From assembly GCF_014652415.1 (NCBI RefSeq), contig NZ_BMYT01000004.1, forward strand, positions 336,127-400,126: 64,000 nucleotides of DNA, read 5' to 3'. The number at the start of each line of letters is the position of its first letter. The stretch's first letter is position 1. Below are positions 1 through 64,000 of this stretch, in pieces. Origin of the DNA: Affinundibacterium macrobrachii. Lineage in GTDB: Bacteria; Pseudomonadota; Gammaproteobacteria; Burkholderiales; Burkholderiaceae_D. The notes beneath the pieces were generated by a model. The model worked only from the letters and a program-made list of their open reading frames with translations, had not been told where the DNA came from and did no database searches. A program made the translations under genes and the position numbers.

Positions 1-92
1 TATCTAAGGTGGTGATTGATGAAAATACTATCAATAATGGCGCAAAACCTTTATTGATTTATAACGAGCAACCTAAAGTCGCTGGTGCTTAA
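1..92 (+). CDS. clpX: ClpX, C-terminal end (partial)
   Basis: Only the last 29 codons are present, read from base 3 to the TAA at 90-92. The tail contains the segment GAKPLLIY followed by a short variable end, as in ClpX, the AAA+ unfoldase that feeds substrates to ClpP. The position directly upstream of lon on the same strand is the usual clpP-clpX-lon order in proteobacteria, which supports the call. The ATPase and zinc-binding domains lie outside the window, so nothing can be said about their integrity. Confidence 0.8.
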   Translation, partial: SKVVIDENTINNGAKPLLIYNEQPKVAGA

Positions 93-206
93 GTTGCGTC
101 AGCACAAAAATATGAAAACATTGCGCGATTCTTGGGACTTTCTCTGTGAATCGCGCAATTAAGCGGTACAATTTATCGAAACAATAGAAAATTTTGGCTT
201 CAACCG

Positions 207-246
207 AAAAGCTACCCGGAGTTCTCTCTGTGTGGCTTTTTTTATT
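207..246 (+). terminator. Rho-independent terminator after clpX
   Basis: A 9-bp stem (207-215 with 232-240, one G-U pair) is followed by a T-rich run to about 246. It separates clpX from lon, so lon probably has its own promoter. A second perfect 10-bp inverted repeat lies just upstream (121-130 with 149-158) but has no T run. Confidence 0.75.
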
Positions 247-264
247 GTTTTTTAGGATGACGGG

Positions 265-292
265 CTTGAGATTTAGCCTAGTGCGCCAATCT
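265..292 (+). promoter_or_regulatory. Possible heat-shock (sigma-32-like) promoter of lon
   Basis: CTTGAGA at 265-271 and a CGCCAATCT-like element ending near 292 resemble the sigma-32 -35 (CTTGAAA) and -10 (CCCCATNT) elements with roughly 11-12 bases between them. lon is heat-shock controlled in many proteobacteria. The -10 match is imperfect, so this is a candidate only. Confidence 0.35.
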
Positions 293-324
293 ATTGAATG
301 AAAGTTTTTTTAAAAAGGTGCGCC

Positions 325-2733
325 ATGACAACTTCCACTATTACTGAACGTACAGAATTACCATTGTTGCCACTGCGCGATGTCGTGGTATTTCCTCACA
401 TGGTGATCCCATTATTTGTAGGTCGTCCCAAATCAATCAAGGCTTTAGAAGCTGCGATGGAGCAGGGCAAGTGCATCATGCTGGCTGCGCAGAAGGCAGC
501 AGCAAAAGATGAGCCATCAGCAGAAGATATATACGAAATTGGCTGTATTGCGAATATTTTACAAATGTTGAAGCTTCCTGATGGCACCGTTAAGGTGCTA
601 GTTGAAGGGGCGCAGCGTGCACGTATTCACCAGATTACGGATTCTGAGTCACATTTTATTGCCGATCTCACGCCAATCACGGCAGAAGATGGTGAAGATG
701 CCGAAGTCGAAGCAATGCGTCGTGCTATCGTGCAGCAGTTTGACCAATATGTAAAATTGAATAAGAAGATTCCACCTGAGATTTTGGCGTCTTTATCCGG
801 TATCGATGATGCTGGGCGTTTGGCAGACACTATTGCTGCCCACTTGCCATTAAAGTTAGAGCAAAAGCAGGTCATTTTAGAGATTGTTAGTGTCGCTAAA
901 CGTCTTGAGCATTTGCTTGGCCAACTTGAAGGTGAGCTAGATATTCTTCAAGTAGAAAAGCGTATTCGTGGTCGTGTAAAGCGCCAGATGGAAAAGTCGC
1001 AGCGTGAGTACTATTTGAATGAGCAAGTCAAAGCGATTCAAAAAGAGCTAGGCGAAGGCGAAGAAGGCGCAGATATCGACGAACTCGAAAAGAAAATTAC
1101 CGGTGCAAAAATGCCGAAAGAAGCGCGCGACAAAGCGATGAATGAGTTGAAGAAACTCAAAATGATGTCGCCTATGTCCGCAGAAGCGACGGTTGTTCGA
1201 AACTACATCGATACCATCGTCAACTTACCTTGGAAGAAAAAATCCAAAGTGAACAATGATTTGACTAATGCTGAAAAAGTATTGAGCGATGATCACTATG
1301 GTTTGGATAAGGTGAAAGAGCGCATCTTGGAGTATCTCGCGGTTCAACAACGCGTTGATAAATTGAAGGCGCCAATTCTTTGCTTAGTTGGTCCCCCAGG
1401 TGTCGGTAAGACTTCGTTGGGGCAGTCGATTGCACGCGCAACCAATCGCAAGTTTGTACGCATGGCTTTGGGTGGCGTACGTGATGAAGCAGAGATTCGC
1501 GGTCACCGTCGTACTTACATCGGCTCAATGCCAGGAAAGATTTTGCAAAGCTTATCTAAAGTAGGCGTGCGGAATCCTTTATTTTTGTTAGATGAAGTTG
1601 ATAAGATGGGCGCCGATTTCCGTGGTGATCCTTCTTCTGCGTTGTTAGAGGTGTTAGATCCAGAACAAAATCATACATTCTCAGATCACTATATTGAAGT
1701 TGATTTTGATCTCTCTGATGTGATGTTTGTTGCGACATCCAACTCTTATAATATTCCTGCTCCTTTGTTGGATAGGATGGAAGTGATTCGTCTTTCAGGC
1801 TACACAGAAGATGAGAAAGCAAGCATCGCACAACGCTATTTGCTGCCTAAGCAAATCAAGAATAACGGCTTGAAAGAGGATGAGATTTCGGTATCGGAGT
1901 CTGCGATTCGCGACATTATTCGTTATTACACGCGTGAGGCCGGCGTTCGTTCTTTAGAGCGTGAAGTTTCAAAGATCTGCCGTAAGGTAGTGAAGATGTT
2001 ACTGTTGAAGAAGAGCGAGAAGAAAGCCACGATTACCTCGAAAAATTTGGATAAATTTTTGGGTGTTCGTCGATACGATTTTGGTGTTGCGACCAAAGAG
2101 AATCAAATTGGCCAAGTGGTTGGATTGGCTTGGACAGAAGTCGGTGGTGATTTGTTGACGATTGAAGCTGTATCCATGCCGGGTAAAGGCGCGACTATTC
2201 GCACCGGTACGCTTGGTGATGTGATGAAGGAGTCAATTGAGGCTGCTCGCACCGTCGTACGTAGCCGCGCCGCTCGTTTGGGTATTAAAGCAGATTTGTT
2301 TGAAAAGACCGATGTGCATATTCATGTGCCTGAGGGGGCGACACCGAAAGATGGTCCATCAGCAGGAATAGCGATGACGACTGCAATGGTTTCTATTTTT
2401 ACTGGAATACCAGTGCGTGCTGATGTTGCTATGACGGGTGAGATTACGCTTCGCGGTGAGGTTCTGCCAATCGGTGGTTTGAAGGAGAAACTATTGGCTG
2501 CACATCGTGGCGGAATTAAGACCGTGTTGATTCCAGAAGAAAATGCAAAAGATCTGACAGAAATACCTGATAACGTCAAAAACAAATTGGAAATTATCCC
2601 AGTGCGTTGGATTGATAAAGTTTTGGAGATCGCGTTAGAACGTCAGCCCGTTGCATTGACTGAGGAAGAATTGGCGGTTCTGGCAGTTGCAAAAAATGAC
2701 GCTGGTACGGATACTTCAACCATTAAGCATTAA
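325..2733 (+). CDS. lon: ATP-dependent protease La (Lon)
   Basis: Lon degrades misfolded and selected regulatory proteins in the cytoplasm as a hexameric AAA+ serine protease. The 802-residue product has the substrate-binding N domain (about 10-200), an AAA+ module with Walker A GPPGVGKT at 356-363, and a C-terminal protease domain with catalytic Ser679 (in KDGPSAG) and Lys722, the same numbering as E. coli Lon. An in-frame ATG at 298 would add nine residues. I chose 325 because AAAAAGGTG lies at the right distance before it and the protein then starts like other Lon proteins. A strong terminator follows. It is a single-gene unit between clpX and an oppositely oriented redoxin gene. Confidence 0.97.
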
Positions 2734-2785
2734 TTTGACACTGTCTTTTACCACACTTCATATAGATTTCTGTACTAACTTTTCG

Positions 2786-2829
2786 AAAAGCCAAATCTTG
2801 GTTTTCAAGATTTGGCTTTTTTGTTTTTA
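2786..2829 (+). terminator. Strong rho-independent terminator after lon
   Basis: A perfect 15-bp stem (2786-2800 with 2806-2820) has a 5-base loop and is followed by TTTTGTTTTT. The A run on the 5' side makes it potentially bidirectional, so it may also end the converging redoxin gene. Confidence 0.95.
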
Positions 2830-2924
2830 GAATTTGAAAGGGCTTAAGTCACTATTGTCTTGAGTAAATACGGATTTCTCTATTCGCTATAGTCTTGCTT
2901 GCGTAGCACGCCGGTCAAGATCAC

Positions 2925-3437
2925 TTAGAGATGTAATGACTCCCATAAATTGTCCCAGTCTTCTGCTTTGAGTGTGCCTTCGCGTTTCAGGCTTAAATTG
3001 CCGTCGGCATGAATTAAAAAGTGAGTAGGATCGGTGCTAAGTGTGCCGAAGCCTTTTATGCTCTCTGCATTCCCACGCCACATCAAAGGAAATTGTTGGT
3101 TTTTCGGGATGCTTGCGGACACTATTTGTGTATATAAATCAAATTCGGGTTTGGTTTTGTCGAGATTAACGCCAATCAGAACAAAGTTTTTGTGATTGTT
3201 ATCTCTGTAAAATTCACGCATGAGTTTGAGATCGCGAGCACAAACCGCACAGCCTGCGCTATAGAAGCTGATTAAGATTGTTTTTCCTTTCAGCTCTCTC
3301 AAATCGATTTTTTTACCACTGTAGCCAGAGCCTATTAATTCGAATTGAGCGGGGGTATGCAGTTGTTGTGCAATCGTGTTTGAGCTGAACACGATGGAAA
3401 GAAAAAACATTGATAAGAATATAGTTAATTTACGCAT
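2925..3437 (-). CDS. Secreted thioredoxin-fold redoxin (TlpA/AhpC-TSA-like)
   Basis: The 170-residue protein starts with a basic, then hydrophobic, signal sequence (about 1-23, ending near TIAQ), so it should act in the periplasm. A thioredoxin-like fold follows, with a CAVC active site at Cys63 and Cys66 after the strand ILISFYSAG. This resembles TlpA/ResA-type thiol-disulfide reductases or AhpC/TSA redoxins. The second half keeps the cis-Pro region (TDPTHFLI). The substrate cannot be told: cytochrome c maturation and oxidative-stress roles are both possible. It lies downstream of the S41 protease gene on the same strand, with a terminator between them, so it is probably transcribed separately. 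Confidence 0.8.
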   Translation of the reverse strand: MRKLTIFLSMFFLSIVFSSNTIAQQLHTPAQFELIGSGYSGKKIDLRELKGKTILISFYSAGCAVCARDLKLMREFYRDNNHKNFVLIGVNLDKTKPEFDLYTQIVSASIPKNQQFPLMWRGNAESIKGFGTLSTDPTHFLIHADGNLSLKREGTLKAEDWDNLWESLHL

Positions 3438-3503
3438 GATTTGATCGACAAAGTTGAACCTTCTATTTGTCGTGTCAGCATGCGAGAAACTTACATAGAT
3501 AAG

Positions 3504-3530
3504 TAAAAAAGGCTCTCATCTGAGAGCCTT
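3504..3530 (-). terminator. Rho-independent terminator of the S41 protease gene
   Basis: Inverted repeat 3509-3518 with 3521-3530. Read on the minus strand, the stem is followed by TTTTTTACTT. It ends the protease gene about 10 bases after its stop codon. Confidence 0.85.
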
Positions 3531-3541
3531 CAATTGTTTGT

Positions 3542-5041
3542 CTACTTACGAATGCGATTGTTTCGTAATGGGTGTGGCTCTATATCAAGTATCCGACCAC
3601 TACTGATGCTAAATGCTGGTGCTGGGGCGTAGCCGCTTGGGCCACAAACGCCTGATTTACTGTAGCTTGCTGCATTTGCCAGCAGTCTTTCATTTAGAGA
3701 GCCTAGTTCGTTTTCTAAGTCATCAGAAGCAGGACAGGTTGCAGCAAAACCGTTGACGTAGCCTCCAGTTCCAGCATCATTGATGCCACTAAATTCAATC
3801 GCAAAGTATGCAGTGCCGCAATTATCTTTTTGGCTGAAGCCATATGGTTTACCGCAAGTGGTACCGCCAATCGTAATAACTTGCACGAAAGGAGCTAAAC
3901 CATTAATGATGGATTCGCTGGCGGAGCAGGTGCGAGAACTAGTTAATACAAAGACCCTGGATAAGTTTAATTGTGGCAAATCTTGTCCGGAGCGAGCCTT
4001 GTTCGTGAAGAAAAATTTGCTTTCGGCTGTCCAGTCGGGATGCTTGTCATTGTATTGAAGTTGTTCAAAAACACGTCCTTGTGCTTTGCTGCCCGCAATC
4101 ATAGAAGCGACTTCGTTTGCAATGTAAATATAGCCGCCACCGTTATATCTTAAATCTAAAACCAAGTCGTCAATACCTTGTTGTTTGAATTCGCGCATGC
4201 TTTCAACCAGAGGATCTGAGGCGGTCGCGATGTGGTCGGTGAAAACGATGTAACCAAGGCGTTTGTTATCTGGTGTGGCGATAATTTTGTTTTGAAGAAC
4301 GGGCTTGGTTGTGACCTTGGTCGCTTTCATTTCGACTAGTCGAGTGCTGCTCGCCCCATTATCGCGGATCTCGAATTTCGTGACAGTCTGTGAGCTTGTT
4401 GGGTACAGGGCGGCAATTTGATTGTTGTAACTGACTTGTTCAATCGGTACCCCATTCAAGCCAACGATTTGAGCACCACGCTTTATTTGTTGTAAGTCGG
4501 CCGGTGAGTTTGGCTGTACAAAAGTGACGCGTAACTTATTATTCTGATTCACTAATTTGTAGCCAAAACTAACATCTTCACCCGCTTCAAAGTAGCCATC
4601 AATTTCATCTTTATCTGCGGTAAAACTGAAGCGATCATTTGGCTTGACAAGTAGTGCATCAAAGTACGACTGTGGTGTGCTGTAGTTGGCTACTGGTACT
4701 TCCACTATCTGTTTATACCAGAGGTACACATCATTCAAGTGTGCTCGAACCCAGGTCTTTTCCACGCTAGGCGTGCAAATATTCGCATAGGTGCTAGGCA
4801 GACCGATTTCCGTGCTGGTTCCATTGTTATTGCCGTTGTTGCTGTTATTGTTGCCAGTATTTCCTGAGTTGTTATTTGAGTTATTGTTACCCGTAACTGA
4901 GCAGGCACCTGCCCCGTTGTTGCAGAGGCTTAGTGTATCGCTTCCTCCGCCTGCACCACTACCACCACCGCATGCGCTTAAGCCTGTAATTAATAGAACT
5001 CCAAAGAGTTTGGATAATTGGATGGAGCTTGGTTTTGACAT
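3542..5041 (-). CDS. S41-family carboxyl-terminal-processing-like protease, lipoprotein
   Basis: The 499-residue product begins with a lipoprotein signal ending in the lipobox LSAC (Cys24), then Gly-rich and Asn/Ser-rich low-complexity linkers (about 25-80). After an N-terminal helical segment comes a PDZ-like domain (around 150-240, with VNQNNKLRVTFV and GAQIVGLNG), then the S41 protease core. The likely nucleophile Ser is in TSSRTCSASE. Several paired cysteines in the catalytic half fit an exported protein. It is probably anchored in the outer or inner membrane facing the periplasm. Its substrate is unknown. The Asn-rich spacer is presumably a flexible tether. The ATG at 5041 is followed directly by a normal lipoprotein signal, so the start is secure. 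Confidence 0.85.
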   Translation of the reverse strand: MSKPSSIQLSKLFGVLLITGLSACGGGSGAGGGSDTLSLCNNGAGACSVTGNNNSNNNSGNTGNNNSNNGNNNGTSTEIGLPSTYANICTPSVEKTWVRAHLNDVYLWYKQIVEVPVANYSTPQSYFDALLVKPNDRFSFTADKDEIDGYFEAGEDVSFGYKLVNQNNKLRVTFVQPNSPADLQQIKRGAQIVGLNGVPIEQVSYNNQIAALYPTSSQTVTKFEIRDNGASSTRLVEMKATKVTTKPVLQNKIIATPDNKRLGYIVFTDHIATASDPLVESMREFKQQGIDDLVLDLRYNGGGYIYIANEVASMIAGSKAQGRVFEQLQYNDKHPDWTAESKFFFTNKARSGQDLPQLNLSRVFVLTSSRTCSASESIINGLAPFVQVITIGGTTCGKPYGFSQKDNCGTAYFAIEFSGINDAGTGGYVNGFAATCPASDDLENELGSLNERLLANAASYSKSGVCGPSGYAPAPAFSISSGRILDIEPHPLRNNRIRK

Positions 5042-5245
5042 TATTAGACCTTTGTATTCTTCGTCGAATCTATGAGTTGTATGCGCATTGTTCTTATGTA
5101 ACTGCTTTGGGAAGTATAATCGAAGTTGTTTGGTGTTGATTGTGAGCGTGTCTAAAAAACAAAAATAATAATAAATAGAACTAAGTTTAAGTAAATTTAG
5201 ATTTTGATCGCAGGCATGGTTCTAAAAGTGAAGAGGCTAGGGCTG

Positions 5246-5812
5246 ATGAATAAACCGCGCTGTGGATGGGCAAATATTGCAAATCCACTATATTTACAAT
5301 ATCACGATCATGAGTGGGGCATCCCTTGTCATGATGAGCTCACATTGTTTGAGATGCTTAATTTGGAAGGGGCTCAAGCCGGCCTAAGTTGGGAAACAGT
5401 TCTCAATAAACGGGAAAATTATCGTTTGGCTTTTGATTCTTGGGATGCAAAAAAAATCGCGAGATATGATGCGTCAAAAGTAGAGAGCCTGATGCAAAAT
5501 GCGGGCATCATTCGTAATCGATTGAAAATTCAAGCAGTCATCTCAAACGCGAAAGCATATTTGCAGTTGTGTTCTGAATGCGGAAGTTTGGATGCCTATT
5601 TATGGTCCTACGTTAACGGTGAGCCAATTATTAATCGTGGTGAGCGGATTATCACGACGCCGTTGTCGGATCAAATTTCGAAAGATTTAAAAAAACGTGG
5701 ATTCAAGTTTGTTGGATCGACGATTATTTACGCCTACATGCAAGCGATCGGCATAGTAAATGATCATGCGCGAAATTGCGCTTGGCGTCATTCATCTTTA
5801 AAAGAGTCATAA
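5246..5812 (+). CDS. tag: DNA-3-methyladenine glycosylase I
   Basis: Tag removes 3-methyladenine from alkylated DNA as the first step of base-excision repair. The 188-residue product matches E. coli Tag in length and order: RCGW near the N terminus, YHDHEWG, LEGAQAGLSW, KRENYR, GFKFVGSTI and NDHARNC at the end. The zinc-clip residues Cys6, His20 and the C-terminal His and Cys of NDHxxxC are all present, as is the Glu of LEGAQAG. An upstream in-frame start at 5204 would add 14 residues with no counterpart in the family, so I start at ATG 5246, which follows GAGGCTAGGG. The spermidine-synthase-like gene follows 10 bases later and is probably cotranscribed. Confidence 0.95.
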   Translation: MNKPRCGWANIANPLYLQYHDHEWGIPCHDELTLFEMLNLEGAQAGLSWETVLNKRENYRLAFDSWDAKKIARYDASKVESLMQNAGIIRNRLKIQAVISNAKAYLQLCSECGSLDAYLWSYVNGEPIINRGERIITTPLSDQISKDLKKRGFKFVGSTIIYAYMQAIGIVNDHARNCAWRHSSLKES

Positions 5813-5822
5813 AGAGAAAAAA

Positions 5823-6602
5823 TTGAATAGTAAAAGTGTAGATAAGCATCCCGAGGTTTTTATCTCTGAATTTAGAGGTGTTCGTTCTTTGCATCTTGCT
5901 AGTGATGTCAACAATGATACGAGTTGTGCTCCAATACAGGGCTCAATGCGTCTTGCAGTGCCAGATCAAATTGAGCTTGAATATGTACAGCAGATGAATC
6001 TGTGGATGTTATTCAATATGTTGCCTAAGCATATTGTGCAATTGGGATTGGGAGCTGCATCGTTAACTAAGTTTTGCTATCGCAATTTTCTTGATGCAAA
6101 AATCACCGCAGTAGAGCTAAATCCGAATGTGATTCGAATGTGTCGGGATCAGTTCAAGTTACCCGCTGATGATGCGCGATTAAACGTGCTTGAGATGGAT
6201 GCATTCGATTTTGTGAGAAATGTAAAACGTCACGGCACGGTGGACGTCATTCAAGTCGATTTGTACGATGCAGAAGCGAATGGTCCGGTGTTGAGTAGCC
6301 TTGAATTTTACGAAGCGTGTGCAGCATCTTTAACTGCGGAAGGAATGATGACAGTGAATTTGTTTGCGGATGATGTACAACGCGAAAAGAACATTCACGC
6401 CATGCAGCAATGTTTCGACGTGGTGGTTTGGCTTCCCGAAGTACATGATGCTAATGTGGTGGCGATCGCATTTAAGACTGCACCAGTGATCGACTTTGAA
6501 ACGCTTTATCAGCGCGCCGCAATTTTACGGGTGAACTACAAATTGCAAGCGCCAATCTGGGTGAACGGATTGAAGGAGTGGATGCTGGCGGGCGAGGATT
6601 AA
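5823..6602 (+). CDS. Spermidine synthase-fold (class I SAM-type) protein
   Basis: The 259-residue protein has the Rossmann-like methyltransferase/aminopropyltransferase core: VQLGLGAASLTKF (glycine-rich cofactor loop), AVELNPNVI with the acidic residue ending strand 2, and IQVDLYDAEA where true spermidine synthases carry catalytic acidic residues. It lacks clear polyamine-site motifs, and related proteins in betaproteobacteria are annotated only as spermidine synthase-like, so aminopropyl transfer is not proven. The start is TTG at 5823, preceded by AAAGAGAAAA; the next in-frame ATG (5946) would cut off the N-terminal strands. It is probably cotranscribed with tag and converges on the cation-efflux gene six bases beyond its stop. 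Confidence 0.75.
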   Translation: MNSKSVDKHPEVFISEFRGVRSLHLASDVNNDTSCAPIQGSMRLAVPDQIELEYVQQMNLWMLFNMLPKHIVQLGLGAASLTKFCYRNFLDAKITAVELNPNVIRMCRDQFKLPADDARLNVLEMDAFDFVRNVKRHGTVDVIQVDLYDAEANGPVLSSLEFYEACAASLTAEGMMTVNLFADDVQREKNIHAMQQCFDVVVWLPEVHDANVVAIAFKTAPVIDFETLYQRAAILRVNYKLQAPIWVNGLKEWMLAGED

Positions 6603-6608
6603 TCAATT

Positions 6609-7574
6609 TTAGGCATTTGCCTCAAATTCTTCGTCGCGCAACACCTCAGGCTGCAAAGTGATGTGATCGATGCCATGTTTTTCAAGCAGCATTTTTTTAA
6701 TGCTCTCTAAAATCCTTGGCCACGCGCTCAAGTCATCGATCTCTAAATGGCCAATTAATGCGGGTTGGCCTGGGGACATATCCCAAACATGCAAGTCGTG
6801 TACTGATGCGACGCCAGGTGTTGTTTCCAGATCGGTGCCAATTTGTACGTAATCAATGTGATGAGGAACACCCTTCATCAAGAAGTGAAATGATTCTTTT
6901 AGAACTCCCATGGTTGACTTCAAGATGAGCAGCGAAACGAAGATCGATAGTATCGGATCAATTGGCATCCAAGCTGTAAAGTAAATAATCGCGCCCGATA
7001 CGATCGCTGCTGCGGACCCCAATAAATCTCCCATGACATGAATTAATGCTGCACGTGTGTTCATACTATCTTTGTCGTGAGATAGAACCCATGCTACAAC
7101 GATGTTAATTGCTAGGCCAATCGCGGCAACAATCATGACGACTTTACCTTGTACTGCCTCTGGCGATTGAAGGCGTTGGATTGCTTCAATGCTAATCCAA
7201 GCAACCACGCCCAACATCACCAAGCCGTTGACGAACGCGGCCAAGGCTTCGGATCGTCCAAATCCAAATGTATGTTTGGCTGTTGGTGGTCGTTTCGCAA
7301 TTAATTGTGCTAGTAGGGCGAGTCCAAGCGCAGCAGAATCGGTGACCATATGGCCAGCATCTGAAATCAAGGCCAGAGAATTTGATAAGAAACCAAAGAC
7401 AACTTCGACGCCTGCGAAAAATAATGTTAGACCCAATGCCCACGCTAAAATCGATTGGCTGCGATCCGCAAAGTAATGTTGATGTTCCGCATCGCCATGA
7501 CGGTGAGCGTGTAAATGTGCGCTTTTGGTGTTTTGGGTGCCTACTTTGTTGGGCGTGTGTGCATCGTGTGGCAT
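6609..7574 (-). CDS. Cation diffusion facilitator (CzcD/ZitB-type zinc efflux)
   Basis: The 321-residue inner-membrane protein is a CDF transporter exporting Zn2+ or similar divalent ions by proton antiport. A His-rich N-terminal tail (HLHAHRHGDAEHQHYF) precedes about six membrane helices. The two metal-site signatures are DAGHMVTD in helix 2 and HVMGD in helix 5. The C-terminal cytoplasmic domain (from about 235) carries the CDF dimer fold with VHDLHVWDM and GHLEI. Metal choice cannot be read with certainty; the HxxxD/DxxxD pattern is typical of Zn/Cd/Co exporters. It appears to be a single-gene unit. Confidence 0.92.
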   Translation of the reverse strand: MPHDAHTPNKVGTQNTKSAHLHAHRHGDAEHQHYFADRSQSILAWALGLTLFFAGVEVVFGFLSNSLALISDAGHMVTDSAALGLALLAQLIAKRPPTAKHTFGFGRSEALAAFVNGLVMLGVVAWISIEAIQRLQSPEAVQGKVVMIVAAIGLAINIVVAWVLSHDKDSMNTRAALIHVMGDLLGSAAAIVSGAIIYFTAWMPIDPILSIFVSLLILKSTMGVLKESFHFLMKGVPHHIDYVQIGTDLETTPGVASVHDLHVWDMSPGQPALIGHLEIDDLSAWPRILESIKKMLLEKHGIDHITLQPEVLRDEEFEANA

Positions 7575-7737
7575 GGCGAGTTATTTCTATAGATTCGATT
7601 TGGTATTGTAAGGTATTTGTGTTTTTCAGCGCATGTATCTTCGATTGGGTTTGCTCTGATTGGCAGGAATTCAGTCATGTTACGGTATTTTTGTAAAATG
7701 AATTACATCAGGCTTTTTTGAAATCGAGAAAAAGCAC

Positions 7738-7766
7738 TTTACGATTTAGAGGTTGTTTGCTATAGT
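7738..7766 (+). promoter_or_regulatory. Sigma-70-type promoter of tRNA-Val (and possibly thrS)
   Basis: TTTACG at 7738-7743 and TATAGT at 7761-7766 are separated by 17 bases, and transcription would start about 5-10 bases before the tRNA. The same transcript could continue through the leader into thrS. Confidence 0.6.
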
Positions 7767-7777
7767 CTTACCTCTTC

Positions 7778-7854
7778 GGGCGGTTAGTTCAGCTGGTTAG
7801 AATACTTGGTCGACATCCAAGGGGTCGGGGATTCGAATTCCTCACCGCCCACCA
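7778..7854 (+). tRNA. tRNA-Val (anticodon GAC), sequence-deviant
   Basis: The 77-base cloverleaf has a perfect 7-bp acceptor stem (7778-7784 with 7844-7850), an encoded CCA end (7852-7854), D-loop GG, a 5-bp anticodon stem and anticodon GAC at 7812-7814. Several near-universal positions are altered: position 33 is C (7811) instead of U, the T-stem closing pair 53-61 is A-U instead of G-C, and the D-stem is GTTC/GAAT with a G-U end pair. It sits directly upstream of thrS, where betaproteobacteria commonly have tRNA-Val(GAC). It may still work, may be degrading, or may have another role in the thrS leader. Confidence 0.85.
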
Positions 7855-7898
7855 GAATTTTAGAAATAGTAGTACTTTGTAAGAGCGAGAAAGGCATC

Positions 7899-7949
7899 AT
7901 GGTTATGACACCGCGAACTACGATCACATTCCTTTGTGAGCGACGCTAG
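7899..7949 (+). CDS. Threonine-rich leader peptide upstream of thrS (candidate)
   Basis: A 16-codon open frame starts at ATG 7899 (a second in-frame ATG at 7905) after GAGAAAGG and ends at TAG 7947-7949. It encodes MVMTPRTTITFLCERR, with four Thr codons (ACA, ACT, ACG, ACA) within seven codons. The coding region lies inside the 5' arm and loop of a terminator-like hairpin, and a second terminator follows before thrS. This is the layout of a ribosome-mediated attenuator responding to charged tRNA-Thr, which suits a threonyl-tRNA synthetase gene. Translation is not shown. The ordering of alternative RNA structures is my inference. Confidence 0.6.
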   Translation: MVMTPRTTITFLCERR

Positions 7950-7963
7950 TCGAGGTGTTTTTT
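7908..7963 (+). terminator. Terminator-like hairpin overlapping the leader peptide
   Basis: ACACC (7908-7912) pairs with GGTGT (7954-7958), closing a long imperfect hairpin. The inner CGATCACA/TGTGAGCG arm (7921-7928 with 7935-7942) is nearly complementary, and TTTTTT follows at 7958-7963. A ribosome paused on the Thr codons would cover the 5' arm and prevent folding. Confidence 0.6.
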
Positions 7964-7984
7964 CGTCTTTAAGTACGATAGATA

Positions 7985-8009
7985 AACGCGGCTAGTCCGC
8001 GTTTTTTTT
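7985..8009 (+). terminator. Rho-independent terminator or attenuator before thrS
   Basis: Perfect 7-bp GC-rich stem (7985-7991 with 7997-8003), loop CTAGT, and eight T residues. It lies between the tRNA-Val/leader and thrS with no obvious promoter after it, so it most likely acts as an attenuator rather than an operon end. Confidence 0.85.
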
Positions 8010-8077
8010 CGTCTATTGGTTTCGTTTTTTTAATTTTTTTTGTTTTTTCTTTGGCTTAGGCCCGTATGGAGATGAAT

Positions 8078-9985
8078 ATGATTTCAATTCGCTTGCCCGA
8101 TGGTTCGCAACGACAATTTGAGTCCGCTGTCACAGTGGCGCAAGTCGCCGCCAGTATCGGCACGGGCTTGGCAAAAGCAGCCTTGGCTGGCAAGGTCAAC
8201 GGTAAGTTGGTCGATACATCGCACTTGATCGAAGCAGATGCTGATTTGGCGATTGTGACAGATAAAGATGCGGATGGCTTGGAAGTGATTCGTCACTCCA
8301 CTGCGCATTTGTTGGCCTATGCTGTAAAAGAGTTGTTCCCAGAAGCGCAAGTGACGATTGGTCCTGTGATTGAGAATGGTTTTTACTATGATTTCTCATA
8401 CAAGCGCCCATTTACACCAGACGATTTAGTTGCTATCGAAAAGAAAATGGCTGAATTGGCGAAAAAGGACGAGCAAGTTGTGCGTAAAGTTGTGCCGCGT
8501 GATGACGCCGTCGCTTACTTCAAATCGATTGGCGAAAACTATAAAGCAGAAATCATTGAGTCGATTCCAGCAGATCAAGACGTATCGCTCTACACAGAAG
8601 GTAACTTCACAGATTTGTGCCGTGGCCCTCACGTTCCATCAACAGGTAAATTGAAAGTATTCAAGTTGATGAAGTTGGCGGGTGCTTACTGGCGTGGTGA
8701 CTCCAAAAACGAGATGCTGCAACGTGTCTACGGCACAGCGTTTGCGAAGAAAGAGGATCAAGAGCAATACTTGCATATGCTGGAAGAAGCGGAAAAGCGC
8801 GACCACCGTAAACTGGGTAAAGCTTTGGATTTGTTCCACTTCCAAGACGAAGCTCCAGGCTTGATCTTCTGGCATCCAAAAGGTTGGACTGTGTGGCAAC
8901 AAGTTGAACAATACATGCGTAAAGTTTACCAAGATTGTGGCTACCAAGAAGTCAAAGCACCGCAAATTTTGGACCGTACGCTCTGGGAAAAAACGGGCCA
9001 CTGGGAGAACTATCGCGAAAATATGTTCAGTACCGAGTCTGAAAATCGTAATTACGCATTGAAGCCGATGAACTGCCCAGGGCATGTGCAGATTTTTAAT
9101 TCAAATATGCGCAGCTATCGCGAATTGCCATTGCGCTACGGTGAGTTCGGCCAATGTCATCGCAACGAACCTTCAGGTGCATTACACGGCATTATGCGCG
9201 TGCGCGGCTTTACGCAAGATGATGGCCATATTTTCTGTACCGAAGATCAAATTCAAGACGAGGTCATGGCTTTCCATCCGCAAGCGATGAAAGTATATGA
9301 TGATTTTGGTTTCGAAAATATCCAAATCAAGATTGCCTTGCGTCCAGATAATCGTATTGGTTCCGATGAAATTTGGGATAAAGCGGAAGATACTTTGCGT
9401 GCGGCATTGCGCAACTGCGGAATGACATGGGAGGAGTTGCCAGGTGAGGGCGCATTCTACGGCCCTAAGATTGAATACCATTTGAAGGATAGCTTGGGTC
9501 GTCCATGGCAGGTTGGTACGATGCAAGTTGACTTTTCTATGCCTGGACGACTAGGGGCAGAGTACGTCTCTGACGACAATTCACGTAAAGTGCCTGTGAT
9601 GTTACATCGTGCGATTGTTGGTTCAATGGAAAGATTTATTGGTATTTTGATTGAGAATCATGCGGGTGCTTTACCAACTTGGTTGGCTCCTGTACAAGTT
9701 GCGGTATTAAATATCTCTGAATCTCAGGCTGATTATGCGAAATCTGTGGCTGAAAACCTGAAAAAACAAGGGTTTAGAGTGCATACAGATTTGCGTAATG
9801 AGAAGATTACCTATAAAATACGCGAACATTCCATGCAAAAGTTGCCTTATATCATCGTAGTCGGTGATAAAGAACGGGATGCAAATACAGTGGCTGTGCG
9901 TACGCGCGGTAATCTGGATCTGGGTGTAATGACTCAGGAAGCCTTTTTGTATCGTCTTAAAAACGACTTGGAAACCAAGGCTTAA
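8078..9985 (+). CDS. thrS: Threonyl-tRNA synthetase
   Basis: ThrRS charges tRNA-Thr and edits mischarged Ser-tRNA-Thr. The 635-residue class II enzyme has a TGS domain (1-60), the editing domain with HSTAH (His73, His77), and a catalytic core with zinc ligands in MNCPGH, DDGHIFC and VMLHRAIVG. The C-terminal anticodon-binding domain runs from about 535. In-frame starts at 8066 and 8072 exist. I choose ATG 8078 because GGAG at 8068-8071 is then correctly spaced and the family start MISIRLPDG is reproduced. It heads thrS-infC-rpmI-rplT-pheS-pheT-ihfA and is probably controlled by the leader peptide and terminators upstream. Confidence 0.97.
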
Positions 9986-10044
9986 CCAGCTTTTGCCCGC
10001 AGAAATGCATCGCTTGTTGATTTAATTTTTTGAAGGAAACTGCA

Positions 10045-10566
10045 ATAGCTACCGAAAAGTCACATCGTATCAACGGTGAAATTACTGCGCCAGAAGTGCG
10101 CTTGTCAGGCGTTGATAATGAGCCGTTGGGCATCGTAAAACTGGGGGAAGCCTTTCGCTTAGCTGAAGAGGCTGAAGTGGATTTGGTGGAAATCGCGCCA
10201 ACAGCGCAACCACCCGTTTGCCGATTGATGGATTACGGCAAGTTCAAATACCAAGAGCAGAAGAAGGCGCATGAAGCCAAGCTGAAGCAAAAGGTTATTT
10301 TGGTGAAGGAAGTAAAATTCCGTCCAGGTACGGATGACGGTGATTACAACATTAAGTTGCGTAATCTCGTGAAGTTCTTGGAAGACGGCGATAAAACCAA
10401 AATTACTTTGCGTTTCCGTGGTCGTGAAATGGCTCACCAAGAAATTGGTATGCGTATGTTAGAACGCTTGAAGGTCGATCTGGATCCGTACGGTCAAGTT
10501 GAACAGTTTCCGAAGATGGAAGGACGCCAGATGGTTATGATTCTGGCGCCGAAAAAGAAAAAATGA
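10045..10566 (+). CDS. infC: Translation initiation factor IF-3
   Basis: IF-3 binds the 30S subunit, prevents premature 50S joining and checks the start codon. The 173-residue product has the N domain ([45 protein letters not shown]), a Lys-rich linker and the C domain ([21 protein letters not shown] to PKMEGRQM). No ATG fits the family start. ATA at 10045, placed eight bases after AAGGAA, gives the expected N terminus. A non-AUG start discriminated against by IF-3 itself is the known basis of infC autoregulation in E. coli (AUU there). TTG at 10030 is the alternative, adding five residues, but it overlaps that ribosome-binding site. Confidence 0.93.
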
Positions 10567-10763
10567 TTTAGGGCGGGTTGTAACCCGCCTCGCAATCGTA
10601 AAGTATTTGTAGTGATTAAAGTTTGCAAGAATCGCGATCACAACAAAGGGCATTGAACTCGATTTCAAGCCCAAGCTAAGTGAGAAGTAGGCATCCAAGA
10701 GTGACGTCATTGTCACCACCTACCATCATATAAAAAGGAGCTGTCGTAAAAGACAGAGAAGTT
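10567..10763 (+). promoter_or_regulatory. rpmI leader with hairpins (possible L20 autoregulation)
   Basis: The infC-rpmI gap has a perfect GC-rich inverted repeat GGCGGGTT/AACCCGCC at 10572-10589 without a T run. Just before rpmI, a Shine-Dalgarno-like AAGGAG (10735-10740) is followed by a CTGTC/GACAG hairpin (10741-10756) and then GAGAAG before the ATG. In E. coli, ribosomal protein L20 represses rpmI through structured RNA in this gap. Similar control is possible but not demonstrated here. Confidence 0.4.
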
Positions 10764-10961
10764 ATGCCTAAAATGAAAACAAAGAGCTCTGCAAAGAAGC
10801 GCTTTCGTGTACGCCCAGGTGGAACTGTTAAGAGTGGTCACGCTTTCAAGCGTCACATCTTGACGAAGAAAACCACTAAGAACAAACGCCAATTGCGCGG
10901 CACCCGTAACATCAACGCGTCTGACGTAACATCAGTCATGCGCATGATGCCAACAGCTTAA
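10764..10961 (+). CDS. rpmI: 50S ribosomal protein L35
   Basis: The 65-residue basic protein begins [15 protein letters not shown] and contains [14 protein letters not shown] and RQLRGT, the standard L35 sequence and length. It belongs to the large ribosomal subunit. It is followed 28 bases later by rplT, with which it is certainly cotranscribed and probably translationally coupled. Confidence 0.97.
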
Positions 10962-10989
10962 CCTCTACTCACTATTTTAAGGAGTTATC

Positions 10990-11349
10990 ATGCCTAGAGT
11001 AAAACGTGGGGTTACCGCTCGTGCCCGTCATAAGAAAGTTCTCGATTTAGCCAAAGGCTATCGTGGTCGTCGTAGTAAGGTATTCCGTATTGCTAAGCAA
11101 GCAGTTATGCGCGCTGGTCAATATGCGTACCGTGATCGTCGTAACAAAAAACGTGTATTCCGCGCATTGTGGATTACTCGTATCAATGCTGCATCCCGTC
11201 AACACGGTATGACATACAGCGTGTTCATGAATGGCTTGAAAAAAGCGAACATCGAACTCGACCGTAAAGTGTTGGCCGATATGGCTGTGATGGACAAACC
11301 AGCATTTGCTGCGATTGTTAATCAAGTAAAAACGACTTTGGCTGCTTAA
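10990..11349 (+). CDS. rplT: 50S ribosomal protein L20
   Basis: The 119-residue L20 binds 23S rRNA early in 50S assembly. It has the N-terminal basic extension ([32 protein letters not shown]) and the globular domain ([35 protein letters not shown]). AAGGAG precedes its ATG. In other bacteria L20 also represses the rpmI-rplT transcript by binding its leader. A terminator-like hairpin follows about 47 bases downstream, before pheS. Confidence 0.97.
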
Positions 11350-11696
11350 GTAGTCATAGTCTGTAGTAGCGTTTTTTGCGTAGCTACAACATGAGCGGGG
11401 CAGAGGTTCAATCCTGTGCCCCGTTTGTTTTTGTAGGGCTCAAACAAAATGATTCGGCGATAGCTATCGAATTATTTTGTGTGAGTCTTTTGGAATTTAG
11501 CTTCTTCCTTTTCAATAGGAAGGTTGTGGTGGGTTGCAGTCGATTAATTAGAAGCATAATTCTTGACCTTGGCCCATCTCCACTCTAGTCGTCCTTCTGA
11601 AGAAGGGGGAGGGCAAGTGGTGCGGCTAAGCTATTCTCATCGTGTGCAACGAAGACTCGATATTTTCTATCATCCACATGAAGTGGGAAAAATCGC
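11350..11696 (+). other. rplT-pheS intergenic region
   Basis: This 347-base gap holds the terminator at 11396-11432, a perfect 12-base palindrome CGATAGCTATCG at 11458-11469, and a Phe-rich but startless reading frame around 11494-11520. I find no convincing gene. TTGACC near 11564 may belong to a pheS promoter, but no good -10 accompanies it. Confidence 0.5.
11396..11432 (+). terminator. Terminator or attenuator between rplT and pheS
   Basis: CGGGGCA (11396-11402) pairs with TGCCCCG (11417-11423), followed by TTTGTTTTTT. It would reduce or end read-through from the ribosomal protein genes into pheST. Confidence 0.85.
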
Positions 11697-12713
11697 ATGA
11701 ACTCATTAGATCAAATCGTAACGCAAGCTATCGCTGATTTTGCAGCGGCACCAGATGCAGCTGCTTTGGAAAATGCCAAGGCTTTGTACCTTGGTAAATC
11801 CGGTCAAATTACTGAACAAATGAAAAGTCTGGGCAAACTTGCTCCAGACGAACGTAAAGTTCAAGGTGCAGTAATTAATGTCGCCAAAGAAAAAATTGAA
11901 AATGCTTTGACTGCACGTCGCGATGCATTAGCCAATGCGCAGATGGAAGCGCGTTTAAATGCAGAAGCTATTGACGTGACTTTGCCAGGTCGCGGTCGCG
12001 GCATTGGTGGTATTCATCCAGTGATGCGCACTTGGCAGCGAGTTGAAGAAATTTTCCGCTCGATAGGTTTTGATGTTGCGGATGGACCAGAAATTGAAAA
12101 TGACTGGACTAACTTTACTGCGTTGAATAGTCCAGAAAATCATCCCGCACGTTCGATGCAGGATACATTCTATGTCGAGGGTAACGATACCTCAGGCAAG
12201 CCTTTGTTGCTGCGCACGCATACTAGCCCTATGCAAGTGCGCTATGCGCGCATGAATAAGCCACCGATTAAAGTGATTGCTCCAGGTCGTACCTATCGTG
12301 TCGATAGCGATGCTACGCACTCTCCTATGTTCCATCAAGTCGAGGGCTTGTGGATCGGTGAGGGCATTAGCTTTGCCGATTTGAAAGGCGTGTATCTGAA
12401 TTTTGTGAAAGCCTTCTTCGAAACAGATGACTTGCAAGTGCGCTTCCGTCCATCGTATTTCCCATTTACCGAACCTTCCGCAGAGATCGATATTGCTTTT
12501 GGTAGCGGTCCTTTGAAAGGACGTTGGTTAGAAATCTCTGGTTCAGGTCAGGTGCATCCTTCCGTCATTAAAAACATGGGACTCGATCCAGAGCAATACA
12601 TCGGTTTTGCATTCGGTTCAGGTTTGGAACGCTTGACGATGCTGCGCTACGGCGTTAGTGATTTGCGCTTGTTCTACGAAGGTGATCTACGATTCTTAAA
12701 GCAGTTTAACTAA
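11697..12713 (+). CDS. pheS: Phenylalanyl-tRNA synthetase alpha subunit
   Basis: The alpha subunit carries the class II catalytic site of the alpha2beta2 PheRS. The 338-residue product has an N-terminal coiled coil (about 1-90), then [19 protein letters not shown] and DNWT-like DWTNFTALN, motif 2 around [22 protein letters not shown], and motif 3 in [17 protein letters not shown] near the C terminus. The length is typical. ATG 11697 follows GTGGGAAAAA. It is cotranscribed with pheT across a 141-base gap that holds a palindromic repeat element. Confidence 0.97.
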
Positions 12714-12722
12714 AAATAATTA

Positions 12723-12790
12723 GCCGCAGGGACGCAGAGAACGCGGAGTTTGTTCTTTCGCTTCCTCTGCGAACTTTACACCTCTGCGGT
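12723..12790. repeat. Palindromic intergenic element (CCGCAG...CTGCGG type)
   Basis: The segment contains CCGCAGGGACGCAGAG on the left and CCTCTGCGAAC...CCTCTGCGG on the right. CCGCAG/CTGCGG and CGCAGAG/CTCTGCG can pair as nested arms. Such GCAGAG-rich palindromic units are scattered in intergenic regions of many proteobacteria. Only one copy is seen in this window. It lies inside the pheS-pheT operon and may form a hairpin in the transcript. Confidence 0.6.
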
Positions 12791-12854
12791 TCAAAGCTTT
12801 TTATTATATTGATGCGCATTTGCGCCAAATATTAACCAACATCACGGTTGAATT

Positions 12855-15281
12855 ATGCAATTTTCTGAAAACTGGTTACGTACCATGGTTGATCCGAACA
12901 TGACTTCGGATGAGTTGTCTCACTTGCTGACGATGGCGGGTTTGGAAGTAGAAGAAGTGGAGCCAGTTGCTCCGCCATTTAGCAATGTGGTTGTCGCTGA
13001 GATTCGCGAGATCGCTAAACATCCAGATGCTGACCGTTTAAATGTGTGTCAAGTTGATGTGGGTACTGGCACGCTGCTTAACATTGTATGTGGTGCACCG
13101 AATGTCCGCGTTGGCATGAAGGTGCCATGTGCGATGGCTGGCGCAGTATTGCCACCGGGTGCAGACGGTAAACCCTTCTTAATTAAGGTTGGCAAGCTGC
13201 GCGGCGTTGAGTCGCAAGGTATGTTGTGCTCCGCTAAAGAGTTGAAATTGTCCGAAGAAGGTGGTGGTTTGATGGACTTGCCTGCAGATGCGCAAGTTGG
13301 TCAAAATTTCCGTGATTATTACCAGTTAAACGATCTCAAATTCACGATCAAATTGACGCCAAATAAAGCGGATTGTCTGTCCGTACTTGGTGTGGCGCGT
13401 GAAGTGTCGGCATTAACGGGTACGCCTATGCATTTGCCAGAGGCGCACATCATGCCTGTCAGTTTGACTGAAAAATTACCTGTCAAAATCAGCGCACCGG
13501 ATTTATGCGGCCGTTTTGTTGGACGTGTGATTCGTGGTGTGAATGCGAAAGCGCCGACGCCAGATTGGATGAAGCAACGTTTGGAACGTAGCGGTCAGCG
13601 TCCAATATCCGCGCTCGTCGATATTTCCAATTATGTGATGTTGGAAATGGGGCGACCTAGCCACGTTTTCGATCTAGATAAAATTCATGGCGGCCTCGAT
13701 GTTCGTTGGGGTAAAGCGGGCGAGTCCTTAAAACTTTTAAATGGCAATACCGTCGCAGTTGATGAGTGGGTCGGTGTGATCGCTGATCAGCAAGAAATTG
13801 AATCATTGGCTGGCATTATGGGCGGTGATTCAACTGCAGTTAGTCTGGAAACAGAGAATATTTATCTTGAGTCTGCATTCTGGTGGCCGCAAGCGATTCA
13901 AGGTCGCGCGCGTAAATATAATTTTTCTACTGACGCAGCACATCGTTACGAGCGTGGCGTGGATTTTGAATCTATCGTTGAACACGTCGAACGTATCACT
14001 GCCTTGATTGTTGAAATTTGCGGAGGTGCTGAGCACGTTAAGGTCGGTCCGGTGGATGATCTCGTCGTGAATCTGCCAAAACGTCTGCCGGTAAAATTGC
14101 GTACCGCACGTGCGAATAAAGTGATTGGTGTTGATTTTACCGACGCACAAATCGCTGATATTTTCACGCGCCTTGGTTTGCAGTTCACCCAAGAACCTGG
14201 TTTATTTTCGGTCACGCCACCATCCTATCGTTTTGATATAGAAATCGAAGAAGATTTGATTGAAGAAGTTGTACGTGTGTATGGCTTTGAAAATATTCCA
14301 TCCTTGCCTCCGGTTGCAGCAAATGCGATGTTAATTGCGCCAGAGAACACACGCTCGACATTTACCTTGCGTCGTCAAATCGCTGATATGGATTACCAAG
14401 AGGTCGTCAATTACAGCTTTGTTGAGGAAGCTTGGGAGCGAGATTTCTGCGCAAACGACAACCCTATCAAGTTACAAAATCCAATTGCAAGTCAAATGAG
14501 TGTCATGCGTACCAGCTTGATTGCAAGTTTGGTCGCCAATGCGCGCTATAACTTAAATCGCAAGCTCAACCGCGTTCGTATCTTTGAAATCGCTGCAGTG
14601 TATCTGCGTGACGAATCTGTGCTTGATGGTGCTTTGAGTTTATCTGGCTACGATCAGCCTAAGCGTTTGGCGGCATTGGCCTATGGTCCTGTTGCTGCGG
14701 AGCAGTGGGGACAAGCGACGCGGAATGTGGATTTCTTTGATGTGAAATCGGACTTGGAAAACTTATTTGCGCCTAAGGTTTTGCGCTTTAATAAAGTAGA
14801 TCATCCAGCGTTGCATCCTGGACGATCTGCGCAAATTGAATGTGATGGCCAAATCATCGGTTTGATTGGTGAGCTACACCCGCGCCTGCAACAAAAATAT
14901 GATTTACCTTTAGCACCTATCGTTTTCGAAGTTGCGCTTACTGCTTTGCAGTCCGTGGAATTGCCTTGCCATCGTGATATTTCTAAGTTTCAAGCAGTGA
15001 CACGTGATTTGGCATTGGTTGTTAAACAATCTGTTTCTGCGCAAGAATTAATCGATGTTTTCAAGGCAGAAATAAATAAAGCAGAATCTTGTAAAATCGT
15101 GCAAGACCTTGTTTTATTTGATGAATATCGTGGCAAAGGTCTGGAAAATGATGAGAAAAGTCTTGCTTTCCGCTTTAGCTTGCAAGATACTCAGAATACC
15201 TTACAAGATGAAAAGGTAGAACTTGCGATGAATGCGCTAGTAGCTGCTGCTAACATCGGTGTATCGGCAAGACTTCGCTAA
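12855..15281 (+). CDS. pheT: Phenylalanyl-tRNA synthetase beta subunit
   Basis: The 808-residue beta subunit binds tRNA-Phe and edits mischarged Tyr. It has the N-terminal EMAP/tRNA-binding-like domain (about 40-150, [15 protein letters not shown]), the B3/B4 editing module (about 205-400), the B5 domain, a degenerate class II core and a C-terminal anticodon-binding domain ([12 protein letters not shown] to the end). Length and domain order are as in E. coli (795 residues). It forms one operon with pheS upstream and ihfA downstream, though a hairpin follows its stop. Confidence 0.97.
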
Positions 15282-15295
15282 CTCAATCGTTTTTT

Positions 15296-15342
15296 AACGC
15301 TCTGATTGCCAAGAATTTGGCAATTTGGAGCGTTATCGCTTT
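15296..15342 (+). terminator. Hairpin after pheT, weak terminator
   Basis: AACGCTC...GAGCGTT outer arms (15296-15302 with 15328-15334) enclose an ATTGCCAA/TTGGCAAT inner stem. A short T-rich stretch follows after five bases. It is a strong fold but a poor T run, so partial termination before ihfA is likely. Confidence 0.55.
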
Positions 15343-15453
15343 TAATTAAATAGAAAAAATTGTGGCGAATTTGATTGTTGCTTCTTTTCGTTTGGAACAA
15401 CAATTCTTGATTGAGACAGCGTGACTTAAATAGATAAATAAATTAGGTAAATC

Positions 15454-15879
15454 ATGATGAACGATGTGACTTCTGCCGATCTTCAGACTTTATTAGATGA
15501 AGATTTAAAGCGTGCCGTGCGTGAAGCGCAGGCACGTTCAAAAGCGGAAAAAGATTTGCCCACCTTAACCAAGGCCGAATTAGCTGAACTGCTATTTGAA
15601 CAAGTTGGTTTGAATAAGCGCGAAGCAAAAGATATGGTTGAAACTTTTTTTGGCGAAATTCGTGATGCGCTTGAACGTGGTGCAGAGGTGAAGTTGTCGG
15701 GTTTTGGTAACTTTCAATTACGTGATAAGCCACAACGTCCAGGACGCAATCCTAAAACTGGCGAAGAAATTCCAATTACTGCGCGTCGTGTCGTCACGTT
15801 TCACGCAAGTCAAAAATTAAAGGCGATGGTAGATGATTTGCATGCGCCTCATCAATTTAATAGCACTAATCCAGCGTAA
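15454..15879 (+). CDS. ihfA: Integration host factor alpha subunit, N-terminally extended
   Basis: IHF-alpha pairs with IHF-beta to bend DNA sharply at specific sites. The 141-residue product carries the HU/IHF fold from about residue 42 ([26 protein letters not shown]) through the DNA-contacting beta arm ([22 protein letters not shown]) to [10 protein letters not shown]. Compared with the 99-residue E. coli protein it has about 40 extra residues at the start, an acidic/charged helix, and a 12-residue tail. A later internal start is possible, but the extension stays in frame and I recall similar extensions in related Oxalobacteraceae. The pheT-ihfA-merR order is typical for betaproteobacteria. 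Confidence 0.93.
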
Positions 15880-15887
15880 ATTCTCGA

Positions 15888-16262
15888 ATGAGTGATACTT
15901 GTATGGAAAATTTTGTGTTACCTCCGATCCCAGCGAAGCGTTATTTCACTATTGGTGAAGTGAGTGATTTATGTGGTGTAAAGCCGCATGTATTGCGTTA
16001 TTGGGAGCAAGAGTTTGCACAGCTCAAACCTGTAAAACGTCGTGGAAATCGTCGCTACTATCAGCATCATGAAGTGCTATTAATTCGACGCATTCGCGAA
16101 CTGTTGTATGAGCAAGGGTTTACGATCAATGGTGCGCGTAATAAGTTGAATAATCAAGCATCGCATGAAGACGTTGTGACAGAAGTACGTGAACAAAGCC
16201 CGTTTAGTTTGCAGCAAATTCGTACTGAATTGCAGTCTGTATTGACTTTATTAAAGCTGTAA
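15888..16262 (+). CDS. MerR-family transcriptional regulator
   Basis: The 124-residue protein has an N-terminal MerR winged-helix domain (YFTIGEVSDLCGVKPHVLRYWEQEF, GNRRYYQHHEVLLIRRIRELLYEQGFTI) followed by a short helical tail with no metal-binding cysteines. It belongs to the small MerR proteins found directly after ihfA in betaproteobacteria, whose ligand is unknown. It starts eight bases after the ihfA stop and is cotranscribed. It converges with nnr, the two stop codons being about one base apart. Confidence 0.88.
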   Translation: MSDTCMENFVLPPIPAKRYFTIGEVSDLCGVKPHVLRYWEQEFAQLKPVKRRGNRRYYQHHEVLLIRRIRELLYEQGFTINGARNKLNNQASHEDVVTEVREQSPFSLQQIRTELQSVLTLLKL

Positions 16263-16263
16263 T

Positions 16264-17823
16264 TTAACGCATCAATAAGGCGTTCAAACTGGATCGAATC
16301 GCTGGGATTAATTCACTTGCAGTTAATCCTACAGGTCCTACCCCATTTTCAACACAAAGATCTGCTGCTTTTCCATGCAGGTAGACAGCGAGACATGCTG
16401 CTTGTGCGGCGTTTAATCCTTGTGCAAGCAGTGCACCGCAAATTCCCGAGAGAACGTCGCCAGTGCCCGCGCTCGCTAAGCCTGCGTTGCCGCTGCTATT
16501 GATCCAAGTTTGCGTCGAGTCAACAATCACAGTTCCAGCACCTTTTAGCACAACACATACTTGTAATTCATGTGCCAATTTTTGTGCAGATTTGTAGCGA
16601 TCGGATTGTATTTCGTTTGCGCTTGTTTGTAGTAAGCGCGCAGCTTCTAAGGGATGCGGGGTAATGAGCGTTTGCCAGTGTTTTTGTGCGCGTTGGCGAA
16701 CTAGTTCCTTCAGCGTATCGTCGATCGCAATTATATTTAAGGCGTCCGCATCGATGATTAGACTTGGACTTTCCTCGAGTACTTTTTGCACGAAGTATTT
16801 TGCTTCTTCTGATGTACCTAATCCAGGGCCAATCACCACGACAGGTCGATTCAAATTCGATGATCGTGCACGCGCGATCATGAGTTCTGGGTGGACTATG
16901 TCGATGCTAGGAAATCGTTCGTCCATCATACCTAGGTGAACTTTACCTGCGCCGCACATTAGCGCAGCCCGTCCCGCCAAAATGGGTGCACCTAACATGC
17001 CTGAATTTCCACCTAAGATCAGAACTTCTCCATAACTACCTTTGTGGCTATCTTGTCGTCTTCTTGGTAGATATTGATCGAAGGACGACTCTGTCAACAG
17101 ATGCGCATCAGCGGGAGGATAGTCAGTGTGATCGAGGTTTAATGTGTTTAGAAAGACCTGTCCAGCAAAGTCTTTCGCTTTCGCGGTATGTAATCCAATC
17201 TTGTTGCCGATGAATGTTAGGGTATGGGTCGCACGTAAAGCAATTGCATTGTCTCCAAATATCTGGCCTGTATCTACGTTTAATCCACTTGGGATATCTA
17301 AAGCAAGCGTCGGTATACTTTGTCGGGAATTTTGACGATTTAAGTATTCAATTAGTTCGGCGGTATCGCCCTCTATCGGGCGGTTTAATCCTATTCCAAA
17401 TAGGCCATCGATGATTAAATCCCAAGCGTCTATACCGCATTTTTTACAATCTTCAATGCTGATCCATTTTGCTTTGCTAGCATGCGCTTGTTGTAGGCTT
17501 TGATTTGCTTCTACCGAGTAGCTTGCGGTATTCCCTAATAATAGGATGTGAACATCGACTTCATCTTTGCAGAGTAAATGTGCTGTTTCTAAGGCATCGC
17601 CACCGTTATCGCCAACTCCAGCTAGTATTAGTACTTTCCCTTTTTTTGCGCCTAATAATTCCAATGCGAGCTCTGCAGCAGCTTTTCCTGCTGCGCGCAT
17701 TAAGGTGCCGGTCGCTAGTTGTTGCTTTGCTTCCGACTCGATAGAGCGAATTTGTTCACGTCGATAAAGTTCCGTGAATTGCGTTCGCGCATGCAGCTGA
17801 TTATTTTGCATTGAGCAATGCAT
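16264..17823 (-). CDS. nnr: Bifunctional NAD(P)HX epimerase/dehydratase
   Basis: Nnr repairs hydrated NAD(P)H. The 519-residue product fuses the YjeF_N epimerase domain (about 15-225, with VLILAGVGDNGGDALETA and DIPSGLNVDTG) to the ADP-dependent (S)-NAD(P)HX dehydratase domain (about 240-515, with GSYGEVLILGGNSGM, PGLGTSEEA and the GTGDVLSG loop). All these motifs are intact. It starts 14 bases after fliR on the same strand, so it appears to be the last gene of the fliLMNOPQR transcript although its function is metabolic. The first ATG (17823) and one five codons later are both possible starts. Confidence 0.93.
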   Translation of the reverse strand: MHCSMQNNQLHARTQFTELYRREQIRSIESEAKQQLATGTLMRAAGKAAAELALELLGAKKGKVLILAGVGDNGGDALETAHLLCKDEVDVHILLLGNTASYSVEANQSLQQAHASKAKWISIEDCKKCGIDAWDLIIDGLFGIGLNRPIEGDTAELIEYLNRQNSRQSIPTLALDIPSGLNVDTGQIFGDNAIALRATHTLTFIGNKIGLHTAKAKDFAGQVFLNTLNLDHTDYPPADAHLLTESSFDQYLPRRRQDSHKGSYGEVLILGGNSGMLGAPILAGRAALMCGAGKVHLGMMDERFPSIDIVHPELMIARARSSNLNRPVVVIGPGLGTSEEAKYFVQKVLEESPSLIIDADALNIIAIDDTLKELVRQRAQKHWQTLITPHPLEAARLLQTSANEIQSDRYKSAQKLAHELQVCVVLKGAGTVIVDSTQTWINSSGNAGLASAGTGDVLSGICGALLAQGLNAAQAACLAVYLHGKAADLCVENGVGPVGLTASELIPAIRSSLNALLMR

Positions 17824-17837
17824 GTTCTGATGAACCC

Positions 17838-18641
17838 TTACGGTTGTTTGATCGGCACTGGATTTGGATAATTGCCAAGCGTATTAATGTTATCCAAGCT
17901 GTGTACAAAGATGTTTTCTAGCGGTGCCAATAGATACGGCAGTATCAACATTAGCATAAGGAATCCGACCATAATCGTAATTGGAAATCCGATACCAAAA
18001 ATATTTAATTGTGGCGCGGCGCGAGTCAAGATGCCAAGAGCGATATTGGTAATCAGTAATGCTGCTACTAGGGGAATGGAAAGCAGCATGCCAATTTTAA
18101 ATATTTCTTCACCCCAAATCGCGAGTCTTTGTACGCTAAAACCCATGTTTAATGAAGTGGATATAGGGATGTTTTTAAAGCTATTGATCAAGGCTTCAAA
18201 CATCGCAAGATGCACGTTTAAACTAAGAAAGAGTAGGGTGGTGATAATTACCAAAAATTGCGCAATCGCTGAGGAACGGCCGCGTGTTTGTGGATCATAA
18301 AATGTGGCGAAGCCTAGGCCCATTGTTAGGCCAATCACTTCACCAGCCATTTCAACTCCAGCAAAAATAACGCGAACGATAAATCCCATCGCTAAGCCGA
18401 TTACCAACTGTTGCATCAACACTGCAATCCCAGTAATCGAGAGCGGATCAACATTGTTAAGCGGTGCGATGGTTGGCGCAACGATCAGAGCAAGAAAGAC
18501 ACCAAGTGTAATCTTGACGCGAACTGGAACACCATTATTTCCAAATGGAGGTGCAATCGCAATGAAGCCGAGGATACGCGTTAAAGGCCACATGAATGAG
18601 GCTATTAGTGCGACTAGTTCATTGCTATTGACAGAGATCAT
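17838..18641 (-). CDS. fliR: Flagellar export apparatus protein FliR
   Basis: FliR is a membrane subunit of the flagellar type III export gate and forms a complex with FliP and FliQ. The 267-residue product has about six hydrophobic segments and the family segments GFIAIAPPFGNNGVPVRVK, GEVIGLTMGLGFATFYDPQ and GILTRAAPQLNIFGIGFP. It follows fliQ by 27 bases. The gene set suggests flagellar rather than virulence secretion. Confidence 0.95.
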   Translation of the reverse strand: MISVNSNELVALIASFMWPLTRILGFIAIAPPFGNNGVPVRVKITLGVFLALIVAPTIAPLNNVDPLSITGIAVLMQQLVIGLAMGFIVRVIFAGVEMAGEVIGLTMGLGFATFYDPQTRGRSSAIAQFLVIITTLLFLSLNVHLAMFEALINSFKNIPISTSLNMGFSVQRLAIWGEEIFKIGMLLSIPLVAALLITNIALGILTRAAPQLNIFGIGFPITIMVGFLMLMLILPYLLAPLENIFVHSLDNINTLGNYPNPVPIKQP

Positions 18642-18668
18642 ACGATGGGCTTATGTAGCTTTTGCAGC

Positions 18669-18938
18669 TTAACCAGCTAACAGCGCAATACCAGTGAACA
18701 CTTCACGCATATAGTCGCCAAGCACGCTAAGCATCCATGGGCCAGCAATGATTAGTGTCACAAAGATGCCAACCAGCTTGGGAATAAATGACAAGGTGGT
18801 TTCATTGATTTGTGTTGCAGCTTGAAAAATACTAACGATAAGACCGATGCCAAGCGCCACTAATAACAAAGGCGCTGAAATCAATAGCGTAATTTCCATT
18901 GCATGACGACCCATCGTCATAACACTATCGGGAGTCAT
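18669..18938 (-). CDS. fliQ: Flagellar export apparatus protein FliQ
   Basis: The 89-residue protein has two membrane helices and the conserved core GLIVSIFQAATQINETTLSFIPK. It is the small FliQ subunit of the export gate. Length and position between fliP and fliR are canonical. Confidence 0.96.
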   Translation of the reverse strand: MTPDSVMTMGRHAMEITLLISAPLLLVALGIGLIVSIFQAATQINETTLSFIPKLVGIFVTLIIAGPWMLSVLGDYMREVFTGIALLAG

Positions 18939-18951
18939 AATTTACCTCTAC

Positions 18952-19719
18952 TCAGTAAAAACTACGTGCCAATGAGCCAATCAGTAACTGCCAGCCATCA
19001 ACCAAAACAAATAACATCAACTTAAACGGTAGCGAGACAATCGACGGTGAAACCATCATCATACCCATCGCCATCAACACACTCGCGACCACCATATCGA
19101 TGATGAGAAAAGGTATGAAGATCGCAAAACTGATTTGAAAAGCCGTTTTAAGTTCGCTGGTAATAAATGCTGGAATCAGTACGCGTAATGGAATATCTTC
19201 AGGACCTTGTAAAGAAGGTGTGTTCGATAGTTTGACGTACAAGGCAATATCAGACTCGCGTGTTTGTTTTAGCATGAATCCCTTTAGAGGTTCTACGCCT
19301 TTTTCCATCGCCTGTTGCATCGTAATTTTGTTCTCGGAAAAGGGCAGGTAGGCATCTGCATAAATTTTGTCGAACACCGGCCCCATCACAAATAGTGTCA
19401 AAAACAGCGCTAATCCGACTAGAACTTGGTTAGGTGGAGACGATTGCGTACCGAGTGCTTGGCGTAATAGGGACAACACAATAATGATGCGCGTAAAGCT
19501 GGTCATCATTAGTAAAGCTGCAGGAATAAACGCGAGCGAGCTTAAGAAAATTAAGGTCTGTATACTCAGAGAATAATTTTGACCGCCACCAGATGCAGGT
19601 GAGCTTGTGATAGCAGGTAAGCCGCCGGATTGCGCAAATGCGGTCTGCGAAAATCCCAACAAAATGAGAGCGCTCAATAATGGTAAATATTGGAGCAAGA
19701 AGTGGCGCAAGTTTTTCAT
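18952..19719 (-). CDS. fliP: Flagellar export apparatus protein FliP
   Basis: FliP forms the core of the export gate with FliR and FliQ. The 255-residue product starts with a cleavable signal sequence (about 1-29, ending AFAQ), as FliP does, and has four membrane helices. Family motifs include [29 protein letters not shown] and [30 protein letters not shown] (given in parts). It lies between fliO and fliQ. Confidence 0.96.
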
Positions 19720-19728
19720 AAGCTACTT

Positions 19729-20184
19729 TTAATTTTGCGGCGGATTGCGCTTGTCCATCGTTTTTTTCAACCAATCGGCGAATGGTGCATTCAAGGTTGT
19801 GGCGCCGCCCTCAGCCTCTGGTAAGGCTTGCTTTGGCATACTTGAGAGCGTGTTGATTTGTTGTGCCGTGACTCCGAGTACTAACCATTGATCGGCAACC
19901 TCCACAACCATAACGCGTTCTCGATTGCCTAAGCTGATCCCACCAATAACTTTGACGGGAAGCTTGTGTCCATTTGCAATCGGTCCTACACGTTTCACCA
20001 GCCACGCAAACAGCAACATAATGGCGATAACAAATGCAAGTGCCAGAAAAATTTGCAGTAACCCGGTGCTGGTCGAAACTGTTGCACTCGATGATTGTGC
20101 GTACACCAAATTACTGACAAACAATGTCGGCAATAGCCAAAGCTTTGTATGGTGCTGTTTAGCGTCGTTGAATATCTTGGACAT
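19729..20184 (-). CDS. fliO: Flagellar assembly protein FliO
   Basis: The 151-residue protein has an N-terminal hydrophobic segment (about 15-29) followed by a membrane helix (LLQIFLALAFVIAIMLLFAWLV) and a small cytoplasmic domain with SLGNRERVMVVEVADQWLVLGVT, as in FliO, which assists FliP ring assembly. Its ATG overlaps the fliN stop codon by one base (TAATG), suggesting translational coupling. Confidence 0.92.
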   Translation of the reverse strand: MSKIFNDAKQHHTKLWLLPTLFVSNLVYAQSSSATVSTSTGLLQIFLALAFVIAIMLLFAWLVKRVGPIANGHKLPVKVIGGISLGNRERVMVVEVADQWLVLGVTAQQINTLSSMPKQALPEAEGGATTLNAPFADWLKKTMDKRNPPQN

Positions 20185-20624
20185 TATTTATTCAGCTTAC
20201 GAATACGTTCGGCAGGAGTGACGATGTCGGTTAAACGAATACCAAACTTATCATTAACCACTACCACCTCACCTTGCGCGATTAAGCAACCATTCACCAA
20301 CACGTCCATCGGTTCACCAGCCATACCGTCAAGTTCCACGACTGAGCCTTGCGCAAGTTGTAGCAAATTTTTGATCGCAATTTTCGTACGTCCAAGTTCG
20401 ACTGTAAGCTGTACAGGAATGTCGAGAATAAAGTCGATGTCATTATGCGTTTGAGTTGCGGGCGCTTTCCCAAACTCTTGAAACATACTGGCGCCGGACT
20501 GTACTGCGGGCGCTGCTTGAGCAGCCGCAGCACGTGCAGCCGCTTCTGCATCCGCTTTTTCCTGTTCAGCAATCGCCGCACCCCAATCGTCTTCACTGAT
20601 AGGGCTGTCGTTATTGTCATCCAT
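20184..20624 (-). CDS. fliN: Flagellar motor switch protein FliN
   Basis: FliN is the C-ring base protein that, with FliM and FliG, controls rotation sense and docks the FliH-FliI export ATPase. The 146-residue product has an Ala/Glu-rich N-terminal region (about 1-65) and the C-terminal SpoA domain (DIPVQLTVELGRTKIAIKNLL to VNDKFGIRLTDIV). Its start overlaps the end of fliM by eight bases. Confidence 0.96.
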   Translation of the reverse strand: MDDNNDSPISEDDWGAAIAEQEKADAEAAARAAAAQAAPAVQSGASMFQEFGKAPATQTHNDIDFILDIPVQLTVELGRTKIAIKNLLQLAQGSVVELDGMAGEPMDVLVNGCLIAQGEVVVVNDKFGIRLTDIVTPAERIRKLNK

Positions 20625-21630
20625 TGTTTTCTCCGTTTAGCGACTCGTGCGCTATATCATTGACACTTGAGCCTAACATTTTATCTACCCGCAATGCATA
20701 TTGCCCATTGAATAAACCGTATTTACATTCCATCACAGGTGTTCCATCTACCTTGGCAGAAACAATCTCTGGGACGGAAATTGGGATAACATCACCCACT
20801 TTCATATTCAAAATATCACCGAGTGTCATTCTGGTGGTGCCCAAGTCGGCAACAATCTCAACTTCTGCGATCTGAATTTGTTGTGTCATTAAGCGCACCC
20901 AGCGCTTATCGATTTCTAGCGTTTCACCTTGTAAGCTACTGGTGAGTAAATCACGAATGGGTTCTATCATTGAATACGGCATGCACATATGCATTTCGCC
21001 ACTCACTGGACCCAGTTCAATCGTAAACGTCGTCGATACCACAACCTCGTTTGGTGTCGCGATATTGGCAAATTGGGTGTTCATTTCTGAACGAATATAT
21101 TCAAATTGCACTGGATATACGGGCTCCCATGATTTTGCATAGGTTTCGTAAATAATCTCTAAAATGCGTTGAATAATTCTTTGTTCTGTTTGGGTAAAAT
21201 CTCGTCCTTCTACACGCGTATGGAAGCGTCCATCACCACCAAATAAATTGTCGACTAATAGAAATACTAGTCCAGGATCGAGCACAATTAATGAAGTCCC
21301 GCGCAAGGGTTTCATGTGCGTTAAGTTGAGATTCGTCGGTACTACCAAGTTACGAATAAACTCGCTGTATTTCGATACCTTTACCGTGCCGACCGACACC
21401 TCTGCACTACGTCGAAGGAAGTTAAATAATCCTATCCGCAATAGTCGCGCAAATCTCTCATTGATAATTTCTAAGGTTGGCATGCGCCCACGAACAATAC
21501 GTTCTTGGGTTGCCAAGTTATACGGCCTGACACCAGAGGTATCTTCGTTATCCTCTGATTCATCTTGATCGCCGGTGACGCCCTTGAGAAGGGCATCAAC
21601 TTCTTCTTGTGATAGAAAATTATCAGACAC
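20617..21630 (-). CDS. fliM: Flagellar motor switch protein FliM
   Basis: The 337-residue protein starts with the CheY-P-binding peptide type sequence NFLSQEEVDALLKG and continues with the FliM middle domain (LEIINERFARLLRIGLFNFLRR to the acidic loop FGGDGRFHT) and C-terminal SpoA domain. It receives the chemotaxis signal in the C-ring. It lies between fliL, six bases upstream, and fliN, which it overlaps. Confidence 0.97.
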   Translation of the reverse strand: MSDNFLSQEEVDALLKGVTGDQDESEDNEDTSGVRPYNLATQERIVRGRMPTLEIINERFARLLRIGLFNFLRRSAEVSVGTVKVSKYSEFIRNLVVPTNLNLTHMKPLRGTSLIVLDPGLVFLLVDNLFGGDGRFHTRVEGRDFTQTEQRIIQRILEIIYETYAKSWEPVYPVQFEYIRSEMNTQFANIATPNEVVVSTTFTIELGPVSGEMHMCMPYSMIEPIRDLLTSSLQGETLEIDKRWVRLMTQQIQIAEVEIVADLGTTRMTLGDILNMKVGDVIPISVPEIVSAKVDGTPVMECKYGLFNGQYALRVDKMLGSSVNDIAHESLNGENNG

Positions 21631-21635
21631 GATTG

Positions 21636-22124
21636 TTATTGAACAACAAATGAAGTAAAGAACACGCCACTGACTTTTTGTGACTCACCTTTTGGAACAA
21701 ATGGAAGATTAACTTGCTCGGTAATTTCTTTGATTAATTCATCTTTCCCTTCAGGGGTCAATAAACCTTCCGCATTTTTACTTGATAACAGCATAATCAA
21801 GCGACTTTTTACTTGAGGTAAATTTGCTTTAATTATATTTACTTGCGCCTCATCCTCTACTTGTAAAGTCATTTGTACTTGTAAGTATTTTTCTCCGAGT
21901 TCTGATTGGAGATTCACTACGAAAGGCTCTAAAGGTAAAAAAACTGGTGCCTTCGCAGGCTCGGCTTTCACTTCTTTTTCTGGTTTTTTCTTGGACAAAA
22001 ACACTGCTGCACCACCACCAATTCCACCTAAAAGCAGCACGGCTGCAGCGATGATAATAATCAATTTTTTCTTAGATTTGCCTGCTGGGGCAGCATCTGC
22101 TGGTTTTGCTGGTGCTTTTGACAT
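21636..22124 (-). CDS. fliL: Flagellar basal body-associated protein FliL
   Basis: The 162-residue inner-membrane protein has a short cytoplasmic Lys/Ala-rich N terminus, one membrane helix (about 22-46), a charged linker (KKPEKEVKAEP) and the periplasmic FliL domain (EPFVVNLQSELGEKYLQVQMTLQV). FliL stabilises stators around the motor. It appears to be the first gene of a fliLMNOPQR-nnr transcript, since a palindromic terminator-like element separates it from fliK. Confidence 0.95.
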   Translation of the reverse strand: MSKAPAKPADAAPAGKSKKKLIIIIAAAVLLLGGIGGGAAVFLSKKKPEKEVKAEPAKAPVFLPLEPFVVNLQSELGEKYLQVQMTLQVEDEAQVNIIKANLPQVKSRLIMLLSSKNAEGLLTPEGKDELIKEITEQVNLPFVPKGESQKVSGVFFTSFVVQ

Positions 22125-22490
22125 AAATAATTCTCACCGATTTCAATTGTGTGTTTGATTAATAAAAATTATCGCGCATCTGGACTTAATTTGATCTTCG
22201 AAATAGAGGCCAATTTCTTGCTCAACTCTAGTTTTTCTGATCGTTCCATTGCATGACTTATCACATGAATATTTGTGCACGCACTTGGTGATGAAAGTCG
22301 CTTAAGTAGGTGCCGTCTTCTCTGTGGAAAAACCAAATAAGGTATTTCTTAGTAGAAAGTATTCAGTACACAATTATAGTATCGTTTTCGCTTGGCTAGC
22401 CGTGAATGAAATAAGCGTGATGAAAATCAATGATTTTCATCACGCTTCGGCAACATTCATTCAAATATGCTAGTGCTTAGATGTACTGGA
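22125..22490 (-). other. fliL-fliK intergenic region
   Basis: This 366-base gap contains the large palindrome at 22403-22463 and should contain the promoter of fliL, which I cannot place by motif. A 26-codon minus-strand frame (22169-22249) has no ribosome-binding site and is probably chance. Confidence 0.5.
22403..22463 (-). terminator. Long palindrome at the end of the fliFGHIJK unit
   Basis: A perfect 17-bp inverted repeat with one central base (22413-22447) is flanked by a second pair of arms TGAATGAA (22403-22410) and TTCATTCA (22456-22463). It begins 28 bases after the fliK stop and probably ends that transcript, although no long T run follows. The perfect symmetry might instead indicate a protein-binding or replication-related site. 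Confidence 0.55.
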
Positions 22491-23984
22491 TTAGACAAAC
22501 GTATCGACTAAACCTAGATCTCTCCCGGTATTCCGATTGCTTAATGTGTTTAAAACTTGATCTGATTCGATGTCAGATCCTGAGGATAGTGTGGCTTGTG
22601 AACTAGTATTGCGAAATGACTTCTCCGCACTAAACTGATTATTTGACTGTGCCGATTCTGCACTCACCGAAAATCCGGATAAAGAAATACCAGCATTTTC
22701 CATCATTTCACGCAATTTTGGCGCGGCTGATTCTATCGCTTCTCTGACATCCAGATGTGATGAAACGAAGCTAGCATCAACAAAATTGTCGCTAATACTC
22801 AAGACCACTTGCACCGGTCCCAAATCAGGAGGATTTAAAGTAAGTTGCGCACTCTGTTCACCACCCGCTACCATCCAAACAATTTTTTGTCCTACTGCTT
22901 GGTCCCAACCTTTAGTGCCGACGCGAGGGGCGATATGGTCAGAGATCATTGGTGTAGCTAAATTCTGGGGTTTGATCGTTGCTACTTGTGTGGTGTTGAT
23001 GACTTCCTGTTTAGCTTGTGTCTCGTTGACATGATCTTTCACTTCAAGTTTGCCAAATTTTTCTAAATTTTTCTCGTCAAGCTTATTCGAAGTCTGCGCT
23101 TCAAGTTCTTGTGCAAATGCATCAGAATTCACTGTAGAGGTATTCCAAGTTTTTGCTGTTGTTTGACTATCTTTATTATCTATCTTTATCGTTGAAATAT
23201 TCAATTCGACCTGAGATGTTTGTGTCCCATTCTTGTTAGCCAGCTGCTGTGGGTTGGTATTGGCTACAAGGACTTGGGCTTGTTGTTGAGTTAGAGTTGA
23301 CTCAACAGAAAGCTCTGAGGCATCGTTTGCAATTGGTGTCGATGATTTTGTGTTATTGAGCTGCGCCTGAGACGAAAATACTAGATCATCACTAGATTCT
23401 AATGCATCCTTCGAATTGATATCAGGTTCAATGATTTGCTTCTTGTCGGCCAAATCGTTAAGTGGCGTAGAGAACATTACGCGATCATTTTCTCCGATAT
23501 TTCTATTGATAGTTGAGAGGTCAGGCATATCACTCGCGTCTATATCGGTGCTGATCAAGTCATCATTCACTAAGCTGTCAGTTGTCGCTATTTTCTGAAT
23601 CTCTTCATTTATATCACCGACGGAACTAGTACTATCGGTTTGAGATAAGGCACTAATATTGTTGACAAACATCAGTAGGGTAGTTGGATCGTTGATTGCA
23701 ACTGTCGTTTGTTCATCGTCTTGCAGTGGCTTGCTTGATTCAACTTCATTCAGTTCTTTTTGTTCCTCTGAAGTCATGGATTTACTGTTTTGAGTGACGA
23801 CAGTTTTGTGCTCATTATTGTTTTTTGCTGATACTTCTGCGCTTGTTTTCTTTGACTTGTTCGCTACCTCGTTTTTTAAGACTTGGTTGAACGTATTGGT
23901 GCTTTTGGATTCCGTAGGCGCATTAGTCGCCTTGTTTGCGACGATTCCGGGCAAGACTGGATTGATAGTTGGCGCATTGGGCAT
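22491..23984 (-). CDS. fliK: Flagellar hook-length control protein FliK
   Basis: FliK is exported and measures hook length, then switches export specificity through FlhB. The 497-residue product has a long Ser/Thr/Asn/Gln-rich, poorly structured N-terminal part (about 1-375) and the conserved C-terminal domain (about 380-470) with QSAQLTLNPPDLGPVQVVL and VREAIESAAPKLREMMENAGISL. It is last in the fliFGHIJK group. A second FliK-like protein is encoded at 30988-32253. Confidence 0.9.
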   Translation of the reverse strand: MPNAPTINPVLPGIVANKATNAPTESKSTNTFNQVLKNEVANKSKKTSAEVSAKNNNEHKTVVTQNSKSMTSEEQKELNEVESSKPLQDDEQTTVAINDPTTLLMFVNNISALSQTDSTSSVGDINEEIQKIATTDSLVNDDLISTDIDASDMPDLSTINRNIGENDRVMFSTPLNDLADKKQIIEPDINSKDALESSDDLVFSSQAQLNNTKSSTPIANDASELSVESTLTQQQAQVLVANTNPQQLANKNGTQTSQVELNISTIKIDNKDSQTTAKTWNTSTVNSDAFAQELEAQTSNKLDEKNLEKFGKLEVKDHVNETQAKQEVINTTQVATIKPQNLATPMISDHIAPRVGTKGWDQAVGQKIVWMVAGGEQSAQLTLNPPDLGPVQVVLSISDNFVDASFVSSHLDVREAIESAAPKLREMMENAGISLSGFSVSAESAQSNNQFSAEKSFRNTSSQATLSSGSDIESDQVLNTLSNRNTGRDLGLVDTFV

Positions 23985-24085
23985 GTTGTCACCTACGGTA
24001 TAGATGTGATCGATTGGTTGATAAAACGCGTTTTGATACAGTGGTTGTTTGTTTTGTTGAAGCTAATTACTTGTTTGTTCAGGAT

Positions 24086-24523
24086 TTACTTCTTATAAAA
24101 CAGCGCTCGTGTCGCGCGTTCGTCCGTTTGTTTTTGATCGCGCTTGTTTTCTTTTTTTAATTCACTGGCGGCATTTCGATCAATTAAAGTCTTGTACGAA
24201 AGGCGTTTCTTTTCACATTCTTGCCAATTTTTTTTCGCGATTTCAATGCGATATTCGGCATCCTGTATTAGTTTTTTTTGTCCATCTACCGCTTGGTCAA
24301 GTTTCACAATAAATGCTTGAAAGTTGGTGAATTGTGTGACATTCAGTCCCTGTTTTGCATTGCTTTGAAATCTTAGTTCATAGTCGCTGCGATACTGATT
24401 TAATAAATTTAATTGTTCGTTCGCATCGTCTCTGGCCTTAATCATTCGGCCAAGATTTTTTGCTGCATTTTCTACTTCATTTTCAGCTAATTCGATTAAT
24501 GTTGATAAGGCTGAATTTGCCAT
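24086..24523 (-). CDS. fliJ: Flagellar export chaperone FliJ
   Basis: The 145-residue protein is predicted almost entirely as an antiparallel coiled coil rich in Glu, Gln, Lys and Arg, with LIELAENEVENAAKNLGRMIKARDDANEQL at the start (given as a guide; only the pattern matters). FliJ sits in the FliI hexamer like the gamma subunit of F1-ATPase. It is identified by size, coiled-coil character and position between fliI and fliK. Confidence 0.88.
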   Translation of the reverse strand: MANSALSTLIELAENEVENAAKNLGRMIKARDDANEQLNLLNQYRSDYELRFQSNAKQGLNVTQFTNFQAFIVKLDQAVDGQKKLIQDAEYRIEIAKKNWQECEKKRLSYKTLIDRNAASELKKENKRDQKQTDERATRALFYKK

Positions 24524-24566
24524 TTTCTTTGCTACCTATACCGATTGTACGGATGATTGTTTTTTT

Positions 24567-25958
24567 CTAAGCGTCGAATAGAGCGGAAAGTCCAGCTAAG
24601 CTCTCGTTTATGGATGACTTTTCCGTGATTTCTTGTTGTAAGAAGGATTGGATTTGCGGATATTTTTTGATCGCTTCATCTAATACCGGATCAGAGCCGG
24701 CAGAGTAGGCGCCGACATTAATCAAATCGCGACTTCGTTCGTATCTGGAATATAATTGTTTGAGCTTACGAGATAGTCGCTGATGCTCAGGTGATGTAAT
24801 GCCGTGCATTGCTCGACTGATGGATTGCTCAATATCAATTGCAGGGTAGTGGCCACTTTCTGCTAATGTCCGATTTAAAACGATGTGCCCGTCCAAGATT
24901 GCGCGTGCTGCGTCGGCAATAGGATCTTGTTGATCATCGCCCTCCGTTAAGACGGTATAGAAGGCGGTAATTGATCCACCGCCTAATTTGCCATTCCCAG
25001 CGCGTTCTACCAATATCGGTAACTTAGCGAATACAGATGGGGGGTAACCTTTGGTTGCGGGTGGTTCACCGATCGCTAGTGCGATTTCACGTTGTGCCAT
25101 GGCGTAGCGAGTTAGTGAATCCATAATCAACAAAACATTTTTGTCTTGATCTCGAAAATACTCTGCGATCGTGGTCGCGTAGGCAGCACCTTGCATCCGC
25201 ATCAAAGGCGGTGCATCTGCGGGAGCAGCGACAACAACCGAGCGAGCCAATCCTTCTTCACCTAGAATTTCTTCAATAAATTCTTTTACCTCGCGTCCCC
25301 GTTCACCGATTAGTCCTACCACAATTACATCGGCAGTCGTATAGCGTGCCATCATCCCTAGCAATACGCTTTTACCAACACCGGAACCCGCAAATAGACC
25401 TAGACGTTGTCCGCGTCCAACGGTCAGCATGCTATTGATCGCTCGCACACCAACGTCGAGCTTTTCCTTGATTGGCGCACGTGATAGCGGGTTATAAATC
25501 CGTGCACCTAAAGGCGCGGTGGCACGACTGGTAAGTGGGCCTAATGAGTCTAATGGTCGTCCATTGGCATCCAGAACACGGCCAAGTAGCTCTTCACCAA
25601 CAGGCAAATGTTTGGTTCGGTCTGCATTGCGTCTATGTTGCGTACTTTCGCCTGAGGCAAATGGCGGTGTGACGGGGAATACTGGCGCGCCTGGAATCAC
25701 GCCATCTAAGTCGCTTTGTGGCATCAAAAAAAGCCGATCGCCATCGAAGCCAACTACCTCTGCCTCAATTTTTACGCCATTTTGCAAATGAATCAGGCAG
25801 GCACTGCCAACTGGTAATTTGATCCCGACTGCTTCCATCACTAGCCCTGTCACTTTGACGATACGACCCGACATATTTTCACTGTGGGCCGTTGCTAGGC
25901 TTTTTTTGCTTATCGCAAATTGGTCTTTCCAAGCCTGCGATGAAAATAGTTCACTCAT
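24567..25958 (-). CDS. fliI: Flagellum-specific ATPase FliI
   Basis: FliI energises the flagellar type III export apparatus. The 463-residue product has an N-terminal beta-barrel domain, the P-loop [13 protein letters not shown], Walker B-type [16 protein letters not shown], and the motif [18 protein letters not shown] typical of the FliI/YscN ATPases. Its ATG overlaps the fliH stop by four bases. Confidence 0.97.
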
Positions 25959-26632
25959 GGTGCGACTGCTTGGATATTGTTACCGTTTTCGAGAGCATCT
26001 ATCAGTCGAGCCCAGCGTGTCTCATAACTTGCATCAATTAGATTTTGGGCTGTTTCAATGCGGCAGCCACCTCGGCTTAGATGTTGATCGGGAATGAGTC
26101 GCCATCCATCTTTTTCGAGTTCATTTCCCATGAATTCCTTCAAAAGAAAGAGGTCGTCGGGGTGTAAATAAATCTGCGCAGGTTGATGAATCGCTGGAAG
26201 CATGTCTATCGATTCTTTGACGATTTCCACGATCGGGTCGGATTCGTAGGCAAACTTGTGTTTCGTCATCGCACTCGCGAGGCTGATAGCTAATGAGACA
26301 AAGTCATGCCCGATCTCGTTATGTGCTTTAGATAATTGCGCTTTAAAGCTAACTTTAAGCTCGTTTAAGTTGGCTAATACCTGAGTTGCTTGTTCTCTCA
26401 ACTCTTGTTCACCGGCAGTTCGACCTTCTTGATAGCCAAGCGCATAAGCTTCTTTATAGGCTTCAGCGTAAGCTTCATTTTTTGCTTGTTCACGAATGGC
26501 GAGCAGTTCAGCTTGAGAAATTTTCTCAACCGCAGCTGCTTTTTCTATTTGTGATGGACGAAGATCGCCAAAGGAGGTCATTTCCCAACGTTGGAATGCA
26601 GTGAGTTTTTCTTTAGGGATTACGCTAGACAT
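25955..26632 (-). CDS. fliH: Flagellar assembly protein FliH
   Basis: FliH binds and restrains FliI and links it to FliN. The 225-residue product has a long charged helix with Ala/Glu/Tyr-rich repeats (about 30-95, with [18 protein letters not shown]) and the C-terminal E2-stator-like domain. An upstream in-frame GTG at 26653 would lengthen it by seven residues. I choose ATG 26632, which overlaps the fliG end by eight bases, matching the overlaps elsewhere in this operon. Confidence 0.9.
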
Positions 26633-27620
26633 AAGCGTCTTCGCCTTTCGCACCTAACATGATTTGGCCTTCGTCGGCTAAGCGGCGAACGATGAGCAAA
26701 ATTTGTTTTTGCTGTGCTTCGACTTCGGACAAACGGACAGGGCCTTTGGACTCCAAATCTTCGCGCATCATTTCGGCCGCACGTTGCGACATGTTTTTGA
26801 AAATCTTCTCACGCATGTCTGCGTTTGCGCCTTTTAAGGCAATGATTAAGGAGTCTGATTGAACTTCACGCAACAGCAATTGAATGCCGCGATCATCGAT
26901 ATCGAGAATATTGTCGAAGACGAACATTTCGTCCATGATTTTCTCTGCCATATCGCCATCGTATTTGCGTAGATTTTCCATGATCGATGACTCATTTTCA
27001 CCGCTCATGAAGTTGAGAATTTCCGCCGCAGCGCGAACACCACCGATAGATTTTTTCTTCAAGCTTTCATTACCAGTTAACAGCTTAGTCAATACATCGT
27101 TCAATTCGCGCAATGCAGTTGGTTGAATGCCATCTAAGGTAGCGATGCGAAGTACTGCATCATTGCGTAATCGCTCACTAAAGTGATTAAGAATTTCACT
27201 AGCTTGATCGCTCTCTAAGTGCACCAAGATGGTGGCAATAATTTGCGGATGTTCGTTCTTAATGAGCTCGGCGACAGAGGCAGAGTCCATCCACTTTAAG
27301 CTTTCGATCCCGCTAGCATCTTTACCACCCAAGATACGATTTAGCAAGGAAGATGCCTTGTCGTCGCCAAGTGCTTTGGTTAACACATTGCGAATGTATT
27401 CGTCAGAATCAAGTCCGACCGTTGAACTTAAGTCAGCTTCTGACTTAAATTCTTCTAAGACTTTCGCAATCGTCTCATGCGGAATCGCACCAATTGCCGC
27501 CATCGCAGCACCGATTTTTTGAACTTCTCTTGGACCGAGATGTTTCATCACCTCGGCAGCCGCATCTTCACCAAGTGCGAGCATTAAGGTTGCTGCTTTT
27601 TGTACGCCGTCTTCACTCAT
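26625..27620 (-). CDS. fliG: Flagellar motor switch protein FliG
   Basis: FliG couples stator ion flow to torque in the C-ring. The 331-residue product has the N domain that binds FliF (KAATLMLALGEDAAAEVMKHLG), the middle domain (EHPQIIATILVHLESDQASEIL) and the torque-generating C-terminal domain with the charged helix around SDSLIIALKGANADMREKIFKNMSQRAAEMM (parts). It overlaps the fliF end by eight bases. Confidence 0.97.
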   Translation of the reverse strand: MSEDGVQKAATLMLALGEDAAAEVMKHLGPREVQKIGAAMAAIGAIPHETIAKVLEEFKSEADLSSTVGLDSDEYIRNVLTKALGDDKASSLLNRILGGKDASGIESLKWMDSASVAELIKNEHPQIIATILVHLESDQASEILNHFSERLRNDAVLRIATLDGIQPTALRELNDVLTKLLTGNESLKKKSIGGVRAAAEILNFMSGENESSIMENLRKYDGDMAEKIMDEMFVFDNILDIDDRGIQLLLREVQSDSLIIALKGANADMREKIFKNMSQRAAEMMREDLESKGPVRLSEVEAQQKQILLIVRRLADEGQIMLGAKGEDAYV

Positions 27621-29313
27621 TGCTGACCCATGATCTAATTACGTTGGCTACGATTTTTGGATCGCTTGAAGCTAGTTGCTTTGCCATTTCCATATTTGCT
27701 TCGTAGCTTGAATTGTATTGTTTGCTCTTTTCTTCCGCCTCGCCATTGATGCTGACGATCGCAGCTTCTTCCTCTTCTGCTTGGCGCGCTTTTTCTTCCT
27801 CTTCTTCTTGTCGTTGACGCTCTTTCTCTTTTTTCAGGGATTCTGGGTCTTTGCCAGTTAATTTATTGAGCGTTGGTTTCAAGTAACTGAAGAACAGGTA
27901 TAACAACAATAAACCACCTATCAGATATTTTCCAATTTCTTTTGCAGTTTGCAATACATCTGGTTGCTTCCACAGCGGAATATCTTCGGCCGTGACTTTT
28001 TCAGGAGTTGCAAATGGGCTGTTTACCACGTTCAGTGTGTCACCGCGCTCTTTATTGAAGCCCATCGCTTCACGCGCCAAATCGATGATTTGATTTTTTT
28101 CAACTTCGGTCAAAGCACGCGTAATGGTTTTGCCAGATTTGTCGGTTTCTGTTTTGTAGTTTACGACAACGGCAACGGATAGGCGTTTCAGACCTCCCAT
28201 CGCTTGTTGGGTGTAGCGTATGGTTTTATCTACTTCATAGTTAAATGTTGCGTCTTTTTGCGTCAAACCATTATTGGCCGCATTTGCTTGTGCATCATTT
28301 GCGTTTGCCGCTGCGGTGATCGGTGCCGTTGCTGGTACCGGAGGCTGATTGGTCAGAGCGCCTGGAATGCCAGAAGCGTTTGCTTGTTTTCCATAAGTTT
28401 CACTGGTTTGCTGGCTGCGAATAGTGCTTGCTTCTGGAGGTGAGTTCGGGCGATAGCTTTCGGCAGCTTGTTCGCTACGTGAGAAATCGATATCTGCCGT
28501 CGCTTCGGCACGAACATTCTGAGCTCCGACAATCGGGGAAATGATCGATTCAACTTTCTTGACGACGCTTTGTTGAAACTCCTGTACGTATTTCAGTTGA
28601 GATGGATCTAAATTATTGGTTGCTGTTTGCTTACTTGGATCGGAGAGTAAATTTCCATTTTGATCAATAATCGTGACATTCTTCGCAGGTAACTCAGGAA
28701 TGCTGCTCGCTACCAAATGAATAATTGCACTCACTTGTTGTTGATCTAAGACTCGGCTTGGATAGAGATTTAATAGCACCGAGGCGGTTGGTTTTTGCTG
28801 TTCCCGTACAAATACCGATGCTTTAGGAATCGCCAAATGAACCCGCGCAGTTTGTACTGCGGATACGGCTTGAATGGAGCGAGCCAATTCACCTTCTAAT
28901 GCACGTTGAAAATTTACTTGTTCTAAAAATTGTGAAATGCCGAGCTTTTGATTTTCCATCAACTCAAAACCGACATTGCCACCTTTAGGAAGACCTTGTG
29001 ATGCGAGTTTAAGTCGTGCATCGTGTACCTGGTTGGCTGGAACCAAAATTGCGCTGCCGCCCTCGGAATATTTGTAGGGAATATTCAGCTGCTGCAGCGA
29101 TGCGACAATCGCGCCGCCATCTCGGTCATTGAAGTTAGAGAACAATACACGATAGTCTGGTGCTTGGCTCCATAGCCAGACACCAACCATGATGGCAATC
29201 GTAATGGCCGCACCGACAGACAGAATGATCGTTCTTACCGCTGGCGTCTGAGGAATGCCAAACACCACTGGAACTGGTGGCGCATCTAAAGTCGCTTCAT
29301 TTGCGGTTGCCAT
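27613..29313 (-). CDS. fliF: Flagellar MS-ring protein FliF
   Basis: FliF forms the MS ring in the inner membrane, the first structure of the basal body. The 566-residue product has an N-terminal membrane helix (about 28-49), the ring-building domains (VLFSNFNDRDGGAIVASLQQLNIPYK; ARVHLAIPKASVFVREQQKPTASVLL in parts), a second helix (LIGGLLLLYLFFSYL) near 460, and a C-terminal FliG-binding tail. It heads fliFGHIJK and is divergent from fliE. Confidence 0.96.
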   Translation of the reverse strand: MATANEATLDAPPVPVVFGIPQTPAVRTIILSVGAAITIAIMVGVWLWSQAPDYRVLFSNFNDRDGGAIVASLQQLNIPYKYSEGGSAILVPANQVHDARLKLASQGLPKGGNVGFELMENQKLGISQFLEQVNFQRALEGELARSIQAVSAVQTARVHLAIPKASVFVREQQKPTASVLLNLYPSRVLDQQQVSAIIHLVASSIPELPAKNVTIIDQNGNLLSDPSKQTATNNLDPSQLKYVQEFQQSVVKKVESIISPIVGAQNVRAEATADIDFSRSEQAAESYRPNSPPEASTIRSQQTSETYGKQANASGIPGALTNQPPVPATAPITAAANANDAQANAANNGLTQKDATFNYEVDKTIRYTQQAMGGLKRLSVAVVVNYKTETDKSGKTITRALTEVEKNQIIDLAREAMGFNKERGDTLNVVNSPFATPEKVTAEDIPLWKQPDVLQTAKEIGKYLIGGLLLLYLFFSYLKPTLNKLTGKDPESLKKEKERQRQEEEEEKARQAEEEEAAIVSINGEAEEKSKQYNSSYEANMEMAKQLASSDPKIVANVIRSWVSNE

Positions 29314-29512
29314 TAGTGCCCCCGTCAGTGTGTTGAGTTAATTCAAGTTCACGCATCTTATTTCCCTGTGAAGGTTTTTTCCTTGCTAGCAATTGTGCTA
29401 CAGGTAAATAAAATCAAAGGCTAGAAAAACGCGGATTTCACCTCTCTAATCGTCTCTAAGCATTTTTGAACAACTGATAATCTAGCGCAAAGTGATGAGA
29501 TGGAGGTATAAC

Positions 29513-29860
29513 GTGAGTATAGGTGGAATTGATAAAAGTCGAATCGATGCGATGGTGGCACAGCTGCGCGCGGCGGCGGCAAAAATGGAAAATGTCACGC
29601 CCAATCCGATTGCCGGTAACGCCAGTCCTGCACCGAAATTGGATTTTGCCGATGCATTAAAATCGTCTTTAGAGCAGGTGAGTGCAGCGCAAAGTGCGTC
29701 ACAAGCGCTCGGAAAACGATTTGCAATGGGCGATGATAGTGTCAATATGTCCGATATGATGATCTCGATGCAAAAGGCGAGCATCTCGTTTCAAGCAACT
29801 GTTCAAGTAAGGAACAAGTTGATTTCAGCCTATCAAGATATTATGAATATGCAAATTTGA
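29513..29860 (+). CDS. fliE: Flagellar hook-basal body protein FliE
   Basis: FliE joins the MS ring and the rod. The 115-residue product has the conserved C-terminal core (FADALKSSLEQVSAAQ and VNMSDMMISMQKASISFQATVQVRNKLISAYQDIM, in parts). The best start is GTG 29513, six bases after a strong GGAGG. Upstream in-frame GTG/ATG codons at 29492 and 29495 would overlap that site. It is the only plus-strand flagellar gene here, divergent from fliF; the roughly 200-base gap should hold both promoters. A GG-N10-GC pattern at about 29372-29385 is suggestive of a sigma-54 site but weak. Confidence 0.95.
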   Translation: MSIGGIDKSRIDAMVAQLRAAAAKMENVTPNPIAGNASPAPKLDFADALKSSLEQVSAAQSASQALGKRFAMGDDSVNMSDMMISMQKASISFQATVQVRNKLISAYQDIMNMQI

Positions 29861-29882
29861 GGTGTTTGTCGTATTTTTGCCA

Positions 29883-30641
29883 TCACATGCCAGTCATCTT
29901 GGCATTTCGCTCGCGCTCTAGCTTCATGATGTATCTCTGAACCGAAGTTAAGGTGCGACTCGAAAGATTCACAAAGGCACAACCAATTCGACGCGTGGTT
30001 TTGCCATTCAGCAGTGTCAACTCTTGAGAATTTCGGATTTGTAGTGTTAAGTCGATCAACCCGATATTCGGTATATCTATTTGACAAAATTCATAGCAAG
30101 TACCGATAGTGATATCGATTAAATTGCGGTCATCTAGGATCGCGATACCACCACAACTAATGTCTACCAAAGAAAATTTCTGGTTTTGTTTGCCAGACTC
30201 CGTTTCGATAGGAATCACACATTTAATCGGCATCGATACCGGCGTGTTAATGCGATAATTTTCTCGGCGTTGTAATCGGATCACCGAGGTTGGCACTGGC
30301 ATCTGTAGCGCAGGTCGGCCTTCAAATTGTGTGCGCTGCAATTTAGACGATGAGAACTGAATGCTGATGCGATCTAGCAGGCCATCAAAGAATACGCTCG
30401 ATGCTTCAACAATTCTTTGGTTCGCTTCGTTTCCCGGGGCACTATCGATAATCACGGTGTTATTGGCATCGTCAATATCCAATACCGAGGTGATAAATGC
30501 CTCACTGCCATTGTTGATCATTAAACTAATCAACTGAGACTTATCTCTAAACCCTTTTAATAAAGCCAAGATTTCACGTCTGGACTCAACTTGATATGGA
30601 CTTTGATTTTCTGTTCCTAAAGACGGGAGCGCTAATGACAT
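29883..30641 (-). CDS. YcgR-type PilZ-domain flagellar brake
   Basis: The 252-residue protein has an N-terminal YcgR-like domain (about 15-120) and a C-terminal PilZ domain with the c-di-GMP-binding motifs RRENYR (RxxxR) and DISCGG (D/NxSxxG). In E. coli, YcgR bound to c-di-GMP slows the flagellar motor. It is the last gene of the minus-strand fliD cluster and gives a direct link to the GGDEF/EAL proteins elsewhere in the window. Confidence 0.85.
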   Translation of the reverse strand: MSLALPSLGTENQSPYQVESRREILALLKGFRDKSQLISLMINNGSEAFITSVLDIDDANNTVIIDSAPGNEANQRIVEASSVFFDGLLDRISIQFSSSKLQRTQFEGRPALQMPVPTSVIRLQRRENYRINTPVSMPIKCVIPIETESGKQNQKFSLVDISCGGIAILDDRNLIDITIGTCYEFCQIDIPNIGLIDLTLQIRNSQELTLLNGKTTRRIGCAFVNLSSRTLTSVQRYIMKLERERNAKMTGM

Positions 30642-30647
30642 ATTGCT

Positions 30648-31004
30648 TTATTCTGTAGTAATTGGACGAGAGGTCGGCGAGATTTGTTGTTTTGTAGTTA
30701 TCTCGGATTCAATATGGTAAAGCCAAGCGAGTAGTTCTGCAACAACTGTGTAAAGAGCAGGGGGAATGTTGTCGTCTAAATCCACTTTCATCAATAATTT
30801 GACTAGTTCTGTTGATTGATGAATGAAAATTCCGTGTTCATTGGCTCTAGCGATAATCTCTTCCGCAAGCAATCCTTTTCCTTTGGCGACGACTCGTGGA
30901 GCACCATTTTCTGGATTGTAACTGAGCGCAACCGCGCTTTGATTACGATTGTCAGCGTGGTTATCGGCGGAAGAAATGGGCTTTGAATTAGTCTCGTTCT
31001 TCAT
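30648..31004 (-). CDS. FlhB C-terminal-domain-like protein (FlhX/YlqH-type)
   Basis: The 118-residue soluble protein corresponds only to the cytoplasmic export-switch domain of FlhB/YscU (ALSYNPENGAPRVVAKGKGLLAEEIIARANEHGI, in parts). It lacks the four membrane helices. The self-cleavage motif NPTH of true FlhB is replaced by NPEN. Related stand-alone proteins can partly substitute for the cleaved FlhB domain in some species; the role here is unknown. ATG 31004 lies inside the end of the upstream gene; GTG 31037 is an alternative start adding 11 residues. Confidence 0.8.
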   Translation of the reverse strand: MKNETNSKPISSADNHADNRNQSAVALSYNPENGAPRVVAKGKGLLAEEIIARANEHGIFIHQSTELVKLLMKVDLDDNIPPALYTVVAELLAWLYHIESEITTKQQISPTSRPITTE

Positions 31005-32253
31005 GTTTAACCGAGAATGATTGGATGTGCGCGCCACTTGTTTCTATCGAGCGTTCTAGGGAAGGGTAGGCTGCTTTTAAAAACTCGCTTGAATCTTGAT
31101 GCTCGGCCTGAATTGCGAGTTGAACTTGGTTATCACGTAGTTGTAATTGAATATCGACTAAGCCAAGTTGAGGCAGATGAATGCGCAAATGGCTGAGCCA
31201 ACTTTGGATTGTCTCTGAATTGTTTTCCGAAGATGTCTCTTGCTGAGGCTGTTCGTTCACTTCCCATTCTAAAGGCATATTTGGCGCTAATAGCCCCGAC
31301 CAGGTTAATCTCTGCTGTTCAAGAATATCTAGCTGTTGATGAATGATTTGGGCTAAAGCGCTGTGATGGCTTTCTTCTTTATTGACGAGCACGGACTGTT
31401 CTAATTCAACAGCGATCTTTGCTTGTGGTTCTAATTCAATTTCAGTGCGGCTTTTTTGCCCTAGCAACCATTGCGTAACATGCGACTCGTAAAATAATCC
31501 ACTACTACTTATACTCTGATGCAAATGGCTTTCAATATGTTTTGCGATTTGTTTTTCGGGGATGAAGTTTTTATCAGTCTCTAACAAGGGAGCTAATACT
31601 TTGATATTTGATTTTTCTTGAGGATTCTTAGTCTCTTGCAAGAGCGCGTTAATTAATTGTCCGGTAGGACTTAAATCAGTTTGCGAACTTTGGTCTATCG
31701 GTTCGCTTGCAAGATATTGATTCGCAAAGCGTTGATTTGCGGTCAGATGTTGTGGTGCTTGAAGTTGAGAAGTTGACAGCTGTTTTGGTGATTGTAGTGT
31801 TGTCTCTTGCACAGAAAATGTGGACAGATTAGCTTCGCCGGAGATCGATTTGGATAACTGCGTACTAGATTCATCAGCGAGGGCTGACTTTATCTGTAAT
31901 GCTTCAATTGAATTTGATTTTCTGGGTGGATCAAGCAAGTTCACTTGGCTTTTTCCATCAAGTAAAAAGATAGTGCGAGGCACCAGCTGAAGTAGCGTTA
32001 GTGATAGTTTTTGCCCGATCTGCGTTGTCGTTGGTAGCGCAAGGCGCATGGCAATACCATCAATTTTTGCGATATAACTGCCATCATTTAACTTCGCTAG
32101 CACCTCGGCTTGGATATGTTTTCCAACCCCAATTTGACCTAGCCTTTGAACGATTTCATTCTTAATTGCTTCAATGGCTTTTAGTGCGGTTGGTCCTTCC
32201 ACGCCAGTTGTGATGACCAGATTGGGATCTAAGCGTGGAAAGATGCTCGGCAT
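30988..32253 (-). CDS. Second FliK-like protein with C-terminal hook-length domain
   Basis: The 421-residue protein has a beta-rich N-terminal part (about 1-110), a long Gln/Ser-rich linker, and a C-terminal segment matching the FliK hook-length control domain (LPQLGLVDIQLQLRDNQVQLAIQ and YPSLERSIETSGAHIQSFSV). It is distinct from the canonical fliK in the fliFGHIJK group. It overlaps the start of the FlhB-like gene, which hints at a functional pair mimicking the FliK-FlhB switch. Its function is not known. Confidence 0.75.
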   Translation of the reverse strand: MPSIFPRLDPNLVITTGVEGPTALKAIEAIKNEIVQRLGQIGVGKHIQAEVLAKLNDGSYIAKIDGIAMRLALPTTTQIGQKLSLTLLQLVPRTIFLLDGKSQVNLLDPPRKSNSIEALQIKSALADESSTQLSKSISGEANLSTFSVQETTLQSPKQLSTSQLQAPQHLTANQRFANQYLASEPIDQSSQTDLSPTGQLINALLQETKNPQEKSNIKVLAPLLETDKNFIPEKQIAKHIESHLHQSISSSGLFYESHVTQWLLGQKSRTEIELEPQAKIAVELEQSVLVNKEESHHSALAQIIHQQLDILEQQRLTWSGLLAPNMPLEWEVNEQPQQETSSENNSETIQSWLSHLRIHLPQLGLVDIQLQLRDNQVQLAIQAEHQDSSEFLKAAYPSLERSIETSGAHIQSFSVKHEERD

Positions 32254-32265
32254 GATTAAGTGACT

Positions 32266-32601
32266 CTAACCCATTTGATTCGCACCATAACTTTGAGATA
32301 GTTTGCGACTCGTGCTAGAACTCTTCATTAGGTTGGCGAGATTTTTCATCCAAGGTTCAGTAATGTCGCGAATCGCGCGATCATCAGCCAAAATTTGTTT
32401 GATAATGGTAATTTTTTTTGCCTTTAAATCGCTAGGCAATTCACTAGGACCTTCAAATTGACGTAAGGTGCTTACTTGATTGCTACAATCATTTTCTAAC
32501 TTCGCCAACAATTCCCAATCGTTGGCACGTGCGGCTTCAAGCATTTCAGACGTGATATGAGCAACTTTTTCATACACAGTTAACAGTTCAAAACTATTCA
32601 T
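32266..32601 (-). CDS. fliT: FliT-like flagellar export chaperone
   Basis: The 111-residue helical protein follows fliS directly and has a FliT-like pattern (FELLTVYEKVAHITSEMLEAARANDWELLAKLEND, in parts). FliT binds the filament-cap protein FliD before export and, in enterics, restrains FlhDC. It is identified by size, helical character and the fliD-fliS-fliT order more than by strong motifs. Confidence 0.8.
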   Translation of the reverse strand: MNSFELLTVYEKVAHITSEMLEAARANDWELLAKLENDCSNQVSTLRQFEGPSELPSDLKAKKITIIKQILADDRAIRDITEPWMKNLANLMKSSSTSRKLSQSYGANQMG

Positions 32602-32603
32602 AG

Positions 32604-33077
32604 TTATGCCTCGAAAAAAGTTGCACGGCGCGGAGCGAGCGGATCAACTTGTGGTAGTGGAGCGTCTTGCTTGATCGTATTTTTTTCTGGCGCAATGGCT
32701 TCCCAAGAGGACTTTAAATCGCGCAGCAAATTTTGAACCTCAATTAAGCCTTCTGGCTGATTGTTAATATTGGCTTGGAGTAAACGGCTGCTCATATATT
32801 CATATAAGGTATCGAGACTAGTTGCGATTTCGCCACCTGCTTTTTTGTCCAAACTAGCGCGCAGACCATTTTCTATGATCGCTATTGCTTTTGAAATGGA
32901 GTGACCCTTCGCCGCAATATCTTGATTCTTCATATGCATGATTGCATTGTTGAGCGCAACAATGGCACCGTCATATAACATGACAATCAACTTATGTGGA
33001 CTTGCAGAAATGACGCCGGTTTCAATGCCTACTTTAGCGTAGGCGTTTGCCCCATGTGAATTAGATGTGCCAAACAT
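32604..33077 (-). CDS. fliS: Flagellin export chaperone FliS
   Basis: FliS caps the C terminus of FliC and prevents its polymerisation in the cytoplasm. The 157-residue product has the family segments AYAKVGIETGVISASPHKLIVMLYDGA and SLDTLYEYMSSRLLQANI, plus a Pro-rich tail of about 25 residues. ATG 33077 follows GAGGA with five bases between, which is better than the in-frame TTG at 33089. Confidence 0.94.
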   Translation of the reverse strand: MFGTSNSHGANAYAKVGIETGVISASPHKLIVMLYDGAIVALNNAIMHMKNQDIAAKGHSISKAIAIIENGLRASLDKKAGGEIATSLDTLYEYMSSRLLQANINNQPEGLIEVQNLLRDLKSSWEAIAPEKNTIKQDAPLPQVDPLAPRRATFFEA

Positions 33078-33089
33078 AGAAATCCTCAA

Positions 33090-35105
33090 TTATTTGGTGT
33101 TGGTGCCAGTTAATGCAGAAAGCTGCTGTGTAAGAAAGCTACTTGTATTGTTCAAACCGCTAATGATCGTATCAAGTGCAGTAAATTGTGCGCGGTAGCG
33201 CGCCTCGGTATCAATGAGACGACTATTTAGTGTATCTCGTTGTTTTCCAATATCTTTGATCGTGCGATTGACGCCATCCGTGGAACTAGAAATGCTGCCA
33301 CCACTTCCAACAATTGAAGTGAACAGATTGCTCAGTTGGCTAGCATAACCTTTGGAAAAGTGGATGGTGCCGCGATCGCCGGTGGTACCACCGGTGACTA
33401 GGACTCTTAGCCCCTCAGCCGCTGATCCATTTGATCCAGTTAAAAATTGTCCAGAACCAACCGCGGCAACACCATTTAGTGAACCTGTGACGTTGGTCCC
33501 GACTGTGCCGCTGGAAATTGTCCCTGTCAGTGCAGAGACACTGGTTCCGGTACCGTTATTAAGCGAGACATTGGATGTGCTTCCATAGCTATTAGAAGTG
33601 AGTTTTAAAAATCCACTTCCAGTGATCGCCGCATTAACTTTGATACCTGCTGCACTGAAGGCGCTGGTACCGTTAATCGAGGTTTGTAATAAGGTAGTCA
33701 ATTGGCTAGCGGTATAGTTGCCCGCGGCAAGAGAAACTGATGCTGAAGTGCCATCAATAGTGACATTGATGCTGGTGTTGGGATCTATCGTTGTACTAGC
33801 TGCATTCAGATCCAAATCACCCGTCAAACTTCCTTGCGTTGCTAGCGCGGTTACATTCAGCGCGTAATTGCCTTGTGCAGTCGCATTCGTTGAGCTGCTA
33901 TAACTTACTAAGCTATCCGTCGCTTTACCGATCGTAGCAAATAGTCCGCTGATGTCTTTGAAATTGTTGTTGAGCGCAGTTTGTAGCTTAGTCGAGTCAA
34001 CACTTAATGTTCCATCTTTTTGAAAGCTAATTCCAATCGAGGAGAGCGTTGTTATATTTCCACCCAAGCCATTTACTGCCGATGACAGCGCATTTCTCAC
34101 TTGACTTTGCGCTCCGCGTGCAGCGGCATCACCAGTCAAAACACCGCCTTTTTTGGTCGAAGCGTCGAAACCTGTTAATGACTTAAATGTGGCTTGTAAA
34201 TCATTGTACGCTTTGACAAAGCCATTGATCGAGTTCTGTACACCAGATGTGTTATTGCTCAATGCTAGTGTGGTACTACCAGTTTTTGATAGCGTGATTG
34301 CAGCGCCTTGAACTGCGTCGTTGACCGTATTTGAAGCGCTTGTAATGTCAATGCCGTTAATCGATAAAGTGGCGTTTTGCCCAGTTGTTGTTTCTTTTAA
34401 ATTTTGTGTTCCTTCTGGGTCATAACTGAGAAGCGACTGCAATGTGGCGTCACCACTCACATCAATTTTTAGACTCGAGGTAGCACCTGTCTTATTGGAG
34501 CTGAGAACCAAGTGGTATGGAGTAGCAGAGCCATCACCAACAATGGAAGCTGTGACGCCTTTTCCTGCAGCATTAATCGCATCACGAATACCTTGTAATG
34601 AGTTATTGGTACTGTCAATCGTGACGGTACCAATTGCTTGATTCGCATCTTGAGTAAAATCTGCGCCACTATAAATACCATTTGTTAAGGTTCCACCGCT
34701 AATAGTTCCAAACTGAAAAGTAATTGTGGTGGTTGCCCCAGTTCCAATGGTGTCTGTGGTACTTACTTGTCCAGCACTGGAGATTGTTTGTGCTTTCGCT
34801 AATTGTGTAACATTAATGTTGTAGTTGCCAGCGGTAGCAACGCTGGTTGTTGTTGCATTTAATATGCTTGCATCACCGACGTTAGCACTTAGGTTCTGAA
34901 ACGTTGATGTGCTGCTGAGTCCAACGAAGGCACTTTGAAATGTGCTTAGCGCACCATTTAATGAGCCATACGCAGTGAGTTTTGCGAGATAGCTAGCTTC
35001 TTTTTTTGCGAGGGAAGTTAACGGTTGGCTCTCTACCTGCATCAGCTTGCTGATCAGGCTGTTGACATCTAAATTAGAGCCTACCCCAGTTGATTGAATG
35101 GCCAC
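33090..35105 (-). CDS. fliD: Flagellar filament cap protein FliD
   Basis: FliD caps the growing filament and inserts flagellin monomers. The 671-residue product has FliD-type N-terminal (VGSNLDVNSLISKLMQVESQPL) and C-terminal (DTEARYRAQFTALDTIISGLNNTSSFLTQQLSAL, in parts) coiled-coil regions and a Ser/Thr/Gly-rich middle larger than in E. coli (468 residues), including a region around 400-560 that looks like a surface insertion. It starts with GTG at 35105 after AGGGGA. A clear sigma-28 promoter lies 38 bases upstream. Confidence 0.95.
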   Translation of the reverse strand: MAIQSTGVGSNLDVNSLISKLMQVESQPLTSLAKKEASYLAKLTAYGSLNGALSTFQSAFVGLSSTSTFQNLSANVGDASILNATTTSVATAGNYNINVTQLAKAQTISSAGQVSTTDTIGTGATTTITFQFGTISGGTLTNGIYSGADFTQDANQAIGTVTIDSTNNSLQGIRDAINAAGKGVTASIVGDGSATPYHLVLSSNKTGATSSLKIDVSGDATLQSLLSYDPEGTQNLKETTTGQNATLSINGIDITSASNTVNDAVQGAAITLSKTGSTTLALSNNTSGVQNSINGFVKAYNDLQATFKSLTGFDASTKKGGVLTGDAAARGAQSQVRNALSSAVNGLGGNITTLSSIGISFQKDGTLSVDSTKLQTALNNNFKDISGLFATIGKATDSLVSYSSSTNATAQGNYALNVTALATQGSLTGDLDLNAASTTIDPNTSINVTIDGTSASVSLAAGNYTASQLTTLLQTSINGTSAFSAAGIKVNAAITGSGFLKLTSNSYGSTSNVSLNNGTGTSVSALTGTISSGTVGTNVTGSLNGVAAVGSGQFLTGSNGSAAEGLRVLVTGGTTGDRGTIHFSKGYASQLSNLFTSIVGSGGSISSSTDGVNRTIKDIGKQRDTLNSRLIDTEARYRAQFTALDTIISGLNNTSSFLTQQLSALTGTNTK

Positions 35106-35142
35106 AACGTTCCCCTTTTGTAAGTATCGTTACTGTACAAGT

Positions 35143-35169
35143 TTAACGGCAAAAGCAATTCAGACTTTA
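35143..35169 (-). promoter_or_regulatory. Sigma-28 (FliA) promoter of fliD
   Basis: On the minus strand, TAAA (35166-35169) is followed by exactly 15 bases and then GCCGTTAA (35143-35150), which matches the FliA consensus TAAA-N15-GCCGATAA at 11 of 12 positions. It should drive fliD-fliS-fliT and the genes after them as late flagellar genes. Confidence 0.8.
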
Positions 35170-35282
35170 GAGGGGCATTTCCCTTTCTATTTTCATCTTG
35201 CAATAATTTTGACTTGTGAATTGCATAAAACAGAAAGTCGTCATATTAGTGCGCATCTAATAGAGTCACGTGCGTATAAAGA

Positions 35283-35654
35283 CTAAGCCTCTTGCTTGAT
35301 TAGTAGGCCTTGTAATTTGTCCAGTGATTTAGCGATTTCTAGCGCCTCAACGGACGGTATTTGGCGTAACACTTCTTTTGTTTGTTGATCAATGACTTTC
35401 ACAACTACTTCCTCAGCGTCAGAATCGACACTAAATTCTAAGTTTTGTGATGAGCTTTGAACCATTTTATTGATTTCACTGACAGCTTTGTTTACTTCGC
35501 TTAAGGATGGGGATTTCGCCGCTTGAGTAACAGCAGTAGTCGTTTGCGCATTGGTCGCATTTTGAATATTCGCGACAGCGGGTGAGGAAGGAGGGAGTTT
35601 TTCTGCGATCAGTGATCCAGACGGCGAACTTCTGCCTATCGATTGAATGTCCAT
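35283..35654 (-). CDS. flaG: FlaG-family flagellar protein
   Basis: The 123-residue protein has a variable Ser/Ala/Thr-rich N-terminal half and the conserved C-terminal FlaG domain (NLEFSVDSDAEEVVVKVIDQQTKEVLRQIPSVEALEIAKSL, in parts). FlaG proteins influence filament length in several bacteria. ATG 35654 lies seven bases after AAAGGAAAG; an in-frame upstream start at 35687 would fall inside the fliC terminator. It lies between fliC and fliD. Confidence 0.88.
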   Translation of the reverse strand: MDIQSIGRSSPSGSLIAEKLPPSSPAVANIQNATNAQTTTAVTQAAKSPSLSEVNKAVSEINKMVQSSSQNLEFSVDSDAEEVVVKVIDQQTKEVLRQIPSVEALEIAKSLDKLQGLLIKQEA

Positions 35655-35668
35655 GATCTTTCCTTTAA

Positions 35669-35703
35669 GTAAAATTCCCCTGACCAAAAAATTTGGGCAG
35701 GGG
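35669..35703 (-). terminator. Terminator of fliC
   Basis: CCCCTGACC (35677-35685) and GGGCAGGGG (35695-35703) form a stem with one mismatch. On the minus strand AATTTTACTT follows. A second AT-rich inverted repeat (35720-35742) lies between it and the fliC stop. Confidence 0.7.
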
Positions 35704-35745
35704 ACAATCTACATCAGAGAATAATGTGATGAACTACATTATTGT

Positions 35746-37236
35746 TTAACCTCTTAACAGAGCCAACACGCCTTGTGGTAACGCGTTTGCCTGTGCCAAG
35801 ATCGCTGTACCTGCTTGTTGCAATACCTGACCACGTGTCAATGTTGCAGTTTCTTGCGCGAAGTCTGCGTCACGGATACGGCTACGTGATGCTGACAAGT
35901 TTTCAGAGTTCGTTTGCAAGCTAGCAACTGCGGATGAGAAGCGGTTTTGATACGCACCTAAAGACGCACGAGAGGTATTGATCGACTGCAGTGCGGCGTC
36001 AATGGTGGTTAAAGCCGCTGTCGCCCCTGCCGCTGTACCTAAATTCAGAGAGGATACGCCAGCGCCAACTGTAGTTGTTGCGGATGTGAAACCACCTGTC
36101 AAGTTCGCAGCTGTTAAACCTGTACCAGTACCGTTTGCTAATGTGATACCAGCGGAACTAGAAGAACTCAAGCTCAAGGTTGACGTCGAGATGTCTGTTG
36201 CGCCAGTTGCGGACACAGTGATACCTGTATTTGCCGCCGCAGCTGCAGCATTGGTGCTCGCTGTAACTGTAATATTGCGTCCGTCAGCCGCAGCCAAAGC
36301 CACAGCACCAGTTGTTGTATTGAATGTTGCTGTAACGCCAGTTTGAGTCGAAATTGCATTAACCGCTGCGGCAACTTGTGCGCCACGTTGTGCGCCAGAT
36401 GTTGAAGCTGAGAGTGCGCCGAGATTTACGCCGTTAATGGTAATGTCGCCGGATGCAATCGCTGTAGCAGAGGTAGAAGCTGTACCAGCAACTGTGGTTG
36501 CACCAACTGTTGCAGTTACGCCAGTGCTTCCACTGATTGCGTTGATCGCAGCTGCTTTTGCGATACCACTGCCTGTTGCATTCGAGAATGAAACACCGTC
36601 AGAAGCTGAAGCACCAACTTGGAAGCCGTTGATTGACAAGTCGCCAGCAGCCAATGCAGTCGTTGTAACCGCGCCTGCACCGGCAACAGTTGTAGAGTAG
36701 CTAGAAGATGCACCAACACCCAATGCTGAAGATTTAGCGCTAGCGATCGAAGTAATGCTAATTTGATCGTTAGCAGTACCGTTTGCGCCAACTTGGAAAG
36801 TTTGAGCAGCAAAAGAGCCATCCAACAAATTAACACCGTTGAAGTTTGTGTTGCTTGCAACACGGTTGATTTCAGAAATCAACTGAGAAGCTTCGTTGTT
36901 CAAAGCAGCGCGGTCTGTTACGCTGTTTGATGCATTCGCAGATTGAACTGCCAAGTCACGAATACGTTGCAAGTTAGCACCGATTTGGCTTAATGCGCCC
37001 TCAGCTGTTTGTGCTAAAGAGATACCGTCATTAGCGTTACGTGCAGCTTGATTCAAGCCGCCGATTTGTGAAGTCATACGTTCAGAAATCGCCAAACCTG
37101 CAGCATCGTCTTTCGCGCTATTAATACGCAAGCCAGAAGACAAACGTTGCAAGGATGTGTTCAACGAACTTTGGGATGTCGATAAATTACGTTGTGCATT
37201 TAAAGACGCGATGTTGGTATTGATATATGAAGCCAT
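35746..37236 (-). CDS. fliC: Flagellin
   Basis: The 496-residue filament subunit has the conserved N-terminal D0/D1 region (about 1-170: [43 protein letters not shown]) and C-terminal D1/D0 region (about 410-496: [37 protein letters not shown]). Between them lies a roughly 240-residue Ala/Thr/Ser-rich domain with no Cys, the exposed part of the filament. The TPR/GT41-type glycosyltransferase gene divergent from it makes this domain a plausible O-glycosylation substrate. It is a monocistronic gene with its own terminator. Confidence 0.97.
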
Positions 37237-37632
37237 GATGGTTCTCCTAACTTGGTTAATTCAACTCGACGTTTAGCTTGAACTTCGGTCTGTCTTATTG
37301 ACCATTGCACCGTCGTTGAATCAGGTAACGGGCGGCATTTTAAAAAATTGAGGAAATTGCTCAAAATAAATATTATTTTTTGTGCTTAAGTTTTTTGGCT
37401 TTTTCCGCTAGACGGCAGCTTTTTAAAATACTTAAGGGCTAATTTGAAGAAGATTTACACTTCTTTTTAGGCAATTTGTTGTGAGAGCTAGTTTGTAAAA
37501 TACTAAAAATTGCCAATTTTTCTGCTTCGTATTAAATTTTTTGTCATGATTTGTTGTTCATTAACGGTCATGAATTGTAGAACTTGGCATTAGCTGGTAA
37601 AACAGAACTGTCTTTACACGAAAGAGAATGCG
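37237..37632 (-). other. Divergent control region between fliC and the glycosyltransferase gene
   Basis: This 396-base AT-rich gap holds the candidate fliC sigma-28 promoter at 37409-37435, which implies a leader of about 165 bases. The plus-strand promoter of the glycosylation operon must also be here, but I cannot place it. AAAGAGA precedes the glycosyltransferase ATG. No gene is seen. Confidence 0.55.
37409..37435 (-). promoter_or_regulatory. Candidate sigma-28 promoter of fliC
   Basis: On the minus strand, TTAAGTAT (6 of 8 to TAAAGTTT), 11 bases, then GCCGTCTA (5 of 8 to GCCGATAA). The spacing is correct but the match is weaker than at fliD. Confidence 0.45.
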
Positions 37633-39837
37633 ATGAGTAAATCGGGGTTCGATATAAAAGCAACAATGCGTGAAGCGCAGGCATTAGTTAAGGCGGGAAA
37701 ACTTGCCGAGGCAATTGCCTCCGCTTCAAGAGTAATTCAACGCTTTCCCTTACATGAAGAAGCGCATATATTATTAGCAAAAATTTATTTTCATCTAGAT
37801 CAAGATGAAAATGCGATCGAACATTTGCAGAGAGCATTTTCGATTTCGCATAAAACAGTAATTGATTCAAAAGCCTATTACACCATTCTAAATCGCTTTG
37901 TATCACGTAAGTCGTACGCTTTATTGGAGCAAGCCAGTCGCTGGTTGGTTAATTTGCGCCCCAAGGACGGTATCGCTTGGGACTATTTATCGATCGCTTG
38001 TCTTGAGCAACAAAAGTATGAAGCCGCGCACGAGGCCGCATTGCGTGCATCAGAAATTTTGCCGAACAACCCGCATGTGCTCAACAATTTGGCTTGTGCA
38101 TTGACTTCATTAGAGCGTTGCTCAGAATCATTAGAGGTATTAAAACGCACGGTAGAACTTGCGCCGGAGATGGCGACTGCTTATAACAATTTAGGCAATG
38201 CACATCGCTTCCTGGGAAATTATGAAGAGGCGATTGAGAGCTTTTCGAGAGCGATTCAGTTAGCACCTGAGATGGCGTATCTCTATAATAATTTAGGTTT
38301 AACTTATCGATCTCTTGATCGCTGCCAATCAGCAATCGAGGTCTATCATCAAGCACTACGAATTCAACCTGATTTATACCAAGTGTATCCAAATCTGATT
38401 GAAGCTTATCGTCATGGTGGTCAGATTCAGCAAGCGATTGATTGTAGTCGTAGCGCACTTCAGCTGACCGATCAAATTCCTGAAATTTGGGCAGCTTACG
38501 GTGATGCCCTGAGGGATGGTGGATATTTGGATGCAGCGATTGAGGCTTATATTCAAGCTGTCTCTTTCAGAAAAGACGATCATTCTAGTTTTAATCGAAA
38601 AGTTTACACAAATATCTTGTTCTGCTTGAATTACCATCCAGACTTGTCTGCAGAGGTGATTTTTAATGCTTATCGAGAATTTGATCAGCGATTCGCGGTG
38701 CAACTTCGGGATCGGTGGTTGCCGTTTGATAATGAAAAAGTGCCTGGACGACGCTTAAGAGTAGGTTATGTATGCCAATCCTTTTATAACCAGGTTTGTA
38801 AGTACTTCTTGATTCCATTACTAGAAAAACATGATCGGACGCAAGTCGAGATTTTTGCTTACGCACAAATCCCATTTGAAGACGAGGTGACAGAGCATTA
38901 TAAGAAGATCGTCGATCACTGGATTCCTATTCGCGGAATGACAGATGATCAGGCAGTTGCGCAAATTCGTGCCGATAAAATTGATATTTTGATCGACGTT
39001 TCTGGACATACGAATTCGAATCGATTGATGATTTTTGCACAGAAACCGGCGCCAGTATCTTTACATTGGCTCGAATATGGTTATACGACAGGTTTAAGTA
39101 CAGTGGATTATTTCATGACAGATAGTCCAAGCGTAACAGGTGATTGTGATCATTTGTTCTCAGAGAAGATTTGGCGATTAGACGGACCAGCTTATGTTTA
39201 TCGACCCGACACACGATTGGCGATATTGAACGAATCGCCAGCGAGTCAGACAGGTATCGTAACTTTTGGTAGCCTGTCACGCACCACAAGGATTAATCAT
39301 CGAGTAGTAAGAATTTGGGCTGCGATTCTCGACGCGATGCCAAATTCTCGACTGGTAATTAATAGCGGTGACTTTAAAGACCCTTTAGTTCAAGAAGAGA
39401 TGGCAGGGCGATTTATGCGATACGGAATTGAACGCTCGCGCTTGGATATCGGATTTAGTTCCCCATCGTGGGAAGTCTTGAAGCGTATCGATATTGGTTT
39501 GGACTGCTTTCCGCATAACTCTGGAACCACTTTGCTGGAGACTTTGTATATGGGCATTCCTTTTGTAACATTGCAAGATAGACCTCCCGTGGGGCGCATT
39601 GGATCCAGTGTATTAATGGGAATGGGGCGTCCGGAATGGATAGCGACAAGCGAAGAAGAATATGCGCAAAAGGCGATTATTCTTGCCCACGATATCGACG
39701 GATTAGTGCATATGCGCAAAACGATGCGACAAGAAATGGAAGCATCGATGTTAATGAACGAAGATGCTTTTGCGAGATCCGTTGAAAAAGCATACCGTCA
39801 GATGTGGCAAATCTATTGTGAGAAGGGTTCAGCATGA
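37633..39837 (+). CDS. TPR-containing O-GlcNAc-transferase-like glycosyltransferase (GT41 type)
   Basis: The 734-residue protein has an N-terminal superhelix of TPR repeats (about 10-330, for example [27 protein letters not shown], in parts) followed by a SPINDLY/OGT-like GT-B catalytic region. That region includes [51 protein letters not shown] and the donor-site segment [28 protein letters not shown] (in parts). Such TPR-GT41 proteins attach sugars to Ser/Thr, and those next to fliC are commonly flagellin glycosyltransferases. It heads an operon that makes a nucleotide sugar; its stop overlaps the next start by four bases. Confidence 0.88.
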
Positions 39838-40604
39838 AAGCAGTGATCTTGGCAGGTGGATTAGGCACGCGGATTTCTGAAGAGACGCATCTAAAGCCAA
39901 AACCAATGATTGATATTGGCGGGCATCCTATTCTTTGGCACATTATGAAAACCTACTCTGCTCATGGGGTGAATGATTTTGTGATTTGTTGTGGTTATAA
40001 GGGCTATCTAATTAAAGAGTATTTTGCGAATTATTTTTTGCATATGTCGGACGTTACTTTTGACATGAAAACTAATCAGGTCGAAGTACATGAACATCAT
40101 GCAGAGCCTTGGCGCGTGACGTTGGTTGATACTGGTGAAGACACGATGACGGGCGGTCGATTAAAACGTGTTGCGCAGTATCTAAAAGACGAAGAGGCAT
40201 TCTGTTTCACGTATGGCGATGGTTTGTCTGACGTCAACATTACAGAACAATTGGCTTTTCATCGGCAACATGGAAAATTGGCGACAGTGACTGCAGTATT
40301 GCCACCTGGTCGTTTTGGTGCGCTCGAGCGCGATGGCGATTTTGTTAAAGGCTTTGTCGAAAAGCCGCGCGGCGATGGCGGTTGGATTAACGGTGGTTTT
40401 TTCGTGTTATCGCCCAAGGTAATCGATTTGATTGCGGCAGATTCGACGAGTTGGGAATCTGAACCATTGACCAGTTTGGCGCAAAGTCAGGAATTAATGG
40501 CATTTGAACACTCAGGTTTTTGGCAGCCGATGGATACCTTGCGTGAAAAAAATATGTTGGAAGATCTATGGCAAAGCGGGAGAGCACCGTGGAAATGTTG
40601 GTGA
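39834..40604 (+). CDS. rfbF: Glucose-1-phosphate cytidylyltransferase
   Basis: RfbF makes CDP-glucose from CTP and glucose-1-phosphate. The 256-residue product has the nucleotidyltransferase signature [16 protein letters not shown], the sugar-phosphate segment [34 protein letters not shown] typical of CDP-glucose synthases, the metal-binding [11 protein letters not shown] and [16 protein letters not shown]. It overlaps the glycosyltransferase gene by ATGA and is followed by CDP-glucose 4,6-dehydratase, which confirms the CDP branch rather than dTDP. Confidence 0.95.
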
Positions 40605-41683
40605 GCTCTATTGGCGCGAATCCCGATCCAGCTTTCTGGCGCGGACGACGTGTGGCATTAACTGGGCATACCGGTTTTAAAGGAAGCTGGATGGCCTTGT
40701 TGCTCACGCGATTAGGTGCTCAAGTCTATGGTTATGCATTGGCTCCTAGCACGCAGCCAAATTTATTTACGAGTGCGCAAGTTGAAACGCATATCGATAG
40801 TCAAATCGGTGATATTCGCAATGCAGACACTTTAGGTGCGTGGTTAGCGAGGGCAAATCCAGAAATTGTTTTTCACTTCGCAGCACAAGCTTTAGTTAAG
40901 CAGAGTTATCTCGATCCTTTTGCCACCATGACCAGCAATTTTGTCGGTACTTTGAATTTGTTGGAGGCCGCTCGAACACAAGCCTCAATTCGCGCTATGG
41001 TAATCGTGACCACGGATAAAGTTTATAAAAATAATGAGAGTGGACAGGCATACCAAGAGCATGATGCTCTAGGCGGGCATGATCCATACAGCGCCAGTAA
41101 AGCAGCTTGTGAAATTTTAGTAAGTAGTTATAAACAGTGTTTTCTGCAGCATATCGGTGTCGCGACAGCAAGAGCTGGTAATGTTATCGGTGGTGGCGAC
41201 TGGGCTGCTGATCGACTAATACCCGATGCGGTACGCGCTTGGTCGCAGCAGCAGGAATTAGATATCCGCCGTCCCGATGCGATTCGACCGTGGCAACATG
41301 TGTTAGAACCATTATGTGCGTATTTGATATTGGCACAAAATTTGGCGCGAAACTGTAGCGCTGGACCTGAATTGAGTAATGCCTACAACTTTGGTCCAGA
41401 CATTATCGATGCGGTAACTGTACGTGAGGTTATAGAACAAGCGCAGCGAAGCTTTGGTTCAGGGACAGTCAAATTTGCAGAACAGATCGCAGGTCCACAT
41501 GAGGCTGGGTTATTACACTTAGATAATGGTTTAGCGAAAAAGCAGTTAGGGGTTTATCCACGTTGGAATTTGAAAGAAGCTGTTCAACGTAGCATGGATT
41601 GGTACAAATCCTATTTGCACGGAGCTAGTGCAGCTAAATTATGTGCAGCTGATATGGATGCCTATTTGTTTGGCGAAAGTTGA
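40589..41683 (+). CDS. rfbG: CDP-glucose 4,6-dehydratase
   Basis: RfbG converts CDP-glucose to CDP-4-keto-6-deoxyglucose with bound NAD. The 364-residue short-chain dehydrogenase-type product has [10 protein letters not shown] (cofactor loop), VTTDKVYKN and the catalytic YSASK motif. The start is uncertain: GTG 40589 lies seven bases after GGAG, ATG 40595 is two codons later, and ATG 40568 would overlap rfbF further. No rfbH (the E1 needed for 3,6-dideoxy sugars) follows, so a different branch of the pathway is used. Confidence 0.95.
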
Positions 41684-41731
41684 GAAGAAACGCGCTGCAA
41701 GTTAAAGTGAACACGGATTTAAGGGCCTAAT

Positions 41732-42301
41732 GTGAGCGGACAAAATGGGTTAGTTGCTAAGCCGACTGCGATTTCTGGGCTTTACGTTATTGAGCGCATC
41801 AAACGTGGCGATCAGCGTGGTTTTTTTGAGCGGATTTTCTGTGCAGATACGATGCAATCACTTGGATGGGAGGGGCAAATTGCTCAGATCAACCATAGCT
41901 TTACAGCGCAGCAAGGAACAGTGCGAGGTTTGCATTATCAGTTGACACCTTATGCGGAGAGCAAACTTGTGTCATGTTTCGCAGGTGCAGTTTGGGATGT
42001 GGTGGTTGATGTCCGACATGGATCGTCCAGCTTTCTTCAGCATGTCGCGATAGAGCTTTCTGCTCAAAATCAAACAAGCTTGTTAATTCCACCAGGCTGT
42101 GCACATGGTTTTCAAACTTTAACTGACAAGGTCGATATGTTTTACTGCCATAGTGCGAAATATGCCCCGGATTATGAAGCCGGATTGAACGCCTTTGATA
42201 CTCGACTCGGCTTGACCTGGCCTTTGTCCGTGACGCAAAGGTCGGAGCGCGACAATGCGTTCGCTTTTCTGACAGAGAATTTTGAAGGAGTCAAACTGTG
42301 A
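41732..42301 (+). CDS. dTDP-4-dehydrorhamnose 3,5-epimerase-family (RmlC-like) sugar epimerase
   Basis: The 189-residue cupin-fold protein has the RmlC family features: QRGFFERIF, the catalytic His region GTVRGLHYQ, AVWDVVVDVRHGS, PPGCAHGFQTL and the Tyr-bearing MFYCHSAKYAP. In this context the likely substrate is a CDP-4-keto-6-deoxyhexose rather than the dTDP sugar, and it may epimerise at C3, C5 or both. It starts with GTG. The next gene overlaps its end by four bases. Confidence 0.85.
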   Translation: MSGQNGLVAKPTAISGLYVIERIKRGDQRGFFERIFCADTMQSLGWEGQIAQINHSFTAQQGTVRGLHYQLTPYAESKLVSCFAGAVWDVVVDVRHGSSSFLQHVAIELSAQNQTSLLIPPGCAHGFQTLTDKVDMFYCHSAKYAPDYEAGLNAFDTRLGLTWPLSVTQRSERDNAFAFLTENFEGVKL

Positions 42302-43518
42302 AATGCCGTCATTGCTCGAGCCAGCTTGATTTCGTCTGTCTTGATCTAGCTACTGCGCCGCCATCAAATTCGTATTTAAGCAAAGCACAGTTGTCGCTTC
42401 CTGAGTCTTATTTTCCATTGAAATTGCTGTTGTGCCGATCCTGTTATTTGGTACAAACCGAGGATTTTTCTCAGCGTGAGTCTTTGTTCACCGAAGACTA
42501 TGCTTATTTCAGTTCTTATTCGAGTTCTTGGTTAGCCCATGCAAAGCATTATGTGCAAACGATGCAGCAACGCTTTAGTTTGAATTCGAAAAGCAAAGTG
42601 GTGGAAGTCGCTGCCAATGATGGTTATCTTCTGCAATATGTACAAGCCCTAGGTATTCCTTGTTACGGTATTGAGCCGACGCGCAGTACCGCGGCGGCTG
42701 CTAAGCAACGAGGGATAGAAATCATTGAAGAATTTTTCGGAGAGTCGCTTGCTGCTCAATTAAGTTTAGAGGGCAAACAGGCGGATTTGATTGCGGCCAA
42801 TAATGTGCTGGCGCATGTACCTGACATTAATGACTTTGTTCGTGGGTTTGCGACATTGCTGAAGTCTACTGGTGTAGCAACCTTTGAGTTTCCTCATCTG
42901 CTAAATATGGTCAATCTCAATCAATTTGATACGGCATACCATGAGCATTATTCTTATTTATCGTTAACAGCGGTCAAAAAAATATTTGAAGCAAATGGTT
43001 TGTATATATTTGATGTCGAATTCTTGCCTACTCACGGTGGTAGTCTACGCGTTTTTGCTCAAGCGGGTTCACATCATTTAGTCTCAGATCGTGTTAAGGA
43101 ATGTCTACAGCAAGAAGAAGCTGCTGGAATGTTAGGTGATACATTTTATTTACGATTGCAGAATAATGCCGATCGCGCTAAATATGCTTTGCTGGAGCAG
43201 TTAATTCAATTTAAACGTGATGGATTACTGGTTGCGGCCTATGGGGCTGCCGCAAAGGGCAACACATTGTTAAATTTTGCGGGAATACGCAGTGATTTAA
43301 TTGAATACGTAGTCGATAAAAACCCACAAAAACAAGGAAAGTATTTACCCGGTAGTCGGATACCGATTGTAGATATCGATTATTTACGGCAGCATCGTCC
43401 CGATCGAGTCATTATTTTTCCGTGGAATTTAGAGCAAGAAATCACGCAAGAATTATCATTTGTAAGAGAGTGGGGCGCACAATTTGTCATCGCGATTCCG
43501 CAATTGCGAATTTTTTGA
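42298..43518 (+). CDS. NDP-sugar C-methyltransferase (TylCIII/TcaB9 family)
   Basis: The 406-residue protein has an N-terminal zinc site (CRHC at 3-6 and CRSC around 46-49), a SAM-binding core (VVEVAANDGYLLQYV, GIEPT), the active-site segment YHEHYSYLSL and a C-terminal domain with AAYGAAAKGNTLLN. This is the layout of the SAM-dependent sugar 3-C-methyltransferases that act on 4-keto-6-deoxy nucleotide sugars. It implies a branched-chain (3-C-methyl-6-deoxy) hexose as product. The exact carbon and stereochemistry cannot be read from sequence. Confidence 0.88.
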   Translation: MKCRHCSSQLDFVCLDLATAPPSNSYLSKAQLSLPESYFPLKLLLCRSCYLVQTEDFSQRESLFTEDYAYFSSYSSSWLAHAKHYVQTMQQRFSLNSKSKVVEVAANDGYLLQYVQALGIPCYGIEPTRSTAAAAKQRGIEIIEEFFGESLAAQLSLEGKQADLIAANNVLAHVPDINDFVRGFATLLKSTGVATFEFPHLLNMVNLNQFDTAYHEHYSYLSLTAVKKIFEANGLYIFDVEFLPTHGGSLRVFAQAGSHHLVSDRVKECLQQEEAAGMLGDTFYLRLQNNADRAKYALLEQLIQFKRDGLLVAAYGAAAKGNTLLNFAGIRSDLIEYVVDKNPQKQGKYLPGSRIPIVDIDYLRQHRPDRVIIFPWNLEQEITQELSFVREWGAQFVIAIPQLRIF

Positions 43519-43539
43519 TTGTGATTAAGGAGTATCACT

Positions 43540-44028
43540 TTGATTGAGATTCATCCGCAAGCAAAAATTTCAAAATTCGCCGATATCGAAGATTCCATAC
43601 GCGGTACGCGCATTGTGATTGGAGCGTATTCGAGTATCGACAGCTTTGTCAAAGTGAAACCCGCTGGTGGTACAGGCAATGTAGTCATCGGTGAAAGAAC
43701 GGTGATTAACTCGGGTTGTGTCCTCTACACCGGAAATGGAATAAGCATCGGAAACGACGTTGCTATCGCAGCAAACTGTACTTTTGCGCCAGTCAATCAT
43801 GCGTATAAAGATAAATCTCGCAAAATCAACCAGCAAGGATTTTTACCTAGCCGCGGTGGCATCGTGATTGAGGATGATGTGTGGATTGGCGCAAACGTCA
43901 TCATTTTGGATGGTGCAATTTTGCGTACTGGCTGCGTGATTGGCGCTGGCTCGTTAGTGCGAGGAGAAATTCCTGCTTATTCGATACAAGCAGGGAATCC
44001 TCTGCGGCACTTAGGATGGCGTGAATGA
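43540..44028 (+). CDS. Left-handed beta-helix acyltransferase (WbbJ/maltose-acetyltransferase type)
   Basis: The 162-residue protein shows hexapeptide repeats (VIGERTVINSGC, ISIGNDVAIAANC, IVIEDDVWIGANVIILDGA, RTGCVIGAGSLV), the mark of trimeric acyl-CoA-dependent O-acetyltransferases. The probable catalytic His is in FAPVNHAY. It starts with TTG at 43540, seven bases after AAGGAG. It may acetylate the operon's sugar. Confidence 0.83.
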   Translation: MIEIHPQAKISKFADIEDSIRGTRIVIGAYSSIDSFVKVKPAGGTGNVVIGERTVINSGCVLYTGNGISIGNDVAIAANCTFAPVNHAYKDKSRKINQQGFLPSRGGIVIEDDVWIGANVIILDGAILRTGCVIGAGSLVRGEIPAYSIQAGNPLRHLGWRE

Positions 44029-44840
44029 CGAAGGATTTACATGCAACGCTGATTGGTGCGCGTGGATTTGTTGGTAGCCACTTGCTTACACATCTGCGTA
44101 GTATTGGCTGGACTTGTGAAGTAATTGCGCGCGATGTACAACCGCAGGCTAATCGTGCTTACGGACATCTATTTTATTGCGCTGGATTAACCGCAGATTT
44201 TCGACAACGACCATTCGATACGGTTGAAGCGCACGTCAGTTATTTGGCGAAGTGGCTACAAATTGCGCAGTTTGATTCACTGACTTATTTGTCGAGTACA
44301 CGTGTCTATGCGAATGCGTCTTCGACCTCTGAGACGGGGGCGCTTATAGTCAATCCTGAAATTGCGGGTGATCTGTATAACTTATCCAAATTGATGGGTG
44401 AAAGCTTGTGTTTGCAAAGTGGTCGTCCAGTGAAGATTGTGCGGCTTTCGAATGTCTATGGGGAGCAAATGCCGCCGCAGAATTTTTTGGCAGAGATTTT
44501 GAGCGCAGCGGCGCGTTTCAAATCTGTTCAGTTTGGTAGCTCACCAGAATCGGAGAAAGATTTTATCTCAGTGAAGGACGTCGTGTTGGCACTACCACAG
44601 ATTGCATTGCACGATGCGACGGGTATTTTTAATTTAGCTTCCGGGCGAAATGTTTCGAATAGAATGATTGCCGATTTTTTGACAAGTGCTGGTGTAATTT
44701 GCGAGTTTCAAGCGAATGCGCCTGCAATAAAATTTCCGCGTATAGAGACAAAAAAAGTAGAATCCATAGTTGGTTTTAGAACGCATGATTTGGTGCAGGA
44801 TTTGCCAAGTCTTCTTCAATATTACGGCGAGGCGATATGA
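44025..44840 (+). CDS. NAD-dependent epimerase/reductase (4-ketoreductase candidate)
   Basis: The 271-residue extended short-chain dehydrogenase has an N-terminal TLIGARGFVGSHLLTHL cofactor loop, TYLSSTRVYAN with the catalytic Ser/Thr, the YNLSK catalytic motif, and KDFISVKDVV. In operons of this type such an enzyme reduces the 4-keto group of the C-methylated CDP sugar. Epimerase activity is the alternative. It overlaps its neighbours by four bases at both ends. Confidence 0.85.
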   Translation: MTKDLHATLIGARGFVGSHLLTHLRSIGWTCEVIARDVQPQANRAYGHLFYCAGLTADFRQRPFDTVEAHVSYLAKWLQIAQFDSLTYLSSTRVYANASSTSETGALIVNPEIAGDLYNLSKLMGESLCLQSGRPVKIVRLSNVYGEQMPPQNFLAEILSAAARFKSVQFGSSPESEKDFISVKDVVLALPQIALHDATGIFNLASGRNVSNRMIADFLTSAGVICEFQANAPAIKFPRIETKKVESIVGFRTHDLVQDLPSLLQYYGEAI

Positions 44841-45586
44841 ATCCGATACAGCAGTTTGAGAAAGAGCGAGAAGCACGCATTGAAGCACTAGCAAGTGATG
44901 TTGAGTTTCAAAAACAATCGAGAGTTTGGCTAGAACAAAGCATGCGTCGCCAGTATGTTTATAATTTTTCTTGGTTAGGCCGTCCTATTATTCAAAATCC
45001 TATCGATATGATCGCGATGCAAGAATTGATTTGGACAGTACAACCTGATGTGATTATCGAAACTGGTATCGCGCATGGCGGCTCAATTATTTACTCAGCT
45101 TCGTTATTAGAATTAAATGCCGCTTGCGGTGGTAACCCGAATGCTTTTGTCATTGGCGTTGATATTGATATTCGAGAACATAACCGTGAAGCTATCTTGC
45201 AGCATCCGATGTCCAAGCGCATCAAGATGCTACAAGGTTCAAGCGTAGCGCCCGAGATTGTTCGTCAAGTTGAAGAGCTGGTCGCAGATAAAAAGAAAGT
45301 GTTGGTATTCTTGGATTCGAATCACACGCATGAGCATGTGTTGGCTGAGCTAAACGCTTATGCTAGATTGGTTAGCAAGGATAGCTATTGCGTGGTATTT
45401 GATACATTTGTGGAAGATGTTCCTGCAGATGTCTTTGATAATCGTCCTTGGAGTCCTGGTAATAGCCCTAAGACAGCAGTACATACTTATCTTGAATCCC
45501 ACAATGAATTTGTGATCGATAAAAATATGCACCACAAGTTGCAGATCACTGTCGCCCCGGATGGTTTTTTGAAGCGCATTGCTTAA
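44837..45586 (+). CDS. CmcI/rhamnosyl O-methyltransferase-family protein
   Basis: The 249-residue protein belongs to the cephalosporin hydroxylase/CmcI family of SAM-dependent methyltransferases (IIETGIAHGGSIIYSASLLELN, VIGVDIDIREHNREAI, VLVFLDSNHTHEHVLAEL). Relatives O-methylate sugars in surface polysaccharides and glycopeptides. It is the last gene of the operon, followed by a strong terminator, and may methylate a hydroxyl of the glycan. Confidence 0.82.
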   Translation: MNPIQQFEKEREARIEALASDVEFQKQSRVWLEQSMRRQYVYNFSWLGRPIIQNPIDMIAMQELIWTVQPDVIIETGIAHGGSIIYSASLLELNAACGGNPNAFVIGVDIDIREHNREAILQHPMSKRIKMLQGSSVAPEIVRQVEELVADKKKVLVFLDSNHTHEHVLAELNAYARLVSKDSYCVVFDTFVEDVPADVFDNRPWSPGNSPKTAVHTYLESHNEFVIDKNMHHKLQITVAPDGFLKRIA

Positions 45587-45662
45587 GTGGAGTAGAGCCG
45601 GCGTTACTTAACAACGTGTAAAAATGTCGTCATACTGACTACTGATTAGCGAGATTTTTCTG

Positions 45663-45700
45663 ATGCTAGATTTCCATGAACTTGGGGATCTAGCATTTTG
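45663..45700 (+). terminator. Terminator of the glycosylation operon
   Basis: A 13-bp stem (45663-45675 with 45684-45696, two G-U pairs) with an 8-base loop, followed by TTTTGACTTT. Confidence 0.85.
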
Positions 45701-45771
45701 ACTTTATCAGTTATAGAAAAAATCTTGGTAACTGGAAGGACTGCATGGCATTAGCATCATAGTTCAGTGTC

Positions 45772-47436
45772 CTACTGCGCAACAATAACCCGATTCTTGC
45801 CGGTTTTTTTTGCTTCATACATCGCCTTGTCCGCACGTTTCACTACAGAATCTTGTGCCTCGTGCGGTACTCGTAAAGCGACACCGGCGCTAAATGTAAT
45901 AAATAGGCGTTGGTCGTTTGCGGTAAAGAAGTGTGTTGTGAGTTCTCTTTGCACTCTGGTCATAGCCTTTGCAGCTTCATCCAAATTTGTTTCTGGCATG
46001 ACGATGAGAAATTCTTCGCCACCATAGCGCGCAATAACATCGATGGATCGCAATGTTTGTTTGACGATTCTTACTACATGAATCAAGGCTTCATCACCGG
46101 CAGCGTGGCCGTGCGTATCGTTTAGTTTTTTGAAGTTATCCAAATCAAGCATGGCGATACATAAACTTGTACCACGGCGGTCTGCGCGGTCTGCTTCACG
46201 CTCAAATATGTCATCCATGCCGCGACGATTTAAACTGCCGGTTAATTGATCTTCTCGGACCAATTCACTCATTTGGCTTAGTTTATCTTCTAATTCTTTG
46301 ATACGAATTTCAGCTTCTTTGACCTCTTTTTGTGCAGCCAGCATAATTTGCTGGGAACGGCTTGCTTCAGATTGAATCGTTTCTGTTTCATTCAAGATTT
46401 CACGAATGATGTGTTCTACTTCTGCAGTATTACGTGTATTGCTAATTTCTTTCGAGAAGCCACTAATTTTTTGTTGATAATTGGTGGTGGTGCTCGTCAT
46501 GACGTCGAGTCGATCGATAAATGTCGCCATCATATTTTTGACCGAGGTTTTTGACTCTGCCAAGCTATGCTTTAACGCACCTTGTTTGTAGATGACATCT
46601 TTTAGACTGCGAGTGGCTTCTTGTAGCGCCCGATGATCAATCGGTCCTGCAATCAGGTTTTGTACGACTTCGATCTGTCCGCGTAACCAGTTATCATCGT
46701 CGAGTAATTCTCGGACATTTTCTAATAGTAGTGAGAATAAGCGAAGTAAGAGTTCTTGCTGTTCTGCGGTATCGCCACTTTTTAGTTCAATTTGAAAACA
46801 CAGTTGTTTTAACCGTGAATTGATACTATTGAATTCTGCTTCACTTGAGGCAGTTTTTACCGCATTAGCGAGTGATTCGGATTCTGCAGCAAGTGCAGGG
46901 TTGGGCTTGAGTAGAGAGCTCAGCGCCATTCCTAAGGTACGGAATAGCAAATCCTTTAGTAAGCTCTCTGTTTGATTTTCTTCTGACTCGTCATCGACTA
47001 GTGAAATTCGTTTAGGTAATGCATTCACTGTTGCTGGTGTGGGGGCTACAGTGTCAACTAAACTGATCGAAGGTTTGTTGCTAACTTTGTTTGCTAGTTC
47101 GTTTAAGCCCTTGCTAAAGTCATCCCAATCTTTTGCTTTTAATGCGCGACTAAATCGATGGCCAAAATTGGCGAGTTCCCCACTAGATTTTTGTAAGCTG
47201 TTTGCAAACTTGGAGAGCAGATTTTCCGCTTCGTTCGGATCAAGCGTGTTGATCGAATTGATCTTGGGAACTTCAACTTTCACAGGCTCGTCATCGTCGA
47301 CACCCGATATTTCCACATACAGCTTTTTGTATGCTGCTGGTGTAGGGGCAATGCGCTCAATTGCCAGACGTTTAAATGTCTCGCGTGCGATATCGGTCGG
47401 CGTTTTTGGCACTGAATTATTGGGCTTGTCTGACAT
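45772..47436 (-). CDS. GGDEF-domain diguanylate cyclase
   Basis: The 554-residue soluble protein has a long helical N-terminal region (about 1-390, with extensive coiled coil from roughly 290) and a C-terminal GGDEF domain. The active-site motif is GGEEF at 472-476, with an intact product-inhibition RxxD (RSID, 463-466) exactly five residues before it. No membrane helices or PAS domain are seen. It likely makes c-di-GMP, perhaps acting on the YcgR-type brake encoded nearby. It shares strand with the response-regulator gene upstream. Confidence 0.92.
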   Translation of the reverse strand: MSDKPNNSVPKTPTDIARETFKRLAIERIAPTPAAYKKLYVEISGVDDDEPVKVEVPKINSINTLDPNEAENLLSKFANSLQKSSGELANFGHRFSRALKAKDWDDFSKGLNELANKVSNKPSISLVDTVAPTPATVNALPKRISLVDDESEENQTESLLKDLLFRTLGMALSSLLKPNPALAAESESLANAVKTASSEAEFNSINSRLKQLCFQIELKSGDTAEQQELLLRLFSLLLENVRELLDDDNWLRGQIEVVQNLIAGPIDHRALQEATRSLKDVIYKQGALKHSLAESKTSVKNMMATFIDRLDVMTSTTTNYQQKISGFSKEISNTRNTAEVEHIIREILNETETIQSEASRSQQIMLAAQKEVKEAEIRIKELEDKLSQMSELVREDQLTGSLNRRGMDDIFEREADRADRRGTSLCIAMLDLDNFKKLNDTHGHAAGDEALIHVVRIVKQTLRSIDVIARYGGEEFLIVMPETNLDEAAKAMTRVQRELTTHFFTANDQRLFITFSAGVALRVPHEAQDSVVKRADKAMYEAKKTGKNRVIVAQ

Positions 47437-47510
47437 GACGTTCTTTCAGCAAAGTGCAGCTAAGCTCGCAGCTGAAATAGCTAGATCAAGGCTCAGTGCA
47501 AACGAAGTTT

Positions 47511-48158
47511 TTATTCTACCAGTTCATTCTTAATCGCATAGTGTGTCAACTCTGCGTTGTGGCGTAATTTCATCTTGATTAAAATTCTAGCCCTATATTC
47601 ACTGATGGTTTTTACCGATAAGGATAATTCACGTGCGATATCGCTGACACTTTTTCCTGAGGCAATCATCATCATTGTTTGATATTCGCGATCGGATAGT
47701 AATTTGTGCGGCTCGTTCGCATGTTCGTTGTTCAGGTTATTCGCCATTTCTTGTGCAAGTTCCGGGCTGATAAATTTGAGTCCAGAAGCCACTTGGTTGA
47801 TGGCCGACAAGAGCTCGTCGGGATCACATTGTTTGCTCAAAAATCCAGAGGCACCTGCCTTAAGTGCACGAATTGCATATTGATCTTCGCGGTGCGAAGA
47901 AAAAACGATGAGTGCGATATCAGGGAATTCACGTTTGATTTGTTTGATCACATCCATGCCATTACGGTCATTTAGCGCGATCTCAATCAACATAATGTTG
48001 ATTTCAGTTTGACGTGCGATGCGAATCGCATCTTGTCCAGAGACTGCTTCCGCAACGATTGCGTAGTCGATATGGTCTTGAACAAAAAAACGAATGCCAG
48101 CACGTACTACAGGATGAGGGTCAACAATCATTAATTTAATGCGGGCATTTTTTGTCAT
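47511..48158 (-). CDS. NarL/FixJ-type response regulator with atypical receiver
   Basis: The 215-residue protein has a receiver domain (1-120) and a LuxR-type helix-turn-helix (about 150-212: LSDREYQTMMMIASGKSVSDIARELSLSVKTISEYRARI, in parts). The position of the phospho-acceptor Asp is Glu59 (in MLIEIAL), and the second acidic-pocket Asp is Pro14 (VDPHP); the switch Ser and Lys109 remain. It therefore may not be controlled by phosphorylation and may be constitutively active or respond to another signal. Target genes are unknown. It is the first of two minus-strand genes, with the GGDEF gene after it. Confidence 0.9.
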   Translation of the reverse strand: MTKNARIKLMIVDPHPVVRAGIRFFVQDHIDYAIVAEAVSGQDAIRIARQTEINIMLIEIALNDRNGMDVIKQIKREFPDIALIVFSSHREDQYAIRALKAGASGFLSKQCDPDELLSAINQVASGLKFISPELAQEMANNLNNEHANEPHKLLSDREYQTMMMIASGKSVSDIARELSLSVKTISEYRARILIKMKLRHNAELTHYAIKNELVE

Positions 48159-48501
48159 GCATAAGTCTTTCTTGGTGAAGTGCCTATCGCTTTAAGCTTA
48201 CTCTCAATGCTTGGTTTATTGTAGCGTCACTAGCGGAATATCCTCGATAAAATCAATAAGAATATTGGCGCATAGCGAATGCGAATCTGCTTTTTTGCCT
48301 TAAGTATGCAAACCAGTTTATCGATGATTTGGATATTTAAGGTAGCCGAGTTTCTGAGCATTATTGCATGATGCACCATGGAAATAAAGTACGCCAAAGG
48401 ATTTGCTTCAACTTATCGAGTACGTAGCTTGTATCAAGGTAAAATTAGGCCCTAGTCATCATTATTTTTGATGCGTTGAAACAGACAATGAGAGACGTGA
48501 A
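48159..48501. other. Divergent gap between the response regulator and greB
   Basis: This 343-base gap is AT-rich and must contain promoters in both directions. TAAAAT at 48440-48445 is a possible greB -10 but lacks a good -35. I see no gene or clear operator. Confidence 0.5.
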
Positions 48502-49059
48502 GTGAGTAAAGCATTTGTGAAAGAAAATGATCAAGACGACGATGAAGAGTTCGGCGCGCCACCCATTCCTCCAGGGGTAAAAAATTATTTGACGCCAGAA
48601 GGGCATCAAAGAATGAAAACCGAATTATTAGATTTGATCGATAATCAGCGCCCTGAAGTGGTGAAAATCGTATCGTGGGCGGCTTCGAACGGAGATCGTT
48701 CTGAAAATGGCGACTATATTTATGGCAAGCGTCGTCTACGCGAGATTGATCGGCGAATTCGTTTTTTAACAAAGCGCCTTGATCTTGCCGAAATTGTTGA
48801 TCCCAGTGTCCATTCCGGTTCCGATCAGGTTTTTTTTGGTGCAACGGTTGAATATGAAAATCAGCACGGCGACGTCACAGTTATTCGTATCGTCGGTGTA
48901 GATGAGTTTGATCCTTTAAACGGCAAAATTAGCTGGATCTCACCTGTAGCAAGGGCGCTGACAAAAGCACGGGTCGGCGATGCAGTTAGTTTGAAAACGC
49001 CGCAGGGGACGGAAGAGTTAGTGATTCTAGATGTGCAATATCCGCAGCGATCCAGCTAG
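48502..49059 (+). CDS. greB: Transcription elongation factor GreB
   Basis: GreB rescues backtracked RNA polymerase by stimulating transcript cleavage. The 185-residue product has an acidic N-terminal extension (about 1-28), the coiled coil with the acidic tip (ASNGDRSENGDYIYGKRRLREIDRRIRFLTKRL, in parts) characteristic of GreB, and the C-terminal FKBP-like domain. The start is GTG 48502. It converges on spoT with six bases between stops. Confidence 0.95.
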   Translation: MSKAFVKENDQDDDEEFGAPPIPPGVKNYLTPEGHQRMKTELLDLIDNQRPEVVKIVSWAASNGDRSENGDYIYGKRRLREIDRRIRFLTKRLDLAEIVDPSVHSGSDQVFFGATVEYENQHGDVTVIRIVGVDEFDPLNGKISWISPVARALTKARVGDAVSLKTPQGTEELVILDVQYPQRSS

Positions 49060-49065
49060 TCTCTC

Positions 49066-51369
49066 TTACACATATTCGCGACGAATTTTGCTAACGCCAT
49101 TCAGATGTTTGACGTTGCGTAAAATTCGCGCGAGATGTACGCGATCAACAATTTGAATCGTGAAGTAAATCTTAGTCATGTCTTTTGATTCGCCGTCTTC
49201 CATATTGACGTGAATAATATTTGCATCGGCTTCGCCAATTTCTGCCGCGATCCGCGCTAACGCGCCGCGCTCATTATTGACGATCACCGAAATACGACAA
49301 TCAAATCGACGATTTAAATCTTCGCCCCATGTGACATCGATCCAGCGATCTGGTTCTTTCACTTGTAAGCGTTTCGCATTCTTACAGTCATTGCTATGAA
49401 CGACCAGTCCTTGGCCACGCTTCAATTGACCAACGATGCTGTCGCCAGGAATTGGTAAACAACAGGGTGACAATTGCACTGAAACGCCTTCGCTACCATA
49501 GATAATCACCGGGTCGGGTTTGCTCAGTTTTTCATCGCCGATATGTTGGAATGGAATTGAAGGAGAATCATTCTCTACCAAATCCAAGATGTGACGCGCA
49601 ACAAGTGCCGCCATCCGCTTGCCAATCCCGATATCGGTGTGCAACTCCTCTAAGGTATTTGCACTCGACTCGTTGAGTAATTTGTCGATTAAGGTATCAG
49701 GCAGATCAGGATTTAAATGGAGCGAGACCAAAGCTTGTGCTAAAAGTTGTTTGCCCAACTCGGTCGATTCATTCAGATTAATCGTTCTTAAATAGTGACG
49801 AATCGCAGAGCGTGCTTTTCCGGTGCGTACATAGGTTAGCCAATTCGGTGTTGGTCGAGAGTTTGGTGAAGTAATAATCTCGACGATATCACCATTTTTC
49901 AATTCTGTTCGAAGTGGAACTGGCTCGTTGTTAATTCTTGTAGCGATCGCTTGATCGCCAATGTCGGTATGAATGTTGTAAGCAAAATCCAGTGCCGTTG
50001 CGCCACGAGGTAAAGCAAAAATTTTCGATTTCGGTGTGAACACATAAACCGAATCAGGAAACAAATCGACTTTGACGTGCTCCAAAAATTCAGCGGAGTC
50101 ACCAGTTTGTTTTTGGATGTCGAGTAAAGACTGTAACCACGCATGCGTGCGTTGTTGTAGGTCAGTCAGGCTCGCATCTTCGTTTTTGTATAGCCAATGC
50201 GCTGCAACACCAGACTCAGCAACGCGATGCATTTCCTTGGTTCGAATTTGAAATTCGACGGGTGTTCCGTAGGGGCCGATCAAGGTTGTGTGGAGTGACT
50301 GGTATCCATTTGACTTTGGAATAGCGATATAGTCTTTGAATTTGCCAGGCATTGGTTTATACAATGCATGCAAAGTACCGAGTGCGTAATAACTATTCTG
50401 AAAATTATCGACGACAATACGGAATCCGTAAATATCTAGCACTTGCGAGAAACTAAGTTGCTTATCGCGCATTTTGCAGTAGATCCCGTACAGGGTTTTT
50501 TCTCTGCCATCAATCTGTGCTTCTAGACCCGCATCGGCTAGTGTCGTTTTGACTGCGGCCAGAATTTTATTGACTACTTCGCGTCGATTTCCCCGTGCAG
50601 CTTTAATGGCTTTTGCTAAGGTGCGATAACGCATAGGGTAGATGTGTGCGAAGGATAAATCTTGCAGTTCGCGGTAAATATTGTTCAGCCCTAAGCGATG
50701 TGCAATCGGGACATAAACTTCCATCGTTTCACTTGCAATGCGGCGCTGTTTTTCGGGCGACATCACACCAAGGGTGCGCATGTTATGCAGCCGATCTGCT
50801 AACTTGACCAAGATAACACGTACATCACGTGCCATTGCCAATAGCATCTTGCGGAAATTTTCTGCTTGTGCTTCGATGTGGCTTTGAAATTCTATTTTTT
50901 CTAATTTTGATAAACCATCAACTAGTGCAGCTACTGGAGCACCAAAGCGCTCAATTAATTCTTCTTTTTTGACATCTTGATCTTCCATCACGTCGTGCAG
51001 CAAAGCCGCCATGATTGCTTGCACATCGAGCTTCCATTCTGCACAAATTTCGGCAACTGCAATTGGATGTGAGATATAAGGCTCGCCAGATTTTCTGACC
51101 TGGCCTAAGTGCATTTCATCGGAAAAGCGATAGGCTTCTTTGACTTGCTTTAAGTCTGCAGGTGAAAGGTATTCAGATAGACGGTTGGTTAAATCGGTGA
51201 TGGATGCTACCCCAGTGTTTGGAGTCGGAGTGCTTGGAGCGTGGGTGTTGATGCGAGGTTTTTTGGTGTTTGCTGAGTTGGCAGAGCTGTTGGCAATGCT
51301 AGCCGTAACTGACGATGACTCAGCTTGGCTTGGAACGGCGATAGATAATTTGTCGTCTTGCAAATTCAT
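49066..51369 (-). CDS. spoT: Bifunctional (p)ppGpp synthetase/hydrolase (RelA/SpoT)
   Basis: SpoT makes and degrades the stringent alarmone. The 767-residue product has a low-complexity N terminus (about 1-55), the hydrolase HD domain with HDVMED (His125, Asp126, Glu129, Asp130), the synthetase domain (YQSLHTTLIGPYG, VEFQIRT), TGS (about 440-500) and a C-terminal ACT domain. The intact HD motif indicates a hydrolase-competent SpoT rather than RelA. It follows rpoZ, whose omega product takes part in ppGpp action on RNA polymerase. Confidence 0.95.
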   Translation of the reverse strand: MNLQDDKLSIAVPSQAESSSVTASIANSSANSANTKKPRINTHAPSTPTPNTGVASITDLTNRLSEYLSPADLKQVKEAYRFSDEMHLGQVRKSGEPYISHPIAVAEICAEWKLDVQAIMAALLHDVMEDQDVKKEELIERFGAPVAALVDGLSKLEKIEFQSHIEAQAENFRKMLLAMARDVRVILVKLADRLHNMRTLGVMSPEKQRRIASETMEVYVPIAHRLGLNNIYRELQDLSFAHIYPMRYRTLAKAIKAARGNRREVVNKILAAVKTTLADAGLEAQIDGREKTLYGIYCKMRDKQLSFSQVLDIYGFRIVVDNFQNSYYALGTLHALYKPMPGKFKDYIAIPKSNGYQSLHTTLIGPYGTPVEFQIRTKEMHRVAESGVAAHWLYKNEDASLTDLQQRTHAWLQSLLDIQKQTGDSAEFLEHVKVDLFPDSVYVFTPKSKIFALPRGATALDFAYNIHTDIGDQAIATRINNEPVPLRTELKNGDIVEIITSPNSRPTPNWLTYVRTGKARSAIRHYLRTINLNESTELGKQLLAQALVSLHLNPDLPDTLIDKLLNESSANTLEELHTDIGIGKRMAALVARHILDLVENDSPSIPFQHIGDEKLSKPDPVIIYGSEGVSVQLSPCCLPIPGDSIVGQLKRGQGLVVHSNDCKNAKRLQVKEPDRWIDVTWGEDLNRRFDCRISVIVNNERGALARIAAEIGEADANIIHVNMEDGESKDMTKIYFTIQIVDRVHLARILRNVKHLNGVSKIRREYV

Positions 51370-51414
51370 AACTTGTTATCCATAGCCGTTTCACTTTAGT
51401 CGCGCAATTCGAAA

Positions 51415-51618
51415 TTAGAATGGGACTTTTTTCAACATTTCAATGCCAATTTTGCCATCCGCGATTTCGCGTAAGGCAACTACTGTTGGCTTATTTTTTG
51501 CTTCGACTTTTGGTGTATGACCTTGCAACAATTGGCGTGCGCGGTAGGTAGCACATAAAGTCAATTGGAAGCGATTTGGGATTTGTTTGAGAGAGTCTTC
51601 AACGGTAATACGAGCCAT
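51415..51618 (-). CDS. rpoZ: RNA polymerase omega subunit
   Basis: The 67-residue protein begins [10 protein letters not shown] and contains [16 protein letters not shown], the omega core that helps fold the beta' subunit and forms part of ppGpp site 1. It lies between gmk (nine bases upstream) and spoT, the standard order. Confidence 0.96.
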
Positions 51619-51627
51619 GATATTTCC

Positions 51628-52275
51628 TTAAAACGAGGTAGTGATTTGTATGCCTAACTGAGAGAACACAGTGGCATTGCGCACGATTTGTTGCGAGGTT
51701 CGGCAGCGAGTGGCCTTAACGATAGCACTCAATTCTGATAACGCTAATTCAAAATCTTGGTTGATGATAACATATTCGAACTCTGGAGCGTGCGCCATTT
51801 CGCCTCCCGCCGCTAAAATTCTACGTGTTATCACCTCTTGCGAGTCTTGTCCGCGTTTATTTAAACGTTCTTCGAGTGCTTCGATCGACGGAGGCAAAAT
51901 AAAAATACTCGCGACATATGGAAACTGTTTTTTAACTTGTTGGGCACCTTGCCAATCAATTTCTAGCAAAATATCGGTGCCTGCTTGCATCGCCTCTTGA
52001 ATGAGAATTTTTGAGGTGCCGTAATAATTGCCATGCACTTCAGCAAATTCCAAAAATTCCCCACGATTTTTCCGTGTTAAGAAATCATCTGGTGTAATGA
52101 AATGATATTCACGTCCATTTTCCTCACCGGGTCGGGGTGGTCTGGTTGTAAACGATATAGATAATTTAAGTTTCGGCTCTAACTTCAAGAGGCCGTTAAC
52201 GAGAGACGATTTTCCTGCACCGGACGGTGCAGAAACCATAAACAAGCTACCAGAGGTAAGTGGACTAGTTCGCAT
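51628..52275 (-). CDS. gmk: Guanylate kinase
   Basis: Gmk phosphorylates GMP to GDP. The 215-residue product has the P-loop [11 protein letters not shown], the GMP-binding segment [20 protein letters not shown] and [13 protein letters not shown]. It belongs to yicC-gmk-rpoZ-spoT. Confidence 0.97.
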
Positions 52276-52312
52276 GGTGTTTTATGTATTTAATTGGTAA
52301 AAAGAGGGGCGA

Positions 52313-53230
52313 TTATTCAAGGTTTTGGACTTGCTCGCGCATTTGTTCGATTAGTAGCTTTAATTCCATCGACGCGTCGGCTAGTTCTTTGAGTGCTGCC
52401 TTTGATCCTAAAGTGTTTGCTTCACGATTAAGCTCTTGCATCATAAAGTCGAGTCGTTTGCCAACTTGACCACCTTTTTTAATAATTTGACGGGTTTCAG
52501 CCAAATGTCCAGAGAGGCGAGCCAACTCTTCATTCACATCAATTCGAATGCCGTACATAGTGACTTCTTGTCGAATTCTATCCATCACTTCATCGCGAGA
52601 GATGCTTGGGGCAGCAGCGCAATCCGGCTTATCTAGTGCGAGTCCCAGTGCTTCTTCTAGTCGATTCACGGCTTTTTGTTGGAACTGTTGAAGAACTGTT
52701 GGTAGTAATGGTGTGATTCTTATAACGATCGCTTCCATTTCATCGACGCAGCGTAGTAGCACATTTGCTAGCGCGGCACCTTCACGCTCTCGACTTTGGA
52801 TAAAGTCTTGTATGGTCTGCTCAATAACTTGGTTGATGTTTTCTTGTAAATTGTCAGAATTAATCTCCGCTTCTTCAATAACGCCAGGCCAACGGAGCAG
52901 ATCATTCATACTTAATTCAGCAGAGCTTGGGAAGCTCGTCTTTAAGCTTTCTTGAAATTCTTTTAATTGAATCAAGAGCGCTTGATTCAGTGTTTTTTGT
53001 TTGCTATCTGCATTTTTCTTGCCGAAGCTAAAGCGACACTCCACTTTGCCACGAGCGATTTTTTTTGTCAGGGCATCACGAAACAAGGGTTCAATCGCAC
53101 GAAATTCATCGTTAATGCGGAACTGTAAATCGAGAAAGCGTGAATTGACACTCTTCACTTCTATGGTTATTGTGCCGTTCTCAGTTTCTTTGGTACTGGT
53201 AGCATAACCAGTCATGCTAAAAATGCTCAA
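52313..53230 (-). CDS. yicC: YicC-family endoribonuclease/stress protein
   Basis: The 305-residue product begins with the conserved MTGYA motif after IFS, includes EVKSVNSRFLDLQFR and ends in the DUF1732 domain (GKRLDFMMQELNREANTLGSKA). YicC proteins are RNases in E. coli. It heads the yicC-gmk-rpoZ-spoT operon and is divergent from the kinase gene. Confidence 0.94.
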   Translation of the reverse strand: MSIFSMTGYATSTKETENGTITIEVKSVNSRFLDLQFRINDEFRAIEPLFRDALTKKIARGKVECRFSFGKKNADSKQKTLNQALLIQLKEFQESLKTSFPSSAELSMNDLLRWPGVIEEAEINSDNLQENINQVIEQTIQDFIQSREREGAALANVLLRCVDEMEAIVIRITPLLPTVLQQFQQKAVNRLEEALGLALDKPDCAAAPSISRDEVMDRIRQEVTMYGIRIDVNEELARLSGHLAETRQIIKKGGQVGKRLDFMMQELNREANTLGSKAALKELADASMELKLLIEQMREQVQNLE

Positions 53231-53426
53231 TTGAATTCCTTTGTTTCGTGTTGCGATTATGCGAATTGCGAATGAATGATTGATTATTTATCTTGCAAAT
53301 ATCGATGCAGCAAAAGTGACGCTGTACAATGCGTAAAGTATTTCCTTAGCTAAATTGCTTCAGTCGTTGTTGTGATTCGGCTGGATCGCAAGGGATCACA
53401 CAGAATCATATAGGACCACAATTATT

Positions 53427-54440
53427 ATGGCTGCACAAAATAATGCACCTTTGCCGGATGGTTTAGAAATTGCCGGATACCGTATTGTAAAGAAAATTGC
53501 CTCTGGTGGCTTTAGTATTGTATATCTGGCGTCAGACGAAGATGGTAACGCGGTGGCAATTAAGGAGTATTTGCCAAGTTCTTTAGCCTTGCGTCAGGTT
53601 GGTGAGCTAGTCCCTGCAATTTCAGCTGAAAATTTTCCAGTCTATCGAATCGGATTGAAGTGTTTCTTCGAAGAAGGGCGCGCCTTAGCGCGTATTTCTC
53701 ACCCAAATGTGGTCAGCGTTATCAATTTTTTTCGTGCCAATGAGACGGTTTACATGGTTATGGCTTACGAATCAGGACGCTCATTGCAAGAACATATTTT
53801 ACGACGTCGCGATAAAGGCGAGAAACCGCTTGTATCGGAACGTTTCATTCGTAAAATGTTTAATTTGGTAATGAATGGCTTGCGTGAGGTGCATACCAAC
53901 AAATTGCTGCATCTCGATCTTAAGCCTGCCAATATTTATTTGCGCATGGATGGTACGCCGATTCTGTTGGACTTTGGCGCTGCACGTCAAACTCTCAAAA
54001 CTGATATGCCTAAGTTGTATCCAATGTATACACCGGGTTTTGCTGCTCCCGAGTTATATGTAAAAAATAGTAATCTTGGCCCGTGGACTGACATTTATAG
54101 TATCGGCGCCTCAATGTTTGCTTGTATGGTTGGTGCGCCACCGCAACCATCTGATCAGCGCAAAACAAACGACAAGATGGAAGCGCATTATAAAAAATTA
54201 GAAGGCACTTATTCAGCCGAGTTGATCGATGTGGTGCGTATGTGTTTAAAGCTCGATCCGATGGAACGACCACAAAGTGTCTTTGCGCTACAAAAAGCAT
54301 TGTCTACCAAAGCGCCACCACAGCGTGAAATTGGATTCTTTGAAAGAGCGAAATTAAAGATTTCCTCTTTGATCGGGAAGAATGGAAAAAATTCTGACGA
54401 CAGAGATTTTACGACGATCCAAGAGGACACGATTTCTTGA
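53427..54440 (+). CDS. Hanks-type serine/threonine protein kinase
   Basis: The 337-residue cytoplasmic kinase has a Gly-rich loop (IASGGFSIVY, about 24-33), ATP-anchoring Lys46 in VAIKEY, the catalytic loop HLDLKPAN with Asp164 (Leu replaces the usual Arg of HRD), DFG at 182-184 and the APE-equivalent AAPELY. No membrane helix or sensor domain follows, only a short charged tail. It sits upstream of a PP2C phosphatase gene, so the two form a reversible phosphorylation pair. The Arg-to-Leu change suggests activation that does not depend on activation-loop phosphorylation. Targets are unknown. Confidence 0.93.
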   Translation: MAAQNNAPLPDGLEIAGYRIVKKIASGGFSIVYLASDEDGNAVAIKEYLPSSLALRQVGELVPAISAENFPVYRIGLKCFFEEGRALARISHPNVVSVINFFRANETVYMVMAYESGRSLQEHILRRRDKGEKPLVSERFIRKMFNLVMNGLREVHTNKLLHLDLKPANIYLRMDGTPILLDFGAARQTLKTDMPKLYPMYTPGFAAPELYVKNSNLGPWTDIYSIGASMFACMVGAPPQPSDQRKTNDKMEAHYKKLEGTYSAELIDVVRMCLKLDPMERPQSVFALQKALSTKAPPQREIGFFERAKLKISSLIGKNGKNSDDRDFTTIQEDTIS

Positions 54441-54558
54441 TATTTACTTTCACAAACTGAATAAGCGTTCCACTTAGCGAGGCGTTTCTTACAGTGGATG
54501 GTGGCAATCGGTATTGGTGAAGTTCTAAGCTTTTATACTCATTAAAAACAGTAAATTT

Positions 54559-55491
54559 ATGCGCTTTTCAGTCTATCAAGAAAGTCATATCGGCGGACGC
54601 AAGGTTAATCAGGATCGCATGGGCTACAGCTTTACCCGAGATGCGATTTTATTGCTGTTGGCGGATGGAATGGGTGGTCACATCATGGGTGAGATGGCGG
54701 CCACGATTGCGATGCAAACGATCGGTAGTTTGTTCCAGAAGCAAGCTCATCCAATGATCGATAAGCCAGAACGGTTTTTGGAAAAAGGCTTCTTATCCGC
54801 ACACAATGAAATCCACCGATTTCGTCAATTAAAAAATCTACCTGAGACGCCAAGGACGACGATCGTCGCGTGTTTGATTCAAAATGGAAATGCGTATTGG
54901 GCGCATTGTGGTGATTCACGTTTATATTGGATGCGTGATGGCCAGATTTTATTGCGTACCAAAGATCACTCTCGTTTAGAAACACTGATTGAACAAGGCA
55001 AAGTTGATCCATCAGAGCGCAACACGCATCCAGATAGAAATAAATTGTTTAATTGCCTTGGTGCGCCAAATGCCCCAATAGTTGAATTGTCTCGCCGTGC
55101 TTCACTACAAGCTGGTGACTTGATTTTGTTGTGTTCTGATGGTCTATGGGGAGTGTTGCCGGATCATGTGTTAGCGCAACGACTACATGAGCAAACGATT
55201 GTTCGTGCCATTCCAGAATTGGTTCGTTCCGCGGTCGAAATTGCAGGGCGTCAAGGTGATAATGCGACCGCACTGGCAATGATGTGGGAAGGAAATGACA
55301 TCCTCGAAAACTCGTCGATCATTTCTACCAATACCTTACCAATTGGTTCGATTGCGACTACGATTCAAGTCCCGATGGATGGCGACGATCCGGTTGAAGA
55401 TGATATTTTTAATGACGAAGAAATCGAAAAAGCGATCAATGAAATACGCAATGCAATTCACAATTCTACGAAGCTAACAAACAAGAGTTAA
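54559..55491 (+). CDS. PP2C-family protein phosphatase
   Basis: The 310-residue PPM-type phosphatase has the metal-binding motifs [39 protein letters not shown] and [10 protein letters not shown] in the usual order, plus an acidic C-terminal tail. It should reverse the action of the kinase encoded upstream. The rph gene follows four bases after its stop. Confidence 0.93.
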
Positions 55492-55495
55492 TAAT

Positions 55496-56227
55496 ATGTC
55501 TGATTTTTTACGCCCAAGTGGGCGCATAGCAAATGCGCTAAGAGAAATTCAATTTACACGGCAATTTACCAAGCATGCAGAAGGTTCTGTTCTGGTTGAA
55601 TTTGGTGATACAAAGGTGATTTGTACCGCTTCGATTGAGGAGAAAGTGCCCGGCTTCTTAAAAGGTAAAGGGCAGGGATGGTTGACCGCAGAATATGGAA
55701 TGCTGCCACGATCAACACATACGCGTATGGATCGAGAAGCTGCGAAAGGTAAGCAATCTGGGCGCACGCAAGAAATTCAGCGTTTGATCGGACGTTCATT
55801 GCGCGCAGCATTTGATCTAGAAAGTTTTGGCGAACGCACCTTGCACTTAGATTGTGATGTGATTCAAGCCGACGGTGGCACGCGCACAGCGGCGATATCG
55901 GGTGCCATGGTTGCAGCTTATGATGCTTTTACAAAATTACACGCGCAGGGTTCAATCACCGCTATTCCAGTAAAGCATTTCTTGGCTGCGATTTCTGTTG
56001 GTGTGTTTAATGGCACACCTGTGTTGGATTTGGATTATGCAGAAGATTCAAATTGCGACACAGATATGAACGTGGTGATGGATGAGAATGGTCATTTCAT
56101 TGAGGTACAAGGTACTGCCGAAGGTCTAGCATTTGATCGTCAGGCTTTGAATCAATTATTAGATTTGGCGCAAGAGGGAATTCAACAAATCATCGTGAAG
56201 CAAAAGCAAGCGCTCTCAATTGCTTGA
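55496..56227 (+). CDS. rph: Ribonuclease PH
   Basis: RNase PH trims tRNA 3' ends phosphorolytically. The 243-residue product begins with the RPSGR motif and has [50 protein letters not shown] and the usual C-terminal half without truncation (unlike the frameshifted E. coli K-12 copy). It is likely cotranscribed with the phosphatase gene and rdgB. Confidence 0.97.
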
Positions 56228-56356
56228 TGGCGCAAGAAATGTGAAGTGCGTTTTGCGCATAATCTTTTGCTTAGAACGACTCTGTTCTGATTGAATTGCC
56301 AATTTGTGTCGATGCTTTTTTCGGCGTCTGACTTCATTGAATGAACGAAAAAATCC

Positions 56357-56941
56357 ATGAATCAAAAAATTGTTTTAGCTTCTAACAACCAAGGTAAGCT
56401 AAGAGAGTTCCAACAAATTCTCGCACCGCTAGGTCTTGAGTTTCATGCGAAAGCTGAATTAGGTGTGCCGGATGCGCCCGAACCTTTTTTCACCTTTGTC
56501 GAAAATGCCTTGGCAAAAGCGCGCCATGCTTCGCAGCTCACCGGTTTGCCCGCGATTGCGGACGATTCTGGCATTTGTGTAAATGCGCTTGGCGGAGCGC
56601 CTGGGGTGTTTTCGGCTCGATATGCAGGCGAACCAAAATCAGATCAGCGCAATAATCTAAAATTGATAGAAGCTTTGGCTACACACACTGATCGTTCTGC
56701 TTATTACTATTGTGTGTTGGTTTATGTGCGTTCCGCGAATGATCCACAACCTGTTATCGCTGATGGAACTTGGCGTGGACAGATAATTGAAGTGGCGCGA
56801 GGTGAGGGTGGGTTTGGCTATGATCCTTATTTTTATCTGCCTTCACTTGATAAAACAGTTGCAGAGCTCGAAGCCACGCAAAAAAATCTTCTTTCACACC
56901 GCGCTCAAGCCTTACAAGAATTACTCAAAAAATTACAATGA
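56357..56941 (+). CDS. rdgB: dITP/XTP pyrophosphatase (RdgB/HAM1)
   Basis: RdgB removes non-canonical purine nucleotides from the pool. The 194-residue product has the signature LASNNQGKLREFQQIL, DDSGICVNALGGAPGVFSARYAG and GEGGFGYDPYFYLP. It overlaps hemW by four bases (ATGA). Confidence 0.97.
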   Translation: MNQKIVLASNNQGKLREFQQILAPLGLEFHAKAELGVPDAPEPFFTFVENALAKARHASQLTGLPAIADDSGICVNALGGAPGVFSARYAGEPKSDQRNNLKLIEALATHTDRSAYYYCVLVYVRSANDPQPVIADGTWRGQIIEVARGEGGFGYDPYFYLPSLDKTVAELEATQKNLLSHRAQALQELLKKLQ

Positions 56942-58203
56942 TCCCGATTAAGCCGATACCAATTTCTCCAGTCAACGCCGATGAAGTTGGAAAAGACAGG
57001 CAACAGAATTTGAGTGACATTCCAGCGCAAGTACAAAGCCATTATTTGTCAGCTGGCGCTTTGAATCTTAGTGCCTTGCCACCGCTTTCGCTATATGTCC
57101 ATTTTCCTTGGTGTGTGAAGAAATGCCCGTATTGTGATTTCAATTCACACGAGGTCAAAAATCAATTTGATGAATCCGCTTACCTAAGTGCGGTAAGAGC
57201 CGATTTGGAAGCAGCACTGCCGTTAATTTGGGGACGCAAAATTTACACCGTGTTTATCGGTGGCGGCACCCCTAGTTTGATGTCGGCTGCGGGTTTAGAT
57301 CGATTGCTGTCGGATATTCGCACCTTGCTACCGATTGATTCTGCCGCAGAAATTACGATGGAGGCCAATCCAGGGACTTTTGAGGCGGAGAAATTTAAGC
57401 AATATCGCGTGAGTGGAGTCAATCGCTTGTCGATAGGGATTCAAAGTTTTAACTCTAAACATTTGAGCGCATTAGGTCGAATTCACAATGGCGATGAAGC
57501 ACGTCGTGCGATCGCGATTGCACAAGAGAACTTTGAAAATTTCAATTTAGATTTGATGTTTGCATTGCCTGGTCAAAGTTTGCAAGAGTCGATTGCGGAT
57601 TTGCAGACAGCACTCAGTTTTGATCCAAATCATTTATCTCTTTATCATTTGACTTTGGAACCCAATACCTATTTCGCGAAATTTCCGCCAGCAATTCCTG
57701 ACGATGATTTAAGTGCTGAAATGCAAGAGCAAATTCAGGTAAGCATGGCGGATGCTGGATACCAACACTACGAAGTTTCGGCATTTGCCAAACCAAATCA
57801 CGCGTCGCGACATAATTTGAATTATTGGAATTTTGGTGATTATCTAGGCGTTGGTGCTGGAGCACATTCCAAACTGTCTTTTCCTAATCGAATCATCCGT
57901 CAAGTGAGGCATAAGCAGCCGAAAGCCTATATGGAAGCGGCTAGTCTAGGGAATGCGATTCAAGAAAGTCATGAGATAACAAAAGATGCGCTGCCATTTG
58001 AGTTCATGCTCAATGCTTTGCGATTGAATCTAGGATTTGATACCGGGCTTTTCTACGAGCGGACGGGTTTATTGATCAATTCAATTGAGGGTGTACTGAA
58101 TCAAGCAGAGACACGCGGCTTGATTGAACGAGATCATCTTCGTATCCAACCAACTGAACTTGGTCGACGTTTTCTGAACGATTTGCAAGAATTATTTTTG
58201 TAA
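56938..58203 (+). CDS. hemW: Radical SAM heme chaperone HemW
   Basis: The 421-residue protein has the HemW radical SAM motif (PWCVKKCPYCDF, CxxxCxxC), the GGGTPS segment and the HemN C-terminal domain. HemW carries heme to respiratory enzymes and is distinct from coproporphyrinogen dehydrogenase HemN, with which it is often confused. A roughly 45-residue N-terminal extension precedes the usual PLSLYVHFPWC start; an internal start cannot be excluded. The rdgB-hemW order is common. Confidence 0.94.
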   Translation: MIPIKPIPISPVNADEVGKDRQQNLSDIPAQVQSHYLSAGALNLSALPPLSLYVHFPWCVKKCPYCDFNSHEVKNQFDESAYLSAVRADLEAALPLIWGRKIYTVFIGGGTPSLMSAAGLDRLLSDIRTLLPIDSAAEITMEANPGTFEAEKFKQYRVSGVNRLSIGIQSFNSKHLSALGRIHNGDEARRAIAIAQENFENFNLDLMFALPGQSLQESIADLQTALSFDPNHLSLYHLTLEPNTYFAKFPPAIPDDDLSAEMQEQIQVSMADAGYQHYEVSAFAKPNHASRHNLNYWNFGDYLGVGAGAHSKLSFPNRIIRQVRHKQPKAYMEAASLGNAIQESHEITKDALPFEFMLNALRLNLGFDTGLFYERTGLLINSIEGVLNQAETRGLIERDHLRIQPTELGRRFLNDLQELFL

Positions 58204-58386
58204 TCGGCAATCTTAATTTTTATTAGATTCACTCATAAAAACCTCACTTTGGTGGGGAGGCAGAATAAAAATTAAGATTTTCTAATTTAGCTGAGAAATG
58301 CGCTTGCAATTGTGTAAATTTCAACTTACTATCAAGCTATAAATTGCTTTACAGCATTTGATCTTAAAAATTAGATATTAGGGAAC

Positions 58387-59577
58387 GTGGATTTAATGAT
58401 TCCAATTGCTACTCTACTGCCAATAGTCAGCAATCAACAAAAAATACTTGGTTTGTTACCGAGTTTTATTGAAAAAAATGACGCGCAATCCTTAGAATTT
58501 TTAGCGTATTTAAGTCAAATTGATTTTTTTGACAAACTTTCCTCGCTTTTAGTTTTTATCCACTTCGATCACCCTTCAAGCCTACCTCTCGATTTCGAAA
58601 CGCGCGAATATAGTAAGCATGTGGTTCTGTGTTTTAAAGAAGCTAACTGTGATACCAAAGAAGCACAACAAATATTGAAGCATCTGCATCAATCTGGCGT
58701 CAGAGTCATGATGGATGAATTTAGCTCGAAATCGCAGTTGCTGTGGCCAGATACGCGCGGGATCGCAATCGATGGTGAAAAAGGAATTCCATCGCACATA
58801 CAACCTTGGTTGATGAACTTGCAGCATAGCCAGCATTTGGCAAAGAATTTGCACTCGATACAGAATTTTGAACAAGCGCAAAGTGCTGGGTTTAGTTTTT
58901 TCTCGGGTGATTTTGCTTTTTCAAGTTCCAATCAAGCTCGCAGCGCAGATCCAAGCGCGCGCTCACGTCTATTAAAACTATTGGGACTTGTTTCCAAAGA
59001 CGCTGATTCGAAAGAATTGGAAAATCTTTTCAAACAAGATCCAACTTTGTCCTTTATGTTGTTTAAGTTGGTTAGCTCGGCTGCATTTGCACAGACAGTC
59101 AAGGTGAATAGTTTTGTACAAGCGATTAATTTATTAGGGCGCCGACAATTGCAAAGATGGCTGCAGTTGTTACTTTATGCGCGCCAGAGCACACAAGGCA
59201 CCAGTCTGAATCCTCTCATGCTCAGAGCAGCATATCGCGCGGCGATGATGGAAGCGATTTGTCGTGAACAAGGCGGCGACCGCGATGCGCAAGATGCCGC
59301 ATTTATGGTCGGCATGTTTTCTCTATTGGATTTATTGTTTGCCTGTCCCCTGTGGGAAATTGTGAAACCATTGAGTTTATCTGATGAAGTACGCGACGCT
59401 TTATTGGAGAGAAGCGGCAAGCTTGGAGAAAGCTTGCGCTTGGTCGAATTAGCTGATCGTTCAATTTCGAATGAACATGAAACAAGAATGCAGGAGTGTC
59501 AGCTATCCATTGATACATACTACGAAAATTTGATTTATGCCTATTGCTGGGTAAATCAGGTTTGCCAGGATATGTGA
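58387..59577 (+). CDS. HDOD-domain protein with degenerate EAL-like N terminus
   Basis: The 396-residue protein resembles YuxH-type signalling proteins: an N-terminal part (about 1-190) with EAL-like spacing but no EAL, DDFG or catalytic Glu motifs, and a C-terminal HDOD domain (about 195-390: SFMLFKLVSSAAFAQT, FVQAINLLGRRQLQRWLQLLLYA) lacking the HD residues of active phosphohydrolases. It is probably a non-enzymatic signalling adaptor. The start is GTG 58387 or ATG 58396. Its TGA overlaps the ATG of the PAS-GGDEF-EAL gene by one base, which suggests a coupled pair. Confidence 0.82.
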   Translation: MDLMIPIATLLPIVSNQQKILGLLPSFIEKNDAQSLEFLAYLSQIDFFDKLSSLLVFIHFDHPSSLPLDFETREYSKHVVLCFKEANCDTKEAQQILKHLHQSGVRVMMDEFSSKSQLLWPDTRGIAIDGEKGIPSHIQPWLMNLQHSQHLAKNLHSIQNFEQAQSAGFSFFSGDFAFSSSNQARSADPSARSRLLKLLGLVSKDADSKELENLFKQDPTLSFMLFKLVSSAAFAQTVKVNSFVQAINLLGRRQLQRWLQLLLYARQSTQGTSLNPLMLRAAYRAAMMEAICREQGGDRDAQDAAFMVGMFSLLDLLFACPLWEIVKPLSLSDEVRDALLERSGKLGESLRLVELADRSISNEHETRMQECQLSIDTYYENLIYAYCWVNQVCQDM

Positions 59578-61610
59578 TGCGCCCAACGATTGACTTACAA
59601 AACGATTTCACTTTGGGCACAGAACTCTGTGAGGCGATTCTTTATCACACAGATGAGAATTTAGTTGAAGCGGTGAATCGTGCTGTGAATCGTTTAGTAA
59701 AGGTGATTTTCTTTGACTGTGAACTTGCCTTCACTAAGGACTTGCCGGATTCGAATCAAGTCGTGTACCGACAAATCTGCGCTGAAAATTATTATGTTTT
59801 ATCCGGCAAACAAGGGCACATATCAGAAAGTGATTTGGAAAAACTCAACTTTCTTACTGCGCTAACCGCTAAATTGTTTCATTCACGTTTGGCTTTGCAT
59901 GCGCGTTTTGATAGCGCCATACGGGCGCAATCCATTCATACGCAAATTTTGGATCAAATACATGAGTCCGTGATTACGATGGATTTGGCCGGGTTTATTT
60001 TGAGCTGGAACTTGGGTGCTGAGCGATTATTTGGCTATACCGCTAACGAAGCGATCGGTCAAAATATTTTATTTCTATACGATGCGGAAGAGAGCGATGA
60101 TGCTTCGGTTCACGATGTTTTTCTCCAGCATGGTGGCCCTGAAATGGAAGTGCGTCGACGCAAAAAAACAGGTGAGATTTTTTGGGCTAGCCTTAGTCTG
60201 TCTACTTTGTTCGATGAGAAATCTCAACCAATCGGCATGATCGGCTATTTGAGCGATATTACCGAGAGAAAGCGCTCAGAAGAAAAAATTAATCATCTCG
60301 CGTATTACGATCCTCTAACTGATCTGCCAAATCGTACTTTGTTCAAGAAGTTGATCGATAACACGCTACAGCAGAGCCAACGCAATGAAGTTGCGATGTC
60401 GGTCATGTTTATCGATCTGAATCGATTTAAACCAATAAACGATACACTCGGGCACCGCATCGGTGATTTATTGTTGCAGCAAGTAGCCGAACGTTTTCGA
60501 TCAATATTACGTGAAAATGATGTGATCGCACGTTTGGGTAGCGATGAATTTGCTGTGGCTTTGCTCGATATCAAGCAGCACTTTCATACTGGTTTAGTCG
60601 CACAGAAAATGCTGGCGACATTGGAAAGTGTTTTTCACGTCGATGGACATGAACTGCGTCTTGGGGCGAGTATTGGTATCAGCATCTATCCGCAAGATGG
60701 ATCAGATGCAGAGGAACTATTGCAAAAAGCCGATATCGCGATGTTTAAGGCAAAGCGACAAAGCGAGAAGGCGAGCGGCAGCTACGCATTTTATGATGTT
60801 GAAATGAATCGCATGATTGCTGGTCGCTTGTATCTTGAGTCCGGTTTGCGACGCGCACTGCAACGTGATGAGTTTTTTCTTTTGTATCAGCCCAAGGTGG
60901 ATATACATTCTGGGCAAGTGTTAGGCGCAGAAGCTTTAATTCGTTGGGCGCATCCCAAGGATGGGATTATTTCGCCGATTGAGTTTATCTCGATTGCAGA
61001 AGAAACTAATTTGATTTTGCAAATTGATGCTTGGGTTCTTGATACAGCCTGCGCGCAAGCAAGGATTTGGCAAGATGCTGGATTTGCGCCATTTAGAATA
61101 GCTGTGAATGTGTCTGCGAAGGAATTCACCGACTCATTAGCCGAACGAGTTCAACAAGCTTTGCATCGACACCAAATTTCACCACTGTGGTTGGAATTGG
61201 AAATTACTGAAAGTATGTTGATGCAGAATGCCGAAGGTGTTGTGAAAATTATGTCAGAGATCACTGCCTTAGGAGTTAAGTTAGCGCTGGACGATTTTGG
61301 TACAGGATATTCCAGTTTGTCTTATCTCAAGAAATTCCCGATTGATACCTTAAAAATTGATCGTTCATTCATACAAGGGATTCCCGATGATATTGATGAT
61401 TGCGCGATCGCGAGTGCCATCATCAGTATGGCAAAACAAATGAAACATCGCGTCATCGCAGAAGGCGTGGAGAACCGTGAACAGTTCGCATTCTTGCAAA
61501 AGATGGGGTGTGATGAAATTCAGGGGTATTTATTTTCGCGTCCATTAAACGTCGATGTTTTTACTGATTTGATCGCAAAAAAGATCAGTTTGCCTACATT
61601 GATTGCTTAA
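59577..61610 (+). CDS. PAS-GGDEF-EAL c-di-GMP turnover protein
   Basis: The 677-residue protein has an N-terminal GAF-like region (about 1-120), a PAS domain (about 125-235: ILSWNLGAERLFGYTANEAIGQN), a GGDEF domain with GSDEF and RxxD (RENDVIARLGSDEF), and an EAL domain with intact EALIRWAHP, NVSAKEF, ELEITESML and DDFGTGYSSLSYL. Both catalytic halves look competent, though GSDEF differs from GGDEF by one residue. The start is ATG 59577, preceded by AGGA and overlapping the HDOD gene stop. It is soluble, so the PAS or GAF part must sense a cytoplasmic cue. Confidence 0.94.
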   Translation: MRPTIDLQNDFTLGTELCEAILYHTDENLVEAVNRAVNRLVKVIFFDCELAFTKDLPDSNQVVYRQICAENYYVLSGKQGHISESDLEKLNFLTALTAKLFHSRLALHARFDSAIRAQSIHTQILDQIHESVITMDLAGFILSWNLGAERLFGYTANEAIGQNILFLYDAEESDDASVHDVFLQHGGPEMEVRRRKKTGEIFWASLSLSTLFDEKSQPIGMIGYLSDITERKRSEEKINHLAYYDPLTDLPNRTLFKKLIDNTLQQSQRNEVAMSVMFIDLNRFKPINDTLGHRIGDLLLQQVAERFRSILRENDVIARLGSDEFAVALLDIKQHFHTGLVAQKMLATLESVFHVDGHELRLGASIGISIYPQDGSDAEELLQKADIAMFKAKRQSEKASGSYAFYDVEMNRMIAGRLYLESGLRRALQRDEFFLLYQPKVDIHSGQVLGAEALIRWAHPKDGIISPIEFISIAEETNLILQIDAWVLDTACAQARIWQDAGFAPFRIAVNVSAKEFTDSLAERVQQALHRHQISPLWLELEITESMLMQNAEGVVKIMSEITALGVKLALDDFGTGYSSLSYLKKFPIDTLKIDRSFIQGIPDDIDDCAIASAIISMAKQMKHRVIAEGVENREQFAFLQKMGCDEIQGYLFSRPLNVDVFTDLIAKKISLPTLIA

Positions 61611-61678
61611 GTCTGATCTGATTTTTTAAATATTCGAGATAAATAATAAAAAAACCTCCTCAAACTACAAATATCAGA

Positions 61679-61684
61679 TATAAT
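61679..61684 (+). promoter_or_regulatory. -10 element of tRNA-Ser promoter
   Basis: A perfect TATAAT lies 53 bases before the tRNA. No good -35 hexamer is seen at the right distance. Confidence 0.45.
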
Positions 61685-61737
61685 TTCGGGCTTAGAAGAT
61701 AACTTGTGAAAACAAGGCGTTTCTTAGTTGTAAAGAC

Positions 61738-61827
61738 GGAAGTGTGGCCGAGTGGTTGAAGGCACTAGTCTTGAAAACTAGCGAGGGTGAGAGCCCTTCG
61801 TGAGTTCGAATCTCACCGCTTCCGCCA
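61738..61827 (+). tRNA. tRNA-Ser (anticodon UGA)
   Basis: The 90-base tRNA has acceptor arms 61738-61744 with 61817-61823, the long variable arm of tRNA-Ser, anticodon TGA at 61772-61774 in a normal CTTGAAA loop, discriminator G and encoded CCA. A terminator follows. The region after it looks like a decayed integration target. Confidence 0.97.
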
Positions 61828-61836
61828 AGATATTAA

Positions 61837-61868
61837 AAAGCCCTTGATTTTCAAGGGTTTTTTTTTGT
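61837..61868 (+). terminator. Terminator of tRNA-Ser
   Basis: AAGCCCTTGA and TCAAGGGTTT form a stem with one G-U pair, and a run of nine or more T residues follows. Confidence 0.9.
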
Positions 61869-61877
61869 GCTTCGTTC

Positions 61878-61901
61878 GGTATGCCATCTGGTATGCCATT
61901 T
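61878..61901 (+). repeat. Tandem 12-base direct repeat near tRNA-Ser
   Basis: GGTATGCCATCT is followed directly by GGTATGCCATTT (11 of 12 identical). Its position just past a tRNA 3' end is where integrative elements insert, so it might be a scar, but nothing else proves that. Confidence 0.4.
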
Positions 61902-61966
61902 CCTATCGACTGTAATTGGTTTGCTTTGGCCTAGCTTCCGATTAATTATGCTCTCAATTCGCTGGC

Positions 61967-62161
61967 CTATTCAGTTTGCTCGACCATATCTAATCCTAAG
62001 CTTAATAGCGCATTCTCCCGTTATTTTTCGATGAGCTTGGATTCCTCTAGAAACAATCTGCGTTCATTTTGTGCAATATTTACAGAGTTTAACGATTGAT
62101 TCATTAGTTTCGATATTTCATCTGGCACTTCCAGATTGATGTAAATTCGACTAGAGTACAA
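61967..62161 (-). pseudogene. Decayed small reading frame with an internal stop
   Basis: On the minus strand, a frame from TTG 62161 (after AGG) reads 46 codons, with IYINLEVPDEISKLMNQSL near the start, to a TAA at 62021-62023. It then continues 17 more plausible codons (RENALLSLGLDMVEQTE) to TAG at 61967-61969. The amino-acid composition is protein-like and helical on both sides of the stop, suggesting a 64-residue gene broken by one base change or the remains of a larger one. No function is recognised. Chance cannot be excluded. Confidence 0.35.
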
Positions 62162-62188
62162 AGTAAACCTGCCAAGGCTTGAGTGAAT

Positions 62189-62920
62189 ATGAGAAAAATA
62201 AGAATGCTAGCGACAGTTTTGTTGTTGGTTAACATAACATCCTGCAAAGATCATTTGCCGATTGAAGGCACGCCAGAGCATTATGCTTTGCATGGCGTGG
62301 TGAATGACGGCAAGACGATTAATGAGATCCGTGTATTTCACCCGAGCGCAACAACTTCAGTGCATCTGAGATTTTCGGCTGGCGATTGGATCGGTGTCAC
62401 TACACAAGGCTGGAATGATCACCCTCCTGTGAAGATTCGAAAGGGTTATGCGACACTCGTATTTAGAGATAAGGCATTTGACGAGAAAAATGGAGAATTA
62501 GTTGACCTTGAAAAGAGAGATGATATGGGCGTAGTCGGGATACATTATCAATCTTCTGTATATAAGTGGACACCAGGAATTTATGGGCCAGAGAGCCCGA
62601 CAAAACTTTTTGAGCGCGATATTAAGGAGTGGGGTCTTCGTGAGTCCTTGCGAAAGCGGGGTGAAAGAATTGAAGGACGAATTAGATATTTTCCCATTGA
62701 TAAAACGTTTCATGCGAAAAACGCTGAGCCAATTTGGATGGATTGTAATGTCGGAGGAACTATTGAAACAACGGGTGAGAGTCCTGCTGGATGTCATGGC
62801 TATTTTCAGCAGCGAGGTCTTTCAGTGGAACTTTATTTTGACTACCGATTAATGCCACGATGTCGCGAAATTTATGTCGCCGTCAGCAAAGATTTAGACA
62901 ATATTTTGATTGAGGATTGA
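62189..62920 (+). CDS. Hypothetical lipoprotein
   Basis: The 243-residue protein begins with a lipoprotein-type signal (MRKIRMLATVLLLVNITSC, Cys19), so it is probably anchored in the envelope. The rest shows no family I recognise: it is rich in charged residues, with Trp/Gly motifs (SAGDWIGVTTQGWNDH) and three cysteines in the last third that may form disulfides in the periplasm. ATG 62189 is preferred over GTG 62183. Its stop codon lies inside a heptamer tandem repeat. It stands alone in a gene-poor region near a tRNA, which is compatible with recent acquisition, but this is only inference. Confidence 0.7.
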   Translation: MRKIRMLATVLLLVNITSCKDHLPIEGTPEHYALHGVVNDGKTINEIRVFHPSATTSVHLRFSAGDWIGVTTQGWNDHPPVKIRKGYATLVFRDKAFDEKNGELVDLEKRDDMGVVGIHYQSSVYKWTPGIYGPESPTKLFERDIKEWGLRESLRKRGERIEGRIRYFPIDKTFHAKNAEPIWMDCNVGGTIETTGESPAGCHGYFQQRGLSVELYFDYRLMPRCREIYVAVSKDLDNILIED

Positions 62921-62956
62921 GGATTGAGGATTGAGGATTGAGGATTGAAGATTGAG
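62908..62956 (+). repeat. Heptamer tandem repeat (GATTGAG)x7
   Basis: Seven units of GATTGAG run without interruption (one unit GATTGAA). The first two units encode the last codons and stop of the lipoprotein gene. Because the stop falls in the second unit, copy-number change in the later units would not alter the protein. Confidence 0.95.
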
Positions 62957-63313
62957 GACATTCGAATACCTTTTTTGTTTGTAACAGTGAACTTAATGTG
63001 TATTAGTTCAGGAGTGATCTGACACATCCACTTGAAAAGATGTCTGTAAGTCTCTCATCGTATTGATGCCATCTTAGAATTGATACACAAGCACCTGCGT
63101 AAGTTTGGTGTAGTTAGAGGAGGACCTTCTGAATTTTGGACAGAAAACTACGTGCCACCATATAATTACTAGGTTAGTGATTTGTGCTTGTTAGTTGAAG
63201 ATATCTAGCCGTACCAGTCCACCCCTTTTCTAAATTAAAATCTCTTTTTTTTGAATTTGCGATCGTTGATGTTGTCGTTGCGAAGCCAAATTGTATTGCT
63301 CTTACATTCATAT
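62957..63313. other. Intergenic region before the patatin-like gene
   Basis: This 357-base stretch has no intact gene. A 40-codon plus-strand frame without a start (63050-63172, including HLRKFGVVRGGPSEFWTENY) looks partly protein-like and might be a gene remnant. The promoter of the patatin-like gene must be here but is not evident. Confidence 0.4.
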
Positions 63314-64000
63314 ATGCGCCAGTTGCTTACTACCTTTCCTTATTCTATTTTTTCTGTATTCGTTTTTGTGTTGACACTCGCTGGTTGCGCTAGTTCGCCG
63401 CCAGTTGCACCACCAGTGGCAAAGCTTGCCACGACGCCGGTGGTCGTTCCTGCGCCTAAAGTGTTAAAGCCTGTTCGCATTGGATTAGCTCTGGGTGGTG
63501 GTGCGGCGCGAGGTTTTGCGCATATTGGTGTGATTAAGGTGTTGGAAGCGCAGGGAATTTTTCCTGACGTGATCGTTGGTACGAGTGCGGGTAGTGTGGT
63601 TGGTGCCATGTATGCTGCAGGTAACAATGGCTACACCTTGCAGAAGATGGCTTTGGATATGGATGAGGCGACGATTTCTGATTGGTCGTTGCCATTTTTT
63701 TCTAAAAGTAGTGGTGTTTTAAAAGGTGAGGCCTTACAAAATTACGTGAATCGTATGGTGGGGCAGTCGTCGATTGAAAAGTTGAAGAAACCATTTGGTG
63801 CTGTTGCGACAGACTTAAATACTGGCATGCCGATTTTGTTTCAACGTGGGAATACGGGTCTAGCGGTACGCGCATCTTCTTCTGTTCCTGGTGTTTTTCA
63901 GCCAGTGAGAATCAATGACCGTTTTTATGTAGATGGTGGATTGGTGTCTCCTGTGCCAGTCCGATTTGCGCGTGATATGGGCGCTGATATTGTAATTGCC
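63314..64000 (+). CDS. Patatin-like phospholipase lipoprotein (truncated by window end)
   Basis: The first 229 codons are present and the frame is open at base 64000. A signal with lipobox LAGC (Cys25) precedes a Pro/Val-rich linker and a patatin domain: oxyanion GGGAARG, the nucleophile elbow GTSAG, and the catalytic Asp region DGGL. This predicts a Ser-Asp dyad esterase or phospholipase of the RssA/YchK type, exported and lipid-anchored. ATG 63314 opens the signal sequence directly. The C-terminal part lies outside the window. Confidence 0.92.
   Translation, partial: MRQLLTTFPYSIFSVFVFVLTLAGCASSPPVAPPVAKLATTPVVVPAPKVLKPVRIGLALGGGAARGFAHIGVIKVLEAQGIFPDVIVGTSAGSVVGAMYAAGNNGYTLQKMALDMDEATISDWSLPFFSKSSGVLKGEALQNYVNRMVGQSSIEKLKKPFGAVATDLNTGMPILFQRGNTGLAVRASSSVPGVFQPVRINDRFYVDGGLVSPVPVRFARDMGADIVIA

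Follow-up and report, generated by a model that had tools for sequence, protein, structure and literature searches.

A probable threonine-codon leader peptide and transcription attenuator between a tRNA-Val gene and thrS in Burkholderiales

The window, i.e. the whole stretch of 64,000 nucleotides of Affinundibacterium macrobrachii DNA that was analysed, carries a tRNA-Val gene followed by thrS, and the 211 bases between the two genes hold a short reading frame, its Shine-Dalgarno sequence and two hairpins (Table 1). A consensus scan of positions 7000-10400 gave three promoter-like sites on the + strand, with 4.8 expected from shuffled sequences, and all three lie upstream of the tRNA gene; therefore tRNA-Val, leader and thrS are probably co-transcribed as one transcript. 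ATG 8078, with GGAG at 8068-8071 in front of it, is probably the start of thrS rather than 8066, and the closest named relatives of ThrS are those of Undibacterium fentianense and one Oxalobacteraceae MAG, at 99% each, which places the genome with the Undibacterium kind within the Oxalobacteraceae. The D arm of the tRNA-Val, TTAGTTCAGCTGGTTAGAATAC, presumably resembles that of tRNA-Asp, and the gene is possibly a tRNA recruited through an anticodon change; some genomes of the same genus (L115, L116) have a different tRNA-Val(GAC) at the equal place.

Table 1. Positions in the window of the features discussed in the text
Feature	Position	Strand	Basis or remark
Promoter-like site TTTACG-17-TATAGT, TG before -10	7738..7766	+	Consensus scan; ahead of tRNA-Val
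tRNA-Val (anticodon GAC)	7778..7854	+	ARAGORN, Rfam tRNA; directly upstream of the putative attenuator
Shine-Dalgarno sequence GAGAAAGG	7887..7894	+	Sequence; 10 nt before ATG 7905
Leader ORF MTPRTTITFLCERR, stop TAG 7947	7905..7949	+	Sequence, conservation, codon pattern
Segment 1 CCGCGAACT, codons 3-5	7911..7919	+	Predicted 1:2 partner of segment 2; swap-test support weak
Segment 2 GCTAGTCGAGG	7945..7955	+	Contains the leader stop codon; alternative partners segment 1 or segment 3
Antiterminator 2:3, GCTAGTCG (7945-7952) with CGGCTAGT (7989-7996), plus inner helix from the U-tract	7945..7996	+	Folding, swap test
Intrinsic terminator 3:4, AAACGCGG-CTAGT-CCGCGTTT plus T run	7984..8009	+	Compensatory changes
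thrS	8066..9985	+	Putative regulated gene; probable true start ATG 8078

An earlier note on this DNA, made from the letters alone, had described a frame of 16 codons that follows a Shine-Dalgarno sequence and has four Thr codons within seven positions, and all of this is found in the sequence as described: the frame (MVMTPRTTITFLCERR) runs from ATG 7899 to the stop TAG at 7947-7949 and has Thr at its codons 4, 7, 8 and 10. The frame exists at that length, but the conserved leader is shorter. Many relatives have CTG, TTG, CCG or ACG in place of the first ATG (7899), whereas GGTTATGACACCGCGAAC is retained in nearly all rows of a 68-row alignment in which the letters upstream vary; therefore, we take the leader to be the 14 codons from the second ATG, 7905, with Thr codons ACA 7908, ACT 7917, ACG 7920 and ACA 7926. 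AAGGC of the Shine-Dalgarno region is at least 90% conserved in the same 68 sequences. When the 300 nt before thrS were dinucleotide-shuffled, a short ORF opening with ATG, GTG or TTG reached four Thr in seven codons in 4 of 2000 shuffles, four Thr in eight codons in 7 of 2000, and three Thr in six codons in 40 of 2000. The Thr-rich frame is unusual by itself, and it is far beyond chance once compared across relatives.

The ThrS search had a match in 40 of 43 genomes of the same genus and gave 80 named loci. All 30 of the same-genus loci examined, out of 40 same-genus places and with the genome of the window included, carry the leader. By motif, the leader is present in 94 of the 111 loci that have an upstream region, the window among them and some being near-copies of one genome (the window and L001, L006 and L033), and a terminator follows it in all 94. 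The 17 loci where the motif is absent include Polynucleobacter, several MAGs and two Oxalobacteraceae (L052, L069). In the Polynucleobacter loci and the MAG loci that look like them (L074-L077, L088-L090, L092, L104) the leader is lost, and most of them retain tRNA-Val and, ahead of thrS, a hairpin that ends in a T-run; the distance from tRNA to thrS in L092 is merely 32 bases. Massilia eurypsychrophila (L058:2237-2445) has a long GC-rich, hairpin-forming insert between the leader stop and the terminator, which are 120 nt apart there. The earlier note had staked its reading on conservation in relatives, and the frame, its Thr codons, the terminator and the complementarity that makes the antiterminator are all kept.

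Across the order, thrS was matched in 393 of 399 genomes. A rule for the leader was applied to 105 upstream regions, 80 of them hand-chosen from the listed thrS places and 25 from loci of the order-wide thrS search, and it found a leader in 50, each with a terminator after it. Three of these 50 hits are false or read in the wrong frame, namely L178, L203 and an alternative ORF of L155, a locus that has MTPRTFPSLI as well; contig ends shorten the regions L163, L168, L199 and L202. The rule found no leader in the sampled loci of families f12, f13, f14, f17, f24, f25, f28, f29, f35 and f42, nor in seven f31 loci; by eye, RTAT can be read in a short ORF of the f13 locus, and other f31 genomes do have the leader. 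A covariance model of the element, run over the order with strict filters and at most 8 candidates scored per genome, matched 83 of the 399 genomes with 84 hits. For 49 of these hits a thrS place was listed for comparison, and 45 of the 49 are immediately in front of thrS; six of the other 35 hits are beside thrS in the loci retrieved. At all 30 hit loci that were retrieved, thrS is present. A plasmid search with the tRNA-Val-thrS gap gave no match.

With a tRNA gene just upstream, and with the leaderless Polynucleobacter-type loci mostly keeping both tRNA-Val and a hairpin with a T run, one could argue that the hairpin before thrS is a mere terminator of tRNA-Val, that the short frame is coincidental and that thrS is expressed separately. 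The codons of the frame argue otherwise. Codons 2 to 5 are nearly invariant in sequence. Codon 6 is outside the counted core of the 1:2 pairing, although the window itself folds with this codon inside a longer stem. Among 44 distinct Oxalobacteraceae leaders, 42 have Thr at codon 6, spelled ACG in 18 and ACC, ACA and ACT in 8 each, i.e. Thr is retained despite free synonymous change. In the ten distinct leaders of the Burkholderia type, codon 6 is Leu or Phe and Thr stands at codons 7 (10 leaders), 9 (9) and 10 (8). Thr also stands out among the residues. In a non-redundant set of 153 of the 216 regions, each at least 150 nt long, we counted ORFs that start with ATG, are 8-25 codons long and have the same residue four times within eight codons, and found 60 for Thr, 3 for Ala and 2 for Arg, with 1 for Thr on the other strand; the regions being orthologous, the 60 reflect conservation plus Thr specificity and not 60 independent events. 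Thirty rounds of shuffling the 153 regions gave ORFs of the Thr type in 0.4 regions on average and in no more than 2 in any round. If GTG and TTG starts are also allowed, the counts in the 153 regions become 61 for Thr, 13 for Ala and 8 for Phe, and the Thr excess is less clean. Two further points against a plain tRNA terminator are that the leader persists at five loci (L066, L067, L071, L072, L073) with no ARAGORN tRNA in the 500 nt examined, and that the complementarity of segments 2 and 3 is retained. It was rejected on the excess of Thr over other residues in the 153 regions, and we regard it as very unlikely.

The leaders of other families are dissimilar yet Thr-rich (MFRTTTTTGK, MVFRTTTTRISK, MSFRTTTTGSLNLA, MNTNTTRTTTTRHT), with Arg-Thr kept in most. 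A further type begins with MTPRT or MTPLT and has two Thr codons, as in MTPRTFLLKR, MTPRTQPSPES and MTPLTCRDVD; families with MTPRT and just two Thr codons are f1 (L151), f3, f9 and f38. Since MTPRT is retained where the remainder has drifted, and some of these leaders have two Thr only, it can be hypothesized that the signal is a programmed pause, caused by the nascent peptide MTPRT or by slow decoding of CCG-CGA, and not the charging of Thr-tRNA, the more so as the 1:2 pairing, which would give an RNA-level reason for the retained letters, is itself weakly supported. However, several families have no Pro, have Arg elsewhere and have more Thr codons (e.g., MFRTTTTTGK and MNTNTTRTTTTRHT), and we give the pause even less credence than the plain terminator.

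The earlier note had also seen a terminator-like hairpin overlapping the frame and a strong intrinsic terminator after it. The first hairpin is there, at 7908-7958, with -17.7 kcal/mol, and runs into six T; the second, 7984-8004 followed by eight T (8002-8009), is present as well, although "strong" is generous for a stem of -9.8 kcal/mol. An intrinsic terminator between the leader and the gene is what a ribosome-mediated attenuator calls for, and that of thrS is borne out by the alignment. Pairs were counted in 68 of 83 distinct elements, leaving aside L058 with its long insert, the divergent L078, L079, L080, L095 and L108, and near-copies. In these 68 sequences the terminator helix is paired in 96.9% of cells, and three of its pairs are changed on both sides, in 16 cells; its covariation score was reached by 0 of 500 shuffles and its pair count by 21 of 500. 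The antiterminator core is paired in 87.5% of cells and the 1:2 core in 86.5%, with at most 49.2% and 53.2%, respectively, when the arms are slid along the same 68 sequences. In fixed columns of this alignment neither the antiterminator nor the 1:2 hairpin has any two-sided pair change, and the covariation score of the antiterminator is below that of every shuffle. The register of the pairing shifts in Massilia, Cupriavidus and Burkholderia: UCGAGG is opposite CCUCGA in Burkholderia, and GCUAG-A-CGCG is opposite CGCG-C-CUGGU in Massilia, the assignments being made partly by eye.

The pairings were further compared in a swap test, where partners are exchanged between labels with two-way centring and at most four sequences per label; the labels split the Oxalobacteraceae into five, so that 20 of the 66 sequences are from that family and the p values of the test come out too small, and L178, L203 and the alternative ORF of L155 were removed beforehand. 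For 2:3, the native pair beats the median swap in 54 of 66 sequences, with a mean centred difference of -2.25 kcal/mol. The corresponding values are 44 of 66 and -1.51 kcal/mol for 1:2, and 43 of 66 and -0.21 kcal/mol for 1:3, a pairing that is not expected and served as the control. Against shuffled partners, the mean z of the native pair is -1.50 for 2:3, -0.90 for 1:2 and -0.92 for 1:3. The 2:3 pairing is clearly above the 1:3 control and the 1:2 pairing barely so, i.e. 1:2 is weakly supported. An earlier swap table at the level of clades was mixed, some swaps being stabler than the native pair in the Cupriavidus, Massilia-type and Undibacterium rows; in the clade-level comparison of native with shuffled segment 3, the mean z is -2.16 over 73 elements and 53 of the 73 are below -1.5, with merely -0.31 for Cupriavidus and -0.91 for the Massilia type.

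The antiterminator, with a stability of -15.2 kcal/mol by itself, overlaps the terminator, and complementarity, swap test and fold model all point to a 2:3 pairing that excludes it. In many relatives the antiterminator also takes in a T-run 3' of segment 2, whose partner is the A-rich 5' terminator arm (CUUUUUC opposite GAAAAAG). Thus, the hairpin that the earlier note took for a first terminator is better read as part of the switch, namely the 1:2 pair of a 1:2 / 2:3 / 3:4 attenuator, and with this amendment the comparison supports the attenuator that the note had proposed. In the window, hairpin 7908-7958 with its six T could also terminate on its own if nothing translates.

Taken together, a short ORF with a Shine-Dalgarno sequence and cognate codons has the makings of an attenuator at the sequence level, and the comparison of relatives adds the conserved Thr codons of the leader, the terminator and the complementarity between segments 2 and 3. 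We consider it very probable that the element senses threonyl-tRNA and controls thrS as a ribosome-mediated transcription attenuator of the classical kind known from trp, his and pheST. Translation of the leader, stalling, read-through and dependence on charging are what we infer from this arrangement. RNA polymerase would start before tRNA-Val and continue into the leader, where a ribosome would begin at ATG 7905. With Thr-tRNA charged, the ribosome would reach the stop TAG (7947) and cover segment 2, leaving segment 3 to pair with segment 4, and the terminator would stop transcription. With Thr-tRNA uncharged, it would stall at ACT 7917 or ACG 7920 (or ACA 7926) and cover segment 1; segment 2 would then be free to pair with segment 3, and the polymerase would proceed into thrS.

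In a fold model of 128 distinct elements, the ribosome was assumed to mask the 15 nt before and the 12 nt after the first base of its A-site codon. Before the 3' arm of the terminator is made, the mean number of antiterminator pairs is 9.3 with the ribosome stalled at the first regulatory Thr codon, 3.5 with the ribosome at the stop codon and 5.9 with no ribosome. The stalled state has more of these pairs than the stop state in 108 of the 128 elements (equal in 16, fewer in 4) and more than the ribosome-free state in 93 (equal in 25, fewer in 10); f20, f48, f49 and "other beta" show little or no contrast between stalled and stop. Within the limits of such a model, the contrast between a stalled ribosome and one that has finished fits the needs of a classical attenuator. 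In the window the values are 10.9 stalled, 0.5 at the stop and 10.7 without a ribosome. The ribosome-free window is therefore not clearly terminating at equilibrium: as long as the 3' arm is lacking, its predicted fold favours the antiterminator, so that termination at the basal level, with no translation, would have to rely on kinetics. Once made, the full terminator wins in every state of the model, as expected given a kinetic choice.

The conserved nucleotides could also be explained by a protein, ThrRS or another, that binds them, with operator mimicry as in E. coli thrS. Such a site would account for GGTTATGACACCGCGAACT being almost identical letter for letter across several families, and E. 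coli ThrRS regulates its own gene according to PMC2965389. For comparison, we hand-chose 40 of 111 Gammaproteobacteria with thrS outside the order, each from another family (L248-L287). By rule, a hairpin like the anticodon arm of tRNA-Thr (YUNGU loop; e.g., CUCGUA, UUGGUA) lies at most 90 nt before thrS in 22 of the 40, L250 being doubtful; GTGGTCCCTCGTATCGACCAC in L256 is an example, and by analogy with the E. coli case these hairpins may be operators. In contrast, 150 of the 153 Burkholderiales regions have no such hairpin within 90 nt of thrS. Moreover, the conserved codons make up an arm of the putative 1:2 pairing, and some leaders differ just there (MRPPTT, MFRTTTT). A hairpin of the E. 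coli type was rejected, as the window has none and the three found by rule in the 153 regions are unconvincing; we find a protein site the least credible of the explanations weighed here.

Returning to the attenuator, Thr-rich ATG ORFs with three Thr in six codons occur in 80 of the 153 Burkholderiales regions vs. 1 of the 40 comparators. Across the genomes sampled, the boundary of one order separates the operator-like hairpin from the Thr leader, with some families having neither, so that an exchange of one regulatory mechanism for another can be tested directly. It is tempting to speculate, and we offer this as a tentative idea, that Burkholderiales swapped the autoregulatory ThrRS operator of other Gammaproteobacteria for direct sensing of threonyl-tRNA by the ribosome, that one conserved Thr codon, codon 5 at the end of segment 1, is enough in several families, and that the shared terminator ends the tRNA-Val transcript, so that the threonine supply would also shape the 3' ends of tRNA-Val.

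Attenuation by leader peptides is a textbook mechanism. In E. coli, pheST (with its leader pheM) and thrLABC likewise have a leader peptide with cognate codons and alternative antiterminator and terminator hairpins, and pheST is likewise a synthetase operon; the present element differs in that its target is thrS, its leader lies between a tRNA gene and a synthetase gene, and no Rfam leader family matches it at threshold. In Rfam 15, the element has no family match at threshold, either in the window or in the seven relatives scanned, the best non-tRNA matches in the window having E of 0.82 or worse, so many genomes probably carry the leader peptide unannotated. In L041, one of the seven relatives, the element is covered by a Leu_leader match that scores 27.4 bits, whereas the gathering score is 50. 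The window also has a pheM-like ORF with a GTG start before pheS (11481-11588), with four Phe in six codons (FSFFLF); as a conserved leader it was rejected, being found in 1 of 71 loci. In the rplT-pheS gap (11393-11433) a GC-rich hairpin with T behind it (GAGCGGGGCAGAGG...TGCCCCGTTT) looks like a terminator inside the operon, and it recurs in several relatives.

The control of thrS itself is known in other forms. The E. coli operator, an anticodon-like hairpin bound by ThrRS, has the same target gene and differs in being translational and bound by a protein. The T-box of thrS in Gram-positive bacteria similarly senses uncharged tRNA-Thr through a choice between terminator and antiterminator, but it binds the tRNA directly and has no leader ORF; it was rejected here, as no T-box covariance model of Rfam matches in the window. 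A search of one open-licence literature library found no proposal of a Thr leader for thrS of Burkholderiales; outside the scope of that library is Lopatovskaya et al. 2010 (Mol Biol 44:128), which is said to treat aminoacyl-tRNA operons and would be the likeliest earlier prediction. The earlier note knew of no description of the mechanism for thrS, and on this point it has to be corrected: in PMC8079986, a Thr leader (thrL) before thrS of Streptomyces lividans is proposed as an attenuator from RNA-seq. As in the present case, thrL is described there as a short ORF with Thr codons before thrS; it differs in its peptide (MKRVRPFLETTPGFVPAR), with two Thr, in its leaderless transcription start and in its actinobacterial host, and its authors report a hairpin with no U-rich stretch, i.e. 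no clear terminator (PMC8079986). Thus a Thr leader for thrS has already been proposed as an idea, and the candidate leader of the Burkholderiales would be a widespread addition to the classical attenuators. One essential synthetase gene appears to have come under three unlike bacterial controls: a T-box, a protein operator and a leader peptide.
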